Below are positions 1 through 39,888 of a stretch of DNA of 39,888 bases, in pieces. Within the stretch, counting starts at the first letter, position 1. Each line of letters begins with the position of its first letter. The stretch is from IMG/VR virus record IMGVR_UViG_3300036792_000137, positions 1 to 39,888 of that record, one strand, 5' to 3'. The notes under the pieces are model-generated. The model saw only the letters and a program-made list of their open reading frames with translations. It was not told where the DNA came from and ran no database searches. The translations under genes and the position numbers were made by a program. This DNA comes from a virus.

Positions 1-127
1 GCTGGCGCTAAACCTTTTCATCGAACTTTGGAGAATCCCTCATGCCACCCGTATCCGGTACTGCTGTCGTCATCTTTCTGATTTACTTCCTGCCCGCCAT
101 CGTCGGTGTGTGCCGCAAGCGGAAGAA
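1..127. repeat. Terminal direct repeat, left copy
   Basis: Bases 1-127 are identical to 39762-39888. The repeat starts in the last codons of the gene at 39542-39772 and runs into the superinfection-immunity-like gene at 42. It shows that the sequence closes into a 39,761-bp circle. The length fits an assembler k-mer overlap, so it need not be a physical terminal redundancy. Confidence 0.95.
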
Positions 128-218
128 CGCGAACGCCATTGCAGTGGCGAACCTGATCTTCGGCTGGACGATCCTCGGTTGGGGTGTCTGCCTTGTGTGG
201 GCGATGAAGAACGACTGA
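42..218 (+). CDS. Superinfection immunity (Imm-like) small membrane protein
   Basis: This 58-residue protein has two hydrophobic segments (about residues 5-23 and 36-55). They are separated by a basic loop (CRKRKN, about 24-29). That layout and the sequence around IYFLPAIVGVCRKRKN match the small superinfection immunity family related to T4 Imm, which sits in the inner membrane and blocks DNA entry by related phages. The start has a good GGAGA site 8-9 bases upstream. The stop overlaps the next start (ATGA). It lies in an accessory operon with an antirestriction gene, which fits a lysogenic-conversion role. Family assignment is from sequence pattern only; exclusion activity is inferred. Confidence 0.75.
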   Translation: MPPVSGTAVVIFLIYFLPAIVGVCRKRKNANAIAVANLIFGWTILGWGVCLVWAMKND

Positions 219-334
219 TGAAAATTCTCGCCGTCGCTGCCCTGATCACTGCCTTCCTCACAGGGTGCGTGAATGCACCACCTGTACCGGGCACCCGTTT
301 CTACTCGTCACCGCATCACCGTCACTGCCACTGA
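218..334 (+). CDS. Tiny lipoprotein, His-rich tail
   Basis: A 38-residue protein with a type II signal peptide: hydrophobic stretch 3-15 and lipobox LTGC with the lipidated cysteine at residue 17. The mature part is only about 22 residues and ends in a histidine/cysteine cluster (HHRHCH), which could bind metal. Its start overlaps the stop of the Imm-like gene, so translation is probably coupled. Function is unknown. It might help the membrane protein before it act at the envelope, but nothing in the sequence proves that. Confidence 0.6.
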   Translation: MKILAVAALITAFLTGCVNAPPVPGTRFYSSPHHRHCH

Positions 335-342
335 GAAGCCAC

Positions 343-774
343 ATGAACACCTTCACCCATGCCGCACCTGTTGCGGAGAACCGCCGACTGAACTTCCTGC
401 CGAAGATGTTCGGCACCAACTATTTTCTGAACGGTGAGGCCTCGCTGTTCGACTTCGCCCATGCCCTGATGCCTGACTATGCGGGCGGTCACTGGGAGTT
501 CTTTCACCGCACGGGCGATGGTGTGCACTTCGCCGTTCCGAGCATGCCGGATGCAAGCCGCCTCTGTGTGAGCGGCAATTACTTTGACCGTGAAGTGTCG
601 GCACAGGCGGCTGGCATAATCCTGTCGCTTTTTGCCCTGAACGCAATGGCTCACCGTGCCTCGTCCCGAGGTGATGAAACCGGAACCGACTTCCTCGCAG
701 ACCGGTATTACGCCCTGCGTGACTATGCGAAAGATCACCCTGACCGCGCTGCGATCTTCGCCGCCATTGACTGA
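343..774 (+). CDS. klcA: Antirestriction protein, KlcA/ArdB family
   Basis: The 143-residue protein matches the KlcA/ArdB family along its length: RLNFLPKMFGTNYFLNGEA (about 15-33), DYAGGHWEF (about 45-53), the SAQAAGIILSLFALNAMA helix and the C-terminal YYALRDYAKDHPDRAAIF. Family members inhibit type I restriction enzymes in vivo, and this length (about 140) is typical. A longer reading from 265 exists, but family similarity begins only after 343, so 343 is used. The gene is between a small lipoprotein and a HicB-like HTH gene, in an operon of accessory genes that would protect the incoming genome or change the lysogen. Confidence 0.92.
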   Translation: MNTFTHAAPVAENRRLNFLPKMFGTNYFLNGEASLFDFAHALMPDYAGGHWEFFHRTGDGVHFAVPSMPDASRLCVSGNYFDREVSAQAAGIILSLFALNAMAHRASSRGDETGTDFLADRYYALRDYAKDHPDRAAIFAAID

Positions 775-795
775 ACCCGAACCGGAGCGCCTGCC

Positions 796-1029
796 ATGTC
801 CACCGCAACGCCTGATGATCTGCTGCCAAGCACTATCGCGAAGAACCTGCTACTTGAGGTGATGGCCGAGCAGCGTGTCCGTGCCGTTGACCTGGCCGAA
901 CGGCTCGGCACGACCCGGCAGGTCGTCAACCGCCTGATCGACATTCGCCACCCGACGAAGATCGACGCTATCGAGGAAGCGCTCGCCGTGCTGGGCAAGC
1001 GCCTCGTCATATCCCTCGCTGACCTGTGA
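796..1029 (+). CDS. HicB-like antitoxin/HTH regulator without HicA
   Basis: A 77-residue protein made almost only of a helix-turn-helix (about 28-58, LAERLGTTRQVVNRLID) followed by a strand-like end (GKRLVISLADL). This is the layout of the C-terminal DNA-binding half of HicB antitoxins. The N-terminal HicA-binding fold is absent and no HicA toxin gene lies on either side. It is probably a solitary regulator of the accessory operon, or the remains of a toxin-antitoxin pair. It follows klcA by 21 bases and is the last gene before the hairpin array. Confidence 0.7.
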   Translation: MSTATPDDLLPSTIAKNLLLEVMAEQRVRAVDLAERLGTTRQVVNRLIDIRHPTKIDAIEEALAVLGKRLVISLADL

Positions 1030-1054
1030 TCGCTGCCCGGTGATCACCACCCGG

Positions 1055-1269
1055 ATACAGCCTCTCTGACGGCCTGAGAGGCTTTCCCGCTCGTGCTACT
1101 GCCTGCCGTGCCTCACCAGCCTCCCTGACAGGCTGGTTTTCGTCGTTCCTGCCCCTAAATCCCTTCCTGCTGACTGCCCGACGCGAATACAGCCTCTCTG
1201 ACAGGCTCGCGGGGGTCGGTCCATCTGCTAGTACCTGCTACACCTCGCCAGCCTGCCTGAGAGGCTGAA
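1055..1269 (+). repeat. 132-bp-period tandem array of AGCCT/AGGCT hairpins
   Basis: Two diverged copies (about 1055-1137 and 1187-1269) are in register at exactly 132 bases: a shared 16-base block starts at 1055 and at 1187, TGCTA is at 1094 and 1226, and the second hairpin is at 1118 and 1250. Each copy carries two hairpins, giving four in all. Three have the form AGCCT, 7-base loop, AGGCT, at 1118-1134, 1191-1207 and 1250-1266, and every loop contains CTGA. The first (1059-1083) has an 8-bp AGCCTCTC/GAGAGGCT stem. Only the second is followed by a T-run, so the array is more than a terminator. It fills the gap between hicB-like and the convergent gene at 1288. Confidence 0.8.
1116..1140 (+). 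terminator. Terminator of accessory operon
   Basis: Stem CCAGCCT (1116-1122) pairs with AGGCTGG (1130-1136) around a 7-base loop and is followed by TTTT (1137-1140). It lies about 90 bases after the hicB-like stop. The hairpin at 1059-1083 with a short TTT may assist. Confidence 0.7.
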
Positions 1270-1287
1270 TTCAAGCCAGCTTCAGCT

Positions 1288-1482
1288 TTACACCTCTGCG
1301 CCGGTCTGTTCTTCCCCTGCGGGAGCGTCGGCGCTACCGAGTTCGCGCAGTTCAAGCACGCCTTCATCCTTCGTCACGAATTCCTGATCGACGCCAGGCG
1401 CGAGCGTCTGGTCGTTGATCGTGTCGTGGTCAAGGATCACGCGGATTGAGTCCGCGCCGAGGTTCACGATGTTCACGCGCAT
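1288..1482 (-). CDS. Hypothetical phage protein, 64 aa
   Basis: A short protein (MRVNIVNLGADSIRVILDHD...) with a beta-rich N-terminal half and an acidic tail ending in GEEQTGAEV. The start at 1482 has a GGAGAA site at good distance. It lies after an intrinsic terminator (1521-1556) at the end of the leftward early operon, so it may depend on read-through or an unseen promoter. I do not recognise a family. Confidence 0.55.
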   Translation of the reverse strand: MRVNIVNLGADSIRVILDHDTINDQTLAPGVDQEFVTKDEGVLELRELGSADAPAGEEQTGAEV

Positions 1483-1520
1483 GGCGGTTTTCTCCGTTCG
1501 GGGGTTGGCCTGCCGGAATG

Positions 1521-1556
1521 AAAAAAGCCCGCGACCGGTTGCACGGTGGCGGGCTT
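1521..1556 (-). terminator. Intrinsic terminator, leftward early operon
   Basis: An 8-bp stem, AAGCCCGC (1525-1532) with GCGGGCTT (1549-1556), has a 16-base loop that can pair further. Read leftward it is followed by six T (the A-run 1521-1526, partly in the stem). It lies 40 bases after the stop of the 80-aa gene. Confidence 0.8.
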
Positions 1557-1597
1557 CTGTTTTCTCTGAAGGGACTACTCCAAGCATTGAAACGAAC

Positions 1598-1840
1598 CTA
1601 GCGGGTTTGTCCCGCCGTGTCAACCAGTTTCGACGCGGGCGGCGTTGCCCCTGCGAGCGCCGCATGACCGAGCCGTGCGATCTGCGACAGCAGCGAACCT
1701 GCGGGCACTGTCGCACTGCCGCTCTCGGCCAGCGTGACGATCAGGCCGACGACCTCGGTCATGCGTTCAAGGTCAGCTTCAAGGCGGTGCGCCTTGTGGT
1801 GCGAATGGAGCATGAGGCGGTTCCGGGTGACGGGGTTCAT
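1598..1840 (-). CDS. Hypothetical protein, 80 aa
   Basis: Predicted mostly helical: a basic, histidine-rich start (residues 7-20), then an amphipathic helix with LERMTEVVGLIVTLAESGS. Its start overlaps the stop of the HTH gene upstream by ATGA, so the two are translationally coupled. It is the last gene before the leftward terminator. Function unknown. Confidence 0.6.
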   Translation of the reverse strand: MNPVTRNRLMLHSHHKAHRLEADLERMTEVVGLIVTLAESGSATVPAGSLLSQIARLGHAALAGATPPASKLVDTAGQTR

Positions 1841-2442
1841 GACTGCATCGGCATGGCTTCACACACGCCATGCGGAACGAAGGTTGATTCCAGGCGGCGC
1901 AGTGCCCGCAGTTCCAGGCCTGCCGATTCGCCATCGAGCCACTGAGCGACACGCCCGAGCGTTGACTTGTTCGAGCCGGTCTGTTTCGCGATTGCCCGCA
2001 ACGAGTAGCCGTCGCGATACTGCTTCGGCACGTAGCGCCGCCAGATCAGCGCGTTCAGTGCAGCGTGATTCGTGATCGGTGAGGCAGGTGCGAGCCAGAG
2101 CATCAGGCCATCGACGCCGACCGCCTTCAGGTTCTCGGTCGGCGCGAAGCGGGCGAGCATGACACAGAGTTCGGGGTGGGGCAATCGGCGTTGCATCGCG
2201 TCGATGACCAGTGCGCACTGTCCGTGAATCTCCTGCGTCGAGAGGCCGCCGAAGTTCACGCCGGGTGATCGCGTGCCGATCATGCGTGCGAGTGTGGCGC
2301 TCTGCCGGGTGGTCAGCACCGGCATGCACTCAAGCACGCGGATCAGTGCACGGCGTAGCGCCGAGGGTTCGCTCACCGGCAGGGCGAGTATCAGGAACGA
2401 CACGTGAAGCGCTGTCGCTGTGTCGGAGAAAATCGGTTTCAT
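1837..2442 (-). CDS. Putative transcription regulator with HTH (possible Q-like)
   Basis: A 201-residue protein with a sigma-region-4-like helix-turn-helix near the C-terminus (about 140-170: GYSLRAIAKQTGSNKSTLGR). The rest is helical, with an invariant-looking WRRYVPKQYRDGYS lead-in. Proteins of this shape near the end of lambdoid early operons include Q-type antiterminators and late activators, and the position here fits. This assignment is weak: the HTH is visible, the regulatory role is inferred. It is flanked by ATGA overlaps on both sides, so it is part of a tightly coupled block of small genes. Confidence 0.6.
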   Translation of the reverse strand: MKPIFSDTATALHVSFLILALPVSEPSALRRALIRVLECMPVLTTRQSATLARMIGTRSPGVNFGGLSTQEIHGQCALVIDAMQRRLPHPELCVMLARFAPTENLKAVGVDGLMLWLAPASPITNHAALNALIWRRYVPKQYRDGYSLRAIAKQTGSNKSTLGRVAQWLDGESAGLELRALRRLESTFVPHGVCEAMPMQS

Positions 2443-2636
2443 GATCTGTCCTTCGGCCCCGACTGTGAGGGAAAGTGAACGGCATCGTCACGAACCTGCG
2501 CAGGTGTAGCAGCGAGCGCACCACGCATGGCACTGCGCATGGCATCACGGGTCGTCCACATCGTGTAGTGCCGCAGTGATGTGCCTGCCGCGTTCAGTAT
2601 CGGTTCGATCAGTCCGTCGATTTCGTCATCCGTCAT
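2439..2636 (-). CDS. Hypothetical protein, 65 aa
   Basis: A small acidic-to-neutral protein (MTDDEIDGLIEPILNAAG...) that looks helical. It overlaps its neighbours by ATGA at both ends, which supports it as a real gene. No family recognised. Confidence 0.6.
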   Translation of the reverse strand: MTDDEIDGLIEPILNAAGTSLRHYTMWTTRDAMRSAMRGALAATPAQVRDDAVHFPSQSGPKDRS

Positions 2637-2854
2637 GACTGCCTCTCTGCCTCACGCTCGGCAATCCATGCGAGCGCGGTTGCGTGTGCATCACGCCATG
2701 ACTTCGATGGATGGTCACCGCGTTCGATTCCCTGCCGGTACGCACGGCCGATCCACGAGCGGACATTGTTCGGCAGGCGGTACCAGTGCGAACGGCATCC
2801 CCATTGCGAGGTCGGCACTGGCTTGTCGCATCCCGGCCACAGGCACTTATGCAT
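2633..2854 (-). CDS. Small zinc-binding phage protein
   Basis: A 73-residue protein beginning MHKCLWPGCDKPVP with a later GCRSHWYRLP. The cysteines and histidine (C4, C9, C20, H23) make a compact zinc-knuckle. Similar short CLWPGC...WGCRxHWYxLP proteins are common in early operons of phages of Gram-negative bacteria, with unknown function. It has overlapping starts and stops with both neighbours. Confidence 0.7.
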   Translation of the reverse strand: MHKCLWPGCDKPVPTSQWGCRSHWYRLPNNVRSWIGRAYRQGIERGDHPSKSWRDAHATALAWIAEREAERQS

Positions 2855-3089
2855 CGCTTTTCCCCTTCGCCTTCATGAGTTCGAAAATGTGCTGCGGCAG
2901 TTCGTGAACCAGATCGCAGCCTGCACCCGCGTCGGTCAGATGGCCGATCAGTTGCAATGCCTTCGTGCGTTCGGTGAGCATGGTTTCGCACTGCTCGAAC
3001 AGCACGGCGATAGCAATGCGTTCCTCGGCACCGAGTGGCGTGCTGACCGAACGAAGCATGACGATGTGACGCTCGATCCACGGGTTCAT
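2847..3089 (-). CDS. Hypothetical protein, 80 aa
   Basis: A helical protein (MNPWIERHIVMLRSVSTPLG...) with no recognised domain. It is tightly packed: its start overlaps the RusA stop by 4 bases, and its end overlaps the zinc-knuckle gene by 8. Confidence 0.6.
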   Translation of the reverse strand: MNPWIERHIVMLRSVSTPLGAEERIAIAVLFEQCETMLTERTKALQLIGHLTDAGAGCDLVHELPQHIFELMKAKGKSDA

Positions 3090-3586
3090 GCTGGCACCTG
3101 ATCAAAAATATCGTAGGGCACCTGATCAAATCCAAGTGCGAGTTGCTGTGCGGTGAGCGGTTCGATACGAATCTCTGCACGCGGGTTCGTGCGGTCTATG
3201 GCGTGCAGGATGAATTTCTGCCGCACCTGCCGGTCGTTCAGGTACACACCCTTGCGAACGAGTTCGCGCACGTCCTTGCCCTTGCGCCGCACGGTGCGAT
3301 AGCGGGACTGCATCAGATCGAGGACGACACTCTCGTCCAAATCGGGTCTCTCGGACGCATAGAAAATGCGCATCGTGACGCGGATCGGGCCAGTGAGTTC
3401 GACACGTGCGAAGGCCGGAATTTGCAGGATCGCTGTGCGTTCGTAGTCGCGGGCCTTCTCCGACTTGATCGACATTGGGCGGGTTTTCATCTTGCCGTCC
3501 GCGTTGCGGAACTTGCGCGTGACGATCTCACGACTGTTCGCCTTGCTCGCCGGTTCACCTTTGATCGTGAAGTCGATAGCGGTCAT
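3086..3586 (-). CDS. rusA: RusA-like Holliday junction resolvase
   Basis: The 166-residue protein has the RusA layout: N-terminal strand (IKGEPASKANSR, about 8-19), then RPDLDE with D82 and D84, then NDRQV with D118 and a following lysine (K124). These acidic residues match the metal-binding aspartates of the family. RusA dimers cut Holliday junctions, here to resolve recombination or replication intermediates before packaging. RusA itself is about 120 aa; the extra length is mostly at the N-terminal third and the tail. The tail carries FDQVP twice (153-157 and 161-165). It overlaps the P-like gene by ATGA. Confidence 0.85.
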   Translation of the reverse strand: MTAIDFTIKGEPASKANSREIVTRKFRNADGKMKTRPMSIKSEKARDYERTAILQIPAFARVELTGPIRVTMRIFYASERPDLDESVVLDLMQSRYRTVRRKGKDVRELVRKGVYLNDRQVRQKFILHAIDRTNPRAEIRIEPLTAQQLALGFDQVPYDIFDQVPA

Positions 3587-4113
3587 TGCGTCACCTCGTC
3601 ATCGTCGCCGGGTTGCCGTGTGTCGTGCCGCCCATGACTGCGGTTGTAGTTCTCGATGGCGTCCTTTGCAAAGTCGATCTGATGCTGCGTGATGTGATCG
3701 CCGTTCGCTGCACGTTGCAGGAGTCGATAGGCCCAACGGATGCCGCCGCCGAGCGGTGCACCGTGCTGGCTCAGAAGCCTGCTGGCGACCTCGTGAATTT
3801 TCGCAAGCTGTTCGCGTGCTTCAGCCGGTGGCGTGCGAGGTGCATCGAGTGTGAACTGGTTGGGCCGGTACATCGTCGGCTGCGGTTCACAGAATTCGAT
3901 GAACTCGCCAAGCGTCGGCGGTGTGCGACGGTGCATCATGGCCGACACACCGCGCGTCAGGCTCTCACGCGACATGCCGCGCAGGCCTTCGGTCCACATG
4001 GCCTGCATCTCGATTTCGTCCACGTTGCGCCACATCGCATAGAAGCGCTCACCGAAGCATGCGGCCATCTTCCGCCACAGCCATGCGCCGCGCGTTTCAG
4101 TGTTTGACGACAT
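3583..4113 (-). CDS. P-like replication protein (helicase loader candidate)
   Basis: A 176-residue helical protein beginning with a WLWRKMAACFGERF helix and containing RTPPTLGEFIEFCEP (about 63-77), a feature of lambda P-like replication proteins, where P-type proteins bring the host DnaB helicase to the phage origin. It starts inside the end of the O-like gene (17-base overlap), which is the lambda O-P order. The role rests on this position and the short motif, so it is an inference with moderate support. Confidence 0.6.
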   Translation of the reverse strand: MSSNTETRGAWLWRKMAACFGERFYAMWRNVDEIEMQAMWTEGLRGMSRESLTRGVSAMMHRRTPPTLGEFIEFCEPQPTMYRPNQFTLDAPRTPPAEAREQLAKIHEVASRLLSQHGAPLGGGIRWAYRLLQRAANGDHITQHQIDFAKDAIENYNRSHGRHDTRQPGDDDEVTQ

Positions 4114-5008
4114 GGCAATCTTCCGGTGGCAGATCGAACACGTCGCCGCTCTTGGCCTTCGTCGGGTCGTAGCCGGTCAGCGCGTTCGCCTTCTGCCGGT
4201 CCAGATCATCACGACGCGCACTGCCGTTGCTGCGCACGTCACCGTAGTCACGTGCCCGCTTGCACCAGTTGCGCCACGTCGCGAGCCAGTCGAGCTTCAC
4301 GGCGTCCTTGCCCGACTTGGCGTGCCAGTGATCTGCGAAGCGCTCGGCCTGATCGACCACCTGTTCGCGAGTCCAGCCGAGTGCAGTCATCGCCCATGCA
4401 CCCCAGGCGTGCGGCAAACGGAAGTCGTCCGCGAGTCGTCTGGCGGTCGCCGCGTTTTTTGCGCGGCGGCCTACAGACTCTGATGCTAGAGCTAAGGTAT
4501 CTACGGAGTGGTTTACTCCTTTCCTTTCCCTTCCCTTCCCTTCCAAGGGTGAGCCCTCAGTGAGTGTCGTGGCCGTTTGCGCCTTTTCGTCACCCTGCGA
4601 ATTTTTGTGTGATTCGCGCTCTGCCTTTTCCAGCTTGGCATTAACGGCCCTCATGTACTGTTCAATGAGTACTTTGTCGGGCTTCGGAAACTGCGCTCGC
4701 GACGGACGATTGATGACCTGATGCTTCGTGAAAGTCGGGATGTGCAGAAAACGCTGTTTATCTTCGCTTGAGTACTCCATGAGTAATCCATGTTCGATCA
4801 GTGACAGCAGCAGGGATTCAACGTCAAGACCCCGATCAACGGGACTCGGGAACACCTGCATCTGTAGCTTCTCGGCATCACGAACGAGGTTGCCGTGATC
4901 GTCTGCGAAACTCCACGTACCGATGAACAGCAGTCGGGCAGCGTAGGAACAGTGACAGACCTGCGGGTTCGTCCAGAACTCGGGTTTGATCGTGCGGATT
5001 CGTGCCAT
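4097..5008 (-). CDS. O-like replication initiator
   Basis: A 303-residue protein starting MARIRTIKPEFWT, the usual opening of phage replication initiators of this type, with a winged-helix N-terminal half (about 1-115) and a C-terminal helical part (from about 200). An upstream in-frame ATG at 5059 adds 17 residues, but the family opening begins at 5008. The middle linker (about 140-180) is hydrophilic. DNA coding for it holds a purine/pyrimidine strand-asymmetric tract (4517-4544), a possible origin as in lambda O. It is followed by the P-like gene. Confidence 0.75.
   Translation of the reverse strand: MARIRTIKPEFWTNPQVCHCSYAARLLFIGTWSFADDHGNLVRDAEKLQMQVFPSPVDRGLDVESLLLSLIEHGLLMEYSSEDKQRFLHIPTFTKHQVINRPSRAQFPKPDKVLIEQYMRAVNAKLEKAERESHKNSQGDEKAQTATTLTEGSPLEGKGRERKGVNHSVDTLALASESVGRRAKNAATARRLADDFRLPHAWGAWAMTALGWTREQVVDQAERFADHWHAKSGKDAVKLDWLATWRNWCKRARDYGDVRSNGSARRDDLDRQKANALTGYDPTKAKSGDVFDLPPEDCHVVKH
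4517..4544. other. Homopyrimidine tract in O-like gene, candidate origin element
   Basis: A 28-base run with only C and T on the + strand, with three CCCTT-type repeats. The opposite strand is all purine with closely spaced GGG runs. It lies in the linker region of the initiator gene. In lambda the origin lies inside O and has a purine-rich strand tract next to iterons. No convincing iterons were seen here, so the origin role is a guess. Confidence 0.35.
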
Positions 5009-5022
5009 GTCAAAGCCCCGGT

Positions 5023-5280
5023 TTAATCCTGCCCTGAGTGTGGAAGCGGTGTGACGCACATCAGTGCACGTCCGCGTTCTTCCTCGTCACGAAGCTGGGC
5101 GAGCTTCCATTCCATGCGCAAGCGGGTCATTTCGTTGTCACGCAGGAACACGTTAAACGCCCGCTCGTAGTCGGCCAGCGTGCATGCTTCGCGATGGCGC
5201 GGATACAGGGTGAACTTCGGTTCGCACTTCGAAGAATAGACTTCATCAACAATCGCGACTGCGACACATCGGCCTGACAT
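5023..5280 (-). CDS. Hypothetical protein, 85 aa
   Basis: A charged, helical protein (MSGRCVAVAIVDEV...; LRMEWKLAQLRDEEERGRA). A strong AGGAGA site precedes the start. It lies between the endolysin and the O-like initiator. Its end overlaps only the rejected longer reading of the O-like gene; it ends 14 bases before the preferred start. No family recognised. Confidence 0.6.
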   Translation of the reverse strand: MSGRCVAVAIVDEVYSSKCEPKFTLYPRHREACTLADYERAFNVFLRDNEMTRLRMEWKLAQLRDEEERGRALMCVTPLPHSGQD

Positions 5281-5299
5281 GATGGCTTCTCCTTTGGTG

Positions 5300-5950
5300 T
5301 TAATCGGGTTGTGTCCACGTGCCGGTAAGGAACAGTTCCTGTTCGCAGGCCCGCCGTTTCACCAGCCACGAATTGACCTCACCGCCCGCAAGGTTCCACT
5401 TCGGGAACTCGTCAGCCGCACCCGCGTAGTCGGCCTGATTCAGCAGTGCCAGCAGCGTTGACGATTCGAAGTTGCCGACGCCTTCGTTGTAAATGAAGTC
5501 TGCGAGCGCTGCCTTCTGGTAGGCCGTGAGCGGGACGATCACCAGCCGGTCAACGTCATCGCCGCAATCTTCAAGCGTGTAGCCGAGCCGCATGTCGGCA
5601 TAGTCCTGTGTCCACTCGGTGCCCTCGGACACGTCATCACCTGTCTGCCCCCAGCCGCACGACCACGGATCAGGATCGAGTGACGCGTACTGTGCCGGGA
5701 TAGGTGCACCGGCCAGCACGTCATACCAGATGCCAGCGCCGACCAGTGCGTTCGCCATCGGTGAGCATGGGTCGGGATAGGCCGTGAGGTAACACCCCTC
5801 GAAACACTGTGTCAGCGGCTCGCACTGAACGAGCCAGTCGTCTTCGTCAATGTCGGCGGGCGGCTTCTGGTGCGGGTTGTGCGGTTTGACAAACCAGCCG
5901 CCACGAGCGGACGGAATGCCTGGGTGTGCTGAATGGGGAATAAACGTCAT
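5300..5950 (-). CDS. GH24 phage lysozyme (endolysin)
   Basis: A 216-residue muramidase. The GH24 catalytic start is CFEGCYLTAYPDP with Glu51 and Asp60, eight residues apart as in T4 lysozyme. The usual sequence would put Thr five residues after the Asp; here a roughly 30-residue insertion (about 62-92) is followed by DPWSCGWGQTG, with Ser97 at the Thr position. The C-terminal half has LTAYQKAALADFIYNEGVGNF and NSWLVKRR, typical of the family. No signal peptide or SAR segment is visible, so a holin or other export is needed. Seven cysteines are unusual. It lies in the early operon, away from the structural genes. Confidence 0.88.
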   Translation of the reverse strand: MTFIPHSAHPGIPSARGGWFVKPHNPHQKPPADIDEDDWLVQCEPLTQCFEGCYLTAYPDPCSPMANALVGAGIWYDVLAGAPIPAQYASLDPDPWSCGWGQTGDDVSEGTEWTQDYADMRLGYTLEDCGDDVDRLVIVPLTAYQKAALADFIYNEGVGNFESSTLLALLNQADYAGAADEFPKWNLAGGEVNSWLVKRRACEQELFLTGTWTQPD

Positions 5951-5991
5951 GGTGCGGTGTCTCCATCAGGTGAGGATTTACGGGAGTGTCG

Positions 5992-6330
5992 TTACTGCGG
6001 TTCGCCTTCAAGTGCCGACTCGTCGGCATCGACCTGATAGCCGCGCAGCGGCATGCGCAGCTGACGTGCGAGCAACGCCCAGCCCTGGTGGAAGTCAGGC
6101 CGCAGCGTGACCGGACTCACGTCAGGATGAAGCACCGCCGCCACGATGAACGGCACGTACTCAAGCGGCACCGCGCGGCCACGATGGAGCCATGTGCTGA
6201 TCTTTTCGGGCCTCACGCCGATAGCCTGCCCGAGCAGTTCCTGTGAGCCGCTGAGTTCAACGGCACGAATCAAAGCCTGCATGCCGGGATAGCTGCGTGC
6301 GATAGCGAGTGCGTCGTCAGTTCGTGACAT
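5992..6330 (-). CDS. YdaS-like Cro/antitoxin-type regulator
   Basis: A 112-residue protein with a helix-turn-helix (about 27-55: SGSQELLGQAIGVRPEKISTWL) followed by RAVPLEYVPFIVAAV, the pattern of YdaS/Cro-like proteins. These act as early repressors in lambdoid phages. It is the first gene of the leftward operon, with an AGGAGA site and a promoter candidate upstream. It probably binds the palindrome at 6415-6433. The C-terminal tail (about 75-112) has HQGWALLARQL, also common in the family. Confidence 0.8.
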   Translation of the reverse strand: MSRTDDALAIARSYPGMQALIRAVELSGSQELLGQAIGVRPEKISTWLHRGRAVPLEYVPFIVAAVLHPDVSPVTLRPDFHQGWALLARQLRMPLRGYQVDADESALEGEPQ

Positions 6331-6376
6331 TCGATGTTCTCCTCGTGGTGGTCATCTGCTGCTAGTGCTGCGATCA

Positions 6377-6405
6377 AATCTAGCCGCTACGAAACCCCCA
6401 AACAA
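6377..6405 (-). promoter_or_regulatory. Candidate leftward early promoter
   Basis: On the - strand, TTGTTT (6400-6405) and TAGATT (6377-6382) are 17 bases apart, in front of the YdaS-like gene. The palindrome 6415-6433 is just upstream of the -35 box, a place where a bound protein could activate or repress. Confidence 0.5.
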
Positions 6406-6414
6406 GCCCACCCA

Positions 6415-6433
6415 TTACGACAATTTGTCGTAA
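6415..6433. promoter_or_regulatory. Perfect operator palindrome
   Basis: TTACGACAATTTGTCGTAA: two 9-base arms that are perfect inverted copies around one central base. It stands in the divergent control region and is the clearest operator-like site in the genome. Likely ligand: the YdaS-like regulator or the XRE repressor. Confidence 0.8.
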
Positions 6434-6504
6434 CTCGGATTTTTGTTGCATTGCATATTGACTCGCATCCGAGAACACCAACCGTGCGGGTTTGCCGGAT
6501 TTTT

Positions 6505-6564
6505 TGACCTATTAATGACCTATGGATGACCTATAGATGACCTTTTTTTGACCTATTTCGACCT
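6505..6564 (+). repeat. Six TGACCT repeats in 11-bp phase
   Basis: TGACCT begins at 6505, 6516, 6527, 6538 and 6549, always 11 bases apart, and a variant CGACCT begins at 6559. Several copies extend to TGACCTAT. The period equals one helical turn, so all copies face the same side of the DNA, as in iterons or a row of activator sites. An AT-rich palindrome (6579-6590) follows. Confidence 0.85.
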
Positions 6565-6578
6565 TTCACCCCTACGCA

Positions 6579-6590
6579 AATAAATTTATT
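6579..6590. repeat. AT-rich palindrome
   Basis: AATAAATTTATT is a perfect 12-base palindrome immediately after the phased repeats. It could be an easily opened segment or a protein site. Confidence 0.5.
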
Positions 6591-6594
6591 CAGC

Positions 6595-6624
6595 TTGCCG
6601 AACGGTCAATCCCACTTCTACATT
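6595..6624 (+). promoter_or_regulatory. Candidate rightward early promoter
   Basis: TTGCCG (6595-6600) and TACATT (6619-6624) with an 18-base spacer stand just after the phased repeats and upstream of the structured leader. The match is weak, as expected for an activated promoter. Confidence 0.35.
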
Positions 6625-6665
6625 CCTTCTCACCGAATCGCACACAACGCACAGAATTTCGCATT

Positions 6666-6764
6666 GGGGATAGCCTGGCCAGTCGTCCCCATGACGCGCC
6701 GCGACGTTATCGCGGATATCGCCCGAACGAAGACCGGGCGTGAAGCTAAATTGGCCAGCCGGCC
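6666..6764 (+). ncRNA. Structured leader with successive hairpins
   Basis: Before the first gene of the rightward operon the leader can form, in order: GGGGA/TCCCC (6666-6690) enclosing CTGGCCAG; CCGCGA/TCGCGG (6699-6715); CGCCCG/CGGGCG (6720-6740); and GGCC/GGCC (6753-6764). None has a T-run. The layout recalls antitermination or regulatory leaders, but no function is shown. Confidence 0.4.
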
Positions 6765-6796
6765 TGCCTTCCGATATCTGTTTAGGAGTTCACACA

Positions 6797-7189
6797 ATGA
6801 GCGAAGAAACCGGAGATGCCGTTCATATCCCGCGCAACAGTCAGATGATGCCCGTCGGCTCAAAGCGCGGCGGCAAACCTGATCCGAAACCGCAGATTGA
6901 ACGGGCATTCGCCGATGACGTCTTCATCGGAACTATCGAGAAGTACTTTACGAAAAACCCGGAGGGTTCGAAGCACTACAACATGCTGCGTGTCATTGAC
7001 CTGTTTCTCGAATGGGATGCAGTCCATAACGGTGAAGTCGGCCGCATGAAACTGAACGCATTCCAACTGTCGCAACCGCTAAATGTCGTGGTTCGCCGTC
7101 ACTGGATCATTGACAAGCATGGGAAATATGTCGATGTGAACCCGAAGCGTTATCGGCTTCTGGCTGATGAAGCTGCCGAAGCTGCGTAA
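6797..7189 (+). CDS. Hypothetical early protein, 130 aa
   Basis: First gene of the rightward recombination operon. The start at 6797 has a TAGGAG site nine bases upstream; a longer reading from 6740 overlaps the leader hairpins and is less likely. The protein has a disordered, charged N-terminus (1-35) and a folded part with WDAVHNGEVGRMKLNAFQLS and HWIIDKHGKYVDV, but no family I know. It could be a regulator or a Red-accessory protein; its place before the ParB/J gene gives no firm clue. Confidence 0.65.
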   Translation: MSEETGDAVHIPRNSQMMPVGSKRGGKPDPKPQIERAFADDVFIGTIEKYFTKNPEGSKHYNMLRVIDLFLEWDAVHNGEVGRMKLNAFQLSQPLNVVVRRHWIIDKHGKYVDVNPKRYRLLADEAAEAA

Positions 7190-7197
7190 TTAAACAC

Positions 7198-7234
7198 AGG
7201 AGGATCGCCCGTGCAAGCGGGCGCTAAACCATGA
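7198..7234 (+). promoter_or_regulatory. SD, 7-codon uORF and hairpin before ParB/J gene
   Basis: AGGAGG (7198-7203) is 27 bases from the gene's ATG (7231), too far for normal initiation. Two things lie between. A GTG at 7211 with ideal 7-base spacing opens a 7-codon frame ending at TGA 7232-7234, overlapping the ATG. And CGCCCG/CGGGCG (7206-7223) forms a hairpin whose loop can close as a GCAA tetraloop. Folding the hairpin would leave about 9 bases between SD and ATG. Either coupling or hairpin-bridged initiation is possible. Confidence 0.55.
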
Positions 7235-8430
7235 GCCTCAATCTCGATCAGATTCGTATCGACGGCGGCACGCAGTCCCGTGCAACGATCCATGATACGA
7301 CCGTCAGCGAATATGCCGACTCGCTTGAACGCGGTGTCGAGTTGCCGCCCGTGACGGTGTTCTTCGATGGTGTGTCCTACTGGCTCGCAGACGGCTTCCA
7401 CCGGTACCACGCGCACAGAAGGAACGGCGTGACGGATATCAAAGCTGATGTGCAGAACGGCACGCAGGCAGATGCGAAGCTGTATTCGTACGGAGCAAAT
7501 CAAGCACACGGCCTGCGACGCACCAATGCCGACAAGCGCAATGCAGTCGTTGGCATGCTGACTAACTTCGCTGAGTGGGCCGACAACCGCATTGCGATAC
7601 ACGTTGGTGTAAGTCATGTGACTGTCAGAGCCACCCGTAAAACTCTTGAATCGACTTGTCAAATTGACAAGTCAAAAAGTAGGGAAGGTGCGGACGGCAG
7701 GACGTACAAGGCACACAGAAACCCGAAGCCTGCGGCAGAGGATCAGCCAGCAGCCGAAGCGGTCACGCCGGTTGCCGTGCCTGCTGAACCGGAGCCGATC
7801 ATGAACGAGCCGAAGCTAAAGCCTGTGAAGCTGCCGAAGCCTGAACGCAAGCAGGGTTACGTCTCGATGTGCACGCAGCACGGCCTGATCACGGCATCGG
7901 CAGGCGCAAGCACGCGCAATCGTGTGCGGGACCAGATTCTCGCCTTGAACGGCTGGGCGTCGATGCCTGATGCCCGTCTCATGACTGATGACGAACATGC
8001 ACTACTGACGGCGGCTGTACTCACGCTTGTAGACCGGAAAGAGCCGCTGGCCGACCGCCTTGCTGCACATCGTGAGGAAGTCAAAACATTATCCGAGACA
8101 GCAGTACACAAGTTCGAGCGGCTCGTCGCCCGTCAGATCGCCTTGCAACGCGAAGTGTTCGATGACGAGGTGCGCAAGGCGGCGAACGCCGCCATCCCTG
8201 AACGCATTGCCGTCTATAAGGAGCTTTCAGAAAAGGCAGAGAAAAAACTTAACCGTTACACGCTGATCACGCGCGGCATTAAAGGTGATATCAGCGAGAG
8301 CGACTATCGCTATCTGATTCAGGCACTGCACCCTGACCGTGCACCCGACCCGGTGAAGCTGGCGAAGTGCTACGACATTATCCGCAGTCTCGAACGGTAC
8401 GTCAGGGAAGTGAGTTCGTGCGAGGACTGA
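7231..8430 (+). CDS. ParB-like protein with coiled coil and J-domain-like HPD end
   Basis: A 399-residue protein. Residues 1-100 form a ParB/Srx-type N-terminal domain with GFHRYHAHRRNG (55-66). A helix-turn-helix follows (about 115-140, IAIHVGVSHVTVRATRKTL). A proline-rich linker (about 165-205), a globular region (207-270) and a likely coiled coil (about 285-340) lead to a short end resembling J-domain helices II and III with HPDR at 367-370. ParB-type domains bind CTP or DNA; the HPD in DnaJ proteins contacts Hsp70. It precedes the exonuclease and RecT genes, so a role in recombination or replication is likely; a partition role is not supported by a parA. Confidence 0.8.
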   Translation: MSLNLDQIRIDGGTQSRATIHDTTVSEYADSLERGVELPPVTVFFDGVSYWLADGFHRYHAHRRNGVTDIKADVQNGTQADAKLYSYGANQAHGLRRTNADKRNAVVGMLTNFAEWADNRIAIHVGVSHVTVRATRKTLESTCQIDKSKSREGADGRTYKAHRNPKPAAEDQPAAEAVTPVAVPAEPEPIMNEPKLKPVKLPKPERKQGYVSMCTQHGLITASAGASTRNRVRDQILALNGWASMPDARLMTDDEHALLTAAVLTLVDRKEPLADRLAAHREEVKTLSETAVHKFERLVARQIALQREVFDDEVRKAANAAIPERIAVYKELSEKAEKKLNRYTLITRGIKGDISESDYRYLIQALHPDRAPDPVKLAKCYDIIRSLERYVREVSSCED

Positions 8431-8445
8431 ACACGAGGTGACGAA

Positions 8446-9366
8446 ATGAATGCACGAGAGGACTGGTTAGAACAGCGAAGGAAAGGCGTCGGCGGTAGTG
8501 ACTGTGCAGCAGCACTCGGCCAGAGTCCGTACACGACCGCACTCGAACTCTATTACGACAAGGTTGGCGCACACGTGCCGCGTGACTTCGACGCTGACGG
8601 CGTGGAGCGTACCGACTTCGGGCGGGCGCTTGAAGGCGTGATCGCGAACCAGTACGCCGAGCGCTTCGGCGTGCGGCTGCGTCGGCGCAACGTGATCATC
8701 CGGCACAGCCGATACCCGTACATGATCTCGAACGTTGATCGCACCGTTGACGGCGTGAAGGCAGGCCTTGAAATTAAAACCGTTGACGGCTTCGCCTATT
8801 CAAAAAGCGGCTTGTGGGGCGAACCGGAAAGTGATCAGGTGCCGCCGCACTACCTGCTGCAATGTGCACATTACATGGCCTGCCTTGACTACCCGGTGTG
8901 GTACCTCGCTGCACTGATCGGCGGGCACAAGATGGTTCGCTATGTGATCGAGCGGGACCGTGAACTCGAACAGATGCTGATCGACGGCGAGTGCACATTC
9001 TGGACGCACGTCGAGACCCGTGAGCCGCCGCCGCTTGACTACGAACACCCGCACGCCATCGGTCTGCTGAAGCGGCTCTATAGCGGCACGAATGGCGAGA
9101 CGGTCAGCCTCGGTGAAGACCTTTACCACTGGCACTGCGTGCGCATGGATGCCGAGGCACGGCTCAAGCAGGACGAAGCCGTGATCGACGCGTGCCGTGC
9201 CCGCGTTCTCGATGCGATGGGTAATGCCTCGGTCGGGCGTCTGCCGAACGGGGGTGCCTACAAGCGCAAAACCATTCATCGGCCTGCCTACACCGTTGAC
9301 GACTGCGATTACACGACGCTGACCTACAGCAAACCGAAGGCCGATCCCAAGGAGAAGGACGAATGA
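8446..9366 (+). CDS. YqaJ-family exonuclease (lambda Exo-like)
   Basis: A 306-residue recombination nuclease. It begins WLEQRRKGVGGSDCAAALG (about 7-25), the YqaJ/Exo signature. Further catalytic positions: E63 (ALEGVIANQY), D98 (NVDRTVDG), E109 and K111 (LEIKT), and Q139 (HYLLQCAHY). These form the PD-(D/E)XK active site of phage 5'-3' exonucleases. The enzyme would trim double-strand ends to leave 3' single strands for the next gene's annealing protein. Stop and next start overlap (ATGA). A GAGGTGA site precedes the start. Confidence 0.9.
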   Translation: MNAREDWLEQRRKGVGGSDCAAALGQSPYTTALELYYDKVGAHVPRDFDADGVERTDFGRALEGVIANQYAERFGVRLRRRNVIIRHSRYPYMISNVDRTVDGVKAGLEIKTVDGFAYSKSGLWGEPESDQVPPHYLLQCAHYMACLDYPVWYLAALIGGHKMVRYVIERDRELEQMLIDGECTFWTHVETREPPPLDYEHPHAIGLLKRLYSGTNGETVSLGEDLYHWHCVRMDAEARLKQDEAVIDACRARVLDAMGNASVGRLPNGGAYKRKTIHRPAYTVDDCDYTTLTYSKPKADPKEKDE

Positions 9367-10481
9367 CCACCACCGAGCTTCAGGAGTTGCAGACCGAAGC
9401 GTTCACCATGACGCCGACGCTTTTCTCGATGTTCGATAAGGTCGCTGACATGCTCGCGAACGGCGGCACGGCGGTGCCCGAACACCTGCGCGGAAAGAAA
9501 GGCGCATGTTTTGCACTTGCCTTGCAGTCGCACCGCTGGCAGATGGACCCGTTCGCGGTCGCACAGAAAACGCACATCACCAAGAGCGGCCAACTCGGCT
9601 ATGACGGGCAGCTTATCGCCGCCGTGGTGATTGCCCGTGCGCCGATCCGCCAGCGTCCCGAGTATGAGTACATCGGTGACTGGTCGAAGGTGTTAGGCAA
9701 GGTCGAGGAACGCAAGTCCGATAAAACCGAAGGCAAGTATTACGTCGCGACCTACACCAAGGCCGACGAGGCAGGCCTCGGCGTGATCGTCAGTGCGACC
9801 TTCCGGGGCGAGGACAAGCCGCGCACCGTACAGGTGATGATGGCTCAGGCCTATCCGCGCTTTTCAACGCAGTGGGCCACCGACCCGCAGCAGCAGATCG
9901 GCTATCTCGCTATCCGCAAGTGGTCGCGTCGGCATGCACCCGATGTGCTGCTGGGCGTGTATGCACCCGAGGAAATGGATTACGACGCGCCGGGGCCGCG
10001 AAACATGGGGCCAGTCGATGAAGTGCCGCAGCGAAGTGCCACTTCTGGCACCAGCGCAGGCACCTCACGCACAGCGAGCGTGAAGGACCGCATGAAGAAA
10101 AACACACCTGCGGCCCCGACACTCGATGACGTGCTGCGCCAGATCGCGGAGGCATCGAACGCCGAAGAACTTGCCGCCGCAGGTGAGCAGGCAACGAAGC
10201 TGCGCACCGAGCGTGAAAAGGAGATTGCACGCACGGCTTATACCGACCGCCTGAACGCAGCTCGTGCCGCCACACAGGCAGCAAAACAGGGAAGTGAAAA
10301 ATCGGCCGGCGAGGATGAACCCGTGACCTATGCGGTGGTGATGGATGCGCTTGAGAAGTCCGAAACGCTTGACGTTCTGGACGTCGCTGCGGATCTGATT
10401 CGCGGTGTACAGCATGAGGCCCAACGTGAAGAACTCGAAGAATTCTATGTGGCGAAGCGCGCGAAACTCACCGAGGCCTGA
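9363..10481 (+). CDS. recT: RecT-family single-strand annealing protein
   Basis: A 372-residue protein whose first about 210 residues match RecT: LQSHRWQMDPFAVAQKTHI, GQLGYDGQLIAAVV, the EAGLGVIVSATFRGEDKPR stretch and DPQQQIGYLAIRKWSRRHAPDVLLGVY. RecT coats single-stranded DNA and anneals complementary strands, paired with the exonuclease encoded just before. The C-terminal part (about 215-372) is a hydrophilic, alanine/glutamate-rich extension, longer than in E. coli RecT (269 aa); it may bind partners. It overlaps the exonuclease stop by four bases. Confidence 0.93.
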   Translation: MTTTELQELQTEAFTMTPTLFSMFDKVADMLANGGTAVPEHLRGKKGACFALALQSHRWQMDPFAVAQKTHITKSGQLGYDGQLIAAVVIARAPIRQRPEYEYIGDWSKVLGKVEERKSDKTEGKYYVATYTKADEAGLGVIVSATFRGEDKPRTVQVMMAQAYPRFSTQWATDPQQQIGYLAIRKWSRRHAPDVLLGVYAPEEMDYDAPGPRNMGPVDEVPQRSATSGTSAGTSRTASVKDRMKKNTPAAPTLDDVLRQIAEASNAEELAAAGEQATKLRTEREKEIARTAYTDRLNAARAATQAAKQGSEKSAGEDEPVTYAVVMDALEKSETLDVLDVAADLIRGVQHEAQREELEEFYVAKRAKLTEA

Positions 10482-10482
10482 C

Positions 10483-10740
10483 ATGAAAAGCCGCTCTATC
10501 GAGGAAGGCTGGCTTGAATTCGCTGCCTCAGTCATCCCGCTCGATGCGCCGCCTTCACAGTACACCGACATGCGGATTGCCTTCTATGCCGGTGCCTCGC
10601 TGATGCTTCAGGCCACCGCAGAGATTGCCGAGATTGCACACACCAGCGAACACACCGCCGTAGACCTGCTTGAACGCCTGCACGTCGAACGGCGTCAATT
10701 CCTGCACGAGATGCAGCAACGTAAAAGGACGATTCAATGA
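10483..10740 (+). CDS. Hypothetical protein, 85 aa
   Basis: A helical protein (MKSRSIEEGWLEFAASVIP...) with QYTDMRIAFYAGASLMLQ and many acidic and basic residues in the last third. Small proteins of this shape are often found beside phage recT genes but have no known role. Start chosen two bases after the recT stop; its stop overlaps the next start by ATGA. Confidence 0.65.
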   Translation: MKSRSIEEGWLEFAASVIPLDAPPSQYTDMRIAFYAGASLMLQATAEIAEIAHTSEHTAVDLLERLHVERRQFLHEMQQRKRTIQ

Positions 10741-11249
10741 TGAACTTCACTAACCATGAGGTCATGCTTCAGCACATCAATACGAGGATGCAGCAGCATG
10801 GCGACGACGAGGTTCTGATGCTCGATCTGAAAATCTCGTTCGACCTCCCGAACCGGTCGCTCGATCAGCTTTCACCCACGCTGCGCACGTCACTGTACGA
10901 CCCCGACGACACGGTAGACATGCACGATGCGGACAGCACGCCGAACCTTCGGAACCCGCAGTTGGGTCTGCTTCGCTGGGCGGGCAAGTATTCGCCCGTC
11001 CTCTTTGTTTTCCATGACGGTGACACTGCTGCCGATGATCTGAAGTTCGCTGATGCGAAGCTGGACAAGATCACTGTACTTCCGCAGGACGGTGGCACCT
11101 GCACCTATACGGCACGCCTTCAGGTGTGCCCCGAGGACAGCGAACAGACGGCGCGGGTGGTCGATCTGCTGCACTCGGCCAACGCACGCGGTTCGCTTGA
11201 GGCCTCAGACGAAGCGCTTGAAGGCGGCGGGGATGACGATGACGACTGA
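10737..11249 (+). CDS. Hypothetical protein with acidic tail (possible recombination accessory)
   Basis: A 170-residue protein with a beta-rich middle (LMLDLKISFDLPNRSLDQLS; LRWAGKYSPVLFVFHDGD; GGTCTYTARLQV) and an end of GGGDDDDD. Acidic C-terminal tails are typical of single-strand DNA-binding proteins, but I cannot see a clear OB-fold signature. Coupled to the preceding gene by ATGA. A role with RecT is inferred from position only. Confidence 0.6.
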   Translation: MMNFTNHEVMLQHINTRMQQHGDDEVLMLDLKISFDLPNRSLDQLSPTLRTSLYDPDDTVDMHDADSTPNLRNPQLGLLRWAGKYSPVLFVFHDGDTAADDLKFADAKLDKITVLPQDGGTCTYTARLQVCPEDSEQTARVVDLLHSANARGSLEASDEALEGGGDDDDD

Positions 11250-11430
11250 GCCGGGTGTGAAGCGGCTCCGACTCCGGTACCGGCCTGCACGCTGGCTCGC
11301 AGTGCTGGTCTCACTGCTGGTCGCGGTGGTGCTGCTGATCATGATCGTAATCGGCCTGACGTGGCTGCGCTTTCTGGTCGTGGGTCTTGTCATGACCGGC
11401 TGCGGGCCCTGGCCTACTCAGGGAGGATGA
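11233..11430 (+). CDS. Small membrane protein, 65 aa
   Basis: A basic N-terminus (KRLRLRYRPAR) followed by a long hydrophobic stretch (about residues 21-54), enough for one long or two short membrane helices, then a short tail. It could be a holin-like or leader protein, but nothing specific shows this. It overlaps the preceding gene by 17 bases. Its hydrophobic part ends in LVMTGC, lipobox-like but far from the start. Confidence 0.55.
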   Translation: MTMTTEPGVKRLRLRYRPARWLAVLVSLLVAVVLLIMIVIGLTWLRFLVVGLVMTGCGPWPTQGG

Positions 11431-11433
11431 CCC

Positions 11434-11655
11434 ATGTCATCACGAAGCAGGAAGGCACATGCGACGCCTGTGCCGCCAGATGACGATGTGACGACGCTTG
11501 ATGCCTTCGAACCGGATTACGGGACGGTCTGCCACGAGTGCGGCGAATCACCCTGTGTAACGGGCATCAAGGCTGGCCGTGTGGTGTATGAATCCGGCCT
11601 GTGTGGGCCATGCACGTTCGGCAGGAACTCTGCCAGCGACCCGGCTGACTGGTAG
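11434..11655 (+). CDS. Small putative zinc-binding protein, 73 aa
   Basis: Contains VCHECGESPC (about 32-41) and LCGPC (about 56-60), a possible four-cysteine zinc site in a short protein. The first 30 residues are hydrophilic. It starts 3 bases after the previous stop with a GGAGG site. Function unknown. Confidence 0.6.
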   Translation: MSSRSRKAHATPVPPDDDVTTLDAFEPDYGTVCHECGESPCVTGIKAGRVVYESGLCGPCTFGRNSASDPADW

Positions 11656-11678
11656 CGTACCGAAGGGGAGAAAACCTG

Positions 11679-11897
11679 ATGGCGAGGCTTAAAACGATTG
11701 GCGTTGATCTGTCAGTTGATCGCCCGCAGATCACCTGCGATGGTGAGACTGTGCGGGGAGTGACACGGGCGGAACTCGTCCTTGAACCGGACTCACTGCC
11801 GACCCTCGTCATCACACTAACCATGTTTGAAGTCGTCGGCGGTACCATGCCTTACGGCTGGCCGCTGCCGGGTACAGGAAAGGAGGACACACCATGA
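11679..11897 (+). CDS. Hypothetical protein, 72 aa
   Basis: Beta-rich: alternating hydrophobic strands such as TIGVDLSVDRPQITCDG and LPTLVITLTMFEV. Preceded by an AGGGGAG site. Stop overlaps the next start (ATGA). Family not recognised. Confidence 0.6.
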   Translation: MARLKTIGVDLSVDRPQITCDGETVRGVTRAELVLEPDSLPTLVITLTMFEVVGGTMPYGWPLPGTGKEDTP

Positions 11898-12187
11898 GCC
11901 GCGTTACCGATGTGCTTTCAATTGATGTGGCGGAACCCGGTCACCTGAGTGTCGCCACCATCGGCGGTGCCGCATTCAGTGGCTACGATCTGCACACGGC
12001 GGACGGTCGGTGCGCGACACTGGCGATTGTTGATAGTGAGGGGCGGGTCGTGGAGTGCGGCCCGCAGGTGGCCGAGGAAGCGTGGGTCGTTGCGGTGCTG
12101 GCGTACCAGCGCTTTCTGGAAGGTGAAGGACGCCTGCGGGTCGTCTCGGCACCAGGCAGGCTTGAACGTGAAGCCGCCCCGGAATAA
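11894..12187 (+). CDS. Hypothetical protein, 97 aa
   Basis: Last gene of the rightward recombination operon. The start has a perfect AGGAGG site 7 bases upstream. The sequence is beta-rich in the first half (TIGGAAFSGYDLH; CATLAIVDSEGRVVECG) and helical after, but with no family I recognise. It ends one base before the terminator pair that separates it from the convergent recombinase gene. Confidence 0.6.
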   Translation: MSRVTDVLSIDVAEPGHLSVATIGGAAFSGYDLHTADGRCATLAIVDSEGRVVECGPQVAEEAWVVAVLAYQRFLEGEGRLRVVSAPGRLEREAAPE

Positions 12188-12207
12188 AAAAGCGGCCCGG
12201 AGGCCGC
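12186..12207 (-). terminator. Terminator of recombinase gene
   Basis: GCGGCC (12192-12197) and GGCCGC (12202-12207) with CGGA loop; read leftward, six T follow (12186-12191). It lies four bases after the recombinase stop. Confidence 0.8.
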
Positions 12208-12210
12208 TGG

Positions 12211-13968
12211 TCATGCTGCCGCCTTCCGGGCGGCTTTTTTCTTTCTGGTCACCAGCTTGGCACGGGCGTCACCGGTCTTGCGGTTGATCTGTAGGGAGAT
12301 AACGCCGCCGCGCTTTGAGACTAGCTCCACGTCGATCACCTGTGCGTTCTGTCCATCGTAGCCGTCATTGAACACCTCGATGCGCTCGAACGTGTCGGCC
12401 ACCAGCTTGCGGGCCACAATGCGGGTATCGGCGTCAAGTTCGAGTACGCCGGTAAGCAGGGATTCCCACACGTCCGCTGTAGCCGATTCTGCACTGCCTT
12501 CCATCGCGTTAATCTCATGGTCGAAGGTGCCTGCCTCTTTCTTTTTCTTCGCAATGGCCTGCATCACCTTTTCCTGTTCTTCCATCCAGTGATCCTGCTG
12601 GGCTTCTGACTTTGCCTTCAGGGCGAGCTTGCCGCACTGTTCGCGCTCGGCTTCCAGTTCGGCTATCTCGTCACGCAGACGACCGACGCGGGCCACCATG
12701 CCGTCATGCTTCGCGTCGATCTTCATCAGGTGCGCAAGGTTGAATTCGTCCGCACAGGTCCGCAGGATCGCACCTTCGACAAGGTGGGTCTGTACCGTGC
12801 CGCGATGCTCGCAGGGCGTTTTCATGATGTACGAGGTACACAGGAGGCGGCGCTGTCCTGCGGTCGGCAGGCCGCTACTGACACGCCCAGCCGTCATGCG
12901 TGTCGTCTGGTTCTGTGCGGCCATCGGACGCCCGCAGAAGCCGCAGAAAATAACCTGCGTGCCGGTGAGGACGTTCACGATATCGCTTTTCTCGCCGCCA
13001 CGATTGCCGCGCTTCTCGCGCAGGTGCTGCAATGAGGCGAACTCGGCATCAGTGAGAATCCGGGGGTAGTAATCCTTCAGCCGGTACTTCCTGATTTTGG
13101 TTGGGTCTTTCTGCCGACCGCGCTGCTTGCCGACTTCCAGTTCACGCACGCCAGTCAGCGCGGGCAGGATCATCATGTGGCGGATCGTGCGTGTGGTGCT
13201 GCCAGTGGTGTTACGTGCGCCGTCTTCCGTCAGGGTGAAGCCTTCGGCCTTCAGGCGTTCCGATATCTGCCCTGCGCCGTAGCCTGCACGATAGAGAGAG
13301 ATTGCGGCCTTGACCGCCGCCACCTTGTCAGCGAGTAGAACGTATTCGCGCCGGTCGGCATCCCACTTGATCCAGAAGGGATGCGACCCGGCACCGATCT
13401 GTCCTTTCTTCGGGTCCGCAAGATCGTACTTGCCTGCCATCCACGCATCGCACTTGGCAATGATGGCGTCGGTGATCAGACCGGACTTGCGATTGCTCTC
13501 ACGCCGTGAGCGCTGACCGTCAACGAAGGTCACGAGTTCGTCCATTTCTTCGTCACTGGTCAGTTCGCGCCGGTCAGCAGTCAGCACGCGAATGCCTGCA
13601 TCACGGAACTGTTCGATCATGCCGAGGACGATGTAAGGCCGCTCGCGGCTCAGGCGGTCCTGATTCTCAATGATCAGGATCGAGCCGGGGGCGACTTCAC
13701 CCTGGGTGATCTTCGCCAGAAAGGCACCGAGTTCACCGCGCAGCCGGTTCGCACCTGTGAAGCCCGACACGCCCTTGTCGAACATGACTTCCTGAATTTC
13801 GAGACCGTGTGTGGCTGCGACCTCCTTGGCGAGCCGCATCTGACGGTCGAAGCTGGTGCCTTCCTCCTGCTTCGCCGTTGAATACCGCATGTACAGATAG
13901 ACCTTCGGAACGGGACTCGCGGCCCGTGCTTTCGGTTGCTGCTGCCTGACTGCTGCCCTTGCTGCCAT
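12211..13968 (-). CDS. Large serine recombinase (integrase)
   Basis: A 585-residue site-specific recombinase. The catalytic domain starts at about 22 with YLYMRYSTAKQEEGTSFDRQ, Ser30 being the nucleophile. ENQDRLSRERPYIVLG (101-116) is the second family motif. A recombinase domain (about 185-320) precedes a zinc ribbon with cysteines at 342, 345, 377 and 386, and a coiled coil (about 420-490). The tail is basic (KKKAARKAAA). Such enzymes join attP and attB without host factors, usually with a directionality partner for excision. Tyrosine integrases are more usual in phages of this type. It follows the XRE repressor gene. Confidence 0.95.
   Translation of the reverse strand: MAARAAVRQQQPKARAASPVPKVYLYMRYSTAKQEEGTSFDRQMRLAKEVAATHGLEIQEVMFDKGVSGFTGANRLRGELGAFLAKITQGEVAPGSILIIENQDRLSRERPYIVLGMIEQFRDAGIRVLTADRRELTSDEEMDELVTFVDGQRSRRESNRKSGLITDAIIAKCDAWMAGKYDLADPKKGQIGAGSHPFWIKWDADRREYVLLADKVAAVKAAISLYRAGYGAGQISERLKAEGFTLTEDGARNTTGSTTRTIRHMMILPALTGVRELEVGKQRGRQKDPTKIRKYRLKDYYPRILTDAEFASLQHLREKRGNRGGEKSDIVNVLTGTQVIFCGFCGRPMAAQNQTTRMTAGRVSSGLPTAGQRRLLCTSYIMKTPCEHRGTVQTHLVEGAILRTCADEFNLAHLMKIDAKHDGMVARVGRLRDEIAELEAEREQCGKLALKAKSEAQQDHWMEEQEKVMQAIAKKKKEAGTFDHEINAMEGSAESATADVWESLLTGVLELDADTRIVARKLVADTFERIEVFNDGYDGQNAQVIDVELVSKRGGVISLQINRKTGDARAKLVTRKKKAARKAAA
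12218..12240 (+). terminator. Terminator of recombination operon, inside recombinase end
   Basis: GCCGCC (12218-12223), loop TTCCG, GGCGGC (12229-12234), then T6 (12235-12240). It stands 30 bases after the last rightward gene and uses the 3' end of the convergent recombinase gene. Confidence 0.85.
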
Positions 13969-14154
13969 AATGTTTTCCCCTTACAGATCAACGCAAAAGG
14001 GGATTTTATCACGGGCGTATATCGTGTTCGCTTCGGCAAGCTGACAGGTACACTATAAATCACTGCGGGCGAATGCTGGACGCCTTGACTGTTAAGGCTT
14101 TCAACGTTTTGGATGGTGTGGCAAGGAAAAGAACAGGCAGGCTTATCTGGGTCG
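13969..14154. other. Intergenic region, possible attP
   Basis: The gap between the recombinase start and the repressor stop holds no gene. GCCTT(14082-14086)/AAGGC(14094-14098) is a short inverted repeat with a 7-base middle. attP sites of large serine recombinases often lie next to the recombinase gene, so this is the most likely place, but the crossover cannot be identified from one sequence. A weak AGGGGA site precedes the recombinase start. Confidence 0.35.
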
Positions 14155-14550
14155 CTATCCGGTTTTTCGACAGGCGTCGATGAAGGCTTCGATCAGACGG
14201 GACAGCAGATGACGTTCACGGGGCCGCAGGCTTTGGATTAATGCCGAGTTGGCATCCGGCCATGACTCCGTTATGCGGACGTACTCGGCGCTGTCCTCAC
14301 CGAAGACCAGGGCAACCGGGTCCGCTCCAAGTTCAACGGCGATCCTCAAAAGGTGATCAGCGCGAAGCATCCGGGTTTCCCCTGATTCGAGTTTGCTGAT
14401 CGCAGTTGCTGACACTCCAATCGCCCTCGCGAGCGCGGCCTGTGAAATTCCCCTGCGTACCCTCACGACTGCAATGCGAGGCCCCATGCCCGATGCGTCT
14501 TGCATATCCATAACTGTAGTTTCCAGATTGGTAATAAAACTTGTAGACAT
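14155..14550 (-). CDS. XRE-family repressor (CI-like)
   Basis: A 131-residue regulator with a classic helix-turn-helix (about 34-63: GISQAALARAIGVSATAISKLESGE) and a helical C-terminal half. No LexA-like protease domain is present, so induction cannot be by self-cleavage. It lies between the recombinase and the divergent gene at 14647, the usual place for an immunity repressor. There is no good ribosome site before 14550; leaderless translation, as with lambda cI, or a later ATG (14511 or 14505) is possible. Likely operators are in 14537-14613. Confidence 0.8.
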   Translation of the reverse strand: MSTSFITNLETTVMDMQDASGMGPRIAVVRVRRGISQAALARAIGVSATAISKLESGETRMLRADHLLRIAVELGADPVALVFGEDSAEYVRITESWPDANSALIQSLRPRERHLLSRLIEAFIDACRKTG

Positions 14551-14613
14551 TTTTATGAAGTTTGCTTAAATTTTCGATGCGTGCTGTTTAAAACACTTCG
14601 CATATTATGAAGT
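14537..14613. promoter_or_regulatory. Divergent control region, candidate repressor operators
   Basis: ATGAAGT occurs at 14555-14561 and 14607-14613. The second copy is part of ACTTC (14595-14599) and GAAGT (14609-14613) with 9 bases between; the first pairs with ACTTG (14539-14543), overlapping the repressor start. TATTAT (14603-14608) is a possible -10 box for the rightward gene. This suggests repressor binding at both sites controls both directions. Confidence 0.5.
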
Positions 14614-14646
14614 CTTTCGCAATGAGCCTGAGAGGACTCCCCGACG

Positions 14647-15576
14647 ATGCCACCAGTTCCGCAACTCCTGCGTGCTGTTCCGCCAGTTACGACCTCTAGC
14701 ATAGCTGTGCGGAAACCTGCTATCCACTGGCGCACAGAAGAATTAACAAAGGTTATAGCTCGCGCTCACGAACTTCTGTCTGCAAGCCCGCGCATGCCGC
14801 TCCATATCGCAGCCCGCCGCGCACAGGAGGAAGTGCTTCCACCGGAGCGCCATCGCAGGATCAGGCAGCATAAGGACGTCGCAAGGTGGATGCCGGCCAA
14901 CCCGTCATCAAGACCGCCCGTGCCGCGATTTCCCCGTGCCATCAAGCCAGCGCTGGCCGTGCGGGAGAAGCCTGCGGCAGAGGTCGAGGCACCTGCACCT
15001 GTGCCCGAGCCAGTCGCCGCGGTGCCTGTGCCGACACAGCACGCCGTGCAGCACCTTCACGGCACGCTGCCCGATCTGTCAATTGATCCGGCCATCGTGC
15101 AGGCCGTGGCAGCACAGATCACACCCGCCATACTCGCCACCCTCACTGAGTGCGCAGCACGGCTCACGAGTGCGTTCGAGGACGCACTACGCCATGCCGG
15201 ATCGCTGCCTCAGTCAACCATCCCGCCTGCCAGTCATCCCAAGCCGCTACCGCCGCCGCCCCGATCACGCCTGCCCCGAGTGTGTGTCGTCGGCCTGATC
15301 AACCAGCAGGAAAATGACGTGTCGGCGGCCTTCGCCGGGGTGATTGAGTTCGTGTTCGTCAAGGCTCAGAAAACCGGAGGCGGCGGGCACGGCGGCGCTG
15401 GCATGCTCACCAAAAGCGCCAGTTCTGATCTGGTGCTGGCGATGACGGACTTCATCGGGCATGACGTGGAGGCATCAGCAAAGCACCTGCACGTCCCGTT
15501 CGAGCGGGTCAAGGGTAGCGTATCGGCACTCAAGCGCTGGCTGACTGAGTGGCTGGCAGAAGGTCTGAAGCACTGA
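14647..15576 (+). CDS. DUF2325-like protein opposite the repressor
   Basis: A 309-residue protein of three parts: a basic helical N-terminus (about 25-85), a proline/alanine-rich linker (about 87-205), and a C-terminal domain from 210. The domain opens with RVCVVGLINQQ and continues through DLVLAMTDFIGHDVEASAKH (261-280) to VPFERVKGSVSALKRWL. This is a Rossmann-like layout with the His and Gly/Ser positions of DUF2325 domains. The gene is the first rightward one after the repressor, where lambda has cro, and has a GAGAGGA site. A role in the lysis/lysogeny switch is inferred from position; its biochemistry is unknown. Confidence 0.65.
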   Translation: MPPVPQLLRAVPPVTTSSIAVRKPAIHWRTEELTKVIARAHELLSASPRMPLHIAARRAQEEVLPPERHRRIRQHKDVARWMPANPSSRPPVPRFPRAIKPALAVREKPAAEVEAPAPVPEPVAAVPVPTQHAVQHLHGTLPDLSIDPAIVQAVAAQITPAILATLTECAARLTSAFEDALRHAGSLPQSTIPPASHPKPLPPPPRSRLPRVCVVGLINQQENDVSAAFAGVIEFVFVKAQKTGGGGHGGAGMLTKSASSDLVLAMTDFIGHDVEASAKHLHVPFERVKGSVSALKRWLTEWLAEGLKH

Positions 15577-15648
15577 AACACGAAGCGACGATCACCCGGC
15601 ATTTCGGTGCCGTGTCTAACGTTGTCCAATCCGAGGAGAAAGAGAGAT

Positions 15649-15891
15649 ATGACAGATGCGAAATATGGTGCCGAAGCCCGTGCACTGATGGCGGCGACCG
15701 GTGCCGAATCAGTGTTCGTCGTTGTCGTCGGCGGGATTCATGGCCACGGCATCGCGAGTGTCACACGGGGCGGCTCGACCGAGCCGAAAGCTGTCGCTGA
15801 CATGCTGCACCGGCTCGCCGTGCAGTTCGATCACGCTGCGGCCTCCGGTGAGCCGTTCGATATCACCATCACGCCGTCACCTGATCACTGA
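15649..15891 (+). CDS. Hypothetical protein, 80 aa
   Basis: A compact alpha/beta protein: SVFVVVVGGIHGHGIASVT strand-turn with two glycine/histidine pairs, then VADMLHRLAVQFDHAAA helix. A GAGGAG site precedes the start. Stop overlaps the next start (TGATG). Unknown family. Confidence 0.65.
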   Translation: MTDAKYGAEARALMAATGAESVFVVVVGGIHGHGIASVTRGGSTEPKAVADMLHRLAVQFDHAAASGEPFDITITPSPDH

Positions 15892-16184
15892 TGGTCAAGA
15901 CCGTAATCCGCCGACTCGTGCGCGCAGATAACACCCTGCGCGAGTTCGACACGCCCCTGACGCTTGACTATATCCGCACGCTGATCGGCTGTGATCTGGT
16001 GGATACCGTGAAGCTGGCAGACGGTGTGCACGTGATGATCGTTGACGATATCGGGCATGAGAAAGAGCTTCCACTGAACCGCGCTGCGACCCTCGTCTAT
16101 TGGGAAAGGTGCGGCGGGCCGAATGGTCACTACATCGTCGGTGATGTGGTGATCGTGCCGGATAGTGACTTTGCACGCGAGTGA
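15891..16184 (+). CDS. DUF3846-like small protein
   Basis: A 97-residue protein with the pattern TLIGCDLVDTVKLADGVHV, DDIGHEKELPLNRAATL and IVGDVVIVPDSDF. These features match small DUF3846-type proteins found on phages and plasmids; no role is known for them. It is translationally coupled to the gene before by TGATG. Confidence 0.6.
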   Translation: MVKTVIRRLVRADNTLREFDTPLTLDYIRTLIGCDLVDTVKLADGVHVMIVDDIGHEKELPLNRAATLVYWERCGGPNGHYIVGDVVIVPDSDFARE

Positions 16185-16192
16185 GGAACGAC

Positions 16193-16396
16193 ATGAAGGC
16201 TGACGACTATGAACGTGACCGCAAGATGTTCTATGACGCACACGAGCTTGCCATCAGCCTGCGTGCACATGCCACCTATGAAAGCACCACCGTAACCGTT
16301 GACCGCCGCGACTTCGAACAGGCCTTGGTGCTTATGTCACTGCTGGCCGGTTGGGGACTTGGCAAGCTGCCGTCACGTGACTCGCTGGAAGATTGA
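16193..16396 (+). CDS. Hypothetical protein, 67 aa
   Basis: A hydrophilic N-terminal half (MKADDYERDRKMFYDAHE) and a hydrophobic helix near the C-terminus (ALVLMSLLAGWGLG). A GTG at 16181 could add four residues, but the GAGG site at 16183-16186 fits the ATG at 16193. Unknown. Confidence 0.6.
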   Translation: MKADDYERDRKMFYDAHELAISLRAHATYESTTVTVDRRDFEQALVLMSLLAGWGLGKLPSRDSLED

Positions 16397-16435
16397 ATTC
16401 ACCCTTGATTGATAACGCAACAGGAGAACGGAGCA

Positions 16436-16780
16436 ATGAGACAGGATCAGATGGACGTGATTTTTGACGAGCTTCACCGCTTCACCGAATCGCTCGTTGC
16501 GAAACTCATGGCACTCGATAACGGCGAGGCAGAGGCTCCCGTGAGGAAGGTCGCAGCGAAGAAAGCTGCGAAGGTCACGAACGGTGTGCGCGGTCGCCCG
16601 CGTGCTGAACTGAGCCGTGCCGAGGCAGCTTCCTACCTCTCGGTGAGTGAGGCGACCATCGCCAACCTCTCGGCCCGAGGTGAACTGCCTGCCGGTCACA
16701 CCAAGGAAGGCTCACGCATGAAGCTGTTTTACTATCAGGGCGATCTAGAGGCTTATCGCCGGGGCAAAGGTGCAGCATGA
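16436..16780 (+). CDS. Excisionase/AlpA-like HTH protein
   Basis: A 114-residue DNA-binding protein. Residues about 62-110 form a MerR/excisionase-type winged helix: ELSRAEAASYLSVSEATIAN, then a turn and RMKLFYYQGDLEAYRRGK. The N-terminal half has a helix (DVIFDELHRFTESLVAKLM) and a lysine/alanine linker (RKVAAKKAAKVTNGVRGR). It is a candidate directionality factor for the serine recombinase or a regulator of the rightward operon; neither is shown. AGGAGA site upstream; ATGA overlap with the next gene. Confidence 0.75.
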   Translation: MRQDQMDVIFDELHRFTESLVAKLMALDNGEAEAPVRKVAAKKAAKVTNGVRGRPRAELSRAEAASYLSVSEATIANLSARGELPAGHTKEGSRMKLFYYQGDLEAYRRGKGAA

Positions 16781-17019
16781 ACGAATGGTTGACGAACGAT
16801 AACGAGGTAGCACGGTATGCGGTCACGGCACACGTGACCCTGATGCATATCGAGCTTATCGCACGTCACCATGCCGGGATCGCTGTCCTTCAGGAAATAG
16901 CGAGGCTCGCACACGAGACCCAGAAGATTGCGCCCACGCGACGGCGACGGGACCAAGACACACAAACGGGAAATTTGAAAATGCAGGACGTGAAACACAA
17001 GGGAGTTGCAATGGACTGA
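16777..17019 (+). CDS. Hypothetical protein, 80 aa
   Basis: A histidine-containing helical N-terminus (ARYAVTAHVTLMHIELIARH) and a basic second half (PTRRRRDQDTQTGNL). It is coupled by ATGA to the excisionase-like gene and ends before the strong terminator at 17082. Confidence 0.55.
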   Translation: MNEWLTNDNEVARYAVTAHVTLMHIELIARHHAGIAVLQEIARLAHETQKIAPTRRRRDQDTQTGNLKMQDVKHKGVAMD

Positions 17020-17081
17020 CCGCCGCCAAGTTTTGGAAGTGAGCGCGGCCTGATACCCATTCAGCCGCGTGTGTGTTTAGA

Positions 17082-17112
17082 ACGCCTGCCTTTGTGCAGG
17101 CGTCTTTTTTTT
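17082..17112 (+). terminator. Strong intrinsic terminator
   Basis: ACGCCTGC (17082-17089) pairs with GCAGGCGT (17096-17103), six-base loop, followed by a C and eight T (17105-17112). It ends the 14647-17019 operon, yet another gene on the same strand starts only 15 bases after the T-run. Confidence 0.9.
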
Positions 17113-17126
17113 GGAAGGACCGAACG

Positions 17127-17672
17127 ATGTCACGCGGACACGAACACGATGACGGTGAGAGTGACGGGTACGGCTTATGGTCGAACCTTGAACATATCAA
17201 GCGGGTCGCAGACTGGTCGCAGAAGATGATCGCCCAATTTGTTCAGCCCTACACGGACGAGGCTGACCTTAAGACATTGCAGGATGAACTGAGCAAGATT
17301 CTCAAACGCAGGCAGCGGAACTGGAAGCACGCAGCAGCGATGGAAAAGGCGCTCGGCCTGCCGTCCGATTCACTGAGGATGGATGACATGCGCCGTGAGG
17401 TGAGCCTGAAGGCCATGAACACGGCTTACGGCTTCAATCGTGCCGATGTGATCAGGCGCTGGCGTGAGCAGGCACAGAAGGATAAAGGCTGGCTGTCATC
17501 GACGCCCGGTGCGTGGAAGTTTTTTTGTGAACTCGGACACTATATGGCACCGGAGAAAAAACCCGGTGACACTGCGAGGGTCGTTGCACTGATCAGGACT
17601 CACGCGGGCAAAGGCGGCGGGGGCGGCGGTGATGTGGCGGGCAAGCCTGAGAAAGATAAGGAGGACGACTGA
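17127..17672 (+). CDS. Hypothetical protein, 181 aa
   Basis: A hydrophilic, mostly helical protein: acidic and histidine-rich start, LKTLQDELSKILKRRQRNWKHAAAM helix, glycine run (GKGGGGGGDVAG) and a charged end. GGAAGG precedes the start. It lies just behind a strong terminator and converges, with only 2 bases between, on the tail-fibre chaperone gene. It may need read-through. No family recognised. Confidence 0.6.
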   Translation: MSRGHEHDDGESDGYGLWSNLEHIKRVADWSQKMIAQFVQPYTDEADLKTLQDELSKILKRRQRNWKHAAAMEKALGLPSDSLRMDDMRREVSLKAMNTAYGFNRADVIRRWREQAQKDKGWLSSTPGAWKFFCELGHYMAPEKKPGDTARVVALIRTHAGKGGGGGGDVAGKPEKDKEDD

Positions 17673-17674
17673 CC

Positions 17675-18103
17675 TTACTCGGCTGGGAGTGCAGGCCAGT
17701 CGATGCTCAGAGGGAACCCGGCCTGCTGCGGCACCTCCCGCAGCGCCTGCCGGAATACCTTCCATGCGTCAACGTCAGCGTTGACGGACTTCGGTGCATC
17801 AGGCGGATCAGTCACCTTCGCGTCGGTGAACTGAAGCCACGTGTCGCGATAGTGGCGTGCGAGTGCCGAGCGGTACCGGTTCTCGTCGGCCTTGAACACG
17901 GCTTCAAGGTCTTCGATAGTCGGCTGTTCGATACCCTCGGCATGCCAGAACATGATCCACGGCGGGCCGGATTGCGTGCCGTCCTCTGCGACCGGATGCA
18001 GCACGAAGTAATCGGTCCCGTGAACGAGTGCAGGCCACTTGTCATGAATGACGAGAATCGCAAGATCATGACAGAAGGCGCCTGCGATAAGGTCTTGTCG
18101 CAT
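17675..18103 (-). CDS. Tail fibre assembly chaperone
   Basis: A 142-residue protein ending in WKVFRQALREVPQQAGFP and DWPALP, the typical close of phage tail assembly chaperones (Tfa/gp38-like and related families). These help fibre proteins fold and may stay on the tip. Position directly after the fibre gene supports the call. It is the last gene of the late operon. Confidence 0.8.
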   Translation of the reverse strand: MRQDLIAGAFCHDLAILVIHDKWPALVHGTDYFVLHPVAEDGTQSGPPWIMFWHAEGIEQPTIEDLEAVFKADENRYRSALARHYRDTWLQFTDAKVTDPPDAPKSVNADVDAWKVFRQALREVPQQAGFPLSIDWPALPAE

Positions 18104-18105
18104 GG

Positions 18106-19080
18106 TTAGCTGTTCCTCAGATACGTGACTTCGAGATAGATGCTATTGCCGCTATTACGCAGCCCGACCATCACATAAGGCTGTCCGACGATCACAGTCT
18201 GTCCGCCATTGATGGTGATCCAGCCGCTCTCCTGTGCGCCCACCTGCCAGTTGCAATTAGCGTTCATAGGCGCTTTGTTTGCCGCAAGCCATTGTGAGAG
18301 CCATGCACCACCCCACGCGGAACCCGCAATATCACCATTGGTCGCGATGCTCGTGCCGCCTACTGTCGATTGAGTTGCGACATTGAAACTCGCAAACCTG
18401 AAATTGCCTGCGTTATCCATGTCGGCAGGCACGTTGTCGTAATTGTTATTGACCCACTGCATCCCACCGCCTGCGCTGCGTCCGCGCAGGTACATCACGG
18501 TGCCATCCTGACTGTAAAGCCCCAATTCGCCATAGATGCCCGGTTGCCTGAGTTCAAGCCGCCCGCCGTAAATCTTGCACCCGCCGTTGATGGTCGCCGT
18601 GCCGCGTGTGTTCGTTGCACCGTTGTTTTCCACCTGAAAATTCCAGTACTTCAGCGTGCTATCAACAATCCCGAGCCCGCTTCCGGGTGCGGCCCCCGGC
18701 GTGCCGTACGAACCTAAATAACCGTATAGCCCTGCGGCTGTATCCCCGAACATCACCACTGAAGCCTTCATGGTCAATGCACCGGTCATCGAATCACCAG
18801 TCTTGCTGACCTTCGTGTTCGTCGCCGTGTTGATCGAGTTTCGGATATCAGACAGGAAGTCATCGAGCGGGCCGACCGTCACCCACGTGTCGTTCGCATT
18901 GTTGCGGCGCTTCAGCAGCTTCGCCGTGGTGTCACCCCACCACATGCCCGGATAGGTCTCGGTCGGTGCGGTTGGTCCTGCGTTGTCACCAACGAGCGCC
19001 AGCACAATGGCGTTCAGTTGTGTGCGCATGTCCAGCCCTGACGGGTGCGCGGGAACCTGATAGGAAGCGACCTGAGTCAT
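18106..19080 (-). CDS. Tail fibre / receptor-binding protein
   Basis: A 324-residue protein with an N-terminal attachment part (QVPAHPSGLDMRTQLNAIV, then PTETYPGMWWGDT), a short helical neck (TNTKVSKTGDSMTGALTM, common in phage fibres) and a glycine/asparagine/serine-rich beta C-terminus (from about 110). Fibres of this kind trimerise and bind the host surface. The start overlaps the J-like stop by ATGA and the next gene is a chaperone, giving the J-fibre-chaperone order. The C-terminal part is probably the variable host-range region. Confidence 0.85.
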   Translation of the reverse strand: MTQVASYQVPAHPSGLDMRTQLNAIVLALVGDNAGPTAPTETYPGMWWGDTTAKLLKRRNNANDTWVTVGPLDDFLSDIRNSINTATNTKVSKTGDSMTGALTMKASVVMFGDTAAGLYGYLGSYGTPGAAPGSGLGIVDSTLKYWNFQVENNGATNTRGTATINGGCKIYGGRLELRQPGIYGELGLYSQDGTVMYLRGRSAGGGMQWVNNNYDNVPADMDNAGNFRFASFNVATQSTVGGTSIATNGDIAGSAWGGAWLSQWLAANKAPMNANCNWQVGAQESGWITINGGQTVIVGQPYVMVGLRNSGNSIYLEVTYLRNS

Positions 19081-22000
19081 GATAGAAATTCTCCGAGGGG
19101 GTTGACACGCTGCATCGTCGGGCCGATAGCGGCACGCTGTGCGATCAGCTTGTCGAGGTCCATCGTGCGCAGTGCCGTGTAGCCGATGCCGTCGAGATCG
19201 ACATGCTCGTAGCCGTAGCCGCGTGCGATCCAGTCACAGGTTTTTGCAATCGCAGTGCCCGCCGAATTCTGGAACTGGATCGTGAAGCCGTAGGCGCTCT
19301 GATTCGTGATCGCCCACTTGTCGCCGCTCTGCAAGCCTTGAGCAACGATGCTGATGGCAGGGGCATCCTTGAACGGAACCGTGAAGGTGACATTCGCCCC
19401 GCCTGCCGCCACCGGCACGTTATTGCGTGACTCGATCCGGTCAGGCACATCGACCGTCACGCCGAGCGTGATAATGCCGATGCCGGTCGTGTTGTCCTTG
19501 ATCTGTTCCTGAAGTTTGAAGCGCACTGCGCGGAAGGTCAGATCGCTAACGACAAGGCGTGTATAGGGTGCCCAGTCAGCATCGGTCGCTTTCGTCGGGT
19601 CCACGTTCGTGACTGAGGCCATCACCAGTGCGCCGCCTTCGTCAATCTTCGAGCCGTCCACGTCGAGCCGTGCATCCCAGTCGGGCCACGTGTCCACGTC
19701 ATCAAGCAGGCCGTACATCGCGCCTTCCATGTATGAGCCGCAACGGCACGTGTAGACCTTGCCAAGATCAACGATGCGGTCGAAGTAGTACACCGGGTTC
19801 AGCTTCACTGCGAGCCGTGTCACCGGGTCTTGTGAGATGTACATCACGCCGATGCGGACTTCAAGGCCGTCCTTCACCCCTGCGAATGCAGTCTGCTGCG
19901 CAATGTCTGCGACCACGTTGTAGTCACGCAGCGGGCCGGTCGTGCTGACGATATAGGCCGGGTTGTCCGAAAAGATGCCTGACGAGTTGACGAACTTGCC
20001 GAGGTAGGTGCCCTTCATCAGCGGCACGAAGCCGTTACTTTGTGAGCCTGCGAACTGCCCGATGATGTTCGTTTCTTCCCACGTCACATCGGTACTCAGG
20101 CGGGTCGAGAAGCGCACCACCATGCGACCGCCAACGATCACATCAAGGTCGGTCGCAGGAAGCCACGTAAGCTGTGCACTGTCGTTATAGATATCAAGCT
20201 GGAAGCCGTCCACGTCCTGCGGCGGCATGTTCAGTGCACGAAGCTGCACCGTGATCGTAGCGGGTGCACTGCGAATGCCGATGGCGTTATAGGCGAACAC
20301 GGTGAAGGTCCACGGGCCTTCGGCAGTCGGCTGCACGTCGATGCTCGCCATGTTGCTGTCGGTCGTGACGACCGTGCCATCGTTCGTGGTGTAGATCACC
20401 GTATAGCGCACGGCCCCGAGCGGGGCGAGCCATGAGAACGTCGCACGGGCACCGACCACCACAGGACTGATCGCGTACTTCGATTCCTTCACGCTCAGTT
20501 CGGTACACGGGTCGATATTGAACGGGTCAATGATCGAGGTCGGGCGCGGCTGAAGTTGCAGACCGTTTTCGATAGCGGCGAACTTGTCAGGCCGGTACGC
20601 GATGCCCGAAACCGTGATATTCCCGTCATCACCTTCGCTCGCACCGATGCACCGCCAGAGTTCGTTTTCCAGATAGTTCGCTGCGGACAGGGACCACACA
20701 TTGCCGCGCACGACCGGCACCGAGAAGGCAGGACTCACTGTGAATGATGTGGTGGTGCCGGGTTGCGCAGGAGCCGCCGAGCGGGTCTCAAACGTGCCAT
20801 TCGAGAGGAACACACTGATCGTGTAGGAGACGCCGCCTGTGACGGTCACAGGGGCATCCACCTGCACGAGTGAGGCCGAGCCGCCTGTCACACGACCACC
20901 CATGCGCAGGCCTGCGCGTACCGGGTCGGTCGTCCCGAAGATATCGCCGGGACGTGCAAAGGCCGCATTGATGCCGGTCGCGAAGGTGATCGTCTCACTG
21001 AGAAGCCGCTCGGTCAGCAGTGCCCATTTTCCGATCCGGTGTGCCTGGCCGCGCGAGGTACAGCCGAAGGCCTGAATCTCAAGCGGACGGATGCCCCACA
21101 GCGCAATCGCGTCAGTGTCCTCGACGTATTCAATCGCCTGTTCGTATTTGAGCGTCGGGTCGTTCCACGTCACGAGCGCGGTCGTGTGGCGCTGGTTCAG
21201 CGGCGTGCCGACATAGCTGAATACACCGTCGATCACGTTAGCCGGTGCATACACCACCGACACGTCACCCGGCATGTCGGCAGCGAACGAGAGGGTGCCA
21301 GCACTCCAGAAAAGTGCGCCGTTAAAGATGCTGGCGAACTGCTGAAGCAGTGAAATAGCCTCGGCACGGGCCTGAATGTACACATTGCAGGTGTAGCGCG
21401 GCTCGTACCCGCCGAAGCCGTCAGGCACAGTGCCATCGCAGTACTGGGCGATGCTGTACAGCGTCCACTTGTCGATCAGTGCGGCAGGGATATAACCACC
21501 GAGGCCGAAGCGCTCAGTCGTCGCGAGGTCGTAAGTGATCCATGCCGGGTTATCGGACCATGCGATTTTGAACGTGCCATCCCACACGCCGCTATAGGCA
21601 CGGGTGGCCGGATCATAGTTCGACGGCACCTGAATGCGCCGCATCTTCAGATCGAAACTCAGTTTCGGAATCGACTTGAACAGGGTCGCGTCGATCTGCA
21701 CGCCGACGATAGCGCTGTAGGGATACTGAAGCTGCGAATCGACAATCTCGGTCATCGTCTCCCACTGGAAGGCGTTGACCACGGTCACGGTCGTGGAGTC
21801 GGGTGTGATGCGCAACACACGAAAATCAAACGTTCCACCGACCGTCCCGAAGCGGGTTGCAAGGTCGATGCGGTACGAGCGCTGATAGCGGCTGGTCGTC
21901 TTGCCGTTCACGGTGTCGGTATAGAGCCGCTGGAAGCCGCCTCCGTTGCGCTGCACGTCGATGCCCAGTTGCACCGTTGCGCCTGTCAGATCACCCGTTG

Positions 22001-22442
22001 TGGGGTTCTGTGTGGTCAGTGCAGGGAACCCGAGCGTGATGCGGAAGGAAGTCATGTTCGGGTTGGTCACCGAACGCACGACAGGCGCTGCTGCGGTCAC
22101 GACTACGCCGACGGTCGTCTCGCTCTCGGTCGCACTGAACCCTGTGATCGGTGACTGGCTCGCAGTGCCGGTGCGCCAGTCAATCGCCGCGCCGCTGAAG
22201 TTCCACGAGCCATCCGGGTTCGCGAGCGGCGTGTCATCGACGTAAATGCTTTGTGCCGTGATCGCTTCGACTTCACCCTCACAGACGAGATTGATCACGC
22301 GGGCGTACTGGATCGAGCGCAGGCTGTCGGGTGCTTCGACGGGAGCGTTCGCACTGCCGCCGCCGCCACCCTTGCCACCGCCGCTACCGCCTGCCCCTGC
22401 GACCGGCAAAGGCGGCTCATACTGCACGAGAGCATGGCTCAC
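19077..22442 (-). CDS. Tail tip attachment protein (lambda J-like)
   Basis: At 1,121 residues this is the central tail tip protein. It opens with a glycine-rich segment (GAGGSGGGKGGGGGS, about 16-30), then SIQYARVINLVCEGEVEAI, the normal J start. The middle contains the tip domains with FN3-like repeats (about 690-800) and the end contains a receptor-facing region. J-type proteins cap the tail and in lambda bind the host porin. The start is GTG and overlaps the I-like stop. Lambda J is 1,132 aa, a close length match. Gene order I-J-fibre is as in lambda-type tails. Confidence 0.92.
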   Translation of the reverse strand: MSHALVQYEPPLPVAGAGGSGGGKGGGGGSANAPVEAPDSLRSIQYARVINLVCEGEVEAITAQSIYVDDTPLANPDGSWNFSGAAIDWRTGTASQSPITGFSATESETTVGVVVTAAAPVVRSVTNPNMTSFRITLGFPALTTQNPTTGDLTGATVQLGIDVQRNGGGFQRLYTDTVNGKTTSRYQRSYRIDLATRFGTVGGTFDFRVLRITPDSTTVTVVNAFQWETMTEIVDSQLQYPYSAIVGVQIDATLFKSIPKLSFDLKMRRIQVPSNYDPATRAYSGVWDGTFKIAWSDNPAWITYDLATTERFGLGGYIPAALIDKWTLYSIAQYCDGTVPDGFGGYEPRYTCNVYIQARAEAISLLQQFASIFNGALFWSAGTLSFAADMPGDVSVVYAPANVIDGVFSYVGTPLNQRHTTALVTWNDPTLKYEQAIEYVEDTDAIALWGIRPLEIQAFGCTSRGQAHRIGKWALLTERLLSETITFATGINAAFARPGDIFGTTDPVRAGLRMGGRVTGGSASLVQVDAPVTVTGGVSYTISVFLSNGTFETRSAAPAQPGTTTSFTVSPAFSVPVVRGNVWSLSAANYLENELWRCIGASEGDDGNITVSGIAYRPDKFAAIENGLQLQPRPTSIIDPFNIDPCTELSVKESKYAISPVVVGARATFSWLAPLGAVRYTVIYTTNDGTVVTTDSNMASIDVQPTAEGPWTFTVFAYNAIGIRSAPATITVQLRALNMPPQDVDGFQLDIYNDSAQLTWLPATDLDVIVGGRMVVRFSTRLSTDVTWEETNIIGQFAGSQSNGFVPLMKGTYLGKFVNSSGIFSDNPAYIVSTTGPLRDYNVVADIAQQTAFAGVKDGLEVRIGVMYISQDPVTRLAVKLNPVYYFDRIVDLGKVYTCRCGSYMEGAMYGLLDDVDTWPDWDARLDVDGSKIDEGGALVMASVTNVDPTKATDADWAPYTRLVVSDLTFRAVRFKLQEQIKDNTTGIGIITLGVTVDVPDRIESRNNVPVAAGGANVTFTVPFKDAPAISIVAQGLQSGDKWAITNQSAYGFTIQFQNSAGTAIAKTCDWIARGYGYEHVDLDGIGYTALRTMDLDKLIAQRAAIGPTMQRVNPLGEFLS

Positions 22443-22996
22443 CGGATCACCACTTCGTTGTTCGTGCTGAAGCCCACACTGATGATCTGTGAGCCGACGA
22501 TCATGCGACCGTAGCCGAGCGGCACAGGCCCGCCCTGTCCCATCGTGTTGACTGCACCGTTAAAGGCCAGTGACGGCGTATTGTCGGCACTCTCAGGGGT
22601 CGCTGTGCCCTTGGCACGCGGCGCGATCATCTGTGCAAGGCCACCGAGCATGAGGGATACACCGAGCATGGTGACAGCCGTGCCGACGCCTGGAATAAAG
22701 AACCCGGCCACCGCCAGCACAGCGCCCGCCACAATGCGGCCGATAGCGCCCGAGCCTTCCACCACCGGCACGATTTTCAGCGTGCCCGTTGATTGCGGGT
22801 AGTGAATATCCTCTGCGATGTAGTCGTGATTGCCGCGCACGAGAAACCGGTCGGTCGCGTGATCCACGAAGTACTGACGCAGGCCGCGAAGCTGCACGCA
22901 CAGGGCGTGAATCGCTTCAGCCGGCGAATGCACATCGAGTGTCCACGACACGCCATAGAGCCGCCGCAGTTCGCCGTAGAACTTGACCGTCAGCAT
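22439..22996 (-). CDS. Tail assembly protein (lambda I-like)
   Basis: A 185-residue protein. It has a ubiquitin-like N-terminal region (VKFYGELRRLYGVSWTLDV) and a hydrophobic glycine-rich middle (GRIVAGAVLAVAGFFIPGVG, about 86-105), followed by GGPVPLGYGRMIVGSQIISV, the normal end of I-type proteins. In lambda I is needed for tail tip assembly but is not in the finished virion. It overlaps the K-like gene by 7 bases and the J-like gene by 4. Confidence 0.88.
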   Translation of the reverse strand: MLTVKFYGELRRLYGVSWTLDVHSPAEAIHALCVQLRGLRQYFVDHATDRFLVRGNHDYIAEDIHYPQSTGTLKIVPVVEGSGAIGRIVAGAVLAVAGFFIPGVGTAVTMLGVSLMLGGLAQMIAPRAKGTATPESADNTPSLAFNGAVNTMGQGGPVPLGYGRMIVGSQIISVGFSTNNEVVIR

Positions 22997-23760
22997 GGCG
23001 CCACCTCCTTGACGAATGCACGATGGCGCAGCACGGCGGTCGTGCGACGTTGAAAGAACTCCTGATAGACCTCGCGCCGTGAGGCCGTGCCGATCAGGTG
23101 ATGGAGAATCACGCCGTCACCGAGATAGACCGCCATGTGGTTATCACGCCGTGCGCGGATATTCATGAGGATCAGGTCGTGCGGCTGAAGCATCGCCAGC
23201 ACGGCAGGCTCGGCAGGCCCGCACGCGATCACCTCGAACCCTTCGGCGCTGAAGTTGTCGCGGTACAGGTTCGGGCCGTTCTCGTCATCCCACCAGCCGT
23301 AGTCGCGGGCATAGTCATGCAGTGTGATGCCGAGGGTCGCGAAGTAGTCACGCACGATGGCGTAGCAGTCATGCACGCCATGCACGAAGGGACGCCCGAG
23401 CAGATCGGCACTGAAACCAGAGGGGCGCGTGATGGTGTAAGTCCCGAGCGGATAGTTCACGATCAGCCAGGGCAGTGCGGTGCGTTCAATGCCGGTGAGG
23501 TCTGCGAGTGATGGCGTCGGCGGCTCGTACACATGCGAATGCACGATGGCGAGGATCGTCCCGGCATCCTCGGCGGCGGCATAGCTTGCGCCGTCGATCA
23601 CAAAATGCTCGGACTGCTTCGCGACGTTCGTGCAGGCCATATAAACCGCAGGCCGGTCATCGACCACCACCGCCACGCCGCAGCACTCGCGCGGTTCTTC
23701 AGCCTGTGCATGGATCAGCACATACGGCACCAGCGCCGTCAGGGCTTCGTCGTTGTTCAT
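22990..23760 (-). CDS. Tail tip protein with JAB/MPN and NlpC/P60 domains (lambda K-like)
   Basis: A 256-residue two-domain peptidase. The N-terminal JAMM metalloprotease-like region has E23/E26 (EEPRECCG), HSH at about 73-75 and downstream S and D (PSLAD). The C-terminal NlpC/P60 part has the catalytic cysteine in HDCYAIVRDYF and the histidine in NHMAVYLGDG. K-type proteins are thought to cut the cell wall during DNA entry or process tip proteins. The start at 23760 is chosen over a longer reading from 24018 that would overlap the L-like gene. Confidence 0.9.
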   Translation of the reverse strand: MNNDEALTALVPYVLIHAQAEEPRECCGVAVVVDDRPAVYMACTNVAKQSEHFVIDGASYAAAEDAGTILAIVHSHVYEPPTPSLADLTGIERTALPWLIVNYPLGTYTITRPSGFSADLLGRPFVHGVHDCYAIVRDYFATLGITLHDYARDYGWWDDENGPNLYRDNFSAEGFEVIACGPAEPAVLAMLQPHDLILMNIRARRDNHMAVYLGDGVILHHLIGTASRREVYQEFFQRRTTAVLRHRAFVKEVAPC

Positions 23761-23767
23761 GGTGCTA

Positions 23768-24454
23768 TCACCTGTACTGTGAGACGCCGGGAAAGCCGCC
23801 GTAGGGCATCCACGTGATAAAGCGCATACGGCACGAGGCAAGCCGTTTGCCGCAGTTGTCGAGCGCAGGGTCGGCGGTCGGCGCATCGTTGATATCTGCG
23901 ACCGGCCCGCCTGCATAGCCGCAGCCGTCGCCGCGATACTTCCACGGGCATGAATTCGTGATGACCTGTCGGCGCGGTAGCTGCACACCTTCCACGTCGA
24001 ACGCGACCGCAAGTTCAAACTCCACTACGTCAGCGGTTTCGCGCACTTTCTGGTTCACGAAGAAAACATCGTCGGGGAAGTGATCGTCGGGATTCGCGAG
24101 CGGATTGCCGTTCGGGTAGTTCGCTGCATCGAGATAGCGGGCAAGCGTGCGCTTGCGTGTCACCGGCACCCCTACGAGGTCGGAGAACTCACGGCACATC
24201 GCACTGACCACACCTGTGATGTTCGCCGCCGTGAAGTGCGGACGGGGCAGCGTGCCTGTGCTTTTGAATTCAAAGCCGGTCGCCTGTACCGGGTATCGCG
24301 TATAGACGTAGCCTTGCCAGATCACATCACTTTTCAGCTTGTTGGTTCCGGCGTGAAAGCGCAGCACCTGCTGCCCGTAGCGTGAGAGGTCCACCACAAA
24401 CAGCACGACCTCTGCGTCAAGCTGAAGCCCCTGAATATCTCCCTTTACTGTCAT
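23768..24454 (-). CDS. Minor tail protein (lambda L-like)
   Basis: A 228-residue protein. The C-terminal region has four cysteines (CPWKYRGDGCGY, DNCGKRLASC), the pattern that in lambda L holds an iron-sulfur cluster. The first part is a beta-rich domain (EVVLFVVDLSRYG; YPVQATGFEFKSTGTLPRP). L-type proteins form part of the tail tip ring with M and J. The order M-L-K here is as in lambda. Confidence 0.9.
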   Translation of the reverse strand: MTVKGDIQGLQLDAEVVLFVVDLSRYGQQVLRFHAGTNKLKSDVIWQGYVYTRYPVQATGFEFKSTGTLPRPHFTAANITGVVSAMCREFSDLVGVPVTRKRTLARYLDAANYPNGNPLANPDDHFPDDVFFVNQKVRETADVVEFELAVAFDVEGVQLPRRQVITNSCPWKYRGDGCGYAGGPVADINDAPTADPALDNCGKRLASCRMRFITWMPYGGFPGVSQYR

Positions 24455-24462
24455 GGCTCACC

Positions 24463-24987
24463 TCACACGTAGGCGTCCTCGAACTTCATCGTGATGCTGA
24501 ACAGCCGCGTGCCGTCATCGAGCAGATCGCCGTAAGCGACGTTCCACGAAGGACAGATCACGTCCTCGGCGGTCGTCGTGCGCGGCGGCGTCCAGTTGAA
24601 AATCTCTACGCCGTTGCGGGCACTCAGGAAAGCATCGACGGCCTTTGAAGTCGCTGCGTCGATGTTCTTCATCGAGAGTGACCACTTGCGGGCCTGCGTG
24701 TTAATGCCTGCCGCCCTGCGCTGTGCGTAGCCGTCCCCGAACTGTGCCTTGATGATCGTCGGTTCGAGGTCGTAACTTGCATCGGTCACGCACCAGTCGA
24801 ACACGGCACCCGACGCCGCCAGTGCAGTCAGGCCGAACTGTTTGAACAGGTCCGGCATCAGGCCTATCAGGCTCTTTCCCGGTGGGATGGTCGGCGGCGG
24901 AATAACCTGCGGGATGGTCGATGAAATGATCTCGGCCACGAGGCCGCTCGCCACCGTCTCCGGTAGCGGTTCTTCAGTGAGACTCAT
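24463..24987 (-). CDS. Minor tail protein (lambda M-like)
   Basis: A 174-residue protein whose middle is the M family pattern: IKAQFGDGYAQRRAAGINTQ (about 80-99), then VEIFNWTPP. M proteins link the tape-measure end of the tube to the tip. A GGAGAA site supports the start at 24987; the longer reading from 25017 lacks one. The N-terminal 45 residues (PLPETVASGL; IPPPTIPPGKS) are proline-rich and longer than usual. Confidence 0.88.
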   Translation of the reverse strand: MSLTEEPLPETVASGLVAEIISSTIPQVIPPPTIPPGKSLIGLMPDLFKQFGLTALAASGAVFDWCVTDASYDLEPTIIKAQFGDGYAQRRAAGINTQARKWSLSMKNIDAATSKAVDAFLSARNGVEIFNWTPPRTTTAEDVICPSWNVAYGDLLDDGTRLFSITMKFEDAYV

Positions 24988-25017
24988 GGGAATTTCTCCG
25001 CGAGTGCGGGACCGCAC

Positions 25018-27126
25018 TCAGGATGCGAGCAGACCGCCCGTGCGCTTCTCGGTGCTGATCACCTGACGGCACACCGCCGCAATGCGGTTGCCGAGTTCTG
25101 CCGCCGTCTTGTCGTTCGCCGTGGTGTCCTGCGTCTCGCGGTCGTCCTTATGCACGTGCACGTTCACCTGCACGGCAGGGTTCGAAACGCCGCCTGCGAC
25201 ATTGCTGCCACCTGTGCTGCCACCGCCACCGCCCGTGCTGACTGCACTGCGGCCCAGCAGCATGGCGTTCGATGACGCCGACACGGCCTGTCCGCTACTA
25301 GCAGTGAGGCCACCGAACAGGCTTGGCAGGGATGACATCCAGCCACCCATGCCGGTGCTGGCCGAGTTGAAAAGATTTTTGAACACGTACTGGTAGGCGA
25401 TCACCTTCGCGAGCTGCGTCAGCATGTCCGCGACCATCTTGCGGAACGAGTCGCCAAGGTTATCGGCACCCGTGGCGAAGTCCACGAACGAATCGGTAGC
25501 GGTCCTGCCGAAGTCGGCAATCGTTTTCGTAATGTCCTGCATTCCGTCAGACATGGGATGGAGCTTTTTATAGGCTTCATCGAACGTATCACCAGCCTCC
25601 TTGACCTGCTGGTTATAGGCCTGCTGTGACAGCCCCGCATACGTCATTTCGTCATTCAGTTCGGCAATCGTGGCCTCATACACACGCAGCGGGTCGTTCG
25701 CGTCCTCATGTGCCTTGGCCGAGTCCTGAAGTGACTTGAGCCATGCCGCATTCGCTGCGGCTGCGTCCTGCTGCTGCTTGTCGATATCGGCCTGTGCCTG
25801 CTTCGCACCGTCCATTGATGCCTTCAGGTCGATGTACGACTGCATGAGTTGCTTCAGGCTTTCCTGCTGCTGTGCGCTGAACTTCTGGAACTTCGGATCG
25901 GCCACCATTTCGGCCATCGGATCACCGCCCGACTTCAGAGCGACCATCTTCGCATTGAGGTCGTTGAGCATCTTCGTGTACTCGTCCACTTCCTTTTTCG
26001 CTTTCTTCGCTGCGGCGGCATTCGCGTCTAGTGCCGCCGTGAATTTCACTGCGGGCTTCTCGTCCCAATCCTTGATCGGGTTGCCCATGTCGAGCGGGTG
26101 ATCGGCCATCTCACGCTGAAGGGACTTCGCCTTGTTCATGCGTGCCGTCAGTTCGTCCATCGCCGCGTTCGACTGGTTCGCTGCGGCCTTCGTGGTTTCG
26201 AGTGCGGCCCTGAAGTCACCTGCGAAGAACTGTTTGACGGCATCACCGTAACCCTGCAATTCCCGCCACACGATAGCGATTTCGGCAGCGAGGCTGGTCA
26301 GGTCAAGAATCAGGTCATTGATCGTCTGCCCGATAAACTTCAGTGTTTCGTTCCATGCATTGCCTTCGCTCGTGGCCCCGCTGAGTGTCGTCACGAGTGT
26401 GTCCAGCGAGGTGGTTAGCTGACTGGCAATCGTGGCGGCTGCACCTTCGCTGACGTTCTTCAGGCGTTCGATATCGTCGTTCAGATCACCCATCGCCTGG
26501 GCAGTCGTGCCCGACACAATGAGGCCGAGCCGTTCGGCTTCCTCGCGTGCAGCGCCGAGGCCTTCCTTGCCCTCATTGAGCATCGGAATAAGCGCCTGCC
26601 CCTGCTTGCCGAACAGTTGTGTCGCAACGGCTGACTTCTCTGCACCATCGGCATACTTCGAGAAGGCCTCTGCGATATCCTCAAACGCCTTCGACGGGTC
26701 TTCGCTCTGAAGTGTCTTGACGTTCAGGCCGAGTGCGCGGACGGCGGCAGCAGAATCGGAGAGCGGGTCGCGTGCATCAAGCAAGGCCTTGTTCAAGCCT
26801 TTAAACGCGGTCGTCAGGTCGTCCGAACTCACGCCTGCGAACTTGCCTGCGTACTGAAGCGCAGACAGGGCTTCGGTCGTCGTGCCGATGCGCTGTGCCA
26901 GTTTGCCGAGTGCGTCGCCCTGATCAATCGCAGACATGATTTTTTCTGCGAAGCCCTTGGCGAACTCAACGGCGTACTCGGTCCCGGTCATCAGTGCTTC
27001 CGCCGCTGACGATTTCCTGATGGCGTCGAGTGACGACTGAATCGTTTCCTGTGCCTTCGCCATGTCGGTGCGAAGGTGTGATACGTCTGCCGCGAGTTCG
27101 AAAATCAGACTGCCTGCTGAAGCCAT
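25018..27126 (-). CDS. Tape measure protein (lambda H-like)
   Basis: A 702-residue, mainly helical protein with long coiled coils (about 1-60, 150-200, 290-480), alanine-rich, with a hydrophobic C-terminal region (about 560-650). It sets tail length and is ejected ahead of the DNA. From the family rule of about 0.15 nm per residue the tail would be near 100 nm, an estimate. It follows the two G/T chaperone genes, as in other lambda-like tails. The C-terminal glycine/serine patch (GGGGGSTGGS) and VNVHVHKDDRETQ end are typical. Confidence 0.93.
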   Translation of the reverse strand: MASAGSLIFELAADVSHLRTDMAKAQETIQSSLDAIRKSSAAEALMTGTEYAVEFAKGFAEKIMSAIDQGDALGKLAQRIGTTTEALSALQYAGKFAGVSSDDLTTAFKGLNKALLDARDPLSDSAAAVRALGLNVKTLQSEDPSKAFEDIAEAFSKYADGAEKSAVATQLFGKQGQALIPMLNEGKEGLGAAREEAERLGLIVSGTTAQAMGDLNDDIERLKNVSEGAAATIASQLTTSLDTLVTTLSGATSEGNAWNETLKFIGQTINDLILDLTSLAAEIAIVWRELQGYGDAVKQFFAGDFRAALETTKAAANQSNAAMDELTARMNKAKSLQREMADHPLDMGNPIKDWDEKPAVKFTAALDANAAAAKKAKKEVDEYTKMLNDLNAKMVALKSGGDPMAEMVADPKFQKFSAQQQESLKQLMQSYIDLKASMDGAKQAQADIDKQQQDAAAANAAWLKSLQDSAKAHEDANDPLRVYEATIAELNDEMTYAGLSQQAYNQQVKEAGDTFDEAYKKLHPMSDGMQDITKTIADFGRTATDSFVDFATGADNLGDSFRKMVADMLTQLAKVIAYQYVFKNLFNSASTGMGGWMSSLPSLFGGLTASSGQAVSASSNAMLLGRSAVSTGGGGGSTGGSNVAGGVSNPAVQVNVHVHKDDRETQDTTANDKTAAELGNRIAAVCRQVISTEKRTGGLLAS

Positions 27127-27136
27127 GAAGCCCCCT

Positions 27137-27337
27137 TCACCGGAAGGCCGCTATCTCGTCATCAACACTGAGTTCAAGCGGTGCCGGTTCGGCTGGTGTT
27201 TCCGTTTCGTGTGCAGTGCTGAGAAGATACGACCAGCACATTAATTCGTGTGCGCTCATGGAGTGTCTGACCGCTCCCGCCGTCATGTGCAGATGGGAAG
27301 CCACCGCGAACACGAGGCGCGTGGCGGGGGCGGTCAT
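27137..27337 (-). CDS. Tail assembly chaperone, T-like part of GT fusion
   Basis: A 66-residue frame that overlaps the end of the G-like gene. The sequence HELMCWSYLLSTAHE is like other T-type tail chaperones. It lies in the -1 frame relative to G, and the join has an A8 run (27337-27344), so it is probably made as a GT fusion by slipping (see the slippery site entry), not mainly from its own ATG. Confidence 0.75.
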   Translation of the reverse strand: MTAPATRLVFAVASHLHMTAGAVRHSMSAHELMCWSYLLSTAHETETPAEPAPLELSVDDEIAAFR

Positions 27338-27663
27338 TTTTTTTCTACGTCCTTCCTCGCGATGCCATTCACCCGGCCTGCGGCCAGCATCAGCGCCTGA
27401 CGATCCTGAATCGCACGGGCGGGCAGCTTGCGCAACACCTCCATCGTGAAGCGCTCGCCGTGTTCACCTTCTGCCGACTCGCAGACCAGCGCACGCAGTA
27501 ACGGCATGTTGTCCTTCTCGTCACTGTGTGAGGACAGCAGCGCTTCGACACGATCCGCGCCAATGTCGTGAATCGTGACCTTGCCGAAACAGGCCGTCTC
27601 GATGGTTTCTTCGCTCGGTTCGATGCTGAAGGTCGGCACCGCGTTTTTGTTGATGACGTTCAT
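27334..27663 (-). CDS. Tail assembly chaperone (lambda G-like)
   Basis: A 109-residue protein between the tube protein and the tape measure gene, the position of lambda G. It has a beta-rich N-terminal half (TFSIEPSEETIETACFG) and a helical C-terminal half (FTMEVLRKLPARAIQDRQAL). G and GT guide tube assembly around the tape measure and are absent from virions. The start at 27663 is chosen over one that would overlap the tube gene. It ends in DVEKK followed by the slippery A-run. Confidence 0.85.
   Translation of the reverse strand: MNVINKNAVPTFSIEPSEETIETACFGKVTIHDIGADRVEALLSSHSDEKDNMPLLRALVCESAEGEHGERFTMEVLRKLPARAIQDRQALMLAAGRVNGIARKDVEKK
27337..27344 (-). other. Programmed -1 frameshift slippery site
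   Basis: On the coding strand the G gene ends GAA AAA AAA TGA. Eight A give an A-AAA-AAA heptamer; slipping back one base reads on through ATG ACC GCC into T. This is the lambda G-GT arrangement. Confidence 0.8.
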
Positions 27664-27676
27664 GGCGGGTTCCCCT

Positions 27677-28654
27677 TCAGACTTCAGCACGAGTTTCCGC
27701 ATTGGCTTCAAGTGCGTCTGCCGACACGACGACCGGCTGACCAGTCACTTTCGTCTGCACCTTGCCGTTGACGGTCGGCGTGACTTCAACCGCATACGAG
27801 CCTTCCGACATATATGTATGCGGCGCAGTCGTGGCCGCAATCACGTTCTCAACCGCCGACCCGTCCTTCCAGTCAACCGAGAACTTCGCCGCCGAGCCGT
27901 TGACCTCAGTCAGTTTCAGAGTCACATCAAGCGGCACGGGACCACTCGCAGGGGTCACACTCACCGTCAGGGCATAGGGTCCGGTGGCGGCGATGTTCGG
28001 TTGCGTGAGGATCGGAGAACCCGTGATCTTGAGTGTGGCGCTTCCCTTCACGGCCTGATCAACGCCGCCCGTTTCGTTGATGCTCTGCACGATCACCGGC
28101 AGGGTGCGGACTGCGCCGTTGCGATAGATGATCTCGAACATACGTTCCTCACCATCGTCGTAGGCATCGAGCAGGGCGAGATAGTCGGGGTCGGTCGGGT
28201 CGATGAAAAAATCAAAGGTCAGCGTACCCGGATCGCGGAAGCCCACGAGCGAGGTTTTTTCATCGTCGCAAAGGGTCGTCGTATCAATCGAGGTGGCCGG
28301 GTTCTGGTTCACGGCATAGGACACGGCACACACGTCAGCGAATGCGTTGACCTGATACATCGCGTTCGTGGCATTGAAGTCGGTCGTCTCCTTGGACGTG
28401 TCGCTGCCGTAGAGCGAAGCCGTTTTTGAGTCCGCGTCGAGTTCCTGAAGCACCCACTCCTGATTGTCGAGTGAGGTCCAGCCGCTGCCTGTGATGTAGA
28501 TCGGCGCACCGTTTTTCAGGTTCGCGATATCACTGAATGTCACATAGCACGGGTCAGACTTGCTGCCCGTTGTGATTGAGCCGGTCGCGAGCGGCGCGGC
28601 ATTCAGGTTTTCGATATACATCTTCGTATTCTGTGCACTGATGGCCTTTTTCAT
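27677..28654 (-). CDS. Major tail tube protein (lambda V-like) with Ig/PKD domain
   Basis: A 325-residue protein. Residues about 1-215 form a tube domain with FRDPGTLTFDFFIDPTDPDY, DDGEERMFEIIYRN and GVDQAVKGSATLKITGS, as in V-like proteins. Residues about 225-305 add an Ig/PKD-like domain (SGPVPLDVTLKLTEV; WKDGSAVENVI; HTYMSEGSYAVEVTPT) exposed on the tail surface. Lambda V (246 aa) has a similar C-terminal Ig domain. The start at 28654 avoids the longer reading that overlaps the previous gene; 4 bases overlap remain. Confidence 0.9.
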   Translation of the reverse strand: MKKAISAQNTKMYIENLNAAPLATGSITTGSKSDPCYVTFSDIANLKNGAPIYITGSGWTSLDNQEWVLQELDADSKTASLYGSDTSKETTDFNATNAMYQVNAFADVCAVSYAVNQNPATSIDTTTLCDDEKTSLVGFRDPGTLTFDFFIDPTDPDYLALLDAYDDGEERMFEIIYRNGAVRTLPVIVQSINETGGVDQAVKGSATLKITGSPILTQPNIAATGPYALTVSVTPASGPVPLDVTLKLTEVNGSAAKFSVDWKDGSAVENVIAATTAPHTYMSEGSYAVEVTPTVNGKVQTKVTGQPVVVSADALEANAETRAEV

Positions 28655-29010
28655 GCTGTCACCTTCTCGGGTTGGGTCCACGTAATAATCACGATCATCC
28701 GGCGGTTCAGTCGCGTGTCCTGTTCATAAAGCGGCTGTTCACTTTCCACGTTCGGCGGCAAGGGAGTTGCACGCAGTGCCGCCTTCACTGCGTCCATGAG
28801 AGCTTTCGCTTCACGCCGGGTGCGTGCATAGCTGTCGATCTGGTAATGGACTTCATCCAGTTGCGCATAACCGCACATCGAGTTCGACGGCGCGGTGTAG
28901 GTGTCCTGATAGATCAGGAACGGCTCGGGGGTGTCGGCAGGGGCTATCGGCGTGAACACCTTGCCGGGTAGCACGGCATTCAGTGCGGCGAAAATATCCT
29001 GATCGGTCAT
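28651..29010 (-). CDS. Tail terminator/completion protein (lambda U-like, DUF3168-type)
   Basis: A 119-residue protein with a DUF3168-type pattern: FAALNAVLPGKVF, PFLIYQDTY and EVHYQIDSYARTRREAKALMDAV. Such proteins cap the tail end and stop tube growth. The start at 29010 overlaps the previous stop by one base (TGATG). Lambda U is 131 aa. Position between the gp10-like gene and the tube gene supports the call. Confidence 0.82.
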   Translation of the reverse strand: MTDQDIFAALNAVLPGKVFTPIAPADTPEPFLIYQDTYTAPSNSMCGYAQLDEVHYQIDSYARTRREAKALMDAVKAALRATPLPPNVESEQPLYEQDTRLNRRMIVIITWTQPEKVTA

Positions 29011-29504
29011 CAGCCACCCCCCGGCACGTACTTGACGCCGTTCGCCTTGCACCACCTCGCGACCTGTGTCATCAGTGCCTTGTTCATTTCGGCCCCGGCC
29101 TCGTCCTGCCTTGCCATCGCTGCCGGTTTCAGCCACGGATAAGCTGGCATCTTCGACGTGCCCATTTCGAGAAAGCGCCCATAGAACGGGTCGTCTCCGT
29201 TGCCTTTCTTCACTCCGTTTTTCGTCTGCTTGCCGCGCGATGAAGGCTTGCGCAATTTCACATCGACGCGGGCCGCAAGGCCGGTTTTTGCACGACCGCG
29301 CACGATGCCTGCCTCAAGCGTGCCGGTGTAGCGCGGTGATGCACCGAACATCGTGCGCACGTTCTCCTGTGCCTGGCGCATGATCGGACGCGCGGCACCC
29401 ATCAGCGACGAGCGCAGCATCTTGCGGCTAATGTCATCAGGCAGGGTCGTCAGGAACTGTTCGAGTTCTGCGAGGCCTTCAACGTGTGCATCAATCTTGA
29501 TCAT
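29010..29504 (-). CDS. HK97 gp10-like tail completion protein (lambda Z-like)
   Basis: A 164-residue protein with the family start VEGLAELEQFLTTLPDDI and the SSLMGAARPIMRQAQENV helix, and the signature FLEMGTSKMPAYPWLKPA (about 111-128). These proteins act at the neck of siphoviruses, between head and tail. It is coupled by ATGA to the head closure gene and by TGATG to the terminator gene. Confidence 0.9.
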   Translation of the reverse strand: MIKIDAHVEGLAELEQFLTTLPDDISRKMLRSSLMGAARPIMRQAQENVRTMFGASPRYTGTLEAGIVRGRAKTGLAARVDVKLRKPSSRGKQTKNGVKKGNGDDPFYGRFLEMGTSKMPAYPWLKPAAMARQDEAGAEMNKALMTQVARWCKANGVKYVPGGG

Positions 29505-29857
29505 GGCTGGCCACCTTCGCGGATCACACCCGAGCCGCAGTAAAGATGAAGTTCACTCATGCCCTCGAACTTCGGCAGGACGGCAGTGATGTTAAAAACG
29601 GTGTCGCCATGCAGGACACGACATGAGGCATCCACGCCGGTACGCCAGCGCACGCGAATGCGGGTTGAAACGTCAGGGCGGAACTCTGCCGAGGCAAGCC
29701 ATTCACGCCCAGTCAGTGATTCGATTGCGGCGTACACCGGCTGGCACACATCGACCCATTCAGTGATCACAGGTTCGCCTGTGTCGTCGCTCTGTATCAC
29801 GGGCCGTTGCAGCACGACGCGATAGCGCAGCGGGCCTGCCTTGATGCCGGTCGTCAT
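29501..29857 (-). CDS. Head-tail adaptor / head closure protein
   Basis: A 118-residue protein, beta-rich, with LRYRVVLQRPVIQSDDTGEP at the start and VYAAIESLTGREWLASAEF in the middle, as in the phage head-tail joining family (HK97 gp7/SPP1 gp16-like). It closes the head below the connector. Neighbours are the connector and the gp10-like gene, the normal order. Confidence 0.88.
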   Translation of the reverse strand: MTTGIKAGPLRYRVVLQRPVIQSDDTGEPVITEWVDVCQPVYAAIESLTGREWLASAEFRPDVSTRIRVRWRTGVDASCRVLHGDTVFNITAVLPKFEGMSELHLYCGSGVIREGGQP

Positions 29858-29859
29858 GG

Positions 29860-30276
29860 CTACTCCATCGCCGGATCACGCAGCGGGTACAGGAGCGCCG
29901 TGATCGCGTGCGGCAGGTAGCCCTGTTCCCACTTGTCGTTCGCTTCCACGCCGTCAGGGTCGCGAATGAACGTGCCGGTCAGGATCAGCACGGCGTTCAC
30001 CACCTGCGGCGGTGCCGGGTCGCTGTCGGTGTAGTTGGTCGTGCGCTTCAGGTAGCACATCACCGCTTCACTGGCACCGGCTATCGCGAGGTCGATATCG
30101 GCCTCGGGGAAGTCGTCATCGAGCCGCAGCCGTGCGCGGGCCTGTTCGACGGTGGCAAGCGGCTCGGTCGGCTCGCGCGGCACGGGCGGGGTTTCCTCAC
30201 GGATCAGGCCGTTCGTCATGTAGCGAAGCTGAAGCCACGTGTCGATCAGGCCATTCAGAAAGCTGTAACGGCTCAT
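29860..30276 (-). CDS. Head-tail connector (HK97 gp6-like)
   Basis: A 138-residue helical protein with LATVEQARARLRLDDDFPEA, then DIDLAIAGASEAVMCYLKR and AVLILTGTFIRDP, the pattern of gp6-like connectors that bind below the portal. The first 35 residues come before the usual family start, so a start at 30219 is possible. The start at 30276 overlaps the upstream stop by ATGA, which favours it. Confidence 0.85.
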   Translation of the reverse strand: MSRYSFLNGLIDTWLQLRYMTNGLIREETPPVPREPTEPLATVEQARARLRLDDDFPEADIDLAIAGASEAVMCYLKRTTNYTDSDPAPPQVVNAVLILTGTFIRDPDGVEANDKWEQGYLPHAITALLYPLRDPAME

Positions 30277-31046
30277 GCTGCATCCCCTCCGATCAGGCGC
30301 ATATCCTTGCCATCGCGCCCGCGCTTCGCTGCGAGCGTCCATGCTGTCGCGTTGGTCTCGGGCTTCGTGTCAGTCGGCTCGTTGCAGTGCCACAGCGAAC
30401 CGGCCCATGTCACCACGTCGCCTTCCTCGTAAACGCGGCCTTCCTGATGCACGCCGCGATAGATCAGGACCGGCATCACGAAGCTGGTCGCGTCGGTGGT
30501 GTCACTTGAGCGGGTGATCCGCACCGTGAAGCCGCGTTCGCTGTCCCGCGTCACACTCACTGCGCTGATGCCATCGACCACGCAGCCCCAGCCGTGTTCG
30601 CCCTGTGTGTTCGCATAGGCCCGCCACACCCCGCCCTGATGCTGGGCGAGCGTGCCGCGCGGGTAGCTGCGGGTGAAGTCGATGGCGGGCAGTACGTCCA
30701 GTTCGTAGGCGTCCCGTCCGTCTGTGCCGTCGATGCCATCCCTCGGCGTCGGCACCTCGCGGGCTTCCAGCGTGGCAAGCCGCTCGCGGAATTCGTCCAG
30801 GGTGCCGAAGGTCCGTTCAAGCTGCCGCAGGGCGTCGGCATGCTCCCGTGTGAGACCTTCACCGGCCAGCCGCAGGGCTTCAAGTTCTGCGGTGTGATCA
30901 GGGACCACAGGCAGGCTGACAGGCTCGCGGGCTTCTAACACCCTCATGCGACCGTCGAGCGGCCCTAGCAGGCCCGCCAGATGAAGCCTGATCGCCTGTG
31001 CGATCACGTCCAGCAGTTCATTGGGAATATTCGTCACGTCACGCAT
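30273..31046 (-). CDS. Virion protein with carbohydrate-binding-like modules
   Basis: A 257-residue protein. Residues about 30-98 are a likely coiled coil. RDGIDGTDGRDAYE (about 102-115) is a collagen-like triplet stretch. Two beta regions follow: RGTLAQHQGGVWRAY (about 130-144) and VYEEGDVVTWAGSLWHCNEP (205-224), the second matching the aromatic pattern of CBM5/12 chitin-binding modules. It ends in another RDGKD. This fits a fibre-like head or neck decoration. The start at 31046 overlaps the portal stop by 8 bases; longer readings from 31250 overlap the portal. Confidence 0.72.
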   Translation of the reverse strand: MRDVTNIPNELLDVIAQAIRLHLAGLLGPLDGRMRVLEAREPVSLPVVPDHTAELEALRLAGEGLTREHADALRQLERTFGTLDEFRERLATLEAREVPTPRDGIDGTDGRDAYELDVLPAIDFTRSYPRGTLAQHQGGVWRAYANTQGEHGWGCVVDGISAVSVTRDSERGFTVRITRSSDTTDATSFVMPVLIYRGVHQEGRVYEEGDVVTWAGSLWHCNEPTDTKPETNATAWTLAAKRGRDGKDMRLIGGDAA

Positions 31047-32496
31047 GGTCGGAAAGCCTCTCAAGCAGGCGGGCGAGCCACGCCGACGCCCGTTCTTCAT
31101 CGGTCTGCGTGGCGTCACCGTTACTGCCGTCCTTCGGTTCACCTTCACCGGCCTGCGGGCCGCTTCCGTCCTGCGGCAGCGGGGTCGGGGTTGGGGTCGG
31201 GGCAGGCTTCGCGAACGGGTCGTTGCGGTCCCGTTCATCGAGTGCCGCAAGTGAATAGTTCTGCTGTTGCAGGTAGGGCGTCTGACCGCCCTTGACGGGC
31301 TTCATGTTCAGCCGCCTGCGTGCCTCATTGGGTGCGACGATGCCGCCCCCTACACCGTCGCTCAGGGTCTTCATGAGGGTGGCGGTATCCATCCGAAGCA
31401 GGCCGTCAAGGTCCAGTTCGGTGCGGTACTGGACCGGCAGCGCAAGGCCTTCGTCCATGCACAGTTCGAGCGATTCGATCAATGACTGAAGGCATTGCGA
31501 ATAGTAGTTCTGCGACAGGGCTTCGATGTTGTTATAGGTCGGCATGGTGCCGACGCCGATCATGTATCCCGGCACGTGGAACACACTGCACACGATTTCG
31601 CTGGTCATCTTTAGCTGGTCGATCAGTTCAGAATCGACCGCGTTCATGGTCAGCGGTTCGTACTTCAGGGCATCCCCGAGGACGGCGAGCCGCCCGCGAT
31701 TGCTGCCCGTAAAGTTTTCTTCCCACTTCTCTTTAAGCCGCTTCGCCGTTTCATCACTGATCGCGCCGGGTGCAACGAGGATGCCGCCCGGTTGGGCGCC
31801 GTTCTCGAAGAACGAGGCACTGTCGTTCAGGATCGCCAGCCCCTGCCGTGCAGCGAGCGCACAGGCGAACAGGGGTGACGTACCAACGAGCGGGTGAAAC
31901 AGGCAGTTCATGCGGTCGTGAATGATCTCGGTCGCCGGTACCGTCACGTCACCCTCGGGGATGCCTGCGAGGTTATCGACCGACAGCCCGTAATACACAT
32001 CGCCGTCAGGTGTCACGAGCGGGCGCACGCGGGTCGGGTCCAGCACATAGAGCGCCGTCACGATGCCGCGCTGATCGCGGTCCTTCAGCACATACGTATT
32101 GCCGCGCGTGAGTTTCGACATGATCCAGTTTTCGATGAACTGGATATGGTTCTGAAACCCGTTCGGCTTGCGCAGCACAGGTGAGAAGGAAGCGCTGGTC
32201 GCTTCAGACCAGACGCCGCCCTCGTTGAGCATCAGCCGCATGGCGAGCTTGCCGATATCGGCACTGATCAGCGTAATACAGGCGTACACCGCGTGATAGG
32301 CGAGGATCGTCTCGGGGCGCAGTTCGATGTTCCGCTGCCACGCACCCGAGAACGGTTCACGCACAATCAGCGGCCACCAGCCGCCCGAGCCGAAGGGGCC
32401 GAGTGCACCGCTTCCGACCGCCTGCGCATTCATCGGCACCGAAGCACCCGGCTTCGCGGCGCGTGTGATCTCAATGCCGAAAAGTCGCATGGTCAT
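31039..32496 (-). CDS. Portal protein (HK97 family)
   Basis: A 485-residue portal. It has the family start (YHAVYACITLISADIGKLAM, about 67-86), the core with GIVTALYVLDPTRVRPLV and the wing/stem part with VPGYMIGVGTMPTYNNIEAL (about 319-338). The C-terminal end has a PTPTPTPLP linker and an acidic tail. Twelve copies form the ring for DNA passage and contact the terminase. It lies after the capsid gene, not before it as usual in HK97-like operons. Start at 32496, alternatively 32490. Confidence 0.93.
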   Translation of the reverse strand: MTMRLFGIEITRAAKPGASVPMNAQAVGSGALGPFGSGGWWPLIVREPFSGAWQRNIELRPETILAYHAVYACITLISADIGKLAMRLMLNEGGVWSEATSASFSPVLRKPNGFQNHIQFIENWIMSKLTRGNTYVLKDRDQRGIVTALYVLDPTRVRPLVTPDGDVYYGLSVDNLAGIPEGDVTVPATEIIHDRMNCLFHPLVGTSPLFACALAARQGLAILNDSASFFENGAQPGGILVAPGAISDETAKRLKEKWEENFTGSNRGRLAVLGDALKYEPLTMNAVDSELIDQLKMTSEIVCSVFHVPGYMIGVGTMPTYNNIEALSQNYYSQCLQSLIESLELCMDEGLALPVQYRTELDLDGLLRMDTATLMKTLSDGVGGGIVAPNEARRRLNMKPVKGGQTPYLQQQNYSLAALDERDRNDPFAKPAPTPTPTPLPQDGSGPQAGEGEPKDGSNGDATQTDEERASAWLARLLERLSDHA

Positions 32497-32855
32497 TCGC
32501 TCCCGTCACCGTCGCCTGTGTCCTCGGCATGTTCGTCACGCCGCTTGTAGGTGCCGCCTTTCTTATCCTTGCCCTTGCGGCCCTGATCGGCATCGTCGTC
32601 AGCATCGCGGGCAGGCTTCTCGGAACGTTCGGCCTTCTCGGTCTTCTCGACCTTCTCGGTTTTTTCGACCTTGCCGTCCTTGGCGGGCTTCTCGGTCGTC
32701 TCCTTTTTCACGGTCTTGCCCTGATCATCGTCAGGCAGTTCGACACGGCCTGTCGCGGCCAGCAGCTTCGCATCGTTGTCGCTCATTTCGATTTCCTCAC
32801 CGGGTTTGTATTCGCGCCGACCGTAGGGAAAACGGCGCAAGGCTTTCACCTTCAT
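32493..32855 (-). CDS. Hypothetical protein with charged repeat tail
   Basis: A 120-residue protein with a small N-terminal domain (MKVKALRRFPYGRREYKPGE, then AKLLAATGRVEL) like those of short Mu/HK97-type head-region proteins. The rest is a charged low-complexity tail with KTEKVEKTEK repeats. Start at 32855 avoids four extra residues that lack a site. It overlaps the portal gene by ATGA and follows a terminator. Possibly a decoration or accessory head protein; not shown. Confidence 0.6.
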   Translation of the reverse strand: MKVKALRRFPYGRREYKPGEEIEMSDNDAKLLAATGRVELPDDDQGKTVKKETTEKPAKDGKVEKTEKVEKTEKAERSEKPARDADDDADQGRKGKDKKGGTYKRRDEHAEDTGDGDGSE

Positions 32856-32865
32856 GGCACACCTC

Positions 32866-32895
32866 AAAAAGAAAAGGCACCCTGTGACGGGTGCC
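32866..32895 (-). terminator. Terminator/attenuator after capsid gene
   Basis: GGCACCC (32876-32882) pairs with GGGTGCC (32889-32895) with a 6-base loop; read leftward a TTTTCTTTTT run follows (32866-32875). It lies about 27 bases after the capsid stop, inside the late operon, so partial termination would keep capsid mRNA abundant compared with downstream genes. Confidence 0.8.
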
Positions 32896-32921
32896 CCTGT
32901 GCGGTCAGATCATGCGGAACG

Positions 32922-34400
32922 TCAGCTGCGCGTGGTCGTCACCTTGCTCGCAGACTTGGTGGCGTCCGCGTCGTCGGCATTGAGCGCGGACGGTGCCGGA
33001 ACGATGAAGTTGCCGCCGTAGCGTGCGCCCGAGATATAGGCGACAGCCTGATTGCGGCGGCGCTGCCAGTTGATGAACCGCTCGGCACGCAGTGCGATCA
33101 TGTTGTTCTGCCACAGGCTCACGAGGTTCGCCGCACCCGCTGCCGGGGCGCTGTCGAGTTGCAGTGAGGCTTCCCGCGATGCGTCAAGCGTCACACCGCC
33201 ATCGTCGGCCATCAGGATTTCCGAAGGCAGCACCAGCACCATCATCGTCGTGGCCGGGTCTGTGTCACCCGTGCTGGTGTGATGCGGCACGTTCGCAGAG
33301 ACGACGACCGGCAGGCCGAAGAAAATCCCGCCGTTCATGTTGATGCCGGGGAACTCGGCCTGACCGAGCGCATTCGAGAGCATGCCAATCGAGAGCGCCA
33401 TCACCGGGTCCATGATCCAGTACGCACCGCGAATGCTCATGTTTGACTGAACGAACATCGCGAACAGCGTGCCTACGTCCTGCCGCAGATCATCGGCGGT
33501 CGGACCACTGGCAACGATGGTCGGTGCGCCGTTGGTGATCGAGGCCGGATGCACGTTCGCCACCGCCGCCACAGCCGGGTCGATGAACTGCACATCAAGG
33601 AACTGTGCAATCGTTTCGATCAGGTCGCGCTGTACGATCGCTTCGGCAGAAGGATTCGAGAACCGCACCAGTTCGTCAGTCATCACAACGATGCCTGCGG
33701 CCTTGCTGAAGCCGAGCGTCACCGTCGCGAAGCCCAGCGCACTGACGGGCTTCGGCTGGCCTTCACCGACCCAGTTTGCGGACGAGCCAGAGGTCTGCGC
33801 AGGCATCTTCGTGTTAAACGGCACACGGCGGAACCCGGTGATCTGCCCCATGATGGTTTCAGGGCGCAGCAGTTCGATGAACTCGCCGGTCATGTTCTGA
33901 TAGTCCACGAGCGGCGCGGCCCATGCCGGATCGGTCGTCGTGCCTGCGGCCACCGCAGCACGCAGCACGGTTTCGACTTCCGGCGTGCTGTCATGCCAGC
34001 CGCGTGCGACCTCGGCGGCCTGAAGCAGATTGCCGTGCGAGCGGGCCAGCGCAATCGCATAGCGGGTGAAGGCCGTACCCTTCGGCAGATTGCGCTGCAC
34101 GGTGACACTGCGGGCACCGCCTGTGATGACGGCACCGCGAGCCGCCGCCGCGCTGGTCGGGTCGGTGACGATGATCGGGGAAGCACTGCGCACGGCCTGC
34201 GCTTCGATGGCCTTCAGGCGCTTCAGGTGATCATCAATGGACTTGATATCGGCTTCGAGTCCGTCGAATTCTTCCTGCTGTGCCGTGTCAAGGGTCGCGC
34301 CAGCTTCCGCCGAGGCTTCCATGATTTCAACCATGCGCGTGTTGGCGGTGGAGCGGCGTGCTTCAAACGCCGCGATCTGTTCCTGAATCGAGAATTTCAT
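32922..34400 (-). CDS. Major capsid protein (HK97 fold)
   Basis: A 492-residue capsid protein. Residues about 1-70 are a coiled-coil delta/scaffold domain (IQEQIAAFEARRSTANTRMVE), probably removed by the prohead protease. The shell domain has LLRPETIMGQITGFRRVPFN, NWVGEGQPKPVS and GFSKAAGIVVMTDELVRFS, then GAYWIMDPVMALSIG and IFFGLPVVVSANVP, as in HK97-like capsids. The protease gene before it overlaps its start by four bases. Confidence 0.95.
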   Translation of the reverse strand: MKFSIQEQIAAFEARRSTANTRMVEIMEASAEAGATLDTAQQEEFDGLEADIKSIDDHLKRLKAIEAQAVRSASPIIVTDPTSAAAARGAVITGGARSVTVQRNLPKGTAFTRYAIALARSHGNLLQAAEVARGWHDSTPEVETVLRAAVAAGTTTDPAWAAPLVDYQNMTGEFIELLRPETIMGQITGFRRVPFNTKMPAQTSGSSANWVGEGQPKPVSALGFATVTLGFSKAAGIVVMTDELVRFSNPSAEAIVQRDLIETIAQFLDVQFIDPAVAAVANVHPASITNGAPTIVASGPTADDLRQDVGTLFAMFVQSNMSIRGAYWIMDPVMALSIGMLSNALGQAEFPGINMNGGIFFGLPVVVSANVPHHTSTGDTDPATTMMVLVLPSEILMADDGGVTLDASREASLQLDSAPAAGAANLVSLWQNNMIALRAERFINWQRRRNQAVAYISGARYGGNFIVPAPSALNADDADATKSASKVTTTRS

Positions 34401-34993
34401 TTCGCACTCCGGTGAATGGTGCGGATAACGAAGGGGTCGCGGGCGCGCGAGGTCTGTTCGTGCAGTCGCACGATGTGCGATTCAGCGAGTTCGATCACGT
34501 CCGACGCCTGGCCTGTCGCGGCCCGTTCGGTTGCATCGACGCTGCGCACTACGTTGATGGTTGCTTCGCTGTTGGCCGGAATGGTCACGAGCGAGAGTTC
34601 GAGCCACTGCCATGAGAGAAAGCGCAAGCCGCCGTTCTCCATGCGGGAAAATTCGAGGGGTTTGAAGCCGATGCTTACGGCCCTGATCAAGCCGAGCTTC
34701 ACCGACTCCCATGCTTCGTCAAGGCGGTCCTTCAGTGGTCCCGGTGTGTCGGAGTTCATGATCCGGGCCTTGAACGGAATCGCATCCTTTGACGGCTTCG
34801 CGAACTCCACGTGACCTACAGGCGAGTCGGCGCGGTGCTGCCACAGCAGGGGCATCGGGATTGCGTACTTCGCCCCGAGCGGTTCCACGATGTCGTCATA
34901 GCTGTCCGGTGCCGGTGTCGATGCAATGCCTTCGATCACGCGGGCGTCGTCGTCCGTGCTGCGGATCGTCAGCAGCGTAAATGCTCGTTTCAT
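34397..34993 (-). CDS. Prohead serine protease (HK97 family)
   Basis: A 198-residue protease. The catalytic histidine lies in LLWQHRADSPVG (about 49-60), the serine in LIRAVSIGFKPLEF (about 101-114) and the acidic residue in WLELSLVTIPAN (about 130-141). It trims the scaffold from the capsid protein during head maturation. It lies between TerL and the capsid gene. Confidence 0.92.
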   Translation of the reverse strand: MKRAFTLLTIRSTDDDARVIEGIASTPAPDSYDDIVEPLGAKYAIPMPLLWQHRADSPVGHVEFAKPSKDAIPFKARIMNSDTPGPLKDRLDEAWESVKLGLIRAVSIGFKPLEFSRMENGGLRFLSWQWLELSLVTIPANSEATINVVRSVDATERAATGQASDVIELAESHIVRLHEQTSRARDPFVIRTIHRSAK

Positions 34994-35004
34994 GATGGAA
35001 GCCC

Positions 35005-36831
35005 CTACAGGAAAAAAATCTGGTATTCCGGTTGACGCTCGGTAGCACCTGCGAGCGCAAGTGCAACGGCCATCGTCAGGGCGACCAGTCCGTCAATGCG
35101 GCCAGTCGCCTTGCGTTTGTTGAAAATGCGGTTGTTCTTCGGGTCGGTCTCGGTGACCGCACTTGAGACGTTCCACCGAAGGCAGGGATTCCATGCGACC
35201 CGCAGCTTGCGGTCGAACACAAGCTGTTCCATCAGTTCGATGGAGCGGGGCATCCACAGGCCTGACTCCGCGGCGCGGTGAAAGCCTTGCCCGTGCGGCA
35301 CGAGCTTCAGTGACAGGGCAGCGTCGTCAAGGTCTTGTTCGAAGTACTTGATGCGGTACGGGTCGAACGCAATGCCGGTGATCGTCAGCACGGCATCGAG
35401 TTCTGCGAGCCGCGTCACCACGTCGCCATAGTTCACGGCGCGGCCCTTCGATGCATGCATGAAGCCTGCCTTGACCCATACCGGGTACGGCACATGGTCA
35501 CGCCGTGCACGTTCCTCGATAGTTTCGTCAGGTGTCCAGAAGTCCACCAGGGCATCAACGCTGCCATCCTCCTGCACACAGGCAGCAGCGAGCGCGGTGA
35601 GGTCGCGCGTGCCGGACAGGTCAAGCCCGCAGAGAACTTCGCGGCCTGTCATGCGCTCGATCAGCGCATCACGCTCACTGAGTGCCTGTGTGACGACCTT
35701 CGCCCACAGTCCTGCACCTTCAGTCTGCGGGGCCATCTGCTGCACGAGCGTCGGTGCGCCGACCTCGCAGCACGTCCACAGGTCGGTACTGATCCACGGA
35801 TCAGCAGCATCGACCCACTGGCAGAAATTCAGCCGGCGCACGGTCGATTCAAGCGAAGGCATGCCGCGAGCCTGCCGAACCTGTTCTTCAAGGTAGGACC
35901 GCTGGATGGTCTGCCCGAGTGACGGGTTCGCCTTCACCCAGCACGCTTCGTCCTCGAATGGGTCGTCGCCTTCATCAAGCGAACAGATGAAGGAAAAGAA
36001 TGCGTCGTCGTCAAGCTGCTGCGCGGCGATCTTCTGCCCGTACTCGTGCTTCTCGTAGCAGAGCGACGTGCGATCAAAGCCTGAATTCGTGATCATGAAA
36101 ATGAGCGGCTGGCGGCGTCCTTTTTTCCCGGCCTGCATCATGTCGATAACGGTGCGATCCTTGTGTTCGTGAATCTCGTCAATGAGTGCACAGTGAGGAC
36201 GCGGACCCGACTGGCCGGTGCTGTCACTCGCAATCGTGCGGAAGAACGAAGCCTTCGCGATGTAGGCGAGATTGAACGTGCGCTCGGCACGGCCTGACTT
36301 CGTGATGCGGGCAGTCAGTGCCGGTGACAGATCGACCATTGCCACGGCATCACGAAACAGGATTTGCGCCTGTTCCTTTTTCGTCGCGGCGGCATACACC
36401 TCGGCGCGTTCCTCGTTGTCCGACACGAGCATGTACAGGCCGACACCTGCGGCAAGCGGTGACTTGCCCGAGCCTTTCGCAGATTCGATATAGGCCTCGC
36501 GGAAGCGCCGCGAGCCGTCCGCACGCTTCCAGCCGAACAGGGAGCCGACGACGAAGCCTTCCCACGGCAGCAGGCCGAACGGCACACCCTCAAACTCACC
36601 GCCGTTCAGCCGCAGCACGTCAGGGTAAAAATTGATGACCCGCATCGCGGCTTCGATATCCCACTTCAGCCCACGGGCCTTGCCGTGCTTCAGGTCGTGC
36701 AGGTGTCGGCGGCAGGCGGCACGCACGTCGGGGCCTGCCACGATCTCACCGTTACTGACGTCCCGCGCGTACTGCGTGACAGGATCACCGCCCGCGTCAG
36801 AAGTAGGCTTTTGCGGGGTCTTTCTGATCAT
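35005..36831 (-). CDS. terL: Terminase large subunit
   Basis: A 608-residue packaging motor. Walker A is AKGSGKS (118-124), Walker B CALIDE (214-219). The nuclease half begins GLDLSGTRDLT with Asp404, and IAFDPYR gives Asp490, both expected metal ligands of the RNase H-like nuclease. It packs DNA into the prohead through the portal and cuts at the end. It starts inside the end of the terS gene (35-base overlap). The P27-type TerS before it agrees with cos-type or related packaging. Confidence 0.95.
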   Translation of the reverse strand: MIRKTPQKPTSDAGGDPVTQYARDVSNGEIVAGPDVRAACRRHLHDLKHGKARGLKWDIEAAMRVINFYPDVLRLNGGEFEGVPFGLLPWEGFVVGSLFGWKRADGSRRFREAYIESAKGSGKSPLAAGVGLYMLVSDNEERAEVYAAATKKEQAQILFRDAVAMVDLSPALTARITKSGRAERTFNLAYIAKASFFRTIASDSTGQSGPRPHCALIDEIHEHKDRTVIDMMQAGKKGRRQPLIFMITNSGFDRTSLCYEKHEYGQKIAAQQLDDDAFFSFICSLDEGDDPFEDEACWVKANPSLGQTIQRSYLEEQVRQARGMPSLESTVRRLNFCQWVDAADPWISTDLWTCCEVGAPTLVQQMAPQTEGAGLWAKVVTQALSERDALIERMTGREVLCGLDLSGTRDLTALAAACVQEDGSVDALVDFWTPDETIEERARRDHVPYPVWVKAGFMHASKGRAVNYGDVVTRLAELDAVLTITGIAFDPYRIKYFEQDLDDAALSLKLVPHGQGFHRAAESGLWMPRSIELMEQLVFDRKLRVAWNPCLRWNVSSAVTETDPKNNRIFNKRKATGRIDGLVALTMAVALALAGATERQPEYQIFFL

Positions 36832-37273
36832 CAGGATTCACGCGGATATTGGCGCGTGCCGAAGGTGACAGGCCGAACTCGGCGGCAAGGTGCACGTACT
36901 GATACGCGGCACGGTTCGCGGTGCCGATCAGCGGGTGCTGTATCCAGTTCCCGTTGGTCGTCTTGTAAAGCAGGGGACGGCCCATCTTTTCGAGCGCTTC
37001 CTCGGCATCGACCCAGCGACCGTAGGCGGCACACACTGCGGCGAGTGCGCCGCGATCCAGATGCGTGAGAAGGCCGAGCATGAACAGGTGGGCCGAAAGG
37101 CGGTCCCACTCGGCACGCGCAGACCGTGAGAGGTGGGTCGGCGGATCGGGTATCGCGAGGTCGGGCTTCGGCTCGTACGGGTTGCGGTTCTTATGCGTCG
37201 TGCCTTCGATGACTCGCAGGTGCGTCGGCTTACGTGGAACTGTGCCGCGACCTTTTCGCTGGTTTCCTGCCAT
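36797..37273 (-). CDS. terS: Terminase small subunit (P27 family)
   Basis: A 158-residue protein with the P27 pattern: PRKPTHLRVIEGTTHKNRNP (about 14-33), DPPTHLSRSARAEWDRL (about 43-59), then GALAAVCAAYGRWVDAEEAL. The C-terminal end GLSPSARANIRV is usual too. It binds the packaging site and presents DNA to TerL. It starts 44 bases inside the end of the Mom-like gene and its own end overlaps terL by 35 bases. Confidence 0.92.
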   Translation of the reverse strand: MAGNQRKGRGTVPRKPTHLRVIEGTTHKNRNPYEPKPDLAIPDPPTHLSRSARAEWDRLSAHLFMLGLLTHLDRGALAAVCAAYGRWVDAEEALEKMGRPLLYKTTNGNWIQHPLIGTANRAAYQYVHLAAEFGLSPSARANIRVNPDDQKDPAKAYF

Positions 37274-38021
37274 GTTTCACCGTTTCGAGTATGGAGCGTG
37301 AGGGTCGGTGTTGCGCCGCCGCTGTACCGGTGGAACCGGTCATCGCCTGCTTCTCACGCGTGATTGAATCGGCCTGCTGTTTCGGGTACGGCTTGGCGAG
37401 CGGTGCGACCTGTGCCCGCATGTCGTCATCAAGCGGCAGGACATAGCGGTGCTTATCGCCGCCGTCGATGCGGGTTGCTGCCGGGTCTACATTCGCGATC
37501 AGCCACTTCAGGTTGAAACCGGTGCGACCGTATCGGCTGCTGGCGGTCTTGCCGTGCAGCACTTCGCCATGAACGACGACGCGCGTTGTCTTGCCGACGC
37601 CGGTATAGGTCCAGCCCATCGCCTGATAGATGCCGCCGTGATGGCCCTGCATCGTGTCGGCGTAGGAGACGATCAGCCGCAGTCCCGGCGAGGACTTGCG
37701 CAGGAAGCGGATCGCGAGCATGACGATCCGCGACACGGGGGTGCGGTGGTCCCGCAGTGCGACCCGTGAGAGTTCGCACACCTCGGTCTGTGTGAGGCCG
37801 AACGGATTGCCGATGTGACGGTTCGCACCGCGACTGAAAAGCACGATGCCGATAAACCGGTCACCTTCCCATGCACCGACCTTCACGTTCGTGCCGACCG
37901 GGACCGAGCGCGAATAGTGCCAATGTCCGCAGGCGTACTGAACAGCGTCGTCGGTCGCCCAGTCCACCCGCAGGGCAGTTTTCGCCGCTGTCGGTACCGG
38001 CACCTGCACGGGCGAATTCAT
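37230..38021 (-). CDS. Mom-like DNA modification enzyme (GNAT fold)
   Basis: A 263-residue protein with the Mom family pattern: CGHWHYSRSVP (31-41), VKVGAWEGDRFIGIVLFSRG, ELSRVALRD (83-91), and LIVSYADTMQGHHGG with IYQAMGWTYTG (116-141), then KHRYVLPLDD near 190-199. The fold is that of GNAT acyltransferases. Mom of phage Mu turns adenine into N6-methylcarbamoyl-adenine and protects DNA from restriction. This protein (263 aa) is a bit longer than Mu Mom (about 231 aa), with a lysine/arginine-rich tail. It overlaps the ParB-like gene by ATGA, so both are co-translated just before terS. The substrate here is not proved. Confidence 0.85.
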   Translation of the reverse strand: MNSPVQVPVPTAAKTALRVDWATDDAVQYACGHWHYSRSVPVGTNVKVGAWEGDRFIGIVLFSRGANRHIGNPFGLTQTEVCELSRVALRDHRTPVSRIVMLAIRFLRKSSPGLRLIVSYADTMQGHHGGIYQAMGWTYTGVGKTTRVVVHGEVLHGKTASSRYGRTGFNLKWLIANVDPAATRIDGGDKHRYVLPLDDDMRAQVAPLAKPYPKQQADSITREKQAMTGSTGTAAAQHRPSRSILETVKHGRKPAKRSRHSST

Positions 38022-38551
38022 GGCCTCGGCACCTCACCGCCGCAGTGCGGGCAGATGATCGGCTGAAGCTGTGAGAGGTCGCCCGAGTCACCCGCGCTGC
38101 CGGGGCCAAAATCGCCAGCCTTCGCCAGTGCGTCCATCTCGTCGTTCGTGAAGCCAAGCAGGCTCAGATCGAACTTGTCGGCGGACAGGGCATCGAGTTC
38201 GACCGCGAGCAGTTCGTCATCCCATGACGACTCGGCCAGCCGGTTATCAGCGAGGACGTAGGCGCGGCGCTGTGCGTCAGTCCATCCCTTCGCGACCATC
38301 ACCGGCAGGCGCTTCCAGTCGAGTTGACGTGCGGCCATGACACGGCCATGTCCCGCGATGATCGTGCCATCTTCAGCGGCCAGTACGGGCATCGTGAAAC
38401 CCCATTCACGCATGCTTGCGGCGAGCTGCGCCACCTGCGTGGGTGAGTGCTGTTTCGCATTGCGTGCGTAGGGAATCAGCTTTTCGATATCCCATAGCTG
38501 CACCTTCGCTGCGGGCCAGTTCGGTCCATCAGTTTTTGCAGGCTGGGTCAT
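38018..38551 (-). CDS. ParB N-domain protein paired with Mom
   Basis: A 177-residue protein with a ParB/Srx-type domain: LIPYARNAKQHS (about 25-36), IREWGF-like SMREWGFTMPVL (about 46-57), and the box AGHGRVMAARQL (66-77). The C-terminal part has LLGFTNDEMDAL and ends ICPHCGGEVPRP (C167, C170). In many phages this domain is fused to a DNA methyltransferase; here that part is missing and the Mom-like gene overlaps directly. The start ATG at 38551 is preferred to TTG at 38557. It may target or license Mom to DNA sites; this is an inference. Confidence 0.85.
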   Translation of the reverse strand: MTQPAKTDGPNWPAAKVQLWDIEKLIPYARNAKQHSPTQVAQLAASMREWGFTMPVLAAEDGTIIAGHGRVMAARQLDWKRLPVMVAKGWTDAQRRAYVLADNRLAESSWDDELLAVELDALSADKFDLSLLGFTNDEMDALAKAGDFGPGSAGDSGDLSQLQPIICPHCGGEVPRP

Positions 38552-38629
38552 GGTCAAATCCTATGGAGGCAGGCCCGGCGATAGAGCGGATTTCTGAAAA
38601 TAAATGTGCTCACGGGGTGTCCTGCGAAA

Positions 38630-38688
38630 CGGCGAAAAACTTCAAAACACCCCCCACCGACCGTTCCCCGAGCGCCGATGCCTGTGCG
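38630..38688. other. C-rich intergenic block, candidate cos region
   Basis: Between the HNH and ParB-like genes is a block with ACACCCCCCACCGACCG (about 38647-38663), without any gene. In cos phages with P27-type terminases and an HNH protein, the cos site often lies next to the HNH gene. No overhang or repeat proves it. Confidence 0.25.
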
Positions 38689-38985
38689 TCAGCGGGAGCG
38701 CGGCGGCGGCGGCTCAATGAGTGACCCGAACACGTCGCAGCCACCGGCACGCAGTCCTGCATCGGCACGGGTCTTCGCTTCGTGACACGGCACACATAGC
38801 GATTGCAGGTTGGCAGGGGCATCAGTGCCGCCCTTGAACAGTGGCTTGATGTGGTCTACCTGTGAGGCCTCAGTGACGAAACCCTTCGCCATGCAGTGAG
38901 CGCACAGAGGATGCATACGAAGTTGGCGTTCGCGTATGCGCATCCACTTGCGGCCACGGGTGCGCTGTACAGGGGGCAGTGTCAC
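38689..38985 (-). CDS. HNH endonuclease
   Basis: A 98-residue nuclease with two CXXC pairs (C28/C31 and C64/C67) and the catalytic VDHIKPL (H45), N59 and H68, the HNH pattern. Small HNH proteins next to terminase genes are needed in HK97-like phages for cutting at cos with TerS/TerL. Here the ParB-Mom pair separates it from terS. The start is GTG, overlapping the lipoprotein stop. Confidence 0.9.
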   Translation of the reverse strand: MTLPPVQRTRGRKWMRIRERQLRMHPLCAHCMAKGFVTEASQVDHIKPLFKGGTDAPANLQSLCVPCHEAKTRADAGLRAGGCDVFGSLIEPPPPRSR

Positions 38986-39167
38986 GGCACCTGTGACCCG
39001 CTACAGGTGACGGTCTGCACCTCTGATGCACCTGTGCCGATCCGTTGGGCCAAGGTCTCAAGCACATCAGGACCGCACTGCATATGGGCGAACTGGATAC
39101 AGCCAGCCAGCAGGGGCAGCACGATCAGGACAAGCAGCAGGAACAGCACACAGGCAGCAGGTTTCAT
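38982..39167 (-). CDS. Small lipoprotein, first gene of late operon
   Basis: A 61-residue protein with a hydrophobic signal (ACVLFLLLVLIVLPLLAGC) and the lipobox LAGC with lipidated cysteine at 23. The mature part (about 39 residues) holds further cysteines (MQCGPD, TVTCSG). The ATG at 39167 is used; a TTG at 39188 would add 7 residues. It could be a spanin-type outer membrane lipoprotein or an envelope modifier; no Rz partner was found. It is coupled with the HNH gene by overlap. Confidence 0.6.
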   Translation of the reverse strand: MKPAACVLFLLLVLIVLPLLAGCIQFAHMQCGPDVLETLAQRIGTGASEVQTVTCSGSQVP

Positions 39168-39179
39168 GGCTTCACACCC

Positions 39180-39224
39180 TGTACACAATTTCGTTTACTT
39201 TGTACACATTCCCGTTTACACTGG
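39180..39224. promoter_or_regulatory. Two 21-bp direct repeats between divergent operons
   Basis: TGTACACA begins at 39180 and 39201, each followed about 14 bases later by CGTTTAC. The 21-base period is two helical turns. The site is between the late operon (leftward) and the accessory operon (rightward), with TTTACT and TTTACA as possible -35 boxes. It probably binds a regulator of one or both operons. Confidence 0.6.
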
Positions 39225-39263
39225 CCTTCCGTTGTAGATGTTCTGATTAACTGAGGAAGCCGA

Positions 39264-39503
39264 ATGAAAGTTGTTTTTGCCCTGGCCGTTGCTGCATCCC
39301 TGAGCGGGTGTGCGGCCTTCTGTAATTCAAACGATGTTGGCTGTATCAACAAGGCGAACGCCATCAGTGCAGGCATTGCCGCAGGTTCGGTCGCGGTACT
39401 GGCCGGTGCTGCTGCTGCCGCTGCTGCCGCCCGTCCTGTGTATGTCGAGCCTGTGTATGTCGTGCCTGTGCGCCGCTGCTACTACGGCGGTTACTGCTAC
39501 TGA
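39264..39503 (+). CDS. Small lipoprotein with tyrosine-rich tail
   Basis: A 79-residue protein: signal peptide with lipobox LSGC (lipidated cysteine 16), then a small domain with a second hydrophobic helix (about 35-57, alanine-rich), then PVYVEPVYVVPV, a repeated strand, and RRCYYGGYCY at the end. It looks like surface-exposed lysogeny proteins. First gene of the rightward accessory operon, with GAGGAAG upstream. Function unknown. Confidence 0.65.
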   Translation: MKVVFALAVAASLSGCAAFCNSNDVGCINKANAISAGIAAGSVAVLAGAAAAAAAARPVYVEPVYVVPVRRCYYGGYCY

Positions 39504-39541
39504 TCGACCTTTTACTGTCACTGCTTAATTAAGGAAACCGA

Positions 39542-39772
39542 ATGAAACTTTATGAACTGATGGACCTGCTGAAAGACCTGCCCGAAGACACAGAAGTGCG
39601 CTTCGCCCATCAACCCTCATGGCCGTTTGAACTGTCCATCTCTGAAGTCGTGATGACAGGTGAAAGTGACGATGACGAAGGTCAGGACTCACCGCCTGTC
39701 GTCTATCTGGTCGAAGGTCAGCAGCTTGGCTATCTGCCCGGTGAAGTCAGCAGCGCAATCGGCTGGCGCTAA
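39542..39772 (+). CDS. Hypothetical acidic protein, 76 aa
   Basis: A short protein with a helical start (LYELMDLLKDLPEDTEV) and an acidic loop (GESDDDEGQDS). GGAAA site upstream. The end lies in the terminal repeat. The next gene (42 in the left copy) starts 30 bases after its stop. Unknown; similar short LxxLLxxLPxDxxV proteins are common in phages and on plasmids. Confidence 0.65.
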   Translation: MKLYELMDLLKDLPEDTEVRFAHQPSWPFELSISEVVMTGESDDDEGQDSPPVVYLVEGQQLGYLPGEVSSAIGWR

Positions 39773-39888
39773 ACCTTTTCATCGAACTTTGGAGAATCCC
39801 TCATGCCACCCGTATCCGGTACTGCTGTCGTCATCTTTCTGATTTACTTCCTGCCCGCCATCGTCGGTGTGTGCCGCAAGCGGAAGAA
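39762..39888. repeat. Terminal direct repeat, right copy
   Basis: Identical to bases 1-127. It includes the first 86 bases of the Imm-like gene (39803-39888), which is cut by the window end; the complete gene is at 42-218. Confidence 0.95.

Follow-up and report, generated by a model that had tools for sequence, protein, structure and literature searches.

A ParB-fold protein with a partner-matched C-terminal tail adjoins a Mom-family enzyme in a phage genome

The window, that is, the whole stretch of DNA that was analysed (39,888 nucleotides; positions 1 to 39,888 of IMG/VR record IMGVR_UViG_3300036792_000137), carries on its minus strand the gene order HNH, ParB, Mom, P27 TerS and TerL. The genes and features referred to below are as follows.

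38689..38985, minus strand: HNH endonuclease, upstream of ParB (PF01844, E 1.5e-12)
38018..38551, minus strand: ParB-fold (ParB/Srx) gene, 177 aa from ATG
Within 38018..38551, minus strand: box-II (P-motif) of ParB, G67-H68-G69-R70
38021..38122, minus strand: ParB tail, residues 144-177, ending GDFGPGSAGDSGDLSQLQPIICPHCGGEVPRP, which marks ParBs beside the window's Mom type
38042..38053, minus strand: putative CPxC zinc-knuckle motif in the ParB tail, C167-P-x-C170, from conservation
37230..38021, minus strand: Mom-family GNAT-fold gene, putative DNA-modification enzyme, 263 aa (PF25680)
37731..37733, minus strand: Ser97 of Mom, equivalent of the Mu catalytic Ser124, from alignments
37233..37382, minus strand: Mom C-terminal extension, residues 214-263, partly overlapping TerS, mostly predicted to be disordered
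36797..37273, minus strand: P27-family small terminase TerS (PF05119, E 6e-25)
35005..36831, minus strand: large terminase TerL (PF20441, E 5e-34; PF03354, E 3e-28)
475..771, plus strand: KlcA-type antirestriction domain at a separate locus (PF03230, E 3.7e-26, above the cut-off)

Either TTG (38018-38557) or ATG (38018-38551) could serve as the parB start, of which the ATG is more likely, with an AGGA 7 nt upstream. The parB and mom genes overlap by 4 nt (ATGA), and mom and the TerS gene by 44 nt. A preliminary description of this DNA had reported the ATGA overlap, the position of the pair between HNH and TerS ahead of the packaging genes, and a KlcA in the same genome. The position was confirmed by gene calls and Pfam and the KlcA by PF03230 at 475-771 (+), while the ATGA form of the overlap, although present, proved to be limited to few genomes.

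The window Mom matched PF25680 at 151.6 bits (cut-off 27.1, E 3e-44), phrog_1384 (E 3e-52) and 8bv8, the Mu Mom crystal structure entitled 'inactive mutant S124A' (phmmer E 1.9e-8), with approximately 27% identity to Mu Mom. An AlphaFold2 model (pLDDT 85, with a disordered C-terminus) had 8bv8 as its best structural match by far (E 1.9e-13, TM 0.69-0.73). The Mu Ser124 motif NSESRA aligned with PVSRI in the window Mom, which contains Ser97, and a serine occupied this position in 48 of 49 relatives, 10 of 10 Mu-type Moms and 5 of 5 solo Moms. Across 64 Moms from three groups Ser97, HYS, E83, R86, S119, D122 and Y132 were retained with rare exceptions, and the core motifs HYS, ELxR, SxAD and GxxYxA were common to the window Mom and Mu Mom. 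Since the fold, the catalytic serine and the core residues are shared with Mu Mom, the window Mom probably performs Mom chemistry.

The resemblance to Mu Mom (PF25680; 8bv8) thus covers the fold, the Ser124/Ser97 equivalence, the shared core and the family score, whereas Mu has Com instead of ParB and its Mom lacks the C-terminal extension, ending at PYPK. In the mom-com operon of Mu it is com that overlaps the start of mom, while in the window the overlapping upstream gene is ParB. The extension had a pLDDT below 50 across most of residues 218-251, and one of 15 or more residues was found in 72 of 92 Mom relatives. The motifs GTAAVQHRPSRSI and GGATPTRTL recurred in the extensions of ParB-linked Moms and were absent, like the extension itself, from the marine solo Moms examined.

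The window ParB scored 22.5 bits against Pfam ParB_N (PF02195), under the curated cut-off of 26.3, and was matched by phrog_620 (E 8e-49) and by phrog_498, the ParB-methyltransferase fusion family (E 5.5e-47), over residues 8-150 only. As stated in the preliminary description, no methyltransferase is fused to it: the phrog_498 alignment stops at residue 150, no methyltransferase domain was found in the chain, and the last ~34 residues form a tail containing CPHCG. An AlphaFold2 model built with 65 relatives reached a pLDDT of 91.1, and its best PDB matches in Foldseek were Noc, archaeal ParB-N, PadC, ParB-CDP, KorB and sulfiredoxin (E 1e-6 to 1e-4 for Noc, ParB, KorB and PadC). On the basis of this predicted fold and the PHROG matches the protein is placed in the ParB/Srx superfamily; membership of the Pfam family is not claimed. 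The N-terminal fold and box-II are like those of canonical ParB, Noc and KorB, but both the HTH and the C-terminal dimerisation domain are absent from the 177-aa protein according to Pfam and the AlphaFold2 model. ParB-fold proteins bind CTP, ATP or GTP via the box-II arginine, which is needed for NTP binding in those assayed (PMC12704722). The conservation of G67, H68 and R70 was at least 90% in 65 ParBs, and nucleotide binding by the window ParB is probable from its sequence.

Nine columns were invariant in 23 diverse ParBs beside the window's Mom type, and five of the nine (F148, L159, C167, P168 and C170) fell within the last 30 residues. The tail consensus of ParBs beside this Mom type was DQGxLD...CPxCGxEF, and residues 165-174, around CPHCG, were predicted by AlphaFold2 to form a zinc-knuckle-like beta hairpin (block pLDDT 82-88). 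His92 and His127 of Mom were invariant in the window's Mom type, and these two residues together with the two ParB cysteines are a candidate zinc site.

A scan of viral contigs by alignment with the window Mom returned at least 581 relatives, of which the best 80 were retained; each scan keeps its best 80 loci, many of them related, and the counts are not frequencies. In 79 of these best 80, ParB preceded mom on the same strand, and the remaining locus (L074) starts at a contig edge. The pair is far beyond chance, as it recurs in 79 of the 80 closest relatives. Frames of parB and mom overlapped in nearly all loci, ATGA being one form among several, while at L034 ParB was ~390 nt from mom. The same gene order was found in a Caballeronia pedi prophage (Mom identity 84%) and at L003 (~50%), and an HNH gene was upstream, as in the window, at L016 and L003. 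Among the genome contigs searched, C. pedi was the only species with a close Mom relative, and no Mom was found in 369 genomes of its class beyond C. pedi itself; with Mom in 1 of those 369 genomes it is mainly a phage gene. Cultured phages with the pair included Enterococcus phiEf11, Microbacterium Appa, Arthrobacter BarretLemon, in which one small ORF separates ParB and Mom, and Salinibacter B2_17. A tRNA-Gly gene adjoins mom in Appa (L013 4657-4731, minus strand) and in Salinibacter phage B2_17 (L015 4648-4720, plus strand); the idea of a glycyl-tRNA donor was dropped, as a search of 60 further loci and of the window with ARAGORN yielded no such gene.

The largest gene starting no more than 2.5 kb 3' of the pair was identified in 56 loci, and in most of these it belonged to a terminase or portal family. 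The terminase families were Terminase_6N (14), TerL_ATPase (8), GpA nuclease (6) and Terminase_3 (6), and the portal families P22 (6), DUF4055 (5), SU10 (3) and others. As several terminase lineages lie downstream, the placement ahead of packaging genes is general. In Appa and BarretLemon the pair sits elsewhere, near an SSB or polymerase processivity factor. Consistent with the preliminary description, which had noted that Mu Mom has no such partner, no ParB was near mom in the 32 Mu-type loci fetched, and none was found beside Mu, its near relatives or the marine Moms L004-L011, some of whose contigs end close to mom. No natural ParB-Mom fusion was found, nor a usable in-frame pair.

An HMM of the DQGxLD...CPxCGxEF tail was built solely from loci collected with Mom (L018-L097). 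With this HMM 97 of 97 ParBs beside the window's Mom type reached 23 bits or more, and the remaining ParBs stayed at 3 bits or below, apart from four linked to C5-methyltransferases (11-14 bits), which have the CPxCGFEF half of the tail without the DQGxLD segment. Viral contigs were also scanned independently with the ParB domain alone, its tail removed, from two distant lineages. Most matches were fused to N4/N6 methyltransferases through the linker GDVWxLGxHRLxCGD, and the ParBs with a DQGxLD...CPxCG tail preceded the window's Mom type in 16 of 16 cases. Other stand-alone ParBs had as partners a C5-methyltransferase fold (PF00145), a TAGT glycosyltransferase (PF20691), an ABC-ATPase-GNAT protein or a Mu-type Mom (PF25680); the non-Mom classes were recognised from motifs, and Pfam was applied to individual examples.

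The Mu-type Moms adjoining ParB were used as the query of a second scan. Where there was room upstream, ParB was directly 5' of a Mu-type Mom in 73 copies, and the eight exceptions were mostly second copies of tandem pairs. Such tandem copies, mostly after a single ParB, were observed at L298, L317, L321, L322, L326, L332, L350 and L353. ParBs beside the Mu-type Mom have an unrelated ~70-residue tail (EPFQQ-TFTLHDEQ...NENSNGNAL), and a model of it, trained on half of the newly fetched ParBs, scored at least 54 bits in 72 of 72 ParBs beside the Mu-type Mom and at most 6 bits elsewhere. Each of the two Mom types is thus accompanied by a ParB tail of its own. Both tails were absent from the 123 methyltransferase-fused ParBs sampled, and neither scored in ~20 other ParBs, bar a weak CPxCG likeness beside C5-methyltransferases.

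Several individual loci had unusual arrangements. At L129 (4001-4783) and L148 a ParB with a ~130-residue C-terminal extension is directly 5' of a TET-associated glycosyltransferase (PF20691), while at L170 and L174 a short-tailed ParB (YxVIVxCDxE) is followed by a protein that joins an ABC-ATPase and a GNAT domain. The neighbour of ParB at L173 (4001-4750) is a fusion of histidine phosphatase and cytidylyltransferase, which would be an unusual modification partner.

The ParB domains beside the window's Mom type did not form one clade (AU p 2e-65), with 20 label changes on a large tree and 14 on a carefully built tree of 52 rows. Six of six independent pairs on supported branches pointed in the same direction (p 0.03, a small sample). 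As the Mom-linked ParBs are polyphyletic, it is the enzyme that the tail tracks. Methyltransferase-fused and Mom-adjacent ParBs had domains as much as 95% identical, with divergence starting at the domain end. The ParB domains of L093 (Mom) and L154 (methyltransferase fusion), for example, were 94.6% identical over 129 aa, and DNA similarity between these loci was limited to the domain and faded at the domain/tail boundary. For L049 and L086 the Moms were 75%, the ParB domains 27% and the tails 62% identical, and over all pairs Mom identity was weakly correlated with ParB-domain identity (rho 0.25). These results suggest that phage DNA-modifying enzymes use ParB domains as adaptors that can be exchanged between them.

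The reading we lean towards, and consider moderately probable, is a two-subunit phage DNA-modification system in which Mom would be the catalytic subunit and ParB an interchangeable adaptor that recruits Mom via its tail. The idea of a ParB adaptor with the chemistry performed by Mom was put forward in the preliminary description, and the match between tail and partner strengthens it at the level of sequence. Mom would most likely carry out an acyl/carbamoyl-type adenine modification. The ParB-fold domain would probably bind nucleotide and/or DNA, and the CPxCG tail may recruit Mom, either docking it directly or assembling with it in a zinc-dependent manner, whereby the adaptor would bring Mom to phage DNA. 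Transcription just ahead of the terminase genes would allow replicated DNA to be modified before packaging, and the modification may protect it from restriction. Because Mu Mom works without ParB, ParB is dispensable for Mom chemistry as such, and since Serratia phage eta has a ParB homologue and no modified bases (PMC3918226), ParB alone does not imply modification. No biochemistry on any ParB-Mom pair was found in the literature searched.

We give about even weight to a wider proposition, in which the phage ParB-fold would serve generally as an exchangeable adaptor, perhaps a DNA clamp switched by NTP, and its C-terminal tails would act as a partner code. The domain would supply a function shared by many modification enzymes, while a tail or linker would attach the enzyme. 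By fusion or with other tails the same domain would be reused for methyltransferases, C5-methyltransferase-fold enzymes, the second Mom type and further enzymes of DNA modification. In such a code the fusion linker would specify N4/N6 methyltransferases, DQGxLD-CPxCG one Mom type, the ~70-residue tail the Mu-type Mom and CPxCGFEF the C5-methyltransferase fold, with other tails for TAGT and ABC-GNAT.

The main rival to the adaptor reading is a regulatory role, in which ParB is not an enzyme subunit and instead restrains or times Mom, sparing host or prophage DNA. Mu mom has an annotated translational regulator, Com, which acts together with other controls to guard mom, while DndB is a ParB-fold repressor of its own operon (PMC12704722). 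The gene overlap would fit a control partner, an enzyme-matched tail would also fit an inhibitor, and association and co-swapping would be expected too if ParB regulated Mom. We nevertheless regard a regulator as unlikely, as the in-cis fusion of the same domain to methyltransferases in 123 sampled proteins suits an accessory domain better and the 177-aa ParB shows no DNA-binding HTH. A limited chance is likewise given to the tail being a zinc hook that dimerises ParB without contacting Mom. CPxC is a sequence typical of zinc knuckles and offers two ligands per chain only, the tail occupies the place of the missing dimerisation domain of canonical ParB, and its CPxCGFEF half is common to the C5-methyltransferase-linked ParBs. 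However, a plain dimerisation element should be independent of the partner, while this tail occurs with two partner types only and gives way to the unrelated ~70-residue tail beside the Mu-type Mom.

It is most improbable that ParB is an independent gene for partition, nuclease activity or plasmid maintenance that is merely in one operon with Mom. The names that databases give it (ParB-like partition protein or nuclease) would agree with this, as would the ParB of Psychrobacter phage Y8A, interpreted by its authors as a partition protein (PMC10434257). Against it are the absence of an HTH and dimerisation domain, the obligate adjacency to Mom, the tie between tail and partner and the fusion of the domain to methyltransferases. 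We give very little credence to action of the window Mom on RNA, protein or a small molecule in place of DNA. GNAT folds are chemically versatile and the identity to Mu Mom is low, but the core including the catalytic serine is common to both, and the other partners of the ParB domain are DNA methyltransferases, a TAGT glycosyltransferase and likely DNA-modification enzymes.

Among known systems, the phage ParB-methyltransferase fusions (phrog_498; PMC12704722) come closest in the ParB domain (up to 95% identical), although the window has a separate GNAT enzyme and a CPxCG tail in place of the linker. The CmoX carboxymethylcytosine systems (PMC12783734) also have a stand-alone ParBc near a DNA-modification enzyme, with cytosine C5 chemistry as opposed to Mom chemistry. 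The C5-methyltransferase-linked ParBs sampled share a related CPxCGFEF tail with the window ParB but have no DQGxLD. The preliminary description had suggested that the pair may be a new form of phage DNA modification; its architecture and adaptor idea held up, while the pair itself is widespread and already annotated side by side in public records. Mom and the ParB-methyltransferase fusions are already known as well, and it is the tail-partner rule that is new: neither the ParB-Mom pair nor the rule was described in the literature searched, with key older surveys lying outside that search. The role of ParBc next to phage DNA-modification enzymes was called unknown in a 2025 paper (PMC12783734), and Mom goes unmentioned in a survey of ParB-fold proteins from the same year, which covers domain fusions (PMC12704722). 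The match between tail and partner makes this role experimentally addressable through a ~35-residue tail. If true, it would account for the use of one ParB domain with unrelated chemistries, and modification enzymes not yet known could be traced by the tail of a neighbouring ParB as a sequence tag.

Elsewhere in the window a second, different ParB-like protein of 399 aa is encoded at 7231-8430 on the plus strand (phrog_1033, E 5e-17), directly 5' of a YqaJ/RecE-like exonuclease and RecT. A small putative lipoprotein at 39264-39503 (plus strand) is matched weakly by phrog_1119 (Cor superinfection exclusion; E 0.013).
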